The position numbers and the translations under genes were made by a program. 64,000 nucleotides of DNA. It comes from Diospyros lotus. Taxonomy: Eukaryota; Streptophyta; Magnoliopsida; Ericales; Ebenaceae. Below are positions 1 to 64,000 of this stretch, one piece after another (within the stretch, counting starts at the first letter, position 1; the number at the start of each line of letters is the position of its first letter). The stretch is from the NCBI RefSeq assembly GCF_014633365.1, contig NC_068351.1:20325366-20389365 (forward strand), read 5' to 3'. The notes beneath the pieces are model-generated. The model saw nothing but the letters and a program-made list of their open reading frames with translations, was not told the origin of the DNA and did not search any database.

Positions 1-105
1 ATAAGTACATGCTCTTTTTTCTTTTATTTTTGAAAGATCACAGGCAATGAAGCACACTTGAAGGCTATTCTATCTCGAATAAGTTAATTTTTCATTGCTC
101 TCTTT
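1..105 (-). mobile_element. Sirevirus-like LTR fragment, left part of a CACTA-split copy
   Basis: This stretch resumes at 2182 after the CACTA insertion. The joined sequence matches 2790-2960, which shares the runs 'gaaagatcaca', 'caatgaagc' and 'actctagcccctt'. The family assignment rests on neighbouring pieces that resemble minus-strand Sirevirus (Ty1/copia) LTRs. No coding sequence is visible. Confidence 0.4.
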
Positions 106-199
106 CACTACAAGAAAAATCGTATTTAGCGACGGAATTTAGAGACGGAATTATTACGTGGCTAATTAGGGACGGATAGAGACGGAATTTTCGTCGCTA

Positions 200-2150
200 A
201 TTTTTTTAAATATTTTTTTAATTTAGTGACGGAATACCCGTCACTAAATTTAGTGATGGAAATCTCGTCGCTAAATTTTAATTTTTTTATTTAAATTTGT
301 TTTATTTTTTAGTGACGGGAGTAACCCCGTTGCTAAATTTTAATTTTTTATTTATTTATTTTTTATTTTTTAGCACGGGTTGACTCCGTCGCTAAATTTT
401 AATTTTTTTATTTATTTTTTAGCAATGGGGATGACCCCGTCTCTAAATTTTAATTTTTTTATTTTTTAGCGATGGAAGTAACCCCGTCGCTAAATTTTAA
501 TTTTTTATTTAATTTTTTTTTATTTTTTAGTGACGGGGAAGACCGCGTTGCTAAATTTTATTTTTTATTTTTTAGCGAATTTGAATTTTTTATTTAAGTT
601 TTTTTTATATTTTAGTGACGGGGTTGATCCCGTCGCTAAATTTTAAATTTTTATTTATTTATTTTTAATTTTTAGCGAAGGGAGTGACCCCGTCGCTAAA
701 TTAATTTTTTTTTTTAATTTTTAGCGATGAGAGTGACCCCGTCGCTAAATTTAAATTTTATATATATATTTTTATTTTTAGCAACAGGAGTGACTCTGTC
801 GTTAAATTTTAAATTTTTATTTAATTTTTATTTATTTTTTTAGCGACGGGGTCACTCCCGTCGCTAAAAAAATAAATAAATAAAAATAAATAAATAAAAA
901 TAAATAAATAAATAAATAAAATTAAATAAAAAATTTAAATTTAACAACGGGGTCACTCCCGTCGCTAAAAAAATAAAAATAAAAAATTTAAATTTAGCGA
1001 CAGGTATTTCCTGTCGCTAAAAATTAAAAAAAAATTAAATAAAAAAAATTTAATTTAGCGACGGGCTCAACCTCGTCGCTAAAATATAAAAAAAATAAAA
1101 TAAAAAAATAAAAATTTAGCGACGGGTCAACCTGTCGCTAAAAAAAGAATAAAAATAAAAATAAAAAATTAAAATTTAGTGACAGGGTCTACCCCGTCAC
1201 TAAAAAATAAAAAAAATTAAATGAAGAAATAAAATTTAGCGACGGGTCAACTCGTTACTAAAAAATAAAAAAAATTAAATAAAAAATAAAAAAGTTTACA
1301 TTTAAACATATCACAATAATTTTTACTAACATTAATTTTAATAAAAATTAAACTAATAATTTTTTAAATATATTAAAATTAAAATCAAAATCAAAACATA
1401 ATTTTTCACTACTAATATAATAATTAATAAATTTTTATTTAAATTAAAAATGAAATAAAATTAAAATTAATATTTATTTCCCTTTACTAACATTAAATAT
1501 TAAAATTAATATCATTAAATAAGTTTAAGAAATTTTGGTGTATAAATATAATTCTGAAATATTTGAAAGAGAATAGTATAAATATATTTTATATACATCA
1601 ATGAACAAGAAATTTTCTAGATCAGCTGGCTCGCGCGCGAAACTTGGTCATGAGAGGTTGGGAGTTCGAATCTTATTGAGAGCATGAGTTAATTGCTGAG
1701 AGTATTATCTCAACGTTGCCACGTGGCGCACATGAGGGGTGGCTGGGGCCTGGCGCGCATTGAATTTTGAATTTTGGGGTTGAATTTTTTAGCGACGAGG
1801 TCAATCCCGTCGCTAAAAAATAAAAAATAAATGAATTAATTAATTAAAATTTAGCGACGGGGTCGATCCCGTCGCTAAAAAATAAAAAAATTTAAATAAA
1901 AAATTTTAATTTAACGACGGGGTCAACCCCGTCGCTAAAAAATAGAAAAAATTAAATAAAAAAAATAAAATTTAACGACGGGGTCAACCCCGTCGTTAAT
2001 TCCATTATTGATTAGTGATGGGTATAACCCTTGTCGCTAAAATACTCTCGTTGCTAACCCCGTCGCTAAATTTCAGCGACGCCCTTTTTAGCGACGGAAA
2101 GCCGTCACTAAATCTGTCGCTAAATTTTTTAGCGACGAATTTTTATGTTT
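200..2150. repeat. Array of about twenty palindromic TAGCGACGG repeats inside the CACTA element
   Basis: The core unit reads TTTAGCGACGGGGT, a two-base centre, then its complement ACCCCGTCGCTAAA, so each copy is its own inverted repeat. Copies recur about every 50-70 bp, separated by A/T-only spacers, in two blocks (about 200-1265 and 1790-2150). In CACTA elements such subterminal repeats are transposase-binding sites, but here they occupy nearly the whole element. The intervening block 1266-1780 lacks them. Confidence 0.85.
1618..1690 (+). other. tRNA-like A-box/B-box patch inside the CACTA element
   Basis: The stretch 'gatcagctggctcg' (1619-1632) resembles a Pol III A box. 'gggagttcgaatct' (1660-1673) resembles a B box (consensus GGTTCGANNCC). 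Spacing is about 40 bases, near that of a tRNA gene. No full cloverleaf can be folded by eye, so this may be a SINE or tRNA relic, or coincidence. Confidence 0.25.
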
Positions 2151-2181
2151 TAGCGACGGAAAATGTTGCTTTTTTGTAGTG

Positions 2182-3455
2182 TTTGCTTTAGACTCTAGCC
2201 CCTTTATATAGTTTTCCATTCTTTAATGAATTTACTAGAATATCCTTGACTAAAGAATGTTCCTTGTGTCTTAACTGTCATTTTTGTCTCTACAACATCT
2301 CACAAATCAGTTAGCACATCAATTTTCATGCAAAAATTGTCTGAAAAATATTTATCAGCATTTAATGTTCTAAAAAGTAAAAATTAGGTGCATTAAAACA
2401 CAGTTAACTTAAGAGGGAGATGAATTAAGAATTCATCCTTTAAAAAAAATTCTCAAATAGATAAATCAAAGGATAAAAAGAAATTGAAAGAATGCAATAC
2501 ACTAGGATTTTAGAGTGGTTCGATTACCTGCCTATTCTACTACTTTGGCTCTCAACTAAGGATTTAGTCAACTAAACCTACTTTCGGTAGCTTTTACAAT
2601 AGGCTTAGTTCCAAACCTTTACAACATATGACTTTTACAACTGAATCAGTCATAACCAATGCCTTTTACAAAGGTCATGCTTAATCTTTATAGCTTCACA
2701 ATAAAGTGATATAATAAAGGATACAAGAGAAGGTTTCAAATGATACAAGAAAACAAACACTTCTCTTGGGTGTACTAAGAGATATAATTAGAATGTGAAT
2801 GATAAGCACAAAGTCTATTTTCTTTTCTTTTTGAAAGATCACAATCAATGAAGCGCACTTGAAAGCTCTTCTATCTTAGATAAGTTAGTTTCCCATTGGC
2901 CTTTCTTCTTCAAACTCTAGCCCTTTTATATAGTGTTCATCTCTTTAATGCATCTCCTGAAAGATTCATTTTCTAATACTCTTTACTTCATTATTTTGAA
3001 ATTTTCTTGATAAACTAACAAGAGGTACCCGTTAATACTAGTATATGATTTCATTACATTTCTCCCATCTTTTGTTTTAACACATTGGTTAACGTTAAAG
3101 GTATATCCCTTCTCAACAAGGCATATTTCTTCTTCTCCCTTTTAGACATACACTCACTAGTCTTCCTTCATATGGACATTCCTTTGGGTGTCTTAACTTA
3201 GTTAAACCAAAAATAGCATCACCAAGATAAGTATTTTGAGATTATAGATAGATCACTTAGGGTAACAAACCTTTTCCTCTTATCTTTCAATAACAAATCC
3301 AACAGGTTATGGATCACTTAGAATTTTGAGACCATAGTGGATTGTACCAACATATGGTGTCATTCTTCCTATCTTTTGGCACATTCCCACTATACGTGTG
3401 CACTTTCTCTTGTAACTCATACAAGTGGACGTCCTTATTTATTGCACTTATTCTT
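2182..3455 (-). mobile_element. Sirevirus-like (Ty1/copia) LTR fragments, minus orientation, two head-to-tail pieces
   Basis: 2182-2300 continues the copy begun at 1-105. 2405-3455 is a second copy starting with 'aagagggagatgaattaag', the reverse complement of the CCCAATTCACCCCCT-type boundary seen at 4611. The text 'agagtggttcgattacctgcc' has a counterpart at 49640 in another minus-strand Sirevirus-like LTR. No ORF of note is present. Confidence 0.45.
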
Positions 3456-4660
3456 GTGTGTTAGTCTAATTTTGATGTGGTTTTGATGATTGATGTCTTT
3501 AAACAAAACTTTAATAAATATTGCTTAAATGAATAATTTTGAAATAAGTGTTATGGACTTCAAGGTTTTAAATTCAAACTGTTTTAAATACCTTTTAAAA
3601 ATAGTTTTAAACTTGTCTTTTAAATTAATGAAATCTTGTGAATTCTAAAATTTGACCAAAGTTTTAAAAGAAAAGGAAAGTAGCTCTAAATAAAAAAAAA
3701 AAGGAAGAAAATACAGTTAAACATCGAATATAATGAAAAACTGTCGACCCATTCTATATGCCTGTCAAGCAGTTTTTCTGAACTGTCAACTTCTTCTTTG
3801 AGTTTGTTGATTGATTCTTCAGAACTGCCAACTATTCCTTGAAGCAAGTCGATCAGTTTAGTGCATACCTTTTGGAAAAATGTTCCAAGACTAAACAATC
3901 GACTAATTTTTGATCTAGAAATAACTATTGATTGGTTTTTCAAAATTTTGAAACAAATTGTCAACTACTTTCTGAAACTATATTGATCGTTTCTATAAAA
4001 AAATATTTACTAAATGACTACTTTGCTATAATTTGAAACTTACAAGTTTAACTTCTAATGGCTATATTAAATGAATAGAGATCAAAATCTATATACACTC
4101 AGTTGTTTAAAGTTAAAAACATAAGATAGGTCAAGAGATTTGAGAAAAGAAGTGTTGAAGCTTTTTCTTTTCAAAAACTCACCATTTCATTGAGCTTACA
4201 TTGGTTACACTAATTTTCTCTCTTTCACAAGGCTTGGTCTATTCTCTATAAATTCTATTTTCAGCTTTGTTGTTGTTGAAATTTAAGAAAGAGTTCTGTT
4301 GTTGAGAGTTGCATCTCTTATTTATTTAATTTTGTATCTTGTTGTTTTCTAACGAGTATGCTAAAAGACTAGCGTGGATTGCTAGCCGTTGTATTTGTTT
4401 AAACCGTTTCTAGTTGATTTGGAAATATCTAGCAGGAGCTTGAGTAGTGGATATAGGCTGGGGATAGTCAAACTACTCTAAAATTTTATAGTTTCTTGTG
4501 TTTTTACATTTTTTGAAAGCCTTTCATTACATTACACTTGAAATATAAAATTTTCAGCATTCATTTATATTACTCAGTACTAGTTTTCAAAAACACTTTT
4601 TAATTTTTTTTAAAACACCCAATTCACCCCCTCATTTTGGCGTGTGGTGCCATACAAGGA
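3456..4660 (+). mobile_element. Sirevirus-like LTR fragment, plus orientation
   Basis: It opens with 'gtgtgttagtctaattttga' and 'tgatgattgatg', the TTTTGATGATG signature near the start of Sirevirus LTRs. It ends near 'acacccaattcaccccctc' (about 4608-4626), the characteristic 3' part. Interior 'gtcgaccc' and 'gtcgatcag' phrases are also typical of the clade. Together with the minus-strand pieces to the left it forms a tail-to-tail arrangement. No coding sequence or PBS survives. Confidence 0.5.
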
Positions 4661-5560
4661 AAGGAAAGGTTGTCTAACATTGTGATCTCATTCCAAAAAA
4701 AATTCATGCTCCAAGATTATATTACCCTATCAGGTTGTGTTACAATGAACATCCCTTTGTTTGGGTCTTGATCCCAACAAAAGGGATACTTGTGAAGAAA
4801 ACTATAAACATATCAAGTTAATCCCTAAGAAAGTGCCCTAGGTCTAGTCTCTTATCAGTCCATTACACATTAGAGGTAATAGATAAGATGCTTGCTTATA
4901 GTCTTACAAAAAACGTTTCTCATTATTTTGCTAGCTAAGCAAGACTCACACTTAAAAAGCTTTACCTTGTTGAGAGATATCCCTGAAGATCTAAACTAGT
5001 TAGTGAAGTCATCCTGTTTAGTTGATATAACCTAGTCATCCATGTCATGCATTACATTACAGTTATAAATAAAGAAAGATATAAGAGGATTTAGAGATAG
5101 GAACATCATTCAAATCCAATTAAAAATAAACCATTCACCAAGTATTCATATCGAAAGTAAAAAATATTTGGACAATCAATTTCAAAAACACTATCTCTAA
5201 AACAAAAAGAATAATCATTTTTAGGACAAAACTACCCTTTTTTCTAAGATATGCAAAATTTCTAATATTGTATTACACCAAAACCCATAAGCGCACACCA
5301 TGTAAGAGACGATATCTCATTAGGCATCCTAAGATGGCACAAACCTATTTCCAAGATGTCTTCTGTCTTGCCACTCCAAATTGTGACAAGTTGTGTCCTC
5401 GCAGGCACCTAGTGGTAATGCACGAGCCCATCCTTATCTTGGATCACACACTTTGTTGCTCCTGTACCAATTGTCCAATATAAAAATGAGATAAGTATGC
5501 AACTAATGCATATGAGCATATGAATGCAAAGGAAGTAGTAGGAAAAGAAGAATTTCTTTT
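4661..5560. other. No gene recognised; unclassified repeat-like sequence
   Basis: I see no convincing coding potential on either strand. Short open frames near 5268-5635 have no recognisable domain. The right end abuts the decayed copia gag, so this may be degenerate internal sequence of the same element. Confidence 0.4.
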
Positions 5561-5561
5561 T

Positions 5562-6255
5562 TGCCTCAAACTCAAAGCAATCCCGAGCAAAGTGGCATTT
5601 TCTTGGCAATTATATATAGCATTTAACGTTGCCACAACTTAATTTCCTTCTTGACTTGCCCTTTTTTTGGTCCTTTGGTTCTTAAAACCATTGGTCCTAT
5701 TTCCTTTCTTCTGGGTTTACGTTTAGAACCCATACTCACCTTTGCCCTGCGATAAACAAAATAGATCTAATTGCCTCCATGCTTTTTTCCTTAAGCTTTA
5801 AATGATTTGAAATGTCAGCTGAAGTCTTGTCATTTTTACTGTGAGTCATTGCAGGCTTAATTTGGGACCACACACGTTCCGACAAGGATCTAATTATTGT
5901 AAGGACTTGTTCTTCATCGCTGATTGTAACATTTCCTTCCCTTAATTCTGTTACGAGTGAACTCATCACTCGGAGATGTTCTATCACACTGTGTTTTGGG
6001 TTTTGACATATTGCTGAAGCTTTAGTTGCAAGGCATGGAGCTTTGCAGATCGGTTTTGGATGCGTCTAACATCATGAAGTGAGCACTTCGATCTTTATTA
6101 ATCCTTTTGTTTGTCATAGGTAGCTTGCACGACAAGTGGAAAATTATCCCTGTGAGGCTTTGGCATGGTAGTGTCGAACATGTCTAGTTTCATTTCTTCA
6201 TTGAGCAAATATTGAATCTTTCTACTCCATGTGCCTTAATTTTGGCCATCTAATT
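5562..6255 (-). pseudogene. Decayed Ty1/copia gag (UBN2-type) with zinc-knuckle remnant
   Basis: Read on the minus strand, the longest open piece (5736-5987) begins MIEHLRVMSSLVTELREG and continues with ISDEEQVLTIIRSL and ADISNHLKLKEKS. This matches the conserved copia Gag core, in which short peptides around LRxM, LTDEQQVLxxIRSLP and ADISxHLxLE recur. Upstream (6000-6200) further gag-like words appear in shifted frames. Downstream, near 5570-5620, KCHFARDC is the second half of a CCHC knuckle, displaced by a frameshift. Gag would package element RNA into virus-like particles. Multiple frameshifts and stops make this copy non-functional. No pol is visible to the left. Confidence 0.75.
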
Positions 6256-6260
6256 GTTCA

Positions 6261-7250
6261 CCCCTCGTCAAATCAACAACAATATATTTAATTTGAAGTT
6301 ATTATCACAACACACAAGGAAAGTTAAACATTTTTAGGCACATATTATACTTGAGATAATTAAGTTAAAAATGTTCTACTATTCAAAACAAGATCAACGG
6401 ATCACCCTTATGCATAACTTCATATTGAGACTTAATTTACAAAGAATTATAATTAATTAACCACAATTAATTAAACAAATTATTGGAAATAATTCACGCA
6501 TGCCTAAGCGAAACATTCACAGTTCTAGAATTTGGAATTAGAATTTATTAATCAAAATTAATTAAACAAATTCTAAAAAATAATTCACGCACGCATAAGT
6601 GAAACATTCACAATTCTAGAATTTTTATAATATATTTCACAAGGAATTTGAATTTATTTATCACAATTAATTAAATAAATTAAAAAAGATAATTCACACA
6701 CATACGTGAAAATATTCATATCTTCTAGAATTGTAAACTATAATTCAAGAAGAATTATAATTAATTAATCAAAGTTAATTAAACAAATTCTATAAAATAA
6801 TTCACGCACACAGTTGAATAATTCAAGATTGTTTTATATCTCTAAAGTACATAACTAACATGTTTAACAATCCTTTCCCCCATTGAATTTATTTTAATTT
6901 ATCATAATTAAATAAATAATTTAATTAGAGAGATGTAGGCTTGTTTAAGGTGAACCTCTATAAAAATCTTGTGTTTATTGAGGGTGTATTTTATTTACCT
7001 TTTCATCTTCAAAGTGTATATGAAACATGCATACTTTATATAAAAATTGCCAATGTCACATAAACGGGTTATATCAAATTTTTAATTTTCTAAAAATGTA
7101 ACCCATCCTTTTGGCTTAGCCTTTAAGCAACATGAATGTCTCCTTCTTGCCTCGTCCATGAGATCCAAGATATGCATCAAGAACTAAGGTTCACTAGTGT
7201 GTTTTCATCTTTCCTAGCAACTAAGGGGTTTGATGTTTTTGCTGTGGATT
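6261..7250. other. AT-rich leader or LTR-like sequence next to the copia gag
   Basis: This lies on the 5' side of the minus-strand gag, where its leader and 5' LTR would be. No PBS (GCTCTGATACCA on the plus strand) is visible. It contains a four-copy tandem repeat, listed separately. No gene. Confidence 0.35.
6430..6835. repeat. Four degenerate tandem copies, about 91-109 bp each
   Basis: Copies are marked by AATTCACGC-type words at 6491, 6582, 6691 and 6799. Each is followed by 'gaaacattcac' or a variant and 'ttctagaatt', and preceded by 'aattaattaa'. The decay between copies shows an old local duplication. Confidence 0.75.
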
Positions 7251-9312
7251 GTACTCTATGGGTTCTTATTGTGAGTTTTTTTGCCCTTGTTATAATCTGA
7301 CGTTTAGATTTTGGATTTTTTCATTTATATATTATTTTCAATTTTAGGTGGTTATTTGTTTGAGGGTTAATGCTTTTGCTTGATGGACACTTTTGTGATG
7401 CATTCTATTGCTTAGTTTAGTGTTTAGGTTTGGATATTATGAGATTGTTTCCTATAGGCTTCTTCTATGGGTTCTCTGGGTTAAGTCTCTCAACACGACT
7501 ATCATTGTGGGCTTTCAAGAATAATGGCTTAGCCACGCATAGTCGAAAGGGGACAATAGGGTATGTGATTTACTTTTTAGTTTAAAATTGCCTCAATTTG
7601 CCCCCCTCAACTTTTCCAAATTACACACTAGGTATGCAATTTTTGAGTTCCCAAAATTGCCCCTATTATGTTTATAAAATATGGGTCAATTAAAAAAAAG
7701 AAAAATCTAATTATTAAAAAATAAAAAATTTGATTAATATATAACATTCTAAAATATTGAAGGCCAAGAAAAGAAAATGTGGTGTATTTTGTAATTTTAT
7801 AAACTTTTTAAATAGTAAAAATATCAATAATGATTTCCACAACTTTCAAAATATGGCAAAAAACCGAAATTAAGTTCTCTTTTACAGTGAAGGAGCATCA
7901 TAATTAGTTAATTAATGCATTGAATCCTGATATAATTGATTCAATAATTTGTTTCCTTTAGCTTCATTAGTTGACTGAGAACAGACACTCCGTACTCGTA
8001 AGATTCTTTTTCTTTTTTTTTTTTTTTTTTTTGTAAACAATTAACTGCTTATAGTTGTTTGAAGAAAGAAAAAAGCAAGAAAAATGATTGAAGAATGACA
8101 AAAAAATCCTTCCCAATTGTGTGACAATTTGAGGTCTAAGGGAGATAACTTAGCTTTTTCATTTTTCATATTAACAATTTTTACATTATAGTTAAACTTT
8201 TAAAGGTGTTAATTAATTATAATTAATTGTATCATTCCTAAATAACTGGTAGTCTTTAAGTTATATTTACTTTTAATCTAAAATTTATTTTAATAGATTA
8301 TAGTACTTATGAACAATTACCTTAAAAGAAAAATGGCATTCAGGGATCAACAGTACTCCATCATCTCTTCAAGCCAAAATGATGGAGAACATTCTTAAAA
8401 AAATTAAATAAATTAAATTTAAAAAACTATCCCCCTTGAGTCTAAGTCATGGCTTTGCTGACCCTGTTCATGAATGTATGTATTTCAAGGGAAAAGAAAG
8501 GTCTTCTAGCAGGAACCTAGCTAATCAGTAGTATATGTAGAAATAGGAATTACTACATTTTTTGTTACTAAAAATATGAAAACAAATAATTGAAATTTTC
8601 ATTAGCTTTTTATATGTATTTCATTGCCTCAACTGTAATTGTGATAAGATAAAATAAATCATTAGTATCCATCCATATTGAATTGCCTGCAAATTAATTG
8701 AGGTATTGGACAACTGGTCAATGTCTCGCACATTAGGCACACACACTGACACACGAGCTTATTATATAGCTAGTGAGAAAGATTAAGGGTGCAAGGGAGA
8801 TGAATGGAATGGCACATAAAAGCAAAAGAGAAAAAAAAAAAACAAAAAGAAAGATGAAAGTCCATGAAAAGAAAATGAAGGTTTTGGTTCAAGACTTTTG
8901 TATAGATCTTCAATACCTAAGATATATGAAGGATTTATAGACCAATTCTAATTCTAATTCTAATTTAAATCATAGGTGATTGAAGATGCTCCATATCAAA
9001 TCAAAGTAATAAGACTTGCCTATTTCAATCAAATATAAGGTAAAAATAAGGAATATGAATCATTCTTTGTTGAGAGATGGTGTGAAAGGTAAGAGTTTTC
9101 AGTTCTATATATGGGGGGTGTGAACAAATGTAAACGAGTCTTTGGTTGGAAAGGGATGGGTTGGGGATACAGATATGAAATTTCTTTCCCTTTTTCTTTA
9201 ATCTCAAGAAGGAAATGGCAATCACAAAGAGCAGATCGGAGATCGGAAACATTACAATTAATATTATATTGCATGGTGGAAGGGAGGAGAATTTGAGGCA
9301 TTGGCGGCGGAA
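7251..9312. other. AT-rich intergenic DNA, 3' side of the ZHD gene
   Basis: No coding sequence, TIR or LTR boundary is recognised. A T20 homopolymer lies at 8013-8032. The part near 9000-9312 is probably ZHD 3' UTR, but no clear AATAAA is seen on the minus strand there. Confidence 0.4.
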
Positions 9313-9795
9313 TTAAGTTGCAGAAGAAGAAGAATTAGAGGGAGAAGAGTTCTTATGGTTGTGCATCCACACCTTGAAAACCTGCCTCGACACCCCCACC
9401 GACCTGCAAAACCGCTCGATCTCGTCGTCCTCCTCCTTCCTCTTCATCTTCCACCCCAGCTTCTCAGCAAACGCCAGCATTTTCTCCTTTTGTTCCGCCG
9501 TGAACTTGGTCCTGAACCGCTTCCTCCCACCCCCCTCCGACGATTCTGGGTTGGTCGAGGTGGTCGACATCGGCATTATTCCGGACGTAGGGCCGCCGCC
9601 GCCGCCACCGCTGCCGTAGGTGACTTTCCGGTGGAAGTTGCGGTGGCAACCGCAGGCTGCGCATTGTAGGGTGTCGTCCGGGCCCGGCGTGAACTCTCCG
9701 CAGCCGTCGGTGGCGTAGCTGCCGAGGGTAGCCGCATGGTTTCTCAAGCACTCTTTGTACACATCGTTTGCAGTTCCACTAGTGTCTCCTTCCAT
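9313..9795 (-). CDS. Zinc-finger homeodomain (ZF-HD/ZHD) transcription factor
   Basis: A plant-specific DNA-binding nuclear protein that usually works as a dimer. The single exon encodes 160 residues. Residues about 11-57 form the ZF-HD dimerisation finger, with Cys16, His20, Cys32, Cys45, Cys48, Cys50, His51 and His55, including the signature CHRNFHRK. A Gly/Pro/Ser/Thr linker (61-90) follows. Residues 91-149 form the divergent homeodomain: [16 protein letters not shown] opens helix 1 and [11 protein letters not shown] is recognition helix 3. The C-terminus is a Ser-rich tail. Both domains are complete, and single-exon structure is normal for the family. The ATG at 9795 directly precedes the conserved domain and follows a CT-repeat leader; the stop is TAA. 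At 160 aa it is at the short end of the family. Assignment to a numbered ZHD member would be a guess. It is the only clear host gene here. Confidence 0.93.
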
Positions 9796-9860
9796 CTCTC
9801 TCTCTCTCTCTCCCGTCTGTTTATGTGTGTGTATATATATCTATATATATATACAAGTAA
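9796..9860 (-). promoter_or_regulatory. Core promoter and leader of the ZHD gene
   Basis: Immediately upstream of the ATG is a CT/GA microsatellite (9794-9811), then TATATA runs at 9832-9853 that could serve as a TATA box. If so, the 5' UTR would be very short. GA-rich leaders near the start are common in plant genes. The transcription start is not determined. Confidence 0.45.
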
Positions 9861-9953
9861 TGATTGAAGGTAGATTATTAAGAACTGCAATCATGGCTTG
9901 GTGAATTTACAATTTTACTCCCGTGTTTACCTATGAATTTCAACCACGCTCCT

Positions 9954-9963
9954 CCACGTCGGC
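9954..9963 (-). promoter_or_regulatory. Overlapping DRE/CRT and ABRE-like cores
   Basis: On the gene's strand the site reads GCCGACGTGG. It contains the GCCGAC core bound by DREB/CBF factors and the ACGTGG core bound by ABF-type bZIPs, fused over 10 bases. It lies about 160 bp upstream of the ZHD ATG. Function is inferred from sequence only. Confidence 0.4.
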
Positions 9964-10244
9964 AAGTGTGTATTCATTTATTCCTTGACGTTACACAGAT
10001 TGGGATGGCTAAGTATGAATCAATGTGGGCAAAGAAAGTAGGACTGTAAGTAAAACTATTACTTCTAAATGATTACTGAAAATGGGATTGATGCTCATTT
10101 ACTTACTCTGTCCGATTGTTAATATTTTGATTCAAAATAGATTGATATATTATATGTTATTTGATTAATTTATGTATGTAATATATGGCATATGGTATTA
10201 TATTTTGATATTAAATATATTAACAAAGTATATGCTGATTTTAT

Positions 10245-10953
10245 TATATGTTGTTATTTGGGTTATATATAAATAAGCTCGATTGGGTCATTGGTGTCTG
10301 CAGTCCAGGTCCAAACTTATTGTGTTAAACTCATTTATCCCATTCATGTTCTTGCCCCGCATATATATATGGATGAGATTGGAAAAATTAGAAGAGGTGT
10401 GATTTTTCTCTTGCACACCAATGAACGAACAGAAACCCTAACTGAGAGCAAGAGAGAGAGCAGATCCAAGAAGCAAGATTGGAAGAAAAACGAAGATCGG
10501 AATTGAGGAAACACAAGGTAAATCCGATCTCATTTTTTGTAAGTATGTATTACTTGTTTATTCAATATTGTTGGGAGAGAAATTGGTGAGATGAAAGTGC
10601 TGGGATTGCTCGAGTTTTATGGAGCAATGTACTCTGTTATTTGCATTTGTATGGTTTGTGTTTTCTGATCTTGATGTAATGTTCTTGAGTGTTGTAAGAT
10701 CTTGTGATAGGTTATTGTGTCTCTCATTGTAATCCTATGTAAATATGTTCATACATATTCTAGTGGATTGAATAGGGGCAAAATTCCTACTATGAGTAGG
10801 ATCTTTTGATTCGAACACATATATCTCTTATTCTTGTGTGCGTTGTGGATGTTCTTTATTTTCTGTATCATATTCGATCTTGGTACTTCTCTTAGTCTTG
10901 GTCGTGTGGTTGTGTGATTGGTTCACAGGTTTATCAACACGAATGATATAACA
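10245..10953 (+). mobile_element. Probable copia solo LTR upstream of the ZHD gene
   Basis: The stretch has LTR anatomy: a TATA-like 'ttatatataaataagc' (about 10263), an 'accctaactgagagc' leader, and a 3' part with 'gattgaataggggc', 'ttcgaacacat' and 'aacacgaatgatataaca', typical of plant Tork/Angela-type copia LTRs. A possible 5-bp duplication TTTAT (10240-10244 and 10954-10958) brackets it. The first bases read TA rather than TG and the region is AT-rich, so the left boundary is tentative. No PBS or internal region follows. Confidence 0.45.
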
Positions 10954-12061
10954 TTTATTTGACGCGAGCAAAATAAGAAGAGGATGTAAGCCCACCTAAA
11001 CACCTTCCTTGCATGTCCTAACATAGACACCGAACAAATCTATACTTAATTATATTTAATCTTTAAACTGACATTTAACATGAGATAGTTAATTAATATT
11101 GTCATTTTCTTTTATAGAAATACTATTTTGATATTTAATTGTGATACTTAATTTATGAATGTGTTGTATTTTACCATATTAATATAATATACAACACATT
11201 AAATATAAATACCATTAAAAATATCAAAATTAAGTATCTAAATAATATTTTCATTTATCATATATTTGCATGTGGAATTATGTAAGTTAATGGGTATATT
11301 TGTATAAGTGCATATTACAAAATTATGATTTGACATAAAAAAATTAATTAAGTTATTTGATTGTATTATTTTGAAATTTTAGCTCGTCTTGCTTTGTTAA
11401 TTTATGAATAAGCAATTTACATTGTGCAAAACTTTTAATTATCTTTTTATTGGCTGACATATATATATGAATAAATATCTTTTTCTACGATTGCATAAAT
11501 TCAAATTGCAATAGTTGAGAAAAAAATGTTTCTCAAAACATTTTTAACTCTTTATATGCAAAATTTGTTCATTTTATCAAATTACAAAGCTTAGAATGTC
11601 AGGACAAGCCTTAGTATTATTCATTCCATATGTATTATATATGTTTATTGGTCATTTGATATTGTCATAGATATGATTGCATAACTTATTCATTATATGT
11701 TAGGGAAATGCTATGGTACCTTAGTGCATTACTACCTTGAGGCAACCAAATGTTAGAGGTGGCAGCCTCTTGACTTGTAACCAACTGTCCCTTTTATTTT
11801 ATTTTTTTACTTATAATATGTATTTTTGACTTTATTATGCATTTCAAATTTATTAGATTACGATCAAAAAAATTTAAGAACCATCAATGCCGAGATAGGA
11901 ATTGTTGATCATTAGTGATGGGCTTTGACCACCAGATAATCTAGGTTTTTGGAGATCGATTTCTCCATTAACACATTCGAGAGAGAAAACCTACATGGTG
12001 GTAGGTTTCGATCACCAGATGATCTAGCTTTTTTGTGATCTATTTCTCCATAAACACATCT
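10954..12061. other. AT-rich intergenic DNA
   Basis: No gene is recognised. It contains a hairpin element (11118-11250) and a degenerate tandem pair at about 11918-12060, built around 'gatctatttctccat' and 'accagatgatctag' words. Confidence 0.4.
11118..11250. repeat. Foldback/MITE-like imperfect hairpin, about 133 bp
   Basis: The left arm starts 'aaatactattttgata' and runs to 'aatgtgttgta'. The right arm, read as reverse complement, starts 'aaatattatttagata' and runs to 'aatgtgttgta'. The arms meet near 11173-11191. No clear target duplication was identified. Confidence 0.55.
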
Positions 12062-12066
12062 TCGTC

Positions 12067-12554
12067 TATAACTACCCATTGTTAAGACTCGGGTATGATT
12101 TTGCATGCCTTGGTGCTAATTTGATCTTGTTATGATTAATGGTTAGAGTATGGTTGTGTTGGATAATGATTAAGCGTGTAGGTTAAGTATGGGGGTGAGG
12201 TTAGCAGTCTTTGGTCTATCTTGATAGGTGATGTACAGGGCAATTTTAGTAGATCCTAGTTTGGTGTGTGTATCTTTTGATGTTGTGCCATGGTTGTGTA
12301 ACTTTTGAGGGCTTGGCACGGTTTTGTATGTGTATATGTATATACCATGTAACCCTGTGACCGGTTATCTTTTATATGCATGCCCAGGATATGAGTTATG
12401 CTTCCGTTGTCATTTCTTCAGTATGAGTTCAGATGATCCTAGTTGAGCATGCATGGTAAGTCAGGGTGGTTTCTATTCTGTTTTCTTTACCCCTCGTTGG
12501 GCTCTTCGCTCGGGTTCTTAGGCTTGGCTAGGGCATCCGTGTGGGGGTTCCACA
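12067..12554 (+). repeat. 5' LTR of the gypsy element
   Basis: It begins TATAACTACCC (TG decayed to TA) and ends TTCCACA. It pairs with the 3' LTR over its full length, and both share 'gggtatgattttgcatgcc'. Confidence 0.9.
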
Positions 12555-12559
12555 TTGCT

Positions 12560-12571
12560 TGGTATCATAAC
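12560..12571 (+). other. Primer-binding site, tRNA-iMet type
   Basis: TGGTATCATAAC matches 9 of the 12 bases of the usual TGGTATCAGAGC, five bases after the LTR end. It would prime minus-strand cDNA synthesis; the mismatches are at its distal end. Confidence 0.75.
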
Positions 12572-12702
12572 GTATTTGGAGTTGTTTAGGATAAGATGTC
12601 CCTGTACACCTAGGTTGTCGAACAGAGTTGGGTTATCTCTAAGGGCAAGTTAGCATTTGAGGTCTGAATTTATTTTAAGTTTTATGCTAATTTTGTAGGG
12701 AT

Positions 12703-13800
12703 ATGAATACTCGTAGTGGTTAAGGGCGAGGACGACCACCTTGTGTGGATCGCAGACAAGATACTCCCCCACCTGAGGTGCCAAGTGACACAAGTGGAGC
12801 GCAACCGCATGAGACTCTAGATATGCAAGATACCCTAGTAGGAATTCTGCGTGTAGTAGATGTGTTGGTTGTCACACAACTGAGGCGGGGATAGTATGGC
12901 CATGATCGAGGTCTAGTGTCTCATTCAAGGGCACCGAGTGTTAAGGGAAGCTCTAGGAGTACACTTCCTAATAATTTCATGGCTTTGTGTCCACTGAAGT
13001 TCAGAGGGGGTGAAGATGTAACTGAGGCTGAGAATTGGCTCCTAGAGATGGAGAAACATATGCGGTCCATGGGTTGCACAGAGGTCCAGAAGGTGTAGTT
13101 GGGGACTTTTCTTTTGAAAGGTGATGCTGGATGTTGGTAGGAGACGATCAGGGAGCAATTTGCAGATTGAGAGCCATCGTGGGCTGAGTTCGAGACTTTA
13201 TTTCACGAGACTTACATTCCTAAGTGGGTTCGTGAACAGAGGGTCTACGAGTTCATTGAACTGCAGCAAGGAAGTATGACAGTAACGTAATACGAGACTG
13301 AGTTTGTGGCCTTGGCACGATATACTCCAAAGTTAGTGACACCAGAGTCCCGTAAGGTTAGCAAATTCAAGCGAGGTCTACATTTGGAGATACATCATGT
13401 CTTGGCTGGAGTCCGAGCTGAAGAGTTCCCTACAGTTGTGCATTGTGCTTATGCTATAAAGAAGAATATTCAAGAGGCCAAGAGGGAATAGGTTGCTATA
13501 ACAGGGAAGACATCTGGGAGTGGTAGCAAAAAGAGGAGCTTCAGTGTGTAAGACTTGTAGCCAGAGGCATCGAGGACAGTGCATGGTAGCTCAGGGGAAT
13601 GTATGCTATCATTGTGGGCAACCAGGTCATGTGTGGAAAGATTATCCATGCAGATCTACAATTTCGCCGAGCCAGGAGATTGTTTCCTATTGTTATGGCC
13701 AGCCAGGTCACAAGGATAATGTATGCACCCAGCCATTATCAATTGATGGATTGAAGACTGGAGGATCAGGTTAGAGGCCAGCCTAGAGATCAGCCACTAC
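12703..13800 (+). pseudogene. Gypsy gag (capsid and zinc knuckle), broken
   Basis: The reading starts at ATG 12703 (MNTRSG, then a stop). Retrotransposon Gag words follow: CPLKFRGGEDVTEAENWLLE (about 12988-13047), PKWVREQRVYEFIELQQGSM (about 13220-13280) and ALARYTPKLV (13309 on). A CCHC knuckle CYHCGQPGHVWKDYPC follows at about 13609-13656, with a second, partial one after it. Many in-frame stops occur. Several look like single C-to-T or G-to-A changes of Gln, Trp or Arg codons, as at 13096-13098 and 13137-13139. Gag would form the particle shell; this copy cannot. Confidence 0.85.
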
Positions 13801-15259
13801 TAGGGGGCAAGGAGCAGCTCGACGACCTTCCACTACTGATAAACCTCAAGTAGCGGATATAGTGTTTGCACTAACAACGACGGAAGCTGAGGGAGGCAAT
13901 GAGGTAGTGCAAGGTATACTTTCCTTATATGGCTCAAATGTTCGTGTTTTGTTTGACACAGGTTTTATGCACTCCTTCATTGCATCGCATGTTCTGCATC
14001 TAGTCCCTATTGTTAGTTTCCCTCTACCATATGTTTTGTCTGTCACGACACCGAGCGGTAGTATGTTACTAGGGGATGTAGTAATTAGAGACTGTGAGAT
14101 TGTGGTTCATGATCAGGTATTGCCAGTGGATCTTGCGATGTTAGCTATACAAAATTTTGATTTTTTGTTAGGCATAGATTGGCTATCTTGCCATTATGCT
14201 AAGGTTGATTACCAACGTAAGGTGATTACTTTTGAGCCTCCTTATTAGTTAGAGATTGTATACAGAGGAGTTAAGCCAGTTGTAGCGATGTCGATGATCT
14301 CGATGAAGCTAGCAGAAAAGCTGATCCGATAGGGGTGTGAGGCATACTTAGCTTTTGTGATAGTTACTCCTGGGGAAAGGAAGGAGTTGGCTAATTTTCC
14401 TATTGTTCGGGATTTCCTTGACTTGTTCCTGGACGAATTATCGAGGTTGCCACCTCATAGGGAGATTGATTTTACTATTGAGTTGTTACCAGGCACGCAA
14501 CCCATCTCTAAGACTCCTTACCGCATGGCTGCTAATTAGTTGAAAGAGTTGAAGGTGCAAATACAAGATCTACTGGATAAGGGATTTATCCGACCTAGTA
14601 CTTCTCCATGGGGAGCGCTAATGTTGTTCGTGCATGAGAAAGATGGCTCCATGCGATTATGTATTGATTATCAACAACTTAATCAAGTAACATAGAAGAA
14701 CAAGTATCCTTTACCCTGCGTAGATGATTTGCTTGACCAGTTACGAGGAGCTTCAGTGTTCTCCAAGATTGACCTATGTTCGGGGTACCATCAGGTGTGA
14801 GTGAGGGATGAGGACATCTTGAAGACAACCTTTTGCACGAGATACAGTCATTATGAGTTTGTGGTCATGGCATTTTGGCTGATTAATGCCCGTCTGACCA
14901 TGAGGTTCATCTGAGGATGGTTTTGCAAAGACTCAAAGATATGCTAAATTTTCTAAATGTGAGTTCTGGCAGACTGAGGTAGTGTTCTTGGGGCATGTGG
15001 TCTCGAGTGAAGAGATAGCAGTGGATTTAGAGAAAGTCAGAGTTGCGCTAGATTGGCTGAGATCTACCACTGTAATGTAGGTACGAAGTTTTCTGGGTCT
15101 TGTAGGATACTATAGGCATTTTATTGAGGGTTTTGCTCTCTTGGCTTCTCCTATGACCAAGTTGACACATAAGGGGGTTAGCTTTACTTGGGATGGTGCC
15201 TGTGAGCGATGGTTTTAGGAGTTGAAGAGGCGGTTGACTTCAGCTCTTATTTTCGCTAC
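13801..15259 (+). pseudogene. Gypsy pol, 5' part: protease, reverse transcriptase and start of RNase H
   Basis: The retropepsin is best preserved (13862-14248), with active-site VLFDTG and flap-side LLGIDWLSCHYAKV. RT begins around 14390 (VRDFLDLF, LPPHREIDFTIELLPGTQP) and continues through [13 protein letters not shown] and [12 protein letters not shown]. At about 14885-14895 an internal deletion joins the 'LTNA' region directly to '[13 protein letters not shown]', removing the catalytic YxDD/FxDD box. 'FLGLVGYYRHFIEGF' marks the connection domain. Several stops interrupt the frame. The reading is cut at 15259 by the nested solo LTR and resumes after 17584. Confidence 0.85.
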
Positions 15260-17583
15260 TATAACACCCCAAATTTTTGGAGCTTGTTATAACTTAGGAT
15301 TTCAGGAATTCCCTTTTTTTTTCCTCAACACATCTACTGATATACAACATACAATTCCTAAAAATCCCGATTTCACCTTCTCAGCCTATTAAACTGAATT
15401 AGCTAAGATAGGTGTTATAATTACAAATACGAAAGATAGATTGAACCTGATATGATACATAACCATAACGCTTTATTTATCATATGAGAAATCGTTCAAA
15501 ACGTCTACAAAATGAATTACATGGGTATCATTTCTCGAAGCTTTAATCTAATGTCTCAAACATAACCAAAAACATACTAAGGGTTGCATAGGTTTCGTAC
15601 ATAAATAAAGACAAACTAAAACATGCTACATTCTACGAAATGAGCTTATTCTTCAGCTATCTCCTTTCCCTTAGAGCCGCTTGTCGAACCTGAAACGTTT
15701 GAATATTCTAGTGACACAGTCCAATTAGAAGATGAATCTTCTAGTGAGAACTCAAAAATAGTTTATATAAATGCATGAACATGTATAAAACGTATGAAGA
15801 AACAACAAGAACTACTCCAAAGTGCCTCGTGAACATGTCAGCCTCCTTCAACGAGAGTTTTCTCAATGGTGCACGCATAGCTCCTCTCAAGAGGTTCCTA
15901 ACCATGCCACCTTGGTCTGACCTTATAGAACTCATGCAAACACCGCATCCGTTGTCCCTTAAACTCACAGTCTTCCCCACGAGAGTTTTCTCGATAATGC
16001 ATGTATAATGCCTCTCGGGGGATATCCAGATTTTTGCCTTCGGGCATCAACAAATAGGTACAACAGTATGGCCACACGGATTTTAAGGAAAACACATTTC
16101 ATATATGCAACATGATTTCATGCAAGAGAACAACAGGAGTTTGCATACAGGATTATCACAAAACACGTTTCATGCAATATAAGTCTTTTGTGAGAGAAAA
16201 TAGGATTTGGAATATAAGAGCCTCACCTTGAACTAAATTTGGGATTCCTCAAAATTCATGCTCGATCTCGATTCTCATGCCAGGTGCATTATTACTCAAC
16301 CTTGAGACTTAACGATCCCTAGCCATCATATTTATTCAAAGGAATATCAATATATATTTTTCCTAGTTTTTCCATAATTTTCCTCTTATTTTCTCCCTAT
16401 CTTCTTCTCGAAAATTCCAAAATAATTATCTCTTAAACTTTTTTTCCAAATTTTCCACCACCATAAATCATAAATATATTTTTCTAAAAATTATTAAAAA
16501 AAATTCAGACTTACCCAACCCTCATGCGCATGCTCCTTACCCGAGTCTTCTTCTCCGACAAGCTCCTCATTGGCTGGCGATCGAAAAATGTTTCGATGGT
16601 GATTTTTCTTCCACCTTTTGAACCTACTCCACGAGGCGACCTTGATGGTACCCTTGGATGCTCGAATCAGTGGCCGGAGGTGCCTCAATCGGGCATTTTA
16701 AACCTCAGCTCCGGCGACCTTTATTTTTTCGACCAAGCCTCATATCACCCTCAAACCATCACGAAAATGGCCTAAGATCTCCAGAAATGATGCCCAAGAT
16801 TTCTAAAGCAAAATCCCTCTATCTAATCTCTCAAAAACACTCCCAAACTCGAGAGATTGGATGCTCCATTTTGGCTAAAACCCTTGCCAATATATAGACA
16901 AAATCCGGCTATTCCTCGGCTAATCACAGGCCATTGTTTCACTCATACGCGACCTTATCCCATGCTTGGCCATGCCTTGGTAAAATACGGTCGTCCTATC
17001 ATAAGATTTGGCCCCCCCACATGCGATGATAGATCGGCCATGTTGCACTTTTGCTCCCAAGCTTTTTCCAATGCTCTTTTGGCCCTTACCTTGAAACCCA
17101 TGAGTTATCCAACAATTCCATCAAGCCCCATAAATTCTAAAACCGTCATTTCATCCCCGAGGATTTAGAAAAACCATTGTTTTGACCACCCTCGACCAAA
17201 ATTAATAATTTACACTTAGGCTCAAATATATGTTTCGACCATAAACCCTTTTGTTTCATCCCAAAACCACCTAAGGGTTGTTCTAATCACAAAATTAGAG
17301 CCTCTATAGGGTTTTATAGATTTCCCGAAAGCCCCTTACCATCATTCGATCTTTCAAGCTATAACTTAGCAATACCGAAAACTGTTCCAGATTTGATTTC
17401 TTTCAACGTAATAAATCCAGTCTCGAGATGCCCGTCGATGTCATACCCTTATCTTTAGACATCTAGGTTCCAAGACACCCCATTTCGTCGATTCGACAGT
17501 TTATTTTACTATCAAATCAATTTTTTGATATTTTAAATTCGTCTAAATTACGTGGCAACCTCACGAAAATATGGGGTATTACA
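15260..17583 (-). mobile_element. Solo LTR (2.3 kb) nested in the gypsy pol
   Basis: Left end TATAACACCCC (from TGTAACACCCC), right end GGGGTATTACA, so on the minus strand it reads TGTAATACCCC...GGGGTGTTAT(A). It is flanked by the target duplication GCTAC (15255-15259 and 17584-17588), and removing it restores the pol order. No internal region or partner LTR exists, so it is a solo LTR formed by LTR-LTR recombination. It belongs with the solo LTR at 26207-28768: both end 'ttacgtggcaacct' then GGGGTATTACA. Open frames within it (such as 16524-16775) are chance. Confidence 0.9.
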
Positions 17584-17588
17584 GCTAC

Positions 17589-19460
17589 TCCAAGAGCAGT
17601 GAGATGTTTACAATTTATAATGATGCCTCGTATACAGGCCTGGGCTGTGTTTTGATGCAATGTGGGTGAGTTAATGTTTATGCATCCAGACAACTGAGGA
17701 AGTATGAGGCGAATTATCCTACACATGACTTGGAGCTCGCTATAGTTGTGTTCGCTTTGAAAATTTGGCATCACTATCTGTATGAAGAGAAGGTACAGAT
17801 ATTCAATGATCATAAGAGTTTAAAGTATTTATTCTGCTAGAAAGAGTTGAATATGAGGCAACAACATTGGTTAGAGCTGATGAAGGACTATGACTGTGAG
17901 ATTTTGTACCATTCGGGTAAGACGAATGTTGTAGCTGATGCCTTGAGTCGTCGAGGAGTGGCTTCGACGGTGATGCTAGTTTAGGAGTGGTCTTTACTGC
18001 AGCAGATGAGCGAGCTCACCATCTCAGCATCAAGGAGTATCCTAGGGACCTATTGTGCGTATATGAGTATTCATTCTAACTTGGTGGACTGGATACATGA
18101 TCGACAACAGTATGACGAGAGATTAGCTTAGGTTATGGTTGATATTGCCAGATTTGGACCTTTGGGTTACAGCCTGAGGGATGATGGTTCACTATTGTTT
18201 CACGACAGAATTTGTGTTCCAAGTGATGAAGAGGTTAGGCGAGATATTATCAGAAGCTCATCGATCCCATTATACTATTCACATAGGGACAACAAAGATG
18301 TACCAGGACTTGCGTCATTAGTTTTGGTGGGCTGGTATGAAGAAGCATATTGTAGAGTATGTGGCACATTGTCTGGTATGTTAGCAGGTAAAGGTAGAGT
18401 ACCAAAGATCGGTGGGATTGCTTCATCCCTTGTCTGTTCTCGAATGGAAGTGGGACCGAATTGCTATGGACTTTCTCTCAGGATTGCCTAGCACCAGCCG
18501 AGGACATGACACCATATGGGTGATGGTGGACAGGTTGACAAAGTATGCTTACTTTCTACCTCTTAAGAAGGCTTACCTAATGCATCGTTTGGCCAAGTTG
18601 TACATTGATGAAGCTGTGAGGTTGCACAGAGTGCCAACAGGTATTGTCTCGAACCATGACCTTCGATTTACTTCTCATTTTTGGGAGGCGTTATAGAGTG
18701 CCATGGAACAAGGTTGACTTTTAGTATGGAATTCCATCCCCAGACTGATGGAAAGACAGAGTGGACTATTCAGATTTTGGAAGATATACTCCGGGCTTGC
18801 GTGCTAGATTTTCAGGGGAGTTGGAATGAACACTTGTTGTTGGTAGAGTTTGCTTATAATAATAGTTACCAGTCTACCATTAAGATGGCACCGTTCGAGG
18901 CACTATACAGACTATTTTGCAGATCTCCATTATGTTGGGCTGAAGTTGGAGACAGATCAATGTTGGGGCCAAACATTGTTGAGAAAACTACGAAAAATGT
19001 TAAATTGATTAGAGCCCGGATGTAGACTACTCAAGATTGCTAAAAGAGCTATGTAGATAAGCGGCGATGGGACTTAGAATTTTCCATTGGAGATCATGTT
19101 TTTCTTCGGGTTATGCCAATTAAAGGTGTTTGCCATTTTAGAGTTACGAGTAAGCTCAGTTTACATTATGTTGGTTTGCTTGAGGTATTAAAGCACATTG
19201 GATCGTTGGCCTACCGTCTAGCTTTGCCTCATCAGTTTGCTCAGGTGCACAACGTTTTTCATGTCTCTATGCTCCGTATTATCAACCCCTTAAAGTGTAA
19301 GAAGATGCCTCATATACCGAGTTACCTACGTGTATCGTGGATAAAAAAGAGAAGGTACTTTAGAATCATTTTATTCCCTATGTTAAGGTGCAATGGCAAC
19401 AACATGGGCTAGAGAAAGCTACATGGGAACTAGAAGAAGAGATGAGGTGAGTTCTTCCCT
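17589..19460 (+). pseudogene. Gypsy pol, 3' part: RNase H and integrase
   Basis: RNase H resumes as FTIYNDASYTGLGCVLMQ (about 17608-17660), then [13 protein letters not shown], and ends [16 protein letters not shown] near 17880-17955. Integrase follows. The first catalytic Asp lies in VMVDRLTK (codon 18529). The second catalytic position is Asn in VSNHD (codon 18652) where Asp is expected. The Glu follows in DGKTEW (codon 18759), in another frame. The C-terminal part (19113-19412) has the GPF-like 'LHYVGLLEVLKHIGSLAYRL' and 'AQVHNVFHVSMLR'. Frameshifts and stops are frequent. Integrase would insert the cDNA; this copy is dead. Confidence 0.85.
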
Positions 19461-19507
19461 AACTTTTTGAGTAATCAGGTACAAATTTGGAGGATTGAAT
19501 TCTTTTA

Positions 19508-19520
19508 AGGGGGGAGGATT
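19508..19520 (+). other. Polypurine tract of the gypsy element
   Basis: 'aaggggggaggatt' abuts the 3' LTR and would prime plus-strand DNA synthesis. Confidence 0.8.
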
Positions 19521-20008
19521 TCTAACGATCCGTTGTTGAGACTTGGGTATGATTTTGCATGCCTTAGTGCTAATTTGATCTTGTTATGATTAATGGTTAG
19601 AGTATGGTTTTGTTAGATAATGATTAAGTGTGTAGGCTAAGTGTGGGGGCGAGGTTAGTAGTCCTTGGGCTATCCCAATAGGCGATGTACAGGACAATCT
19701 TAGTAGATCCTGATTTGGTGTGTTTATCTTTTGATGTTGTGCCATGGTTGTGTAGCTTTTGAGGGGTTGGCACAATTTTGTATGTGTATATGTATATACC
19801 ATGTTACCTTGTGACCGATTATCTTTTATATGCATACCTAGGATATGAGTTATGCTTTCGTCGTTATTTCTTCAGTATGAGTTCAGATGATCCTAGTTGA
19901 GCATGCATGGCAGGTCAGGGTGGTTTCTATTCTGTTTTCTTTACCCCTCGTGGGGCTCTTCGCTCGGGTTCTTTGGTTTGGCTGGGGCATCCGGGTGAGG
20001 GTTCCACA
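19521..20008 (+). repeat. 3' LTR of the gypsy element
   Basis: TCTAACGATCC at the start and TTCCACA at the end, followed by the TSD TCGTC. About 45 differences from the 5' LTR. Confidence 0.9.
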
Positions 20009-20013
20009 TCGTC

Positions 20014-20186
20014 AATGAATTTCTCCCCAAAAACTAGATGAATAGAACCCTTAAGGATTGTGATTGTAGGATTTTATGCCATTTAGGGAAAGCTAATTAA
20101 TGTGGTTACAAAGGCCCTATATAGGTAATCTATAGGCACTCAAGAGCTTTTAGTATTTAACTAGAGTATAAGTGGGTACGAAAAAT
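20014..20186 (+). pseudogene. Orphan gypsy RNase H remnant
   Basis: At 20047-20097 the plus strand reads LKDCDCRILCHLGKAN, the decayed end of gypsy RNase H (compare LKDYDC...[11 protein letters not shown]). It is a scrap of a second gypsy element into which the 12067 element inserted. Confidence 0.6.
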
Positions 20187-22640
20187 GTAACACCTTGCTC
20201 TCTAGGCATATTACTACTTAGGGAATTTAAGATATATATATATATATATAAATAAATATGTCAGACTAATAATTCAGAGCAACACAGATTGCAACCTAAG
20301 CAACATAGTTTCATATAATTAAAGTAATAGTGGTTTAGTACATTGCATTTTTCAAAATGATAGGAAATAATAAGACCAAGACTTGAAATGTTTCACATAC
20401 AATAAGAAAATTATTATAAATCATTAAGACAATACATAATAACTAAGTTATACCATGGGATGCCTAATCAAACCTTTTATTTTCCCCTACTAGTGCTTGG
20501 GTCACCTAGCATGTTGAATAGTCAACAAATGCTAGTTCACAAATATTTTTCTTGCATGATGCATGAACACAATCATTCAAAGCTTAAATTAAGGTCCAAT
20601 TGTGCAGGCATGAATTTTCCCAGATGACCAATTTACGAAGTTGATCTAGGATGCAAGCTAAGTAAAGCGATCACGTTTGTCGTCGGGGTAATTTTGATGC
20701 AATGACCTTCAAAGCCTTTACCTATTTCCATCGTGACTTAGTATTGACTCATGATGTACGTTTGTCAAATAGAATCATGCTCAATGCAAAAGGATAACAG
20801 TTTTGAGGAAGAACTACTCACGTTGGTATGTATTAAGCTTGAATCATTTTTCTAGACTCTGACTTTATCCTTGATCATTGTACCTAACCATTAGTAGTTT
20901 CCTTAGAATTAATTCTAATTTTTCTAATTTTTTTTTCTGTTTTTTCAAAATTTCGTCATCTTTTTTCTGATTTTTTTCCTTTCTTTTTTTTTTTTTTTTA
21001 AATTTCCTTACTTTACGTGATTTCTGGCCTTCTGGTTCATTCTATGCCACTGACAACTTTGCAAACCTATTTCCTATTTCCTACTTTTTTTTACTCCTGT
21101 CTTCTCCATTTCCGTCTATCCTCCTTTCCCAACCTCCTGGAAGCCCCAAACTTCCATAAGAATCCAGTAAGCTGAGCTCATGATTTTCTGGCCAACTTTG
21201 AAATCCACTCTAATGAACTCCAAAATCCCTCCAATTAGTACCAAACTCATCCTTTCAACCTCAAGAACTGAAACCCCCATGCTAAAACCTCCCGATTTTG
21301 CCTTAACGTCTTTAATTTCTTTGCTCAAAACCTTTAAACCTAACCCTTATTTATAAGCTGAAGCATCTGTTGGGCTCTCTCCAAATTTGTCATATTTAGA
21401 GTTTGCTTGCCGACAAAAAGAACACAAAGTCGTTGGTGGTGCAGTAGACCTCAAGCTTGCTACTGGCATGGTCGATCGGGCCTTTCCCTAATCAGCGTTG
21501 CCGTCTTCTGTAATTTTTTAAATTTTCTAAAAATTGTAACCTAGGTCCCTCAGACTGTTGCATAATTGCTCTCAATCCCTCCCTACGTCTTTCCTGATTT
21601 ACTCATGGGCCCAAAGAAAAATTTTGATTAGTTTTCTCCGCCTTAGTTTCCAAAATTGTATTTTTTTTACTCCTTTAAACAGTAAGAACCTATTAAAAAA
21701 TTACCAAAAATATCTTTCATGTGATTTCTATTTTACTTTAATGCCTTTAATTTAGTTTGAGGATTTTTAGGCTACGTTCTCTTTATTTTTTAATTTTTAA
21801 TTTTAAGTTTTGAATTTATTTTTATTTTTCTGTTTTGCTAATCTATTTTTAAAAAAATGAAAACGTGTTCTCTTTGTTATTTAGAAAAACTATTTCTCAA
21901 AATAAAAAATTAGAAAATGCGTTCTTTTTGAAATTTTAAAAATAATTTTTTAATAATATTTTATTTAATAAATTTGATTATTCAGTAAATTAAAAATATT
22001 TAATGTTAATATATTATTAAAAAATATATACATTTTAAAGTTAATGAATTTTGTAATATTTTTTCATTATAATAATAAAATATGAATAAATAAATATATT
22101 TTGAATTTAAAGTTTATTTTGGATAAAAACACTCAAAATAACTTTTTGTTGTTTTGAGTTTTTTTTATAATTTTTTTTATTTTTAAAAATATATTTTTAA
22201 AAATAATAAAGAGAACGCGTTTGTATTATTTTAAAAAATTAAAAATTAAAAATAACTTAAAAATAATAAAGAGAACGCAGGCTTAATGTCTCGCGATATG
22301 ATCAAATTTTTTTCACTAATTCTTAAAATTACTAAAATATTATTAAAACTTTCCATTTTTGAGAAATTATATAAGTGTCCCTGGAGGGGTCACAAGTACC
22401 ATGGTACATTTGAGAAAGGTCCACAATTACTAAACTGGCTGTTTAGGTCCTTATTTGGGAAATTCTTTTTCTTTTCTTTTAAATTTTCTCTAAGGTAATT
22501 ATAAGGAATGACATCGTAATGGTTTTAGAAGATCTTGAGGATCAATGAGAACATAAGGTTAAAAAGTTAACTAATTGAACTAACATAATTATAGACTAGT
22601 AGAGAATTAATTAAGGGCTAGTTTAAAAGAACTAATGTTG
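20187..22640 (-). mobile_element. Degenerate LTR of the TGTAACACC family, minus orientation
   Basis: The left end TGTAACACCTTGC resembles the reversed 3' end of the two solo LTRs (15260, 26207). About 300 bp in lies a matching 'gttgaatagtcaacaaatgc' and 'gcatgaacac' region. On the minus strand a TATA-type CTTATAAATAAGG (about 21344-21356) sits where an LTR promoter would be. The right boundary is not identifiable and a MITE has inserted (21770-22282). No gene. Confidence 0.45.
21770..22282. mobile_element. Tourist-like MITE with TTA target duplication
   Basis: The left terminus GGCTACGTTCTCTTTATT pairs with the right terminus, whose reverse complement is GCCTGCGTTCTCTTTATT. TTA flanks both ends (21767-21769 and 22283-22285), the TWA duplication typical of PIF/Harbinger-derived MITEs. 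A second inner inverted pair is present (ACGTGTTCTCTTTGTTATT near 21865 and AATAATAAAGAGAACGCG near 22203). The body is AT-rich and non-coding. Confidence 0.65.
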
Positions 22641-23156
22641 TAATACTTGAAATTTTATCAATTTTTGATATTTTGGAAGAAAATATAAATTTATCAAAAT
22701 TTTGAATTTTGGGGATAAAAGTGTAATTTGCCACTGATACTTTTTGGAATGTAGTGTCAATTCCAAGACTTATAAGAGATGGTTACGAACTTTCTTTTAC
22801 TAACAATGTATGCCATATTCATAATCGTAATGAGGTTGTTGGCATGGGCATCTTGGTAAATGATCTTTAGATATTAGAGTTGCATGAAAGCATCATACAA
22901 AGGGATGTAAATGTTTCATCCACAAACAGCAAGAAAATCATGCAAAATGATTGAGGAAAAATTTATAGCCTTTTTTAGAGCCTAGACGGTTGAAATTGTG
23001 CATTAAAAACACTTGTAATAGCTAATTCAATAGCTCTATTTTTAACTTTTGCACACAATTAATTGAGTAATATAGGTTCTTACTCAAGTAAATAACTCAT
23101 TAATCAACCATTAGATTTCATTAGTTAACTAATTTTTTACTACACTTGATTATGCT
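22641..23156. other. No gene recognised
   Basis: AT-rich sequence between LTR remnants; nothing supportable on either strand. Confidence 0.4.
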
Positions 23157-23579
23157 TGTAACGACCCGTTGGCGGGTCTATGTTATTTTGTCGTCATTTT
23201 ATGGGAAGTGTATTTTGTCATAATGAGATCAATATATTATGGGATGTTGAAGGGTTGAAAATATATAAAGATGAAATTATGTGGAAAAGTCAAATGAAGA
23301 ATGAGGGATTAAAGTTAAAGTTGATTAGTCAAAAATTGAATGTGGGGAAAATTGGAAGAACAGGGCTACTGTGTGTATACATAAATGTATATCTGTTGCA
23401 TGTATATTATGTGGGTGGATATTTGTTTACGTGGATTATTATATATATGAGTATGTATATGTAGGGTATAAAGAGGAAAAGAAAAGCAAAGAAGGAAAGG
23501 CACAACAGGCTATTGACCATTTACAAGAGAGCTGTTGATCGGTCCCGAACGGTCACCCGTTCTTCTTCTGTTTGTTGAC
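23157..23579 (+). mobile_element. 5' part of a gypsy LTR (TGTAACGACCCG type), interrupted
   Basis: It begins TGTAACGACCCGTTGGCGGG, a common start of long Ty3/gypsy LTRs in plants, and contains a TATA-like GGTATAAAGAGG near 23465. At 23579 it is cut by the 23580-34581 element. The sequence resuming at 34587 partly repeats U3-like words of this piece ('gaaaagtcaaatgaa'), so the two may be one LTR with internal duplication or two LTR fragments. Confidence 0.55.
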
Positions 23580-25232
23580 TAACTACATTTTCACCCTGTA
23601 ATTAAAACACAAAATAAAACACAATAAAAATTTTATATTTTTTTGTTTATTTAGGTGAGAGGTTTATACTCGTCAGTGTACGGGTGCAGTTATAGTCCAA
23701 ATTTAAATTTATACTTTCTGGATGAGTCCAGGTCGTCCACTAAGAGATTTATTTATGGCAAAAGAAAAAGAATATCACACACGCACACACATTTAGATGG
23801 ATTGGTAACAAGATTTTTTTTTTTTTACAATTTTTAGATAACAGATACTAGAAAATAAAGTAAGGTAGAAGTTGAAATAAATGCTTAATGTGAAGATATA
23901 AAATTGGATATCACTTGAGTTAAGACAATTTCAGCACCAACCCGTTAATTCTCAAATTTTAGTAGATAAGGTTAGTAACATTAATTTAATTTCAGATATG
24001 AGAGTTTGTTACTAAATGCAATTAGAGATGATGATAGTTCTAGTTTAAGCAATCATCATACATGATATGCGGGATTCTATTTTAAGCAACTACCATAAAT
24101 CCAATTACAATTAATATACAAAACAACTAAATTAATCATCCGAATTTTGGTATGATAGCATTTCCAGTTCTAGTAACTCCCATGCGTGACATGAAAGCTC
24201 TAAGTTAGGTTTATACTCCAATCCGAACCTGGTGATTTTCTAATAATTAAAACACATTCATACTGAAATTTAAATTAATGTTACTCATTTAAAGCGCAGC
24301 TTTCTTTGGGAATCATTGGCGTTGGACACTGTCCTTGCCTTAACCCAAGATTAGATTTAGCTACTCATTTCCATTTAAAAGTTAATTAATAAGAATTTAA
24401 ATGGCGTAATTTAAATAACAAGAATTAAAATAGCAGAAACTAACCGGCCATTTAGGCGGTGGATAATTAAAAGACAAGAATTAAAATTGCAGAAATTTAA
24501 AGACAGAAATTAACTGGCCATTTAGGCGGTGGATAATAAAGTAACAATAAATGACATAAAAATTTAAAATAAGAAAGGAAGGAAGTAAGATTACAAGAGA
24601 AAACAAGAGAGAGAATAAGAGCAATTCTCTAAGAGAAACTCTAAGAACAAAACTAAAATTTGATTCAAGTAATAACCACATCCTCACAAATGCGCCCAAG
24701 TGAGCTATTTATAGCCCACAAGATGCAATACAAACCATACAATTATTCAACTAAACATAATTATATCTAATGGGCACTCACAAAACATTCACTTAACTAA
24801 TTGAAGAAAATTAGGTAAAAGACAAAAAATACCAAAGACTTTAGGTGGTGGACTACTCATAAGAATACAAAAGACTTTAGGTGGTAAATCACTTATAAAA
24901 AAAATACAAAACAAATAAAAGTCTTCTACAAGTTGGGCTTTTGTTGGGCCTTTGGTTGGTCTTGGGCCTTTCTTATGTTGGATTCTATTTGATAGTTGGG
25001 CCAAGTGCACTTGAAACATCCTTTAAACTCCATAGTTTGCCCATGAATTTGAGCAACAATAATGGGTAATCCAACATCTTCGATTTATGCCCCTAATTAA
25101 TTGTAGAAGTCAACTTCCTTGCTTCATCCTTTAATAATATGTAATACAAATAATTATTTATTTTAAGCATAAATATAAAGCCAAAATGAGGATATAATTT
25201 ATTAAGATTTAGGAAATATTGACCTCTCATCA
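23580..25232 (-). repeat. 3' LTR (left copy) of the LOG-carrying element
   Basis: 1,653 bp. On the minus strand it begins TGATGAGAGGTCAATATTTCC. It has about 44 bp (near 24143-24186) that are missing from the right LTR, where the flanks 'catccg' and 'tgacatgaaagc' are joined, consistent with a deletion at a CG microhomology in the right copy. A minus-strand TATAAATAG lies at 24705-24713. The matching minus-strand open frame in both LTRs (24481-24699, 33830-34048) is not a gene. Confidence 0.9.
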
Positions 25233-25246
25233 CACCCCCCAACTTG
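25233..25246 (-). other. Polypurine tract of the LOG-carrying element
   Basis: On the minus strand 'caagttggggggtg' directly precedes the LTR start TGATGAGAGG. Its position and G-run fit the plus-strand primer. Confidence 0.7.
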
Positions 25247-26201
25247 AATATTGCTAGTCCCTTAGCAATCAGATTATACACCAGCCATGATCTAATTGCA
25301 ATATTTACATGAATATAGAAATTTCAAATTCGAAACCAAAATGCGTAGAGTAGAATATTCAAAATTAGATTTCTGGTTAAAGATCATACAATTTTAGGAA
25401 TAGCAATCAGGATGACCAATACACAGACTTACTCCCTCGAAGTTTTGACTTTAAACCTTACTGTGGATTTTTGCTCCAATAAAACGAGTCCTCAGGTGTA
25501 CACACAAGGGGGTGCACCGTTATAAGAGTAAATGTAAAACAAGTTCAAAATTCGATGTCATCCCAAATATAAGAAACGCATTTTCATGAAAGAACGGGGA
25601 AATTGACATAGATTCATGACTGGAATAATGCCCTAAATGAATAAGTTTTGAATTTAAACATAATTCCTTACTCCAAACTTGAATTATGAGATCACATGAT
25701 TTATAGCATCAAAAGGGATCAGACCGGGTTATAATGGGGTTATGAGGTTAATACAGGTTGTTAAAGAAAATGATAGAGTATGCAAATGGTGTGTTGAGAT
25801 TTTTTTTTTCAATATTTATTTTGAAACAATTGTGCTGAATAGCTAAAAGAATTTTTTTTTCACTTTTTTTTTTCTTTTTTTTTTTTCTCTTTTTTTTTCT
25901 TTTTTTTTTAAACATGAAAATGGTTAGACAGACTAATTCCCAAAATCACACCAGGTTGGACAAAATTCATATAGTTATGGGTTAAACGAGAGTAATGAAA
26001 GAAATTGTACTACAAATGACTCACATGGGCTAGCAAGAAGGTTAATGTAAAGAAAGAAAAAGGTTAATAGGCCCAAAATAAAAGAAATTGATCCCCCTAT
26101 CATGTTTCTACAAAACAATGTTACTTAGTCATCTAATTCAGAATTTAAAACCAGTCAAATTCATCCGCTATCATACTAGACATTCAAGGCGAATTGATGT
26201 T
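25247..26201 (-). other. 3' non-coding internal region of the LOG-carrying element
   Basis: No ORF of interest. A long T-rich stretch lies at 25851-25911. The region continues at 28774 beyond the nested solo LTR. Confidence 0.5.
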
Positions 26202-26206
26202 TTGAA

Positions 26207-28768
26207 TGTAACACCCCGCTTTTCCGGGTGCGTTATATCTTGGGACAATTCCGAGACAATAAATTTTTTTCTTTCAAACATTAATACTAAACCACATCAT
26301 TTCTCGAATCTGTCCCAGAATTCCCATACATTAATCTCGGGAGAGAATCACTTACACATCAAATGCGGAAGCAATGATTGAAACCTAATATCTTAACATT
26401 AATCATAAATAAATTCTTACATCTTCAACATTCCTCAAAACGTTCAAAATCTAAAGTAGCATAACTTAAATACAGGGGCCACGTTACATACATTTCATTT
26501 CTCATGCACTCTGCTAAGTGTTATTTCATGCCTCATTTATCCTCGTATCTGTTACAATCTCCACTTGGAACGTTTGAATATTCTAGGGGCAAAACCCAAG
26601 TTTGATGATGAATCATCTAAGTAAGGGTACATAAAACATATTTCGTGCATGAATGCAATGTCTTTTATCGTAGGTGTCAACTGCACCCCTCATGCTACCT
26701 ACCATTGTTTCGGCCCCCTCTTTCGAAGTCGAGGTGTATGGGTGCACCCTTGGTAAAGTAGCAGTGCCAGTTCGTACTCCCTACGGCCTCAAATGCGAGT
26801 GATCAATGATATTAACGTGTATTCATGCATTTCATAATCATGTCATGTATGCAGTCTACGTGATGGATACATATCAGGGCGTGTCAATATGATGAAAATA
26901 TTTTCGAGGAACATAAACCAAGCATTTTCCACAAAACTAAATTTAATTGGGGAGTACCACTTACCTTCTAAATCTTATCGGGCTACCTCGATATCCGTGC
27001 CTTGCTTAATGCATCGCCTCGATTTTGGTGCCAACCTCAAAATTTGACAAGTCACTTCAACTTATTCCTCAAAGCATCCTAATCACCATAATTATTTAAA
27101 TAAACATTAAATTCTATTTTTCCATAATTTCTGGCATTTTCTATAATTGTTTTCTCTATTTCTTCCTATTTTTTCTCAATAAATCCAGATTAAATATTTC
27201 TAAAATATTTTCTCAAATATTTCACTACGAAAATTCATAAAATAATATTCTTGAATTTCTAAAATTTTTTAAGAAATTTTTACTTACCTTGACTTAGCAT
27301 CTCCGACTTTCTCGATATGCGTGTCAGATTTCCGAAACGCGTGCCCAAACCATTTTACTTATCAAAATCTCTGAAAAATTACTAAATCCCCAAATCTTAT
27401 TATTTTTTTTTTTTATGATTTTTCTAACATTTTTCTATTTTTTTTCTCCATTTTTTCTTTCTTTTCTTTCCTTTTCTTTTTCTTTCTTTTCTTCTCTTCT
27501 TCCTCTCTCCTCCTCCTTCTTCCCCTGTTTCTTCCTCCAGTGCCCGCCTGCAACTGCCGTGCGTACTAGCTGCCGCCACAAGTCGCTGGCTCGGCCAGCC
27601 TCGCCATCGCCGAACTCCGCAGCCTCTACCCGCACAGCTTCCGCACCGCGGCCAGCCTCCCTGCGTCGTGACGGCCTGCTAGAGCACGTGACCATGGCTG
27701 CCATGGTAACGAATTCTCTTCTTCTAGCTGCTTCCCGAGCTGCCTCAGGCACCAACGAACCTTGATGCAACTGCTTCGAGTGTTGGCTGCCATCTTTTTG
27801 TCGACCAATCGCTTGAGAGCTTTGAGCTCGAGCTGCCATGGTCGCAGCTTGCAGCCATGGTTACTGTCCACCTCTTACGGCTAGCTTCGGCCGCTTCCGC
27901 AACTTCCTTGCGCCTCCCCGAACTCTCTTCCATCTCTCTCATCTCTCTCGAGCTCGAGCTCAAGCTTCCTCTGCCTTTCTCTTGGCCGAATGCATCCTAT
28001 TTATAGGCGGCTACTATACGAAATGCATATAAATATATATCACATTAATTGCTAACCCCTTAAATCTTGCTGCCATATCTTCTTCTCTAAATCTCGCTGC
28101 CACAATCTCCCCATTTCGCGGCCACAATCTTGGCCATTTAAAGCTTCACAGAAGTTTCGCGAAGCCATTACATTTGCAGAGCATAGGCAGCCGCACGCAC
28201 AGCACATTTATATACATATATATATAATTCTATATTATATTGCAATAATAAAAATTATATATTTAAATTATAAAAATTCTTTCTATTTCACTTAAATAAT
28301 TATCTAATTGCAACTATGCCATTAAATATTGAATTTATTTGCATTACAATACCGAAAACACAAAATTAATAATCCAATTATTAGTTGAAAATGACGATTT
28401 CGCCCCAGTGTCCTTACTGGGCTGTTGTTTCATCCCAAAACCACTGAAGGGTTGCTCACTACGCAAAACCAAAGCCCCCCTAGGGGTCCGTTGATTTTTT
28501 GGGAGCCTCCTACAACGATTCGATTTTTCAGCCTAAATGGCAGTTGTATTTTAGCTTTACCAAAAATCGTTCCGAATTCGATTTCTTTCGATACCATAAA
28601 TCCTAGCTTGATACGCTCGTCGAGACCATATAATTTTCCTTAGATACTTTCACTCCGAGGCATTCCATACAGTCGATTCGATACTTATAACTGCTATCAA
28701 ACCAATTTTTCGGTATTCTAAACTCATTAAAATTACGTGGCAACCTTATACAAACATGGGGTATTACA
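26207..28768 (-). mobile_element. Solo LTR (2.56 kb) nested in the LOG-carrying element
   Basis: Left end TGTAACACCCC, right end GGGGTATTACA, flanked by a perfect duplication TTGAA (26202-26206 and 28769-28773). It is oriented minus, as TGTAATACCCC is the 5' end of intact members such as 35861 and 54655. A minus-strand TATAAATAG is at 27997-28005. GC-rich open frames on both strands at 27415-28032 fall in its transcribed part and show no protein family. No internal sequence, so a solo LTR. Confidence 0.92.
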
Positions 28769-28773
28769 TTGAA

Positions 28774-29374
28774 GCCATTGAAAAGATGAGATAAACAATA
28801 AAACATATTTAGAGTAAGTGTTATTTCACTCAGAATTAATGGTTATTAGGCTCAAACACTCACTTGGGAAATAGTCTCCACTTCTGTTGAGAGATCATAC
28901 AGTGTACTAATTAGCTAATTACTATCACCTTTGACTTTATGACCAATAACCAATTTTTTTAATTTTGAATACCCGATGAATGCAAATTACTTGTTCCAAT
29001 GCATATACGTTTTCAAATAAGAAATCAATGCATTCATGTTTCATATCGCAGACTTAACCAGCTATCAGTGCATAACTCCAAAGCTTTAGGAATAGCGTTA
29101 TTTAAAACACAATTTTTTTTTTTTAATAAGAGCAGATAAAGATAATCAATTCACACAAAACTACAAGCAAATAATAGCAAACTCACAGCTAAACATGAAC
29201 AAAATTATTCATAATTAGACCTTACACCCCCCAACTTGAATTCCAGTAATAAAATAGGGTTGTTGGGAATACCTGTAACTCCACAAGTCCATAGATTTAC
29301 TGTGAACTGCTAGAACTCAAACAAACAAATGAGCATAACATATATATTTATATTTTCACATAAAAAAAAATTAT
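28774..29374 (-). other. Internal non-coding segment with a second PPT-like sequence
   Basis: At 29223-29242 the plus strand reads 'tacaccccccaacttgaatt', nearly the same as the true PPT region at 25231. No gene is seen. Confidence 0.5.
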
Positions 29375-29591
29375 GCAAGTCATAAGATAAACAAAATGCG
29401 TCTCAAGAGTACAAAATTACTCCTTACTTAGCCATCTTATCATAGATTTGCCTAACAACATTCCACAGTTTTCTCTTCTTCTTTTTTTTTTTTTTTAAGA
29501 GAACATAAAAAAATTTCATGCAAGTCATAGGAGATGCGTTTCAAGAGTACAAAAAGTACTCCTTACTCAGCCATCTCATCATAGACTTGTC
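29375..29591 (-). repeat. Two tandem fragments related to the upstream unknown ORF
   Basis: Segments at about 29375-29455 and 29518-29591 are near-copies of each other: both have 'gcaagtcata', 'atgcgt', 'tcaagagtacaaaa' and 'actccttact', then 'agccatct'. The words 'gcgtctcaagagt' and 'ctccttactcagcc' also occur inside the unknown ORF at about 30574-30621. They therefore look like truncated duplicates of that ORF lying in the 3' flank of the LOG gene. Confidence 0.65.
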
Positions 29592-30251
29592 TTATAGGGA
29601 TAAATCTAAATTAATCGGACCCATTTGGCGCTTGTTTCTGGTTACCTTAGACCAATCTATCCGAGACTCATAAAAATCGTGCTGTGGAACATAAGTGTGT
29701 AATTTCTCTAGCAGCTCATCAATGGTGGATGTGGAAATGAGAATCTTTCTTGCTGAAAGAGAAATGAACTTTTGATCCACAGCCTGATCAAGAAAAGAAA
29801 CCAACCCATCGAAAAAATGGTTAACATTTAAAAGTCCAATGGGTTTGGTATGGAGATTACTCTTGGCCCAGGAGATTATACAAAAGATTTCTTCAAGTGT
29901 TCCAAAATTTCCTGGTAAAGCAATGAAGGCGTCTGACTGATAAATCTTACAAGCCATGCGCTCAGACATAGAAGTCGTTTCTATAAGTTGACCGCGTATA
30001 ATCCCAGAAATATGTGGTTCAGCAAAAGGGATTGGCATTACACCTACCACATATTCTTTTCCAAGATGTGCAGCTTGTGAAACACAACCATTCAATCCAC
30101 GACTTCCTCCTCCATATACCAAATTAAATTTTTTTTCTCCTAATTTTAGGCCAAGTTCGCTTGCTGCAAGTGCATAACAACTATCCCTCCCGAGTTGAGA
30201 GCCACATAGTACACATATGGTGTTGATTCGATGAACTAACTGACCTTCCAT
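29592..30251 (-). CDS. LOG-family cytokinin riboside 5'-monophosphate phosphoribohydrolase-like protein, retrotransposon-borne
   Basis: LOG enzymes cleave cytokinin nucleotides to the active free base plus ribose 5-phosphate, usually in cytosol and nucleus. This intact 219-codon ORF has the full fold length (family about 210-230 aa). VCG motif ICVLCGS is at residues 12-18; nucleotide-binding NLVYGGGSRGLNG at 43-55; ISG at 81-83. The catalytic Arg is kept at 98 (MSERMACK), and the PGGxGTxxE box reads PGNFGTLEE at 113-121, with Glu121 kept but the second Gly replaced by Asn. WAKSNLHTKPIGLLNVNHFF (128-147) is typical of the family. Plant LOG genes normally have several introns; this one has none, fitting capture as cDNA. 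It lies between the two LTRs of the 23580-34581 element, 171 bp after an unknown ORF. A TTTTCAG acceptor-like sequence sits 24 bp upstream of the ATG. Whether it is expressed or active cannot be told from sequence. Confidence 0.88.
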   Translation of the reverse strand: MEGQLVHRINTICVLCGSQLGRDSCYALAASELGLKLGEKKFNLVYGGGSRGLNGCVSQAAHLGKEYVVGVMPIPFAEPHISGIIRGQLIETTSMSERMACKIYQSDAFIALPGNFGTLEEIFCIISWAKSNLHTKPIGLLNVNHFFDGLVSFLDQAVDQKFISLSARKILISTSTIDELLEKLHTYVPQHDFYESRIDWSKVTRNKRQMGPINLDLSL

Positions 30252-30422
30252 TTATATTTGTTCTTTATGTATGCCCTGAAAAGAGATTTGGTGATCAAAA
30301 GTAGGTATACAAAAATTTAACAAGAAATAAACACAAATAAAGATTATGCGTATGTACAAATAGTTGTGATTGTGGCTCACATTTTCCTCTAGTTTTATGT
30401 CCAGAAACAGCTTAAACACCTT

Positions 30423-30968
30423 CTATGAAGTGGGGATAGGCTTCCCATCCAATTTTCTTAAAGATTGGCAAACATGGTCATTTTTAGTCAGATTCCCAAG
30501 ACTATAGCGTTGGTGGTCACTTATGAACTGGGCCCATAAAGCAAGAAGTTCTCTTTGCACTATTCCACACATATGCGTCTCAAGAGTCAATCGGATATCA
30601 TCCAAAGACTCCTTACTCAGCCCATCCTTTATGAAACCAATTTTATCTTCTTGATTTACGGATGTAAACCCCACAGATTTGTATCGTGTGTTACAGGTCC
30701 AATGAGCACATTTGTGACAACCATTCACCCTTTTCGCTCTTCGTTTCTTCGCAAAACTACTCTTTCCCAAACCTGGAAAGTGCTTAAAACTAGGTGAAGT
30801 TTCACCTAGTAATCAAACTTTTGTCTCGATCAACCAGCGAATATCTTCAGGGATGTTATTATACATCAACATTCTAAGTCTTTCACACCTAGCGGCATAA
30901 ATGTTTTTCAAATCATTCATTGGGAGAGATGGATAGTACTTGCAAATTTTTAAGAGTTGAAGATCCAT
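30423..30968 (-). pseudogene. Unrecognised second ORF of the LOG-carrying element, one in-frame stop
   Basis: From ATG 30968 a 181-codon frame runs to the stop at 30423, broken only by TGA at codon 52 (30813-30815). The N-terminal part (MDLQLLKICKYYPSLPMNDL onward) looks helical and basic. After the stop come a lysine/arginine patch (KSSFAKKRRAKRVNG), then CHKCAHWTC, which could be a metal-binding Cys/His knuckle, and a moderately charged C-terminus. I do not recognise the family. It precedes the LOG ORF on the same strand, and pieces of it recur downstream at 29375-29591. It may be an element protein or a second captured fragment. Confidence 0.5.
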
Positions 30969-31789
30969 TTTTTTTTAATTAAAACACAACTATAATAAAA
31001 GAAAACTAAAAACTATGAATCTTGCAAAATGAACGCGAGTACCTGATTGGAGAACAACACGAAGGAAATGAGACTGAGCTTGCTTACATAAGTGTGGCTT
31101 ACCTTATACAGATATGGAGTCTCTTATAGAGCAATGGGTATCACTATTCTACACTCGGCTCGAGGCACGCCATAATTGTAGGGTCAGGCGCGTCTATTTT
31201 TTCAACGCTCGGTGCCTCATTTTTCAACATTTGGCAGTGTGCCTCTTCCTTTATAGGACAGTGTGATTGCACTGCCTGAGAAAAATGGCTACCACCAGTG
31301 CCAATTCTGTCTCTCTCAATTCAATTTTTTGTTTTTTTATTATATATTTTTAATTATTATTATTATTATTTATTTTTTAATTAATTTTTTCTTAATTATT
31401 TTTTTAGGGGTTTTTTTTAGTGGCCTAATAAAATTATATATATACCACACAAGACAATATTATCGAGTCAAACAAAATTATTTGCACAATGGATCAATTT
31501 CAAACACCAATAAATCAATTCTTAAGTAATTCTTAAGTACACCTTACCTCTCAACTTGAATTGCGCATTGTCCTCAATCGGCAATAAAATGATAGAAGAT
31601 AGGCATACTTGGCAGTCTTCAGTGCATGAACTCGTATGCAAAAATTTTATTTAGACTGTACACAAAGAAACACTATTTAAGTAATGCAGAAAAGGAACAA
31701 CTTATATGTATATATATACTTTTTTTTGTATATATATTTATTTATTTATTAAAAAATATTTTATTATATATTTTTATTTTATTTTATTT
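30969..31789 (-). other. Non-coding spacer between gag-like ORF and unknown ORF, with promoter- and splice-like signals
   Basis: On the minus strand a CCTATAAAGG sits near 31244-31253 and a donor-like AAGGTAAGC near 31097-31105; CAATCAGGTAC follows near 31040-31050. These could be the upstream end of a captured gene or chance. At 31543-31560 a third copy of the 'caacttgaatt' PPT-type sequence occurs. 31318-31440 is T-rich. Confidence 0.35.
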
Positions 31790-32774
31790 TTAGAGTTTTT
31801 TTTTTCTTTTCTTCCAGTTAAGGATCAAATGAGTGGTTGCACACCTACACATATAATAACTCCCATTCATTACACCAATTTTAAAGTTATTTTCAAAATT
31901 ATGTAAATTGATTTTTCTCATGAATGCACATACATATTTTGAAAATATATCATCCGGAGGTGTTGGTTTTATTACATCAGAGTACGACACATTAATTTGC
32001 AAAAACACCTCACACATGTTTGGTTTAATTTGATCACCAATAATATCGACTAGCCTAAAAGATAGAAATTTAGGCTTAAATGTGAATAAACTTATGACAT
32101 CTTCACATTTTGGCTCTCGGATTTTATCCTCTTCTTCCTCCCAGGTTTCTTTTTTTTCTCACATCATTTTGGGCCAATTTTTCTTCTATGATTGCTTGTA
32201 CCATCATAGGTTCATCAAGTCTCTCAATTGGCTCATCATTCCTAGGGATGGATGTAAATTGGTCCAACTCTTGTCCTATGGGTGCATTGAATAACAATTT
32301 CCCCCCTTCGAAATTTTGATTAGGTTGGTTCGGAAACTCGCCAGGCTCACTCACGCTCGAGGTCTGTGTAAGTTCAATCAATTGTTCTAAAATGTCACCT
32401 ATGGCCCTAGTGGTTTGTTCTTGAAATTCGGCCATTTGTGCATTAAAACTCATTTGACCTTGCATAAACTCCTGAAGGATGTCCTCTAAAAGATTTTCAT
32501 CCTGAGGTTGATAAGTATCAGATCTAACCCCTTGTTCTAACTTGAATTGGTGAGATACTGGAGAGAAATGTTCATGAGATTGGAACAAAGAGTCATCATT
32601 CCAAGGATAATTTCAATGGTCATATGAACTAGGGTAATCAATGTAAAGATTCGGGTCGTAGCCCGACAGATAAAAATTCTCCCCCTGACTTTGGTTAAAA
32701 GAAAACCTCTCATCACTGGGATCGGGATGGCCAAATGCATTAGAAGACACATAAATGCTAAAATACTGAGACAT
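31790..32774 (-). pseudogene. Gag-like ORF1 with predicted coiled coil, one stop and one frameshift
   Basis: The frame opens at ATG 32774 (MSQYFSIYVSSNAFGHPDPS) and continues in frame to 32124. One TGA interrupts it (near 32625, where a TGG Trp codon is likely). The middle part, ENLLEDILQEFMQGQMSFNA to RAIGDILEQLIELT, has heptad-like spacing as in the coiled-coil tail of Athila/Tat-type Gag. A frameshift near 32130 moves the reading to WEEEEDKIREPKCEDV and on to about 31790. No zinc knuckle is seen. Position just after the PBS fits Gag; family assignment is tentative. Confidence 0.5.
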
Positions 32775-32951
32775 GAAGAATATGAAAATGACAATTCAAT
32801 AACAGATAATGATGCTAATGAATCAATTAATGTTTCAATAATCATACCTGACCGTAGTCTCTTGCACTGTTTAGTAATTAATAGTTATCTAAATATATAT
32901 ATATATATATATTTTTTTTAATTTATAATTTTTTTTCTTTTTGTCTCAATC

Positions 32952-32969
32952 TCCCCGGCAACGGCGCCA
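32952..32969 (-). other. Primer-binding site, tRNA-Asp type
   Basis: TGGCGCCGTTGCCGGGGA on the minus strand is a perfect 18-base complement to the 3' end of plant tRNA-Asp, as used by Athila/Tat-group elements. It lies 5 bp inside the right LTR. Confidence 0.9.
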
Positions 32970-32974
32970 AAATT

Positions 32975-34581
32975 TGGCTGCACTCTCACCCTACAATTAA
33001 AACACAAAACAAAACACAATAAAAATTTTATATTTTTTTGTTTATTTAGGTGAGAGATTTATACTCGTCAGTGTACGAGTGTAGTTGTAGTCCAAATTTA
33101 AATTTATACTTTCTGGATGAGTCCAGGTCGTCCACTAAGAGATTTATTTATGGCAAAAGAAAAAGAATGTCACACACGCACGCGCATTTAGATGGATTGG
33201 TAACAAGATTTTTTTTTTTATGATTTTTAGATAACAAATACTAGAAAATAAAGTAAGGTAGAAGTTGAAATAAATGCTTAATGTGAGGATATAAAATTGG
33301 ATAGCATTTGAGTTAAGACAATTTCAGCACCAACCCGTTAATTCCCAAATTTTAGTAGATCAGGTTAGTAACATTAATTTAATTTCAGATATGAGAGTTT
33401 GTTACTAAATGCAATTAGAGATGATGATAGTTCTAATTTAAGCAATTCCCATACATGATATGCGGGATTCTATTTTAAGCAACTACCATAAATCCAATTA
33501 CAATTAATATACAAAACAACTAAATTAATCATCCGTGACATGAAAGCTCTAAGTTAGGCTTACGCTCCAATCCGAACCTAGTGATTTTCTAATAATTAAA
33601 ACACACTCATACTGAAATTTAAATTAATGTTACTCATTTAAAGCGCAACTTTCTTCGGGAATCATTGGCGTTGGACATTGTCCTTGCCTTAACCCAAGAT
33701 TAGATTTAGCTACTCATTTCCATTTAAAAGTTAATTAACAAGAATTTAAATGGCGTAATTTAAATAACAAGAATTAAAATAGCAGAAACTAACCGGCCAT
33801 TTAGGCGGTGGATAATTAAAAGACAAGAATTAAAATTGCAGAAATTTAAAGACAGAAATTAACCGGCCATTTAGGCGGTGGATAATAAAGTAACAATAAA
33901 TGACATAAAAATTTAAAATAAGAAAGGAAGGAAGTAAGATTACAAGAGAAAACAAGAGAGAGAATAAGAGCAATTCTCTAAGAGAAACTCTAAGAACAAA
34001 ACTAAAATTTGATTCAAGTAATAACCACATCCTCACAAATGCGCCCAAGTGAGCTATTTATAGCCCACAAGATGCAATACAAACCACACAATTATTCAAC
34101 TAAACATAATTATATCTAATGGGCACTCACAAAACATTCACCTAACTAATGGAAGAAAAGTAGGTAAAAGACAAAAAATACCAAAGACTTTAGGTGGTGG
34201 ACTACTTATAAGAATACAAAATACTTTAGGTGGTAAATCACTTATAAAAAAAATACAAAACAAAGAAAAGTCTTCTACAAGTTGGGCTTTTGTTGGGCCT
34301 TTGGTTGGTCTTGGGCCTTTCTTATGTTGGATTCTATTTGATAGTTGGGCCAAGTGCATTTGAAACATCCTCTAAACTCCATAGTTTGCCCATTAATTTG
34401 AGCAACAATAATGGGTAATCCAACATCTTCGATTTATGCCCTTAATTAATTGTAGAAGTCAACTTCCTTGTTTCATCCTGTAATAATATGTAATGCAAAT
34501 AATTATTTATTTTAAGCATAAATATAAAGCAAAAATGGGGATATAATTCATTAAGATTTAGGAAATATTGACCTCTCATCA
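32975..34581 (-). repeat. 5' LTR (right copy) of the LOG-carrying element
   Basis: 1,607 bp. The differences from the left copy are a few percent plus the 44-bp deletion. Contains the element promoter TATA at 34054-34062. On the minus strand it ends GAGTGCAGCCA before the PBS. Confidence 0.9.
34054..34062 (-). promoter_or_regulatory. TATA box of the 5' LTR
   Basis: TATAAATAG on the minus strand within GGGCTATAAATAGCTC. It would drive element RNA leftward through ORF1, the unknown ORF and LOG. Confidence 0.65.
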
Positions 34582-34586
34582 TTGAT

Positions 34587-35855
34587 TATTTTCTATTGGG
34601 CTCGGTATCTGCTATATAAAACAATGAGAAATTATATGTGTCATGTTGAGAAGTTAAAATAGATGGAATTTGATTCATGTGGAATGTAAAAATAAATAAA
34701 ATATTAAGATGTGGAATAGTAAAAGAAAAAGAGGATTATAAATTATTGCATGAAATATTCAAAGCAAAAAGAAGATATTTAATTATTGTGTTGAAATGTC
34801 AAAGTTAATATATTGTGTTATGTTAAAGAGTAAAGTAAAGAAAATAAGAGTTGAAAATGTGGTGGAAAATTCAAAAGTAAAATGGGTTGAAAAGTCAAAT
34901 GAAATGAAGAATTATGTGTAAGTTAAAAAGTCAAAAGAATTGAGTGTGGAAAAGTTAAAATTGATTGGGGGGAATTGGAATGAGCTGTCGGGTATGCATA
35001 TATGTATATGGATATTATATTTAAATGGGGTATTATATATATATATATATATTTATGTGTATATGTTTAATTATGGGTTAAATAAAAGGAAAAAGAAAAA
35101 GAGAAGAGTGGGAGCAGTTAGTTAAGTGGCATGCAAGCCATTCTTCCTCCATTCTTCATCTTCTTTTTCCTTCTTCTCATTCTCTCTCTCTCATTCTCTC
35201 CTTCTTCATTCTTCTTCTTCTTGATTTGGAGCTTCAAGAAGGCAAGATTTTCAAATCTCAAGTGGGTGCTTCTTCGGTTCCAACATCAAACAAATCTCTA
35301 AGGCAAGTTCTTCTTCCTTTTTTCCATTTAAGAGGCAAGCTTCATATCTCTTTATTTTCGGATGCAAGTTCTCTTCCTTTCTTTTTTCTTTTCTTATGCA
35401 AGTCCTTAATCTTTCCTTTTAGCTCGTATTGCTATTATTTCCATCCTTGAATTTCATTCTTAAAACCCTAATTTCGTATAAATGGATCTTGTTGTAAATC
35501 TCAATAGGGTTTTGTCTCACCCTTCATTTTCCCAAGGAATGATGCTTTATTTAATTAGAGTTAGGATGAATGTAAGATTTTGTTGTATCTTGCTTGTGTT
35601 ATTGGTTTCATGCTTGTTCTTAGCATTTCAGGTTGTTGTCGGTCAATCGTTTTGGTCTGGCCTCTCGATCATTGTTGTGGAATTGGCTCTAGAGGTCGAC
35701 CATTGATCCTCGTCTGGCGACCGTTTGGAAAATAGCCTTTGGCGGTCGACCATTTGGAAAATAACCTTTGGCAGTCGATCATTATCCTTCTATGGTAGTT
35801 GTTGTGATCAGTAGATTTGTGCATACTGTACTCTTTAGGGTATAATTCTTTGTGC
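34587..35855 (+). mobile_element. Gypsy LTR segment, continuation between two insertions
   Basis: AT-rich U3-like sequence with a (TA)n run (35035-35052), then a pyrimidine-rich CTTCTT leader-like stretch (35138-35225). No gene. It ends at the TSD of the 35861 element and resumes at 46860. Confidence 0.5.
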
Positions 35856-35860
35856 TTATA

Positions 35861-36472
35861 TGTAATACCCCATATTACATGGTGTTGAAAAATAAGTAAT
35901 TTCTAGTTATTTTGAAAGGGCCTCGAGTAGTCTAGGAAGTTGAAAGTCAATTTTGAGAAATTAATTAATAAAAATTGTCAAATTGATGGCAATGAATGTC
36001 TAGGGACTTGGATGTCCAGGGAAGAGGGCATGAGATTGGTGACTTCTCGAGGTGAGGCTAATGACACTGAAAGCGATCATATCGGGAATAATTTTTGTAT
36101 AAGCCCGAATAAGTGCTAGTATCGAATGGTCGTAGGGAACCTCCGGGAAGCTGAGGGGACCCTAGGGGTGGTCCGGTTTTGAGAATAAGGTAACACAGAG
36201 GTGTTTTCAGGAGGAGAAAAAGCCCCGTGCAAGCGTAGGGATGAAATCGACCATTATTGAGTAAACACCGATTATTAATTTTGGAGAAATCAAGAGTCTA
36301 GAGGCATTATGGTAATTAATTTAAGGCCTTGGAGGGTCCAATGGCAATTAATAAAATCCCTAAGTGGAATTAAAGAGAGTTATAAGGGGACAAATGTGTA
36401 ATATTTATAAATGTGTGTACTTGTGTGCTTGGGGGCCAAGGCTTCAATAGTGCCCCCATTTATGAGATTTAA

Positions 36473-36508
<36 letters not shown>

Positions 36509-38206
36509 TAAAGGGAAATGGAGATGGCTGAGGGCTGGCCGGAGGCAGCTGAAGTAGAGCAGCGACCAGAGGCGATGATGAAGCGGCCGGCTAGAGGCTG
36601 GAAGCAGCAGTAGCGGCTGGTGAAAGGCAGTCACAGTGGCCAGATGTAGCAGTAATGGCAGCAGCCAGCAATGATTTGGGCGTATAGGTTGGTGGTTGCG
36701 GCTGTGAGCGGTGGAGCTGTGGCGACCAATGGTGGTTGGGCCGGCCGCAGCGACAGTAGAGGCCAAGCGGGTGGCCGATGGCTACTGTGCATGCGCAGGT
36801 GGCCGTGTGCGGGGAAGAAGAAGCCGCGCGATGAAGAAGAGAAGAAGGAGAAAAAAGAAAAATAAAGAAATAAAAGAAAATAGAAAAAATAAAGGAAATT
36901 CTGGAAAAAGATAAAAAAAATAGGAAAAATGTCAACAAAATTCTAGAAAATTGGAAAAAAATTCTAAAAATTATTTTGGGGCTCGAGAAGGCTAAAAGCT
37001 CGAAAATGAGAATTCTGGCATGAAGTGATAGCTTTGGAGGCAACGCCGGGTGGGCATTTTCTCGATTTCTCCTCCAAATTGATTGAGGTAAATAAATTAA
37101 TTCTTTTTGTGCTAATTTCACATATGGGATTATGGAATAGTGTTTGTTTGATTAAATCATTGGTTGAGGTTGTTTGGAAATTGTGGATGGGTGGATTTTT
37201 TGTGAGGTATGGAAAAAATAGAGGCCCTAGTTAAATTTATGATGTTGTTGGGATTTGATTGCATCTAGGTTTGACTGGGGAGGCAGTGACCCTAGAAGAG
37301 CTTCGAGTTCAGGCGGGTGTTCGCACTCATGGCAGAGAGAGGCTTCGAGCTAGGTAAGGGATGGCCCCAAGGAAGGGCGGCCTTGCGAATGTTTGGTAAA
37401 ATTGATAAATATATGTTGTGTGCAGTTGTGTGATGTGCATGTTCTATAGGAGGTCTAGATGCATGCTAGGGGTAATTTTGGAGGTTATGCCTCGAACAGG
37501 TGGGTTTGAAGGGCAGTGATGGCTTTCCATTCATGCATACATACTTATCATTGCATCGCATATATTATCTTGTTTACATTCATTTGCACCCTTACTGAGT
37601 CTTTATGACTCATGAGGTTTTACCTCTTGTTATTGATGTTGCAAGTCCAAAAGCAAGCCAGGATGCCAGGAGGATGATGTGGCTACTAGCGGTGTTGCCT
37701 TAGTTGTATGTTATATATATATTACTGCATGTATTCGCGGGTGTTGCCAGTATATATTTATTCTCATGATGGAATGTATATGTTGTTGGGCACTAGAGGG
37801 TATCTAGTTTGTTGTAATCAGTTTAGCGTAGTTGTATTCTGCATAGTGTATGTGGTGGAGCCAAGTGTTCGGATCGTGTAAGGATCGAAAAGGTATTTCC
37901 CATAAATCCCCAATACTTAGCAGATGTTTGATGTGCTAGTTTTGTGCCTCGATCACATTTGGCTTGTTGTGAGGCAAGCTGAAGAAAGGTGCAACTTACT
38001 TGGGTTTCAGGTCCTGTTCCGTTGTGTTTCCTTGTTTGTGTTAGGACTGATTCCTCTAGTGGAGCGAGTAGAGCGATGAAGCTTAGTGCCCACCTAGGGT
38101 GTTTCTTGTTGAAACATAGTCCGTCTCTTTAGTTAATGGCTTGGCGTGTGAGTAATCCACTTGATTTTTTACTAGTGACGCCCGTAGATGGGAGCGGGTC
38201 ATCACG
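35861..38206 (+). repeat. 5' LTR of the 35861 element
   Basis: Starts TGTAATACCCCATATTACAT and ends GGGTCATCACG (terminal CA decayed to CG). Contains (AG)14 at 36481-36508. Open frames at 36380-37121 are chance products of its GC-rich transcribed part. Confidence 0.88.
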
Positions 38207-38208
38207 GT

Positions 38209-38220
38209 TGGTATCAAAGC
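38209..38220 (+). other. Primer-binding site, tRNA-iMet type
   Basis: TGGTATCAAAGC, one mismatch to TGGTATCAGAGC, two bases after the LTR. Confidence 0.8.
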
Positions 38221-40280
38221 ATGGCTACCAATATGAATGGGGAAAGCTAGCGCATTAGTGGTGTTGTGTATGGTCAGTTAAGTATTTGATGTGAGCGAGG
38301 TTACCAAAGTTATGAGTCAATGATGTTTGTCATAATTTGGATGTAAGTCGAAATGTCCTAGCTGCTGAGTTAGGGTGGGGAATGGTGGTTTGTAATTTCA
38401 AGGTTTGGATGAGAGATTGATTTGATGGCTTCGAAAGTAGGACATGTGGTCTCTAGGAGCCTAAGGGTTTGGGTTGTGGCAATAAGGCCTGTGATGATTT
38501 GCATGGTGTGCTTGGATATTCCTATTATAGGAATAGGAAATATCATGGGTTGAGAGATATGCCTATAAGTGGTATATGGGTCGGGGCAATGAAGAGCCGA
38601 AAACCCAAGTGTGGGTGTTGGTGTCAAGAAAACCCAAATGTGGGAATTTGGGGATATGAAGTGTTCTAAGGATGAGAATTTCCTTGAGATTGAAGTGTTG
38701 AGGCTTGTGTGGGGACGCAAAGTTGAGTCATTAAAAGAGTCATGAAGGGGCAAGGAGAGCCTAAGGCATAACTAATCTGGGAGGGGATTAGTGGAGTGTC
38801 CCTATGTTTGGAGAATTGACCAAGCATGTATGAGGGAGTAGAGTTTTCTTTTAGAAGTGGTGTGATAAGGCTTGTGTGATTGAGATTGAGTGAGCTAAAG
38901 TGGGAATTAGCTTGAAGCTTAAGGAAATGAGTCGTCAATAGGCCATGTGACGAGCGCCAGGAAGGGGGTAAGGTAAGGTTGCTTACAGTGAGGCTCTGAG
39001 AGGAGTGTGCATGTAATGCATATGCATGTCATGGCTAGTATAGGTATGACATAAGTAATTTATGAAATGATTTCGAGAGGAGTCGTGGGTGATGTGTGCA
39101 TTTTAAAGGTATACGGTGCAATGTGATCGTATCATTATGAGGATTCCTTAGGGGATGTACCTAGGGTATGAGTGGACCCTAGCTGGTTTCAAGATGAAAT
39201 GAGATATGTCCTAAGGAAGGACAGGTGTGTGGCAAATGGACCCTGGTGGGCATTTGTGTGAGAGGGAAAAAAATCCCTAGCGAGTCAAGCTGGGATTCAG
39301 TGGATCTCGATTCGAGAATGTATGAGGGGCCAGGAAACCATTCATGTGTTGATGGATGAGGGGCCAAGCAAATCCTCATTGTGACGCTTCAGGTTGGGTA
39401 GGACGCCTAAGGTCATGAGAGATGAGGAATGAATAGACCCTCATTGTGATACTTGGGGTCAGGAATGATGCCTAAGGTCACGAGATCCTTGTTGGGGTGA
39501 TGAGAAGGTCACCCAATGAAAGGTATGAATGGCTTGTGTGGGCCAATGACAGTGGTAGGCAAGGTTATGGCAACTGAACATCCATGGGCTATGCACGTGA
39601 AGGAAATGCCAACTGTAGATGCCTGAGTGGGGGGGGGGGCTATGACAAATGATGTAGTCACCTCGGGTTGTAATTCCAAAGTCTTGGGAGCCTAAGTAAG
39701 GCATGTTGGAAGGCCGAGTTGGGCGTAATGACTGAATGCATATGTGGGTATGCAAGGAAAGACGTGAGATCTCGACTCACTTGGAGGGTGATAGTATGTG
39801 CTCTAGATGATGGGTGCCGAAAGTCGAGCTAGACTTAGCATGAATGTTGTTGATTGAGAGATTGATGCTAGTCGGGTCGTTAAGAGATGGATGGGCTTAA
39901 GCTTTAGCTTATTCTTTCTTATGAAGCCCAGTAGATCTTTCGGTGAGCGACCCATCGAAGGAAAGATGATCAAGCTTTGGAATGATTTTGGTGGCAAAGT
40001 GATTCATGATAGACTTGGATCCATTGTTGTGGAAAGATAGATCTTTCGGATTGTGCTTGAAAGCCGTGAAGTATAATCTTGTGGGGTAAGGTCACGAGGC
40101 CTTAAGAGTTGGCGTAATCTGAGATTCTCTAGGGTTGTAAGAGATGTAAAGTCTTGAGGAGAGAGGTTCATCAAGGCAAGGACATCCTCATGTGGTTGCT
40201 TTCATAAGATGGTTATGAAACCATCGTAGCTCGTGGAGGGTTTATCGTGGAATTAATGCTATGGGTACAAGGCTTGCAAT

Positions 40281-40455
40281 GATGGATCTAATGTTATGGA
40301 CCATTTGGTAGAGGATAAGTGGGTTGGCTCGTGGTAAGGGTAGGTGGCTATTTGGCCCGAGCAACATAGTGAACTGTAGGTGACGATCAGATGCCGAAGA
40401 TCTGGAGCAACACTATAGGAGTTGTGTTAGGTAATGGTCTAAGTTTCGTAGGACC
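40281..40455 (+). repeat. Shared LARD module, copy A
   Basis: Marked in order by 'gatggatct', 'gggttggctcg', 'agtgaactgt', 'gacgatcagatgccgaaga', 'ctggagcaac' and 'aagtttcgtaggacc'. The same order of words occurs at 40934 and 59601. Confidence 0.75.
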
Positions 40456-40933
40456 GTTAATCTTCCATGAAGGTCAAGGTGACAGAGGGACTAGGGTAAC
40501 AGACAATGATAATAACCGGTGTGCCGAGATGATTAGACGCTTAGTGTAAAAAAGTAAGTCGGTTGAGTAGTTTAGAGATTGTGAGTTAGGAATCGGTTAT
40601 ACGTATGGGATGAGGTAGTCGTCTATGTGAGAATAGATTTCCTAGAATCTGGTTCAATGAAGGAAGTAGAGTCGGTGGGAACATGGTGATGAACCATGAT
40701 GAGAAGGGATACCGAACTCATGAGGGATGAGTTGGGCAAGAGCATGGAGGCCAAGTGGGGAAAAGTGCACTAAGGCATAAGTGGGGTTTAAAGCCTTTGC
40801 TTTAGTGAAGAAGTGATGAAATGGTCTGATGAATGTTGAGGTCGTATGGTGGCTCGAGATGTCCAGAAAATGGAACCCAAGGAACAAGGAAATGGACTAG
40901 TGCGGAAAAATGCTATAGGTGATGCCTACCAGT

Positions 40934-41112
40934 GATGGGTCTAATAGTAGGGACCACTGAATGCAGATGGAAGGTGGCCATTGGGTTAGCTCATGATGAG
41001 GGATCGCAGCCCTCTATGTGGGGTAACTAGTTTGTTGTGGAGACGATTAGATGTTGAACACTTGGAGCGTACTGTAGGTTATGTTTGGCCTAGGCCTGAG
41101 TTCCATGGGGAC
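40934..41112 (+). repeat. Shared LARD module, copy B
   Basis: More diverged than copy A: 'gatgggtct', 'gggttagctc', 'gtggagacgattagatg', 'cttggag', 'ttatgt', 'ggcctgagttccatgggga'. Confidence 0.65.
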
Positions 41113-41884
41113 TGAGGTGCGGTGGTAGTGTCACTAGTGTGTCGTGGTGATTTGAGGGCTGGTGAAGTGGTTGAGTGATATCTTGTGGTGTGATGACAAG
41201 ATAAGTGACGATGCTCCTTGTTGAAGGATCCTAGTGCATTTGTGGCTAGAGTTGATAGTGATTGATCTAATAAATTGGGATGATGGACCCAATGTGAACT
41301 TATGGCAATGCGGGAAAAACAGGTTTGATTAGCAGAGTTGGCAAATGACCCTAGGATGTTATGTGAAGTAAGTGCCATGGAGGGCGAGAATTTTGAGATG
41401 GAAGCCAATCATGAGATGAGAATACTGAAACGCGTGAAGGTTTCAAGTATAAGGATCTTGAAACTTGTGATGTGAGTTGTGATAGGCTAAACATGTGGCA
41501 ATGGTATGGTTGCGGGATCTGGGAAAGGTTACAATTGCATAATCGAGTGTTAATCCTGAATGTGTCAACGTGAAAATAAGAAGGCATCATCATGTAGCAT
41601 TGGATGGATTTCCAATTGGAGACATAGGATCTATTTCCAGATGGTGGCACCTGTAATGGAAATGTTGGGAGCGTGAGGCTCGATGACTGTGAAGTAAAGT
41701 TTTGTTGATTGTCGTGTATGCCACTGATATGAGGGTTCAACTAGATTTGGTGGTCAGATCGGTCGGATTTTGAGAAAGAGATCCAAGTTTCTGAGGTGTT
41801 TGGTTGAAATAGGGATGTGCAGCTCGATTGAGCATTGATACTAAGAAAGGGTCGAAGATGGTAGTTTCAAGTGTGGGGTGAGTT

Positions 41885-42020
41885 AGAACTCGGGATGTTC
41901 TCCCAAGGAAAGCTGAGCATGAGGCAATAACACTGGATGGACTTCCTAAAGGACTACAACTACAACATGATGTATCACCCAGGGAAAGCCAACATGATAG
42001 TAAGTGCCCAAGTAAGAGGT
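41885..42020 (+). pseudogene. Ty3/gypsy RNase H C-terminal remnant
   Basis: The plus strand reads SMRQ, stop, HWMDFLKDYNYN and then YHPGKANMIVSA, the end of gypsy RNase H (elsewhere MRQxxWxEFLKDYD...[13 protein letters not shown]). It fixes the element's origin and orientation. No neighbouring pol domains are readable. Confidence 0.75.
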
Positions 42021-44415
42021 TGAGTCCTACGGCATTATGTGGAAGGGTGAGTTCCACAATTGTGGCTAGGGTGATTTCTAGTGAGTGGAAATTCATTAAA
42101 GTGAGAGTCAATGCTTGCTAGTGTAGTGCCTAGAGGAATGTTGTGTTGGTTGTGAGTCTGACAACTCAGATGGATCTAATCGAGTGGATTAGAGGAATGT
42201 TGAGGGTAAATTTGAGATTTTACCAATGGGTAATGAGAGCTCAATTGAGTAATTCATGAGAATGAGATTTGTTTCCATGAATGAGGTTTAGGTGATGATA
42301 GCTGTGAGTAATACGGCTATGGGGATGCCCTGGTGTTTGGGCAATTGATGAGAATTAACCTCATGGTTAAAGGTTAATGGTCGTGGAAAGAAAATATCTA
42401 GTGGGGTTGATCAGTGGCTAGGGTTGGCGGCTAAAGGCGTTAACTAGTGTTAGTGGCAATGGCGAGGAGCATCCAGCTATAGTTGTGTGACGTCATAAGG
42501 GTGGCCAGTCAGTAGCTTTGGAGTCTCGATGACTACTGGATGCGGCGTGAGTGACGGCAGGAGGCCGTCTTAGCCGGTGATGGTGGCATTAGAGCCAATG
42601 TGGCTGCCAACCAAATGAGGTGAGCTCGGTAGAAGCCGGGAGAGGCTGGAGAAGTCGGCTTTTGGTGTGTGGTTGATAAGAAGAATTCGAGAGAAGTCAG
42701 AGCTTCTAGGGGATTAGTAAGCTATTTAATAAATGGCAAAGTAATGAGAGAAAGGCTAATCCAAGATTGAAGTCGTGGTGGTTGAGACGATCTGTAGGAT
42801 TTAGGATGCAACGAACTTGGTGGGAGATTTGTTGTTGTCATGGTATTGACGTTGTTAAGAAGGATAAAGAAAACCATTAGGCATGGTAGAATCTCAAGGT
42901 CAGGTGTCAGTTACGACTGTGAAGAAAGTTGATTGGGATGGCTGTAAAGTCTTGCACTTTGTGAGGGTGAGGCTATGGTGAGGAATTGTGAAATTCGAGA
43001 ATATTCCAATGGAGTTGAAGTTGGGCTGGTAAACTTGCCTAAAAGACCGTTACAAGGGTAATTGGTTTGCGGTAGTGGAGGTGGGAGCCGAAGGCCCAGA
43101 GTCATACTACTAGTGCGATGCAATAAGTGATAGACCTGAGCCATGTTGCTGGAAACTGGTGTTGGGCCCCGATGTGCCTGTATGGGAGCAACACAGTTGT
43201 GAGGACTAGGTGTTAGCTCGCCTAATGCACAGGGTAACACAGTGATTATGCTGGTGGTCAAGGGGCGAAGATTTGTGGCATGCATAGTAGGGGATGGAGA
43301 AGGTTATGGTTAAAGTTTCCATGACCTTAAAGAGAAATGGTAGGATCACTCACTCGTTATAGGGTTTAACAACAAGAGTAAAGCCTAGCATGTGGCATGA
43401 TTTTGGGAAACTGAGGTATAGGTGTAGAACATTTAAGAGGGGTTACCCAATAAGAGTTCCCAAATGTGGGTAAGTGACCCCAGTTAGTGAGTGGTATTAG
43501 CCAATAAGAAAAAAAATCAGTATTTTTGTTGAATGTGGAAAGAATGCCTAGTTGGGAAAGTGTTATGGCGCGTGCATTGTTAAGCCGAGGTGTGGACTCG
43601 GGTAGTGCACGCTATTGGTTGAAGCATGAAATTGCCCACTACGATGTATGGGTATGTGGGTTATGCTTAAGTCATAGCGATAAGTGGAGGTCGGCTGGTC
43701 AAAATAGTAAACCATGTGGGGAATGACCGATTATGGCTAGAGGAGCCAGATTGTTGCTTCCCATATAGTGCTAACATGGCTATAGTAGATCGATAATGAG
43801 ATATTGCCATAAGGATCAACTCAAGCTATGGATGTTTATAACTAAGGACGAAATGCCATGGATGCATGGGTGTTAGCGTGTCTAATGGGCATTATAAGTG
43901 ACATTGTTGTGGTTGATCAGTGTTAAGACGTTCCCGTGTTTGATCAGGGTAAAAATAGTGGTTGTGGGTAATCGGCAAGGGAAACATTACCGTGTGTGAT
44001 CTGCGTAAAATCATTGTTGAATGATCAATGATGCAGTGTTATCGAGTTGATTGGCATTGTCGTGTTTGGTTTTAGTTTGATGTGGAAAATGGGAAGTTGA
44101 TTGCAAAGTGAAGGTTAGAGGTAGTTGAAATCCATTAAGAGGATTGACATTATTGCGGTAGTTATGTGTCATGACCAGCGACTAGTTAGCGGGAGGTCAA
44201 AGTGGCTTTATAGTGATGAATATCCTTGAGAGTTGGAGGATCAGTAGCCTAAGCGAAACCTTGAGTTGAGGATAACCCGAGGAAAAAGGTGAGCAATGGT
44301 TGAGCTATGAGATTCTCGAGTATGGGAATTTGAGAAATAGCTCAAGAATGTTGTTGTTTTGGGCAGTAGAGTAAGGTAAAGAGAATTTCGAGGACTAAAT
44401 TCATTTAAGAAGGGA
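42021..44415 (+). other. Decayed interior of the 35861 element, part 2
   Basis: No domain recognised. The end 'gaatttcgaggactaaattc' followed by a purine tract (44406-44415) is the usual 3' terminus of gypsy pol before the LTR. Confidence 0.5.
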
Positions 44416-46854
44416 TGTAAAACCCCGTATTACATGGTGTTGGAAAATAAGTAATTTTCAGTTATTTTAAAAGGGCCTCGAGTGGTTCGGGAAGCCGAAA
44501 GTCGATTTTGAGAAATTAATTAATAAAACTTATCGAATAGACGACAAGGAATGCCTCGGGACTTGGATGATTAGGGAAGAGGGTATAAGATTTGTGAGCA
44601 TCTCGAGGTGAGCCTAATGACGCTAAAAGCGATCAGACCGGGAATAATTTATGTATAAGGCCGAATGGGTGTCGGTACTGAATGGTCGTAGGCGATCTCC
44701 AAGAAGCTGAGCGGACCCTAGGGGTGGTCTAGTTTTGCGACTAAGGCAACCCTGAGGTGTTTTTGGGTGTAGAAAAGGTCCCGTGCAGACGCAGGGATGA
44801 AATTGGCCTTTATCAAGTAAACGATGGTTATTAATTTTGGAGAAATCAAGAGTCTGGGGGCTTGATGGTAATTAATTTAAGGGCTTGGAGGGTCCAATGG
44901 CAATTAATAAAATCCTTAAGTGGAATTACAGAGAGTTATAGGGGATAAATGTGTAATATTTATAAGTGTGTGTACTTGGGGGCCAAGGCTTCAACAATGC
45001 CCTTATTTCTTGAGATTTAAATAGAGAGAGAGTGAGAGAGAGCTCATGAGAGCAAGGGCTAAGAGATCAAGAAGTAGAGAGAGTGAGAGAGCAAAGGAAA
45101 ATGGAGATAGCCGAGGGCTGGCCGGAGGCGGTCAGTTGTAATGCGATGCCACGACGACCGCGTGTTGGTGCGGTTGCCGACAGCTATAGAGGCTGAAGTG
45201 GAGTAATGATCGGAGGCGTTGATGAAGCAGCAAGCCAGAGGTTGGAAGCAATGGCGACAGCGCAGTGGCCAGCGACGACCGTGTGTAGCAGCGGGTTGTG
45301 CGCATAGGCACACATTGGTGGTTGTGGTGGCTGCAGTTGTGCGCGATGGAGCTAAGGCGGTAGAGGCCAAACGGGTAGCTGATGGCTGTTGTGCATGCGC
45401 AGGTGGCGGCGTGGGGGGAAGAAAAAGCACGCGTGAGGAAGAAGAGAAGAAGGAGAGGAAAAGAAAAATAAAGAAAAAAAAAGAAAAATAAATGAAATTT
45501 TGGAAAAAAATAAAAAAGGAGAAAAAATGGGAAAAAATCTAGAAATTATTTTGGGGTCGATGAGTGTGTCAGAGGCTCGAATATGGGAATTCGGGCGCGA
45601 AGTGACAGCTTTGGAGGCAACGTTGGGTGGGCATTTTCTCAATTTCTCTTCCAGATTGATTGAGGTAAATAAATTAATTCTTTTCATGCTAATTTCATAT
45701 GTGGGATTATGTGAATAGTGTTGGTTGGATTAAATCATTGGTTGAGATTGTTTGGAAATTGTGGATGGGTGGGTTTTTACAAGGTATGGCAAAAACAAAG
45801 GCCCTGGTTAAATTTATGATGTTGTTGGGATTTGATTGCATCCAGGTTTGACTGGGGAGGCGGTGACCCTAGAAGAGCTTGGAGTTCAGGCGGGCGTTCT
45901 TGTTCATGGTAGAGAGAGGCTTCGAGCCAGGTAAGGGATGACCCTAAGAGAGGGCGGCCTTGCAAATGTTTGGTAAAATTGGTAAATATATGTTGTGTAC
46001 AATTGTGTGATGTGCATGTTCTATAGGTGGTCTAGTGGAGTCCTATGGCCATGGGAGAGACTAGATACATGCTCTGGGTAATTTGGGAGGTTATGCCTCG
46101 AACAGGTGGGTTCGGAGGGCAATGATGGCTTGCCATTCATGCATACATACTTGTCATTGCATATATTATCTTGTTTACATTCATTTGTACCCTTACTGAG
46201 TTTTTATGACTCATGAGGTTTTACCTCGTGTTGTAGATGTTACAAGTCTAGAAGCAAGGGGGGATGCTGGGAGGATGATGTGGCGACTAGCGGTGTTGCC
46301 CTAGTTATATGTTATATATATATATATATATATTACTGCATGTATTTGAGGGTGTTGCCTGTATATATTTATTCTTGTGATGGAATGTATATGTTGTTGG
46401 GCACTGGAGGGTATCCAGTTGGTTGTAATCAGTTTAGCGTAGTTGTATTCTGCATAGTGTATGTGTGATTGTCCAGGCTTCTGGTTGTGAGTGGTTTGTT
46501 TGGTAGAGCCAAATCTTCGGATTGTGTAATGATCGAAAAGGTATTTCCAATAAATCTCCAGTACTCAGCGGATGTTTGATGTGCTAGTTTTGTACCTGGG
46601 TCCCTTTTGGCTTGTTGCGAGGTGAGCTGAAGAAAGGTGTAGCTCACTCGGGTTTTGAGTCCCATTCCGCCATGTTTCCTTGTCTGTATTAGGATCGATT
46701 CCTTGAGTGGAGCGAGGAGAAGGATGAAGCTTAATGCCCACCTAGGGCGTTTCTTGTTGAAATATAGTCCGTCTCTTCAGTTAATGGCTTGGCATGTGAG
46801 TAATCCAGTCAATTATTCATTGGTGGCTCCCGTAGATGGGAGCGAGTCGTCACA
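44416..46854 (+). repeat. 3' LTR of the 35861 element
   Basis: Starts TGTAAAACCCCGTATTACAT and ends GAGTCGTCACA, followed by TTATA. It differs visibly from the 5' LTR throughout (several percent and indels), so the insertion is much older than the 54655 element. (TA)n at 46312-46333. Confidence 0.88.
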
Positions 46855-47992
46855 TTATACCAGATTTACAGTCCACTTTTTATCCGTAAACTAGAATTCA
46901 TAAGATTCATTTTGACATATTACTTGAATTATTTGGTTGCATTTTAAGCCCGTAACACTCTTGTTAATCTCTGACAAAAATTTAGAAATTTTATTGTCTT
47001 GATATTCTGATATTGCTTTAGATTTTAGGGAATAACTTCTTGTGGTTATTTCCTGAATCCATTTGTTGTTTCACAAACTAGAGATATTGAGCTTCAATTT
47101 GGCCATATTTTCTTGATATTTGACTAAGTTATGAACTCGAAATAGATCCTTGAAGTCGCAACTGAAATCTGGAATTTTTGGGATTTTGCTTATTCAATCC
47201 TTTCTTATGTTGGTTGCACTTCCTATGTTTAATGTTATGGTTCTTGCCTATACTATTTCTAGTTCAGATCACTTGTTCCTTCTATCTATGGAATTTTTTC
47301 TTGAAAACCCTCATTTTTTTTTTTTTTTTGGATGAATGGGTTTTGCATTGTTAAATCTTGTGGTATTAATTGGATCCTTCCTGAATCTTGTTGAGAGCCC
47401 CCAAACTTCATTGTTATCTACTATCAAGTTTTTTCATCAATTCTATTATTGATTGGTCGCCTTGGGGGAGATATAATAAAACTAGGAGTACGAAGTTATA
47501 TATTAAATATATATAATTGTGAATGAGTTTATAAATGTGATGATATTATCTATGCGAGCATAATGAAGAATTTAAGGTGTACCCATGTGTAAGCGTATGC
47601 TTAGAAATGTTTGAGTCATGTTGGCATTAATGCACACATGCTTTGATCTCATGTGATTATTGTCTATCATTAGGGAAATTGATAAGTTCATGATCTTATA
47701 TGTATTTATAAAGTTGATTACATGTCCATGATATTGATTTAGCACAACTATTACTTGCGCGGTGGTCTATGTCTATAGGGTAAAGGCCATGGGTTGAGCT
47801 AAGATTGAAATGGGCCCTAAGGACCGTATGTATGCATCGATAAGTATATTGCATTCTAATATGTATATGTGGGTATGGGGGCAATTGGTGAAGCATAGTA
47901 TGAGTGCATGATGATGAATTCGAATATAACCATGTTGAGCAATTGTTTAGGAAGTATATATAAGTGCATGACCATGTATGAGTATACTCACA

Positions 47993-48152
47993 ATGCTTGC
48001 ATGAGGAAAGTTAGTGCGTGTGAGCTTCAGCTCATGATGCTCACCTAAGGAAGGTCAGTGTGTGTAAGTTTTGGTTAATGATGCTCACCTGATGAAAGTC
48101 AGTGCATGTGAGCTTCGGCTTAGGATGCTTGCTTGGTGAAAAACCAGTGGGT
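47993..48152 (+). repeat. 44-bp tandem repeat, three and a half copies
   Basis: Copies begin at 47993, 48037, 48081 and 48125, each opening ATGCTTGC or ATGCTCAC and containing GTGAGCTT-like words. Spacing is exactly 44 bp. It is followed at about 48195-48290 by looser repeats of 'catggtatgggta'. Confidence 0.8.
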
Positions 48153-48642
48153 GGAAGGACATTGGTCCTTATGTTGATAATGTGAATTGATTGATATATT
48201 CCATGGTAAAGCATGATGTGGTATATCATGGTATGGGTATGATGTGGAATAACATGGTATGGGTACAAGATGGGGAATAATATGTCATGGATGCGTCAAA
48301 TAAAAATGAGTAGATCTCCTTTTGTTATATGCTATTACGATACATTAAATTGGGGGTGCTTAATGTAAGTGGGTAATCTCGTTTTTATTACATCCATTAT
48401 TGTTCCCATTTATTCTATATTATACCTGCTGAGCCTAGTGGCTCATATTTATTTTGCATCATTCTAGGTAAGGGGAAAGCTTGGATGAGAGCGAGCCAGT
48501 GTAGCTTAATTTGAGAAAAGCAATTATGTGTACAGAACAATCCCAACGAAAAGATCCGTGGGAGTTTGTGTTGAGGGTAGAAAAAGAGGGTTTAATTTTG
48601 TATTTAGAGTTTGTTTCCTTTTTATTTGGAGCTACATGGGCA

Positions 48643-48754
48643 GTTAAGCCCTAATGTGAATGTTTAATGAATAGTGATGTAAATATTTATATATATTAGT
48701 TAAGCCCTAATGTGAATGTTTAATGAATAGTGATGTAAATATTTATATATATTA
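48643..48754 (+). repeat. Perfect 56-bp tandem duplication
   Basis: 48643-48698 and 48699-48754 are identical, each starting GTTAAGCCCTAATGTGAATG. The absence of any difference indicates a recent event next to the LTR end. Confidence 0.95.
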
Positions 48755-48776
48755 GACTCTACTGTTATTAAATGTT

Positions 48777-48841
48777 TGGTATTAGAGCTTATACAAAACA
48801 AATTGAGGAAATTTCAAACCCTTATAGTTTGGTATCAGAGC
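48777..48841 (+). other. Duplicated primer-binding site and leader
   Basis: TGGTATTAGAGC (48777-48788) and TGGTATCAGAGC (48830-48841) are 53 bp apart and each is followed by GCTT(A/G)TA... and later 'aaattgag'. This suggests a tandem duplication of PBS plus leader. The second copy is the perfect Met-type PBS. Confidence 0.7.
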
Positions 48842-49204
48842 TTGTATGTATATAAAAAAAATTGAGAGGAGATTTCTGGTGGTCACAATACTCAACAGTT
48901 ACTCGATTGAACAGAGACATGAATTAAATACTCGACTATCACTCACAAATAGTCAATTATACATCACTTTTACTCGATTGCTCATGAAAAATACTCGATT
49001 AAAAGATAACAAAACTTCATAATCAATGCTCAAACACAATTACTTGGCTATGGAATCGACATACTCGACTAATACAAGAAATTACTTAATTAGGCTTAAC
49101 TCTTAGACAGTTAATGAGGTATATCACTTGATTACTTTTGATATAGCTGATACTTGCAATAAATATTCAATTTATTTTATGCATTATCTTGGTCATAATG
49201 ATGG
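48842..49204 (+). other. Short internal sequence with TACTCGA-type repeats
   Basis: 'actcgatt' or 'actcgact' words recur at least six times between 48900 and 49075. No ORF. It may be Sirevirus LTR-type sequence or the leader of the gypsy element. Confidence 0.35.
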
Positions 49205-51335
49205 CAAATATATCCCAATAAGGGGGTGAATTGGGATTCATATAAATTTTTTGATAATTAAAACAATGGTTGATGGCATTTTGAAATATAGGGTATATGT
49301 TTTGAAATAAATCTTTTTGTTAAGTAGGTTTCGAAACCTACTATAAATGTTTCGAAATATACCTCACTATTTTAGCTTGTTTCGAAATATACTTTTCTAT
49401 TTTGCTTGATTCGAAATCTTTTGACTTGTATTTCAAAATAATGATCTTTGGCAAAGATGATTTACAGAAGTAAGAGTATATCAAAGATTTTTGGATATCA
49501 AAGATATGCTTATGTGAATATGTATGTTTAAGTTGAAGAAAACTTTGTTTTAGTCTTTGAAAACAATTCTTTTGAAAGCATGAGTAATATGCAATAATGA
49601 TAAGCAAAAGCGAAAGAACAATTGTACACAAAATATATAGTGGTTCGGCACCCCGCCTAGTCCACTACCTTCAAGTTTACTCACTTGAAAGATTTTCAAT
49701 CCCAATTACTTTTACTAGTGATCAACCACAACAAGGATTTTACCACGGTTCACCCTAAAACCTTGTATAATGAGTTTTTATGCCTCAACTCAAACCTTTC
49801 ACCAAGTGAGTTTTACGGGTTTAACTCAAACCTTACAACAAGTGAGTTTTAGGCTTAACTCAAACATTTTCCACAATGAGTTTTAGACTAAACTCAAACC
49901 TTACAACATTAACAAGATAAATAGAATTTTATCTTTACAACCCACTAGAATATATAGCAATAAATATATTATCAATGGCTGGACAAACCTCTTAACTTGA
50001 GGTGAGGAGAGTTGGACAAGATGAGACTTCATTTTTCTCTTGCTTCTCCTTTTCACTCACAATGCACAAGAATAGGATTTGTAGAGGATCTTCTTTAAGA
50101 GCTTGAATAAATGATTTGATCAACACTTGTGCTTGTGTATGTGTCTCTAGTGTGTGCTCTCTTGTTGTAAACTATTCTTAACTTTAAACACCTGTTATTT
50201 ATATCAAGAAATAGAAATCTAGCAGTTTTATATCCATTAGAGACAAGACAAAAAAGTAAGTTTTGAAACATAACATATAGGTTTCGAAACATACTTATCA
50301 TGTTTCGAAACATACAGCCTTTCCAGCTGGACTTGCACTTATCGACAACAATGAGTGGGAGACATAATCTATTCCCCACTAACATATAATAATGATATCC
50401 ATTTCAAATTTGAATTTGAATTTTGCAGATCTTGGAGAATGCATTAAAAAATGTTTTGAGAACCTTTTAGATAAATATTAAAATGTAAAACAAAAGCATC
50501 TTGGATTTTTTAAATCTCTGCTGATAGAGGTTCCGAAACATAGAATAAAGGTTTCGAAACATACTTTAAAACCTGATTTGAAAACATATGCATTACATAG
50601 ATGTTTCAAAATAGCATACACACTTAGAAAACATTGAAACTGTTTCAAAAGGAGTTTTGAAACATGCACAGAAACATAACAGATTTTCAGTAGCATTTGC
50701 TTGAAAACACAATCCATAGCATGTATACATTATAACATATTTACATTTATCTAGTTTAAGTAAATGTCCATATTTTCTTTTATTTATATTTTACCTTCCA
50801 TTTACTTTAATACATAAATGTAAATAAGAAGTACCCCCTATTTAGATTCAATAAAAATATAAAAAAAAATCAAAATCCATAACAATAATCAAGTAGAATT
50901 TTAGTTTTAGTACAAACTCAAGATTTAGCAATATTATCATCTCCAAAATATATACTTTCTATTTAATAAAAAAATTCATTAAAAATCATTTTAATACCAA
51001 TAGATATTAGATATCAAAATACCGAGAGATGGTTTTTCAAAAAGAAAACATGTTCAAAAACATGTTCTAATTGGTCTTTTTCCTTAGAACAATTTTAGGT
51101 TTAAGTTGACCAACGATTTCAAGACTAATTTTGAAAATCACTTTAGGAGATTCTTTTAAACCATAATACTTGTTTTTGCAAATCTCCATATGTATAAGAA
51201 TGAAATTAATTTGATTTTCATTTGAACAAAATAAAACTTGATATATGTTGAAAACCATAACATTGATTCATGACTTAGAGATTAAGCTAATATATATTTT
51301 TCATTATCAAAACTAATATACAAAAATGTGCAACA
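49205..51335 (-). mobile_element. Sirevirus-like (Ty1/copia) LTR, minus orientation
   Basis: On the minus strand the start at 51335 reads TGTTGCACATTTTTGTATAT, then TTAGTTTTGATAATG. The far end has CCCAATTCACCCCCTTATTG (49211-49230). Both are hallmarks of this clade's LTRs. 'atagtggttcggcaccccgc' (49639) parallels 2516. Several GTTTCGAAAC palindromes occur inside. No gag-pol is attached; the 3' boundary is approximate. Confidence 0.6.
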
Positions 51336-51594
51336 TCACATTACTCGAATATTATTCAAACAACATATATTGTTTTGAATACCATCTTCAAAACAATTTT
51401 CTCCTCAATATAAGCATTTAAATAATATAATCCTTAAGCTCAAATAAACATAAGTGTCGTTTGTGAAAGTTGGATAAACTTAACTTCACAAATACATTCA
51501 CTTGGTTAGATAGAAAACCTTTAGAGAATAAAAGAGATATTCTTAAAGCACATAGCTTTGATAATAAGTTGAAAACAATATATGATTCTTGTCC
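51336..51594. other. No gene recognised
   Basis: AT-rich spacer between two LTR remnants. Confidence 0.4.
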
Positions 51595-53058
51595 TGCCTA
51601 TTTTATCCCGTAAGTGGACGGATCATGACAAGTAATACAGTGATGAATAGAGTGTCGTACCCACGAGGACTAACTTTTGATGGTTACTCTAATTGATCTA
51701 ACCTTAACCTAACACACACATTAACAATGACTTTAATTGCAATGAAAACTAATTTACGAATAAAAGATGCAAACAAAATAATTTCTTTGATTCAAAAACT
51801 CTCAAAGTTAAGGCACTAGGGTTTGTGAATCCACCGTCGGCCTTCTATGATTCAATTATTCATTACTCGGGTGTTGCTATTCCTTATCTTAGGTTGAAAA
51901 TCGATAATCCAATTACAACCAAAAGCCTCTCTCGATGGTCATTCAGTTCTATGTATATATATGAGATTAACTATCTCTAGTCAACCTTCGAATATATAAA
52001 CTTGCATTCAATCACGGAGATCATCAAAAAATGATTTCATAAGGCATAAGGTATCTCTACCTATTATCGGACCCTACGTTGTTTGCTACCATGTCTAATC
52101 CGTATTGAATCTCTCGAAAGCAATACAAATCACAAATATGTTTCAATGGAGATCAAGCATCAAAACAACATTATAAACATAACAAACAATCAACCCGGAT
52201 AGATAAGAAAATAACAAACCAAATAACTTTAAATCAAATCATTAGAAGTTCAGGTTTCATCATTCACCCTAGCTATAAACACTTAGCAATGCATTCTTTC
52301 AATCAAAAGAAAAAGAAAAGAGTTGAAATCCATAGTAAAGAATTGAGAAAGAAAAGAAAAATACAACCCAAGAGTCTTCAATCTTTCATCCGCTTCTCTT
52401 CCATGCCTTCCAAAACTCCAAAAACCCTTAAGAATAAGTCTTTATATAGTCATCTTTAGGTTATCAAAGTCATACACCTTGAAGGAGTCTCTCTCTTTTA
52501 TTTGGATTAAAACGGGCTTAAAACGGCCTTTTCACGAAGCTTTGAACCCTACTGCGGTCCTACCGCGGTATGCTTGTTACTGCAAACCCGTGAGCTCCAG
52601 AGCTCCAGATAACAATTCCTAAAGCGGTCTTATAGCAGTATGCATTCCGCTGTAAGACCGTGAGCTCTAGAAACTAATTCCTAGAGTGGTCCTACAGCAG
52701 TATGCATTCTGCTGTAAGACCGTGAGCTCTAGAAACTAAGTCTTATAGCGGTCCTACAGCGGTATGCATTCCGCTATAAGCCCGCTAGCCTTCTTCTTTA
52801 GCCTCTTGCTTTATCATCTTCAACTTCTTGCTCTCGATACTCTTTTGTTTTATTTTAATTCGATACCCGACCATGCCTCCAAGCTTTATTTCACTCCCAT
52901 AATGCACCAAAATCACTCTTTTTGCTCCATGTCCGCTTTAACACATGCTCCACATCTACATAACCATATATAGAACCAAATCAAGTAGAAATCATGCTCA
53001 TTGAATGTATAAATGCTAAGTTTATAAACCAAAATAAGTGTATAAAAGACACTTATCA
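51595..53058 (-). mobile_element. Tat/Athila-like gypsy 3' LTR, minus orientation
   Basis: 1,464 bp. On the minus strand it starts TGATAAGTGTCTTTTATACA and ends with 'gtacgacactct' and 'cttacgggataaaataggca', the typical end of this group. A PPT lies just outside (53059-53072). The partner LTR is not in the window, so the element is truncated. A 62-bp minisatellite lies inside. Confidence 0.65.
52551..52790 (-). repeat. Four-copy minisatellite with GCGGTC palindromic cores
   Basis: Copies start near 52551, 52622, 52684 and 52746. Each carries GCGGTCcTACAGCGGTATGC, then GCATTCCGCTGTAAGACCG, in which GCGG...CCGC and GGTC...GACC can pair. It lies inside the LTR. Confidence 0.75.
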
Positions 53059-53878
53059 AATACCCCCAAACTTAGACTCTTGATCGTCTCGAGCAAGATT
53101 ATCGACTCAAATATATCATCCCTCAAGCAGAGAATAGTTAATATTTCAAAATCACTTACAAGTTGGATAGCCTTCAAGGTAGCCTCGGATTTTGGTATCA
53201 TTCATAATTCACACAGAGTTTTCTAGTAATGTTACACAACTGTTTTTGGACTTATTCCATGTTTTGACGTGTGTGTGCGAATCCTGTCAGGTACAATATC
53301 ATGCATAAGGTTGTTGGTATCCCGACCCCTTGATGGTCTTGTACACTTTCTCGCTCGTAATATGCACTCCACCCCCAAACTTGGTCTTTTCATTCAGTCC
53401 CTAGGTGCTCCCAATCACTCTTTTCTTTCTTGTTCAAGTTTGGTTGGACTCAGCCAAAAAATGACGTTGTCTTGGTTTGTGAAGATTCTCCTTTATTTTG
53501 AATGCTTCGGCATGCTAACATCCACTAGACAGTCAAACCCACCAGTTTTCTCAATTCCTAGGAGTTACAAACATCGACACCATTATTGAGATTTTTTTTT
53601 TTTTTTTTTGCTGAACAAGTGCATTTTATGCTCCATCTCGTTTTTTTTTTTTTTTTTTTGATATCTTATGTGCAAGCCTTCACTCCATTAAGCTTTCTGA
53701 ATAACCCTTGTAACGAGCTTTCAACCGATGACTCCCAAGCCAAATGACCATGGGGCACCAGGTTTTAAGATACCTCTACGGGCATAATCACTCAAGTCAT
53801 TCAGGCTACGAAGAAAAGTATAAGATATATGCAAGCTCAAATTTAATTTGGTGCACGACATAGTGACATAGGGATGAG
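53059..53878 (-). mobile_element. 3' non-coding internal end of the same Tat/Athila-like element
   Basis: The PPT (minus strand TAAGTTTGGGGGTATT) is followed by sequence typical of the long 3' UTR of these elements. Homopolymer T runs at 53590-53609 and 53641-53659. It is cut at 53878 by the hAT-like element. No coding sequence. Confidence 0.5.
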
Positions 53879-53962
53879 TAGGGTTGGCAATGGTTCGGTT
53901 TGGTTTCGGTTTTTGCCAAAACCATAACCAAACCAAACTTAAATTACTAAAACCAAAACCAA

Positions 53963-54046
53963 ACCATTACCCATTTGATTTTAAGAATTTAAAACCATAA
54001 CCAAACCATTACCCATTTGATTTTAAGAATTTAAAACCATAACCAA
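53963..54046 (+). repeat. Perfect 42-bp tandem duplication in the hAT end
   Basis: 53963-54004 and 54005-54046 are identical, each opening ACCATTACCCATTTGATTTT. Confidence 0.9.
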
Positions 54047-54420
54047 ACCATTCGATTTCAGTTTAACCATGGTTTTTTTAGTTTAATCCATATCAACAAA
54101 CAAAGACAAATAACATTCATAAATTTTTTTGATAATTTCACAACAAACAAAGATAAATTCTAATAAAGTTACCTTATTCTTGCATAAAGTTACAAAACTT
54201 ATTGAATATAAAATCACCTTTCCAAACCTACAATTGTTAAGATCAATAAATTAATATGTGCATAATTAAATTGTAATTTAAGCTAAAAAAAATTAGCTAT
54301 GAAGTTAATACCTTCATCAACAACATTAATATATTCTTCGTAAATTGATGCATATCCATCTGAAATGAATGAGCCAACTCTATCTAACAAAATTATAAAT
54401 ATAAAAAATAAATTAATATG

Positions 54421-54654
54421 AAGAGAGATGAGGCAGAGAGCGAGAGGCAGCGAGGGTGAGAGAGATCGAGGGCGAGCGAGAGCAAGAGGGGCCGAGCCCT
54501 AGCGAGAGCAAGAGAGATCTAGCGAGGGTGAGTGAGAGCAAGAGAGATGCAGAGAGTGAGGGCGATTGGCGAGCTCGTGCGGAGGAGCAAGAGAAATGAG
54601 GCAGAAATGGTGAGAGAGATTGAGGGCGAGCGAGAGTAGGGGCTGAGCCCTAGC
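54421..54654 (+). repeat. Purine-rich GCGAGAG minisatellite, left part
   Basis: Irregular repeats of 'gagcaagagagat', 'gcagcgagggtgagagagat' and 'gagggcgagcgagag'. The strand is almost pure G/A over long runs. The array is interrupted by the 54655 element and resumes at 63849. Confidence 0.8.
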
Positions 54655-55399
54655 TGTAATACCCGGGAAGTTATTCAGAGTATAAATGATTTTTAAGGAA
54701 GGGTATAACTGGAATTAGCAAAAGAATAAGGCTATATGGCACACTAACGTAGTCTTAGATGATTAAATCAGTCAGAGGGAGTAACCCGGACCTTAGATAG
54801 CTAAAGAAAATTATACAGTATCGACAAGTGATTCGAATTATGATTTTTAGTAATGAAAGAAGTGGGATCGGGAACAGTTTTCGGTACAGCTGTCGACCGG
54901 GCTGAGAAAACCGAATCGACGTAGGAAACGTCCAGAAGATGAACGGAGCACGTCAAAGACTAGTATTTAATGTGTAGAACAACCCTTAAGCGATTTCGGG
55001 TTGAATCAAATGGATTTAAGGTCAATTTGACCAATCGGGCCTAAGTGCAATTTTCTAATTTTGCCCGAGGGAGGTCAAGACGGTAATCTTTCAGGAGTCT
55101 TGAGGGTCAAATGAGATGTACTAAACTTGTGGGACTTAGAGGTATATTTGGATTTATCAGGGGAGTTGTAAAAAGGGCAGAATTGTCATTTGAAGAAAAC
55201 AGGGGTCAAAATGCAAAAAATGGAAAATGGCATAGTGTAAACGCGAAGGGATTTCGGCCGCCGCACTGCCACCGCACGTGGAGGCCGTTTCCGGCGATGG
55301 GACGGCCGAGGCTTGCTTGGGGAAGGTTGTATACGGCCAGGAGAACACTTGGGGACCAAGCTTGGCCGTTGATTGGTCGGAAAAAGCTCGGATTTTTGA

Positions 55400-55408
55400 T
55401 ATAAATAG
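55400..55408 (+). promoter_or_regulatory. LTR TATA box
   Basis: TATAAATAG in GATATAAATAGAGG; the matching site in the 3' LTR is at 62156-62164. Likely start of the element's genomic RNA about 30 bp downstream. Confidence 0.7.
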
Positions 55409-55744
55409 AGGCCGCGAGTTCGAGCTTTTGAAGCGTAAATCGATTGAGTTTTTGAATGATTTTGAGCGAGTGATTAAGGGGCTTTTGGTCGCGAGGCATC
55501 AAGGATCGCTTTGGGCTCGATTTGAAGCATTTTGGTGCATGTTTGAGGGCCAATCGAAATCGGCCGAGGGTTAGAGGCGGACCGCGCAAGCCGGACCTGT
55601 AAATCGATTTTTGAAGGCCTCAACGATGTTGTTTCAGCCTGATTTTGGTGCCATTGGGATCGATTCTTCAAGAGCTTCAAGGGGGTACCGGTTTTGCAGT
55701 CATCGGAGGGGTCGTCGTCGGCGGGTCTTGAGGAAGAAGACGAC

Positions 55745-55786
55745 GCGCGTGGCTGCACGCGCCAGCCTCCACGCGCAGCCACGCGC
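55745..55786 (+). other. GC-rich 12-bp inverted repeat in the LTR leader
   Basis: GCGCGTGGCTGC (55745-55756) and GCAGCCACGCGC (55775-55786) are perfect complements with an 18-base loop that itself holds CACGCG. Located downstream of the TATA box, so it would be in the RNA leader. Repeated at 62501-62542. Confidence 0.75.
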
Positions 55787-56377
55787 AGGGCGCGTGAGAG
55801 CGCGTGCGAAGGGCTATTTTGGTAATTTTAATTCCAATATTTTTATTTAATTATTCTAGGAATTATTGTGTTGAAATATTTCGGAAAATAGTTGAAGAAA
55901 TAATTATTTTGGAATTAACGAGGAGAAAATTGGGAGAAAATAGAGAAAATTATGGAAAATTGAGGAAAATGGATTTTAACGCTTCCTTAATTAAATATGG
56001 TGTTTAGGAAGTACTGTGGCTCGAGGTTGAGTATAAGTTCAAGCATTTGGGATTTGGCACGCAAACCGAGGCGTTGCACGAGGATTGAGGCGATCTGAAT
56101 ACATTCGAGGTGAGTGGTTTGATTCCAACTTTTCCTTGTTTTGGAAGTGTTCTTAGGTGCTTGTGGTGAGTTCTAGTGAGCGGTTATACCCTCCTGGACA
56201 TAAATTGTTTTACAAGGCTTTGCTTATGATCATTGTGTCGATATTTGCTACATTGCATTAACTGTTTATTTTAAAATGTTGGTGCATGGCGTGTAAATCT
56301 TCATATCATTTGGGGTCAAGTTTAATTGCATCGTTGGGTCCGTATGGGGCGGGATGGGGTCTGCTTGAGATTGGGAC

Positions 56378-56522
56378 AATGTTAATCCAGGTGAACGGGT
56401 GTCACACTGGGGGCACTCGAGGGAATAATGTTAAACCAGGTGAACGGGTGTCACGACGGTGCACCCGAGGGATTAACGTTGGACCAGGTGAACGTGTGCC
56501 ACAGTGGGGCATTCGAGGGATT
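56378..56522 (+). repeat. Three-copy 48-49-bp tandem repeat in the LTR
   Basis: Units 56378-56426, 56427-56474 and 56475-56522, each with 'ccaggtgaacg', 'gtgtcac' or 'gtgccac' and 'cgaggga'. The same array is in the 3' LTR. Confidence 0.85.
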
Positions 56523-57096
56523 AAGTATGTCAAGGTGATATCTCGAGTTAGACATGTCTTGCATATTTACGTTTATCTGAGTATGCCATGCTCGTGTGTC
56601 TCTCATGCATTGTATGAACTGTTTTATGCCGTCACTTAGATGTTTATCATCTAACTTGGGCTATGCCCCTGGAACGTTTAATGTTCCAGCCAGGAACTGC
56701 TGCGGAGGCAAGGATGTGGCCGGTTGAGGGCCAATGGTGCTTAGTTTGTTAAGTCGTTGTAATGTTTGGAGGATTTAACATGCATTTCAGGTTGTAAACG
56801 AGTAGTTGTATATAGCAATTTTATCATTTGATCTGTATTATGTATTTTGCTATGGAAATACAATGTAAGAACTATGGTGTTTGGTATTAGTGTATTCGCT
56901 GCGTTGTATTAAGACTCGTTTAGGTTATTGATCTTGATAGTTAAACGGGCAAGACTGGGGTTCGCGGGGTTTTGTTTCTGCATGTGAAGATTGTTCTTGA
57001 AATACCGCGCGTGTTGAACTTAAAGAAAAAAAAAAAGAAGAGAAATCCCGGGAATACCCTTATAGTGACACGCCTGGCGAGACGGGGTGTTACAAT

Positions 57097-57110
57097 TGGT
57101 ATCAGAGCCC
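57097..57110 (+). other. Primer-binding site, tRNA-iMet type
   Basis: TGGTATCAGAGCCC, perfect over the 12 diagnostic bases, two bases after the LTR end. Confidence 0.9.
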
Positions 57111-60100
57111 TAGGTTAAAACCCTAGGACGATTTGACTAGGTTGTTGAATTTAGCATGATTTGAACTATTGAATGAGAACTTAGAACGGGATTATGGATT
57201 CTAGGAGACATTCGGCACATAGTCGAAATGGTATGGAGACTCTAGAGAGGTGAAATTTGAGGTTTTCAATTTGAATATACTTTCAGCGTCAAGGGAAGAC
57301 GAACAAGTTCTATTCACATCTTTTGGAAATTAGGAAGCTAGTGAAGAGGGTCGTCGAAATAAAAGAGATATATGATCCGAAACCTTTGAGGAATAAATAC
57401 TTTGGTGATTCTGGTACAACTTGAAGTATAGTATAAAATCTCTTTCGGAAGAATCTTAGTGAATCGTCTTAGTACCCTCCCGTTTGGGACATGTTAAATA
57501 ATGGTGGTGTCATGCCTTGACAAAGATAAGTGAAACGATGGAGATTATTAGGAGAACCTGTCAAGGGCGTGGGAAGGAAAAACGACTTGAAGATCTTAAG
57601 GTTAAGTTAGATATCCAAATTGAGGACTTAAGAAGAACGAATTCAGTTAGGGCTAACTAGTGAAAATCTCGAACGGAGACTTAGAGGAGGGGAGCCGATA
57701 GGTCATAAAGACAAAATCCCTGCTTGGAGATTTGGGGGTTTGTCGGTTGAAGTCTTTGAAATTATAATTGAAGAATACTAGATTTTTGCTGAAAGATGAA
57801 ATGTTGGATTGGGAGTTAGCATCGAACAATATGGGTCGAATGTAAGGGTGGTTCGACAAACCATAACTGAGGATTCGTAAGAATCGGAAACCGTAGATTG
57901 GAGATCATTAGTTAAAATCAATCTCACTAAATGTTGGGATAACTGATGGTTATTAAGAAGAAACAAGTTGTGAACGATTAGTCTGATATAACATAACCTA
58001 ATTGTAAGTCAGGTTTTGATCGAATGGTATAAGGATTCAAGGGAAAGAATGACTTGGTATAGATGGAGAATCCTAAGGAACGACCCGATAAGAAACCCAG
58101 GAAGATTCAATAAAAGCTTTTGAAAATAGAATTTGAGGATTTTAGGAATCCGAAATTGTTGATGGGGATATTGAGATAGAGAAACCAGAATTGATGACAG
58201 AGGAAATATTACCTTAAGAAAACGACTCATAGGAACGAGTCGTATATGTATGGTTTCATATGTTATTCAAGGGCAAAGAGAGTTAAGGTGTAGATTTAAG
58301 TCTTGTGAAAATTTTGGGAGATTATAGAAGAAAGAGCTATATCAGTGATATAGGTTTAGGATCTGACAAGGAAAACAAATCAGAATTGACTGAGGATCAA
58401 ATTCCTGTTTCGGAGTTTTTGGAAGTTTTCTTGGTGGCAACTGGAGATTTAGGTAACAGATTTTGGGTGGCAATAAGAATTTCTCTTTCAAGTAAAATTT
58501 TGGAATACGATCTAAACTTATTTCCCTTACATATGGTCACCACAAGACAAAGAGGGATCGACTGTTAATTAGCTATAGTTAGGGTCAAGGTGCGACCGAA
58601 AAATTATTTGGATATCAAACGCAAGAACCGCTTGTTTTGAAGATTAGAACTTTTCAGTTAAATTGGAAATTTGAGAGAATCTTTTGGCTTATAGAGGATT
58701 TGCAAAATGAAACCTTACTTGATGATTTTGAGATTGTAAGTAATATAAGGAACAACGATAGATTAGAAATTTGTGATTTAAGACGAACCTTGGAAATTAG
58801 AAAAAAAAAAAAGGGGATAAGTAAATTATGAGCATGACTTTGATGTTGCTAAAAACAAATTTATGCGTACTGTATATACTTAGAGATAAAATGGTATTTC
58901 AACCTATGGAGACAACTATATTTTAAGTTTGAAATGACTCTAGCCGATTTAAGAAGATACAAACTCAAAGAAAATAGTTAGCATAACGATGATTATCAAG
59001 GACTGAGAGGTAGTCATAAAAGTCTCGGGTTGAATTTTAAGGCACCAAGCAATGAGATAGGTTTGCTAAAGCTTGATTAAGCTCGTAAAGATATCTTGGG
59101 GCACGATTAGATCTTAACAAGTTAAAGTTGATCTTGGTAAATTCAAATAGAAAAATGGGATTGATGATTCAAAAAGTGAGGTGTCAAGTTGAAATAGGAT
59201 GTTAGAAGCATATACAGGAGGGTAGAGCTTTTAGAACTAGATAGACGGAACACATGATTGAAGCACAAGGAGTATAACTTTCTGATACGATAATAGCGCT
59301 GGGTGGATTTCTAGTAGTTTGGGAAGAAATAATTATAGTACCTGTAAGGGTAGTAGCAAGGGAGTGAGATTCCCTGATAAGTTGGAAACGAAAGGAGAAT
59401 AGACTTTGGAAGAAAATACGAGGTACTGGGAATGGACAAGGGTACCACTCAAATTGAGTGATATCTTCTTTAGAAAAGAAAAATCAGGAATCCAAGAGAT
59501 CAGGGATTTGGGCTGGTATTAAAAGAACCACTATAGTTCTCAAAAATGGAACGAGGAATTCTAGCGTAGTGATAACACCATTGGTGCTTGGCCTGTAACA
59601 ACGGATCTGAGCCTAAGGACTAAGGCAGAGGACTGATGGTTGGCTCGCGGTTTGGGGTGTGATACCCACGAATCAGAGCAACACAGTGAACTGTGGAGAC
59701 GGTCAGGTGCCAAGGTTTGGACGGCAACGTGGATGTTATGTACGGATTAGAGTCCAAGTTTCCTATGGGCCAAAGCATTGTGGTAGAATCCCTAACTGGT
59801 ATAAAAAGGTTGACATCTTGAAAGATGACCTAAGCGGGATAGTTGCCATGTGAATTATGATAGTCGATAGTCAAAAGAAAATCGGAAGAAGGAAATGTAA
59901 TCTCAAGCGACGAAATAATGTTTGGTGAGCTGTTAACGAAGACTTGTGAAGGATTCTTCTAGGATAATTGCATCCACGGCAGAAATTTGTGAAGTTAAGG
60001 TTACTAAAAAATGACAAGTACGTTCGAGAAATTTGGGAGTTGTGGTGAAACAGTAATTGTGTTCATAGGTCGGGCTAGGTTCTAAATAGGAATGGAACGA

Positions 60101-61396
60101 ACCCTGATATAGGCATATGTTATGAACTTGCTTAGGAAAATGTGCTTCTCGAATGTGGCATCTGGCAGAAATTTAACTCTAGTTATTGACTTATCTTTTA
60201 GTTTCGTGTGCCTATTAATACGCACCCCAAGAATTGTGAGCAATTGGCTCCGATTTAGTTGTTTCAAACCTTGCCTTTGATGATATAAAAAGGTTGGAGC
60301 AATGATAAGTATACCTAGGTACCCTTGAGAACATGAGCTGATGGATTGAAAGAGACAAAATCAATATAGGGATATGGTAAGTTATAAGTTGATAGGTAAT
60401 TGAAAGTGTTTTTCTTCTCGAGAGACATGCTGTGATTTGAGAAAACATATGATTAAGCTGTTATAAAGGAAGACGTGAGTTTTTAGTTCCACTATGAAAA
60501 TTTATTTGGGTTGCAAGACAGTAGGTTAAGCTGTTATAATTATGCTAGGTATTGTTGAAGACCCAGTGAGAATCAAAAGCTAACCAGAAAGGTTTCCTCT
60601 TAAGGAGTTGTGTGAAAACTAGATCGCCTAAGAAGGACAAGATTAAATTTACTCCTAGAATCGAGAATAATAGGGATCTTGATTAACTCAATAGAGAGAT
60701 TGTTCTCATGTGGAAAAAAATATGGCAATCTCTGTTTGGTTGAAGTAAAACACTTAGCGGTACTAAGTTGAAAAGCCACAAATGAAGGACGTGTACAAAT
60801 ATGGAAGGTTGTCAGTACATTGAGACGACACGGGAGTTCTAAGCTGAGATAAATTGATCTGATTGATGGATAGTGTTTTGGAAGAGAAATAGTAACATGT
60901 CAGGATGTTAGGCTATTGAAAGAGAAATTGTGTTTTTGGGACCTAAATGGATAATTTGCATGGCCAGCCGTAAGAGGCTGAGAAATTATCTCTAAAGATA
61001 ATATGCGATCGAGATAATTGGGAGAAAGATACGCTGAGTAAGTTCAATGTTATCAATTTCTGTGCCATCATGGAAGCCGAGTTAACTCAATCTTGGTGTG
61101 ATCCTGATATTGGGTTGGGAGATTTAGGAGCCAGATAAAAGGTAATTTGAGGACACAATTGGGAATGATATAGAGTTTATAAATTATTTTGGGAGTTGAG
61201 AAGCCGCCGGTATGGAACTACAACGAGATATTCTAGAAGATAAGAAACGAGTTTGGTAAACTCAAACCATATGAAGACATAAGCTATGAATGATTGTTAA
61301 GGACTAATAATGGTATTTAGGACATTGCAATCGGAAGTCAATCGCACTAGTAGTGATACAATTATCGCGGATCAAATTTCGAGGATGAAATTTATT
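57111..61396 (+). other. Interior of the young LARD-like element, no intact gene
   Basis: Only scraps suggest coding origin. At 58378-58470 the plus strand reads LTEDQIPVSEFLEVF, loosely like the protease-RT linker of gypsy pol (IPVVxEFPDVFPE), without further support. The last bases, 'caaatttcgaggatgaaatt', are the standard gypsy 3' end. The shared non-coding module is at 59601-59772. Confidence 0.5.
59601..59772 (+). repeat. Shared LARD module, copy C
   Basis: Ordered words 'acggatctga', 'ggttggctcgcggt', 'agtgaactgtggagacggtc', 'aggtgcc', 'tttggacggcaac' and 'aagtttcctatgggcc' align with copies A and B in the 35861 element. Confidence 0.75.
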
Positions 61397-61410
61397 AAAG
61401 GGGGGGAGAA
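61397..61410 (+). other. Polypurine tract
   Basis: 'aaagggggggagaa' immediately before the 3' LTR. Confidence 0.9.
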
Positions 61411-63848
61411 TGTAATACCCGGGAAGTTATTCAGAGTATAAATGATTTTTAAGGAAGGGTATAACTGGAATTAGCAAAAGAATAAGGCTATATGGCACAC
61501 TAACGTAGTCTTAGATGATTAAATCAGTCAGAGGGAGTAACCCGGACCTTAGATAGCTAAAGAAAATTATACAGTATCGACAAGTGATTCGAATTATGAT
61601 TTTTAGTAATGAAAGAAGTGGGATCGGGAACAGTTTTCAGTACAGCTGTCGACCGGGCTGAGAAAACCGAATCGACGTAGGAAACGTCCAGAAGATGAAC
61701 GGAGCACGTCAAAGACTAGTATTTAATGTGTAGAACAACCCTTAAGCGATTTCGGGTTGAATCAAATGGATTTAAGGTCAATTTGACCAATCGGGCCTAA
61801 GTGCAATTTTCTAATTTTGCCCAAGGGAGGTCAAGACGGTAATCTTTCAGGAGTCTTGAGGGTCAAATGAGATGTACTAAACTTGTGGGACTTAGAGGTA
61901 TATTTGGATTTATCAGGGGAGTTGTAAAAAGGGCAGAATTGTCATTTGAAGAAATCAGGGGTCAAAATGCAAAAAATGGAAAATGGCATAGTGTGAACGC
62001 GAAGGGATTTCGGCCGCCGCACTGCCACCGCACGTGGAGGCCGTTTCCGGCGATGGGACGGCCGAGGCTTGCTTGGGGAAGGTTGTATACGGCCAGGAGA
62101 ACACTTGGGGACCAAGCTTGGCCGTTGATTGGTCGGAAAAAGCTCGGATTTTTGATATAAATAGAGGCCGCGAGTTCGAGCTTTTGAAGCGTAAATCGAT
62201 TGAGTTTTTGAATGATTTTGAGCGAGTGATTAAGGGGCTTTTGGTCGCGAGGCATCAAGGATCGCTTTGGGCTCGATTTGAAGCATTTTGGTGCATGTTT
62301 GAGGGCCAATCGAAATCGGCCGAGGGTTAGAGGCGGACCGCGCAAGCCGGACCTGTAAATCGATTTTTGAAGGCCTCAACGATGTTGTTTCAGCCTGATT
62401 TTGGTGCCATTGGGATCGATTCTTCAAGAGCTTCAAGGGGGTACCGGTTTTGCAGTCATCGGAGGGGTCGTCGCCGGCGGGTCTTGAGGAAGAAGACGAC
62501 GCGCGTGGCTGCACGCGCCAGCCTCCACGCGCAGCCACGCGCAGGGCGCGTGAGAGCGCGTGCGAAGGGCTATTTTGGTAATTTTAATTCCAATATTTTT
62601 ATTTAATTATTCTAGGAATTATTGTGTTGAAATATTTCGGAAAATAGTTGAAGAAATAATTATTTTGGAATTAACGAGGAGAAAATTGGGAGAAAATAGA
62701 GAAAATTATGGAAAATTGAGGAAAATGGATTTTAACGCTTCCTTAATTAAATATGGTGTTTAGGAAGTACTGTGGCTCGAGGTTGAGATAAGTTCAAGCA
62801 TTTGGGATTTGGCACGCAAACCGAGGCGTTGCACGAGGATTGAGGCGATCTGAATACATTCGAGGTGAGTGGTTTGATTCCAACTTTTCCTTGTTTTGGA
62901 AGTGTTCTTAGGTGCTTGTGGTGAGTTCTAGTGAGCGGTTATACCCTCCTGGACATAAATTGTTTTACAAGGCTTTGCTTATGATCATTGTGTCGATATT
63001 TGCTACATTGCATTAACTGTTTATTTTAAAATGTTGGTGCATGGCGTGTAAATCTTCATATCATTTGGGGTCAAGTTTAATTGCATCGTTGGGTCCGTAT
63101 GGGGCGGGATGGGGTCTGCTTGAGATTGGGACAATGTTAATCCAGGTGAACGGGTGTCACACTGGGGGCACTCGAGGGAATAATGTTAAACCAGGTGAAC
63201 GGGTGTCACGACGGTGCACCCGAGGGATTAACGTTGGACCAGGTGAACGTGTGCCACAGTGGGGCATTCGAGGGATTAAGTATGTCAAGGTGATATCTCG
63301 AGTTAGACATGTCTTGCATATTTACGTTTATCTGAGTATGCCATGCTCGTGTGTCTCTCATGCATTGTATGAACTGTTTTATGCCGTCACTTAGATGTTT
63401 ATCATCTAACTTGGGCTATGCCCCTGGAACGTTTAATGTTCCAGCCAGGAACTGCTGCGGAGGCAAGGATGTGGCCGGTTGAGGGCCAATGGTGCTTAGT
63501 TTGTTAAGTCGTTGTAACGTTTGGAGGATTTAACATGCATTTCAGGTTGTAAACGAGTAGTTGTATATAGCAATTTTATCATTTGATCTGTATTATGTAT
63601 TTTGCTATGGAAATACAATGTAAGAACTATGGTGTTTGGTATTAGTGTATCCGCTGCGTTGTATTAAGACTCGTTTAGGTTATTGATCTTGATAGTTAAA
63701 CGGGCAAGACTGGGGTTCGCGGGGTTTTGTTTCTGCATGTGAAGATTGTTCTTGAAATACCGCGCATGTTGAACTTAAAGAAAAAAAAAAGAAGAGAAAT
63801 CCCGGGAATACCCTTATAGTGACACGCCTGGCAAGACGGGGTGTTACA
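61411..63848 (+). repeat. 3' LTR of the young LARD-like element
   Basis: 2,438 bp, near-identical to the 5' LTR, followed by the TSD CTAGC. The TATA box is at 62156-62164, the inverted repeat at 62501-62542 and the tandem repeat at about 63133-63277. Confidence 0.95.
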
Positions 63849-64000
63849 CTAGCGAGAGGAAGAGAGATCCAGTGAGGGCGAGAGCGAGGGAGAGCAAGAG
63901 ACATGCAGAGAGTAAGGGCGAGGGCGGGCGGACGAGCAAGAGGCAGCGAGGGTGAGAGAGAGTGAGAGTGAGGTTGAGAGAGGAAGGAGAAGAGAAGGGG
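63849..64000 (+). repeat. Purine-rich minisatellite of the hAT-like element, right part
   Basis: Continues the array interrupted at 54654 ('gagagatccagtgagggcga', 'gcaagagacatgcagagagt'). It runs off the window edge; the hAT right terminus is not seen. Confidence 0.75.

Follow-up and report, generated by a model that had tools for sequence, protein, structure and literature searches.

The initial annotation described a LOG-family ORF lying between the LTRs, primer binding site (PBS) and polypurine tract (PPT) of one element, and this arrangement was confirmed. The window, that is, the whole 64-kb stretch of Diospyros lotus DNA that was analysed, carries on its minus strand an LTR retrotransposon with a 219-codon LOG-like ORF inside. 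The parts of the element, in its own 5′ to 3′ sense, are as follows.

23580-34581, minus strand: LTR retrotransposon with LTR pair, PBS and PPT, and the LOG-like ORF inside
34582..34586, minus strand: 5-bp flanking duplication, ATCAA in the element sense
32975..34581, minus strand: 5′ LTR, 1607 bp
32952..32969, minus strand: PBS TGGCGCCGTTGCCGGGGA, which we take to be of the tRNA-Asp type
32124..32845, minus strand: broken 5′ internal region with ORFs at 32124-32588 and 32537-32845, read as a gag remnant by resemblance only
30423..30968, minus strand: relic of ORF2, resembling a nucleic-acid-binding (cysteine-rich) protein of the carlavirus type; interrupted by one in-frame stop, with 30423-30770 open
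29592..30251, minus strand: LOG-like ORF, 219 aa, with the motif PGNFGTLEE (PGGFGTLEE or a close variant in most relatives)
26207..28768, no strand assigned: nested LTR-like insert, TGTAACACCCCG...GGTATTACA (TGTAAC...TTACA), with an exact target site duplication (TSD), TTGAA, at 26202-26206 and 28769-28773
25233..25245, minus strand: PPT AAGTTGGGGGGTG
23580..25232, minus strand: 3′ LTR, 1653 bp, K2P 0.033 against the 5′ LTR over 1604 aligned bases
23575..23579, minus strand: 5-bp flanking duplication, GTCAA in the element sense, a 4/5 match to ATCAA

The window copy is about 1.3-2.4 My old. Its nested insert was missing from all three related copies compared and is probably a solo LTR. No pol match was found in the window copy, no Pfam gag match was found for its 5′ internal region, and a tRNA scan of the 64-kb window found none. 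The copy belongs to the pol-less kind of carrier described below. Its ORF2 relic matched PF05515 at 1e-5 (26.1 bits, cutoff 23) and, apart from the one stop, aligned by tblastn at 86% identity with the intact 181-aa ORF2 of a related copy, L009.

The expectation of the initial annotation that many element copies carry LOG was borne out, with at least 162 LOG copies found in the 630-Mb host genome by whole-genome search together with ORF2-guided places. The search gave 1129 candidates genome-wide, of which the best 150 were scored; 136 of these 150 were stop-free, a proportion biased to intact copies because the 150 were the best-scoring. Many copies shared identical search scores, as after a burst. 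Twenty ten-kb copies and the 3.6-kb loci together represented 25 distinct places, the window included, and ORF2 was located 170-190 bp upstream of LOG at all 25, although at two of them it could be read only in pieces owing to frame breaks. As a reverse check for ORF2 without LOG, the best 150 of 992 ORF2 candidates were scored and 12 plus-strand matches at places outside the LOG list were inspected. LOG was present at the same distance in all 12 (8 open, 2 with stops and 2 frameshifted), so that no ORF2 without LOG was found among the 12 ORF2-first places and the pair was present at 37/37 places inspected. In some regions of this genome (G000), LOG matches lie about 6.8-7.5 kb apart in one orientation (C14:18448121-18471026, C11:16479278-16494645 and C12:24636185-24643631); this spacing, and the repeats extending past the LTR in copies L016 and L020, are as in tandem LTR-sharing element arrays.

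Inspection of L009 with its upstream piece L029 revealed an LTR, PBS, gag and protease, RT, RNase H, integrase, intact ORF2 and LOG, in this order. The gag-protease frame spans 749 codons and continues past the end of the piece, the RT-RNase H-integrase frame is 1063 aa from its first ATG, and ORF2 is intact at 181 aa. The domain order, gag, protease, RT, RNase H, integrase, is that of Ty3/gypsy elements, and the Athila lineage may be indicated by the PBS of tRNA-Asp type together with the 3′ placement of the extra ORFs. Among the 20 ten-kb copies, the pol stretch was essentially whole in 10 (broken in some), partial in one and absent from nine. In 7 of the 9 pol-less copies, an LTR-holding repeat pair encloses a short internal region inside the stretch, the other two (L019 and L027) being mixed, and both ORF2 and LOG are kept in pol-less elements. 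Three LTR pairs, those of L015, L017 and L018, were very young (K2P 0.0023-0.0034). The near-zero K2P of L016 and L020 is not an insertion age; it came from 2.6-2.7-kb repeats that, like those of tandem arrays, extend beyond the LTR. Of the 6 stretches searched for the exact PBS core, 4 contained it and L017 and L018 did not; exact 5-bp TSDs were found in L015, L017 and L024.

ORF2 of L009 scored 33.2 bits against PF05515 (curated cutoff 23), and 26 of 28 ORF2 relatives matched each of PF05515 and PF01623 (E up to 0.01). Like the carlavirus-type cysteine-rich/nucleic-acid-binding proteins of these families, ORF2 has a basic stretch with adjacent cysteines; unlike them, it is encoded by a retrotransposon, is 181 aa long and shows the likeness in its central stretch only (residues 38-119). 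It is thus through a short basic/zinc-finger stretch that ORF2 resembles the viral proteins, and its structure model was poor (pLDDT 59). Suppression of RNA silencing has been reported for viral CRPs, and the CRP of chrysanthemum virus B is described as also acting as a transcription factor and inducing hyperplasia (PMC12172455). In the open-licence literature, we found no report linking carlavirus NABP proteins to retrotransposons.

In a tree, 37 hand-picked rows of element-type LOGs from asterids and rosids formed one clade apart from the host-type LOGs (bootstrap/SH-aLRT 99/97), and a larger quick tree agreed (95 rows, SH-aLRT 96). The named rows of the clade come from Diospyros, Rehmannia, Orobanche, Paulownia, Primulina, Reevesia, Diplodiscus, Melia and Populus, presumably covering Lamiales, Malvales and Malpighiales in addition to Ericales. 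The closest public protein to the window LOG is from Diospyros lotus (Ericales; 85% identical). Two clusters of element-type LOGs, P0043 and P0072, hold 328 and 244 sequences and come from the parasitic broomrapes Orobanche minor and O. hederae, and in three gene models of Orobanche gracilis ORF2 is fused with LOG pieces. Residence in an element was observed in this genome; clade membership, cluster sizes and the Orobanche fusions suggest it for the other species. The sister group of the clade consists of three Xanthoceras rows in which the pocket Lys and Glu discussed below are kept (support 98/92). Among the Xanthoceras LOG-like models, P0241-P0243 contain two tandem LOG-like stretches and P0260 contains one and a piece, all with these two residues.

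For CgLOG, Arg99 and Glu122 were proposed to be catalytic, the phosphate is contacted by the main chain of Gly116-Gly118 and by Thr119, and the adenine/prenyl pocket is formed by Met96, His97, Lys100, Glu125 and Trp129; replacing AMP-contacting residues by alanine removed nearly all activity, individual mutants being unnamed in the text (PMC4979012). We aligned 23 host-type rows with 181 element-clade rows (10 from this genome), the rows being placed by clade. The element LOG has the PF03641 domain and the LOG fold, and among the 181 clade rows the catalytic Arg was kept in 166 and lost in 15, the catalytic Glu was kept in 176, the phosphate-loop glycines in 177 and 179, and the Thr in 180. 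The pocket differed. The Lys100 equivalent is Lys in 23/23 host rows versus 1/181 clade rows (P0040, on a long branch), and is Ile, Met or Leu in 178 of the latter; the Glu125 equivalent is Glu in 23/23 host rows versus 0/181 clade rows, where it is mostly His or Gln, and Cys in this genome. The His97 equivalent was kept in 46 and the Met96 equivalent in 154 of the 181 clade rows, and the Trp129 equivalent is Trp in 140 and Arg in 37. The full cytokinin-LOG pocket (Met96, His97, Lys100, Glu125, Trp129) is accordingly absent from the element clade, which, judging from this alignment, combines conserved chemistry with an altered pocket. In the window copy, the five pocket positions are Met, Ser, Met, Cys and Trp. 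Its catalytic Arg and Glu are present, and Asn, a residue found there in none of the 181 clade rows, takes the place of the motif's second glycine, where phosphate is contacted; the copy is probably inactive as an enzyme. Decay extends beyond this copy, as PGGFGTLEE is exact in only 19 of the 24 distinct LOG sequences of this genome, and one more is without the catalytic Arg.

The initial annotation had called the ORF cytokinin-activating, which is unproven, two pocket residues differing from those of all 23 host LOGs. The element LOG might nevertheless be a standard cytokinin-activating enzyme that tolerates the pocket changes and raises active cytokinin where the element is expressed. Conservation of the fold, the catalytic residues and the Met96 and Trp129 equivalents agrees with this, as does the purifying selection described below, but the otherwise invariant Lys100 and Glu125 equivalents are replaced in 180 and 181 of the 181 clade rows. 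We consider this reading possible, with chances short of even; it is a narrower form of the explanation favoured below, and the probabilities of the two overlap. Because alanine mutants of CgLOG were nearly inactive and the pocket Lys and Glu are lost, activity on cytokinin nucleotides is uncertain, and with both residues replaced the substrate may have shifted. More tentatively, and on balance we think it unlikely, the LOG clade could be a neofunctionalised nucleotide phosphoribohydrolase that has ceased to act mainly on cytokinin precursors, and its action on another nucleotide together with a virus-type, silencing-suppressor-like ORF2 would constitute a two-gene module for counter-defence or cell reprogramming, old and carried by both autonomous and pol-less elements from Lamiales/Ericales to Malvales/Malpighiales. 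The other nucleotide would perhaps be N6-modified or, as a speculation, an immune-signalling one. The LOG model also aligns, at a lower Z of 11-12 (VIA-align), with the SLOG domains of ThsA, which bind cyclic ADP-ribose-type signals, and this alignment shows a shared fold only.

The initial annotation had also named dN/dS below 1 among the copies as a possible support, and the values were well below 1 and below those of a neutral simulation. When pairwise dN/dS was calculated by NG86 for 23 distinct 657-nt LOG copies (L026 was left out for its length), the 223 of 253 pairs with dS > 0.05 gave a median of 0.34 (range 0.16-0.90), with the reservation that pairs share copies and are statistically non-independent. 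The median was 0.33 for the 20 stop-free copies (162 pairs), and values were 0.10-0.32 among five young copies (ten pairs). Pairs with the window copy gave higher values, 0.29-0.68, as expected for drift since insertion. For ORF2, the median was 0.18 (41 pairs; a fixed-frame filter retained 11 of 20 copies and excluded nine), and the pol stretches of L009 and L012 differed by 10 nonsynonymous and 20 synonymous changes. Since a strong transition bias lowers dN/dS even in the absence of selection, neutral change was simulated using a bias estimated from three LTR pairs. The simulated median was 0.66-0.70, and out of 1000 simulations 0, 4 and 2 attained the nonsynonymous fractions observed in three pairs (0, 3 and 2 with an added CG/CHG effect). 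The element LOG gene is old and looks kept by selection. The open frame of the window copy, which had been taken to hint at recent capture or selection, is weak evidence of the latter, because the simulation suggests that around 60-70% of neutral copies stay open by chance at about 11 changes, that is, at the age of the LTRs; the copy moreover carries the phosphate-loop change.

These data also bear on whether LOG and ORF2 have simply been amplified along with the element as passive cargo, the low dN/dS coming from a few source copies. The burst-like identity of search scores, the non-independence of the pairs and the active-site changes that older LOG copies often carry are in line with this. 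We nevertheless judge it improbable, as neutral simulations matched the observed pattern in at most 4/1000, the catalytic residues are kept across the deep tree, and both ORFs are kept in pol-less elements.

A recent capture, in which a single element transduced a spliced LOG mRNA of its own host and still encodes a cytokinin-activating enzyme, was suggested by the intronless ORF between LTRs and by the presence of multi-exon host LOGs. The latter were found as anticipated, multi-exon at 7/7 sites, a number obtained with one codon pattern and therefore a lower bound. This origin is very improbable, and recent single capture is ruled out by the copy number, the tree and the distance from host LOGs: there are at least 162 copies, the element LOG belongs to one clade across asterids and rosids and is a standing part of the family, and identity of the window LOG to 23 host-type plant LOGs is 38-44% (44% for Arabidopsis LOG3), as against 71-100% for most clean exon alignments between LOG3 and the LOGs of the host itself; continued activity is further contradicted by the phosphate-loop change. 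Because all introns are absent and the C-terminus is of the plant type, the data most simply suggest that a spliced plant LOG mRNA was captured once, long ago; the root of the LOG tree depends on one long bacterial outgroup, with which a position of the element clade inside plant LOGs and one beside them are not separable. In one scan of viral contigs, no close element-type LOG was found among 19 loci, the best-segment identities being 24-43%. Finally, that these ORFs are ordinary intronless host retrogenes merely near repeats, as NCBI naming of some as LOGL10 genes (Diospyros lotus, Populus) might suggest, is hardly credible and is refuted for this genome by their fixed place between ORF2 and the 3′ LTR and by the LTR pairs, PBS, PPT and TSDs of several copies, ORF2 being absent from all 7 host LOG loci (3 kb).

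A LOG-family (YgdH) domain within plant Gypsy elements is already published: in a screen of 121 genomes it was one of 15 non-canonical domains, found in Citrus LTR elements and, once the n5 filter was removed, in those of Populus as well (Alvarado-Marchena et al. 2022, PMC9289625, citing Steinbauerova et al. 2011). Among the open-licence papers found, no other linked LOG to LTR elements. The introduction and domain screen of that paper devote two sentences to it, in which a partner ORF, selection, the active site, pol-less carriers and phylogeny are absent. The viral-like partner, the selection, the pol-less carriers and the pocket change look new, and we found no report of them in the open-licence literature, which leaves subscription papers and preprints outside. 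The element LOG shares with plant LOGs (Arabidopsis LOG3, At2g37210, and LOG8, At5g11950) the fold, the plant-type C-terminal stretch and, in most family members, the PGGxGTxxE motif and the catalytic Arg and Glu, and differs from them in being intronless and divergent, in its separate clade and in the replaced pocket Lys and Glu. A parallel is provided by orchid Gypsy elements in which a host-type enzyme, an AlkB m6A demethylase, is likewise fixed as an extra ORF; that enzyme is different, was restricted to Phalaenopsis in that screen and has been shown to be active in vitro (PMC9289625).

We consider it fairly probable that the window ORF is one degraded copy of an accessory gene established in a high-copy Ty3/gypsy lineage, with the following mechanism. 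The lineage would have taken up a spliced plant LOG transcript long ago, either before the sampled asterid/rosid split or with spread between those lineages. In this genome, ORF2 and LOG are now carried as a pair after pol and ahead of the 3′ LTR; pol-bearing and short pol-less elements alike keep this pair, and the latter would presumably be mobilised in trans. Given its conserved LOG fold, phosphate loop and catalytic Arg and Glu, the family protein most likely acts by removing the base from a nucleoside 5′-monophosphate, and with the changed pocket this substrate may be either a cytokinin nucleotide or a different one, possibly N6-modified. In the cell that expresses it, the protein would most likely alter cytokinin or nucleotide state in favour of division or reduced defence, with ORF2 as a putative RNA-binding or silencing-blunting partner in the manner of viral CRPs.

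Linkage, copy number, selection, the conserved catalytic set and the altered pocket were all observed in this genome. Element-clade LOGs named LOGL10 occur in public databases (P0001, P0256 and P0295, from Diospyros lotus, Populus trichocarpa and Populus nigra, respectively); these names are likely annotation contamination by a mobile element, and element copies so named can distort surveys of the cytokinin gene family. Published accounts describe most extra ORFs of plant LTR retrotransposons as being of unknown origin and function (PMC7264820; PMC11728184). Here, an extra ORF is traceable to a host-type enzyme, with its catalytic residues mostly kept, under selection, accompanied by a viral-type protein and present in well over a hundred copies, and what a retrotransposon gains from an extra gene becomes testable with a soluble enzyme.
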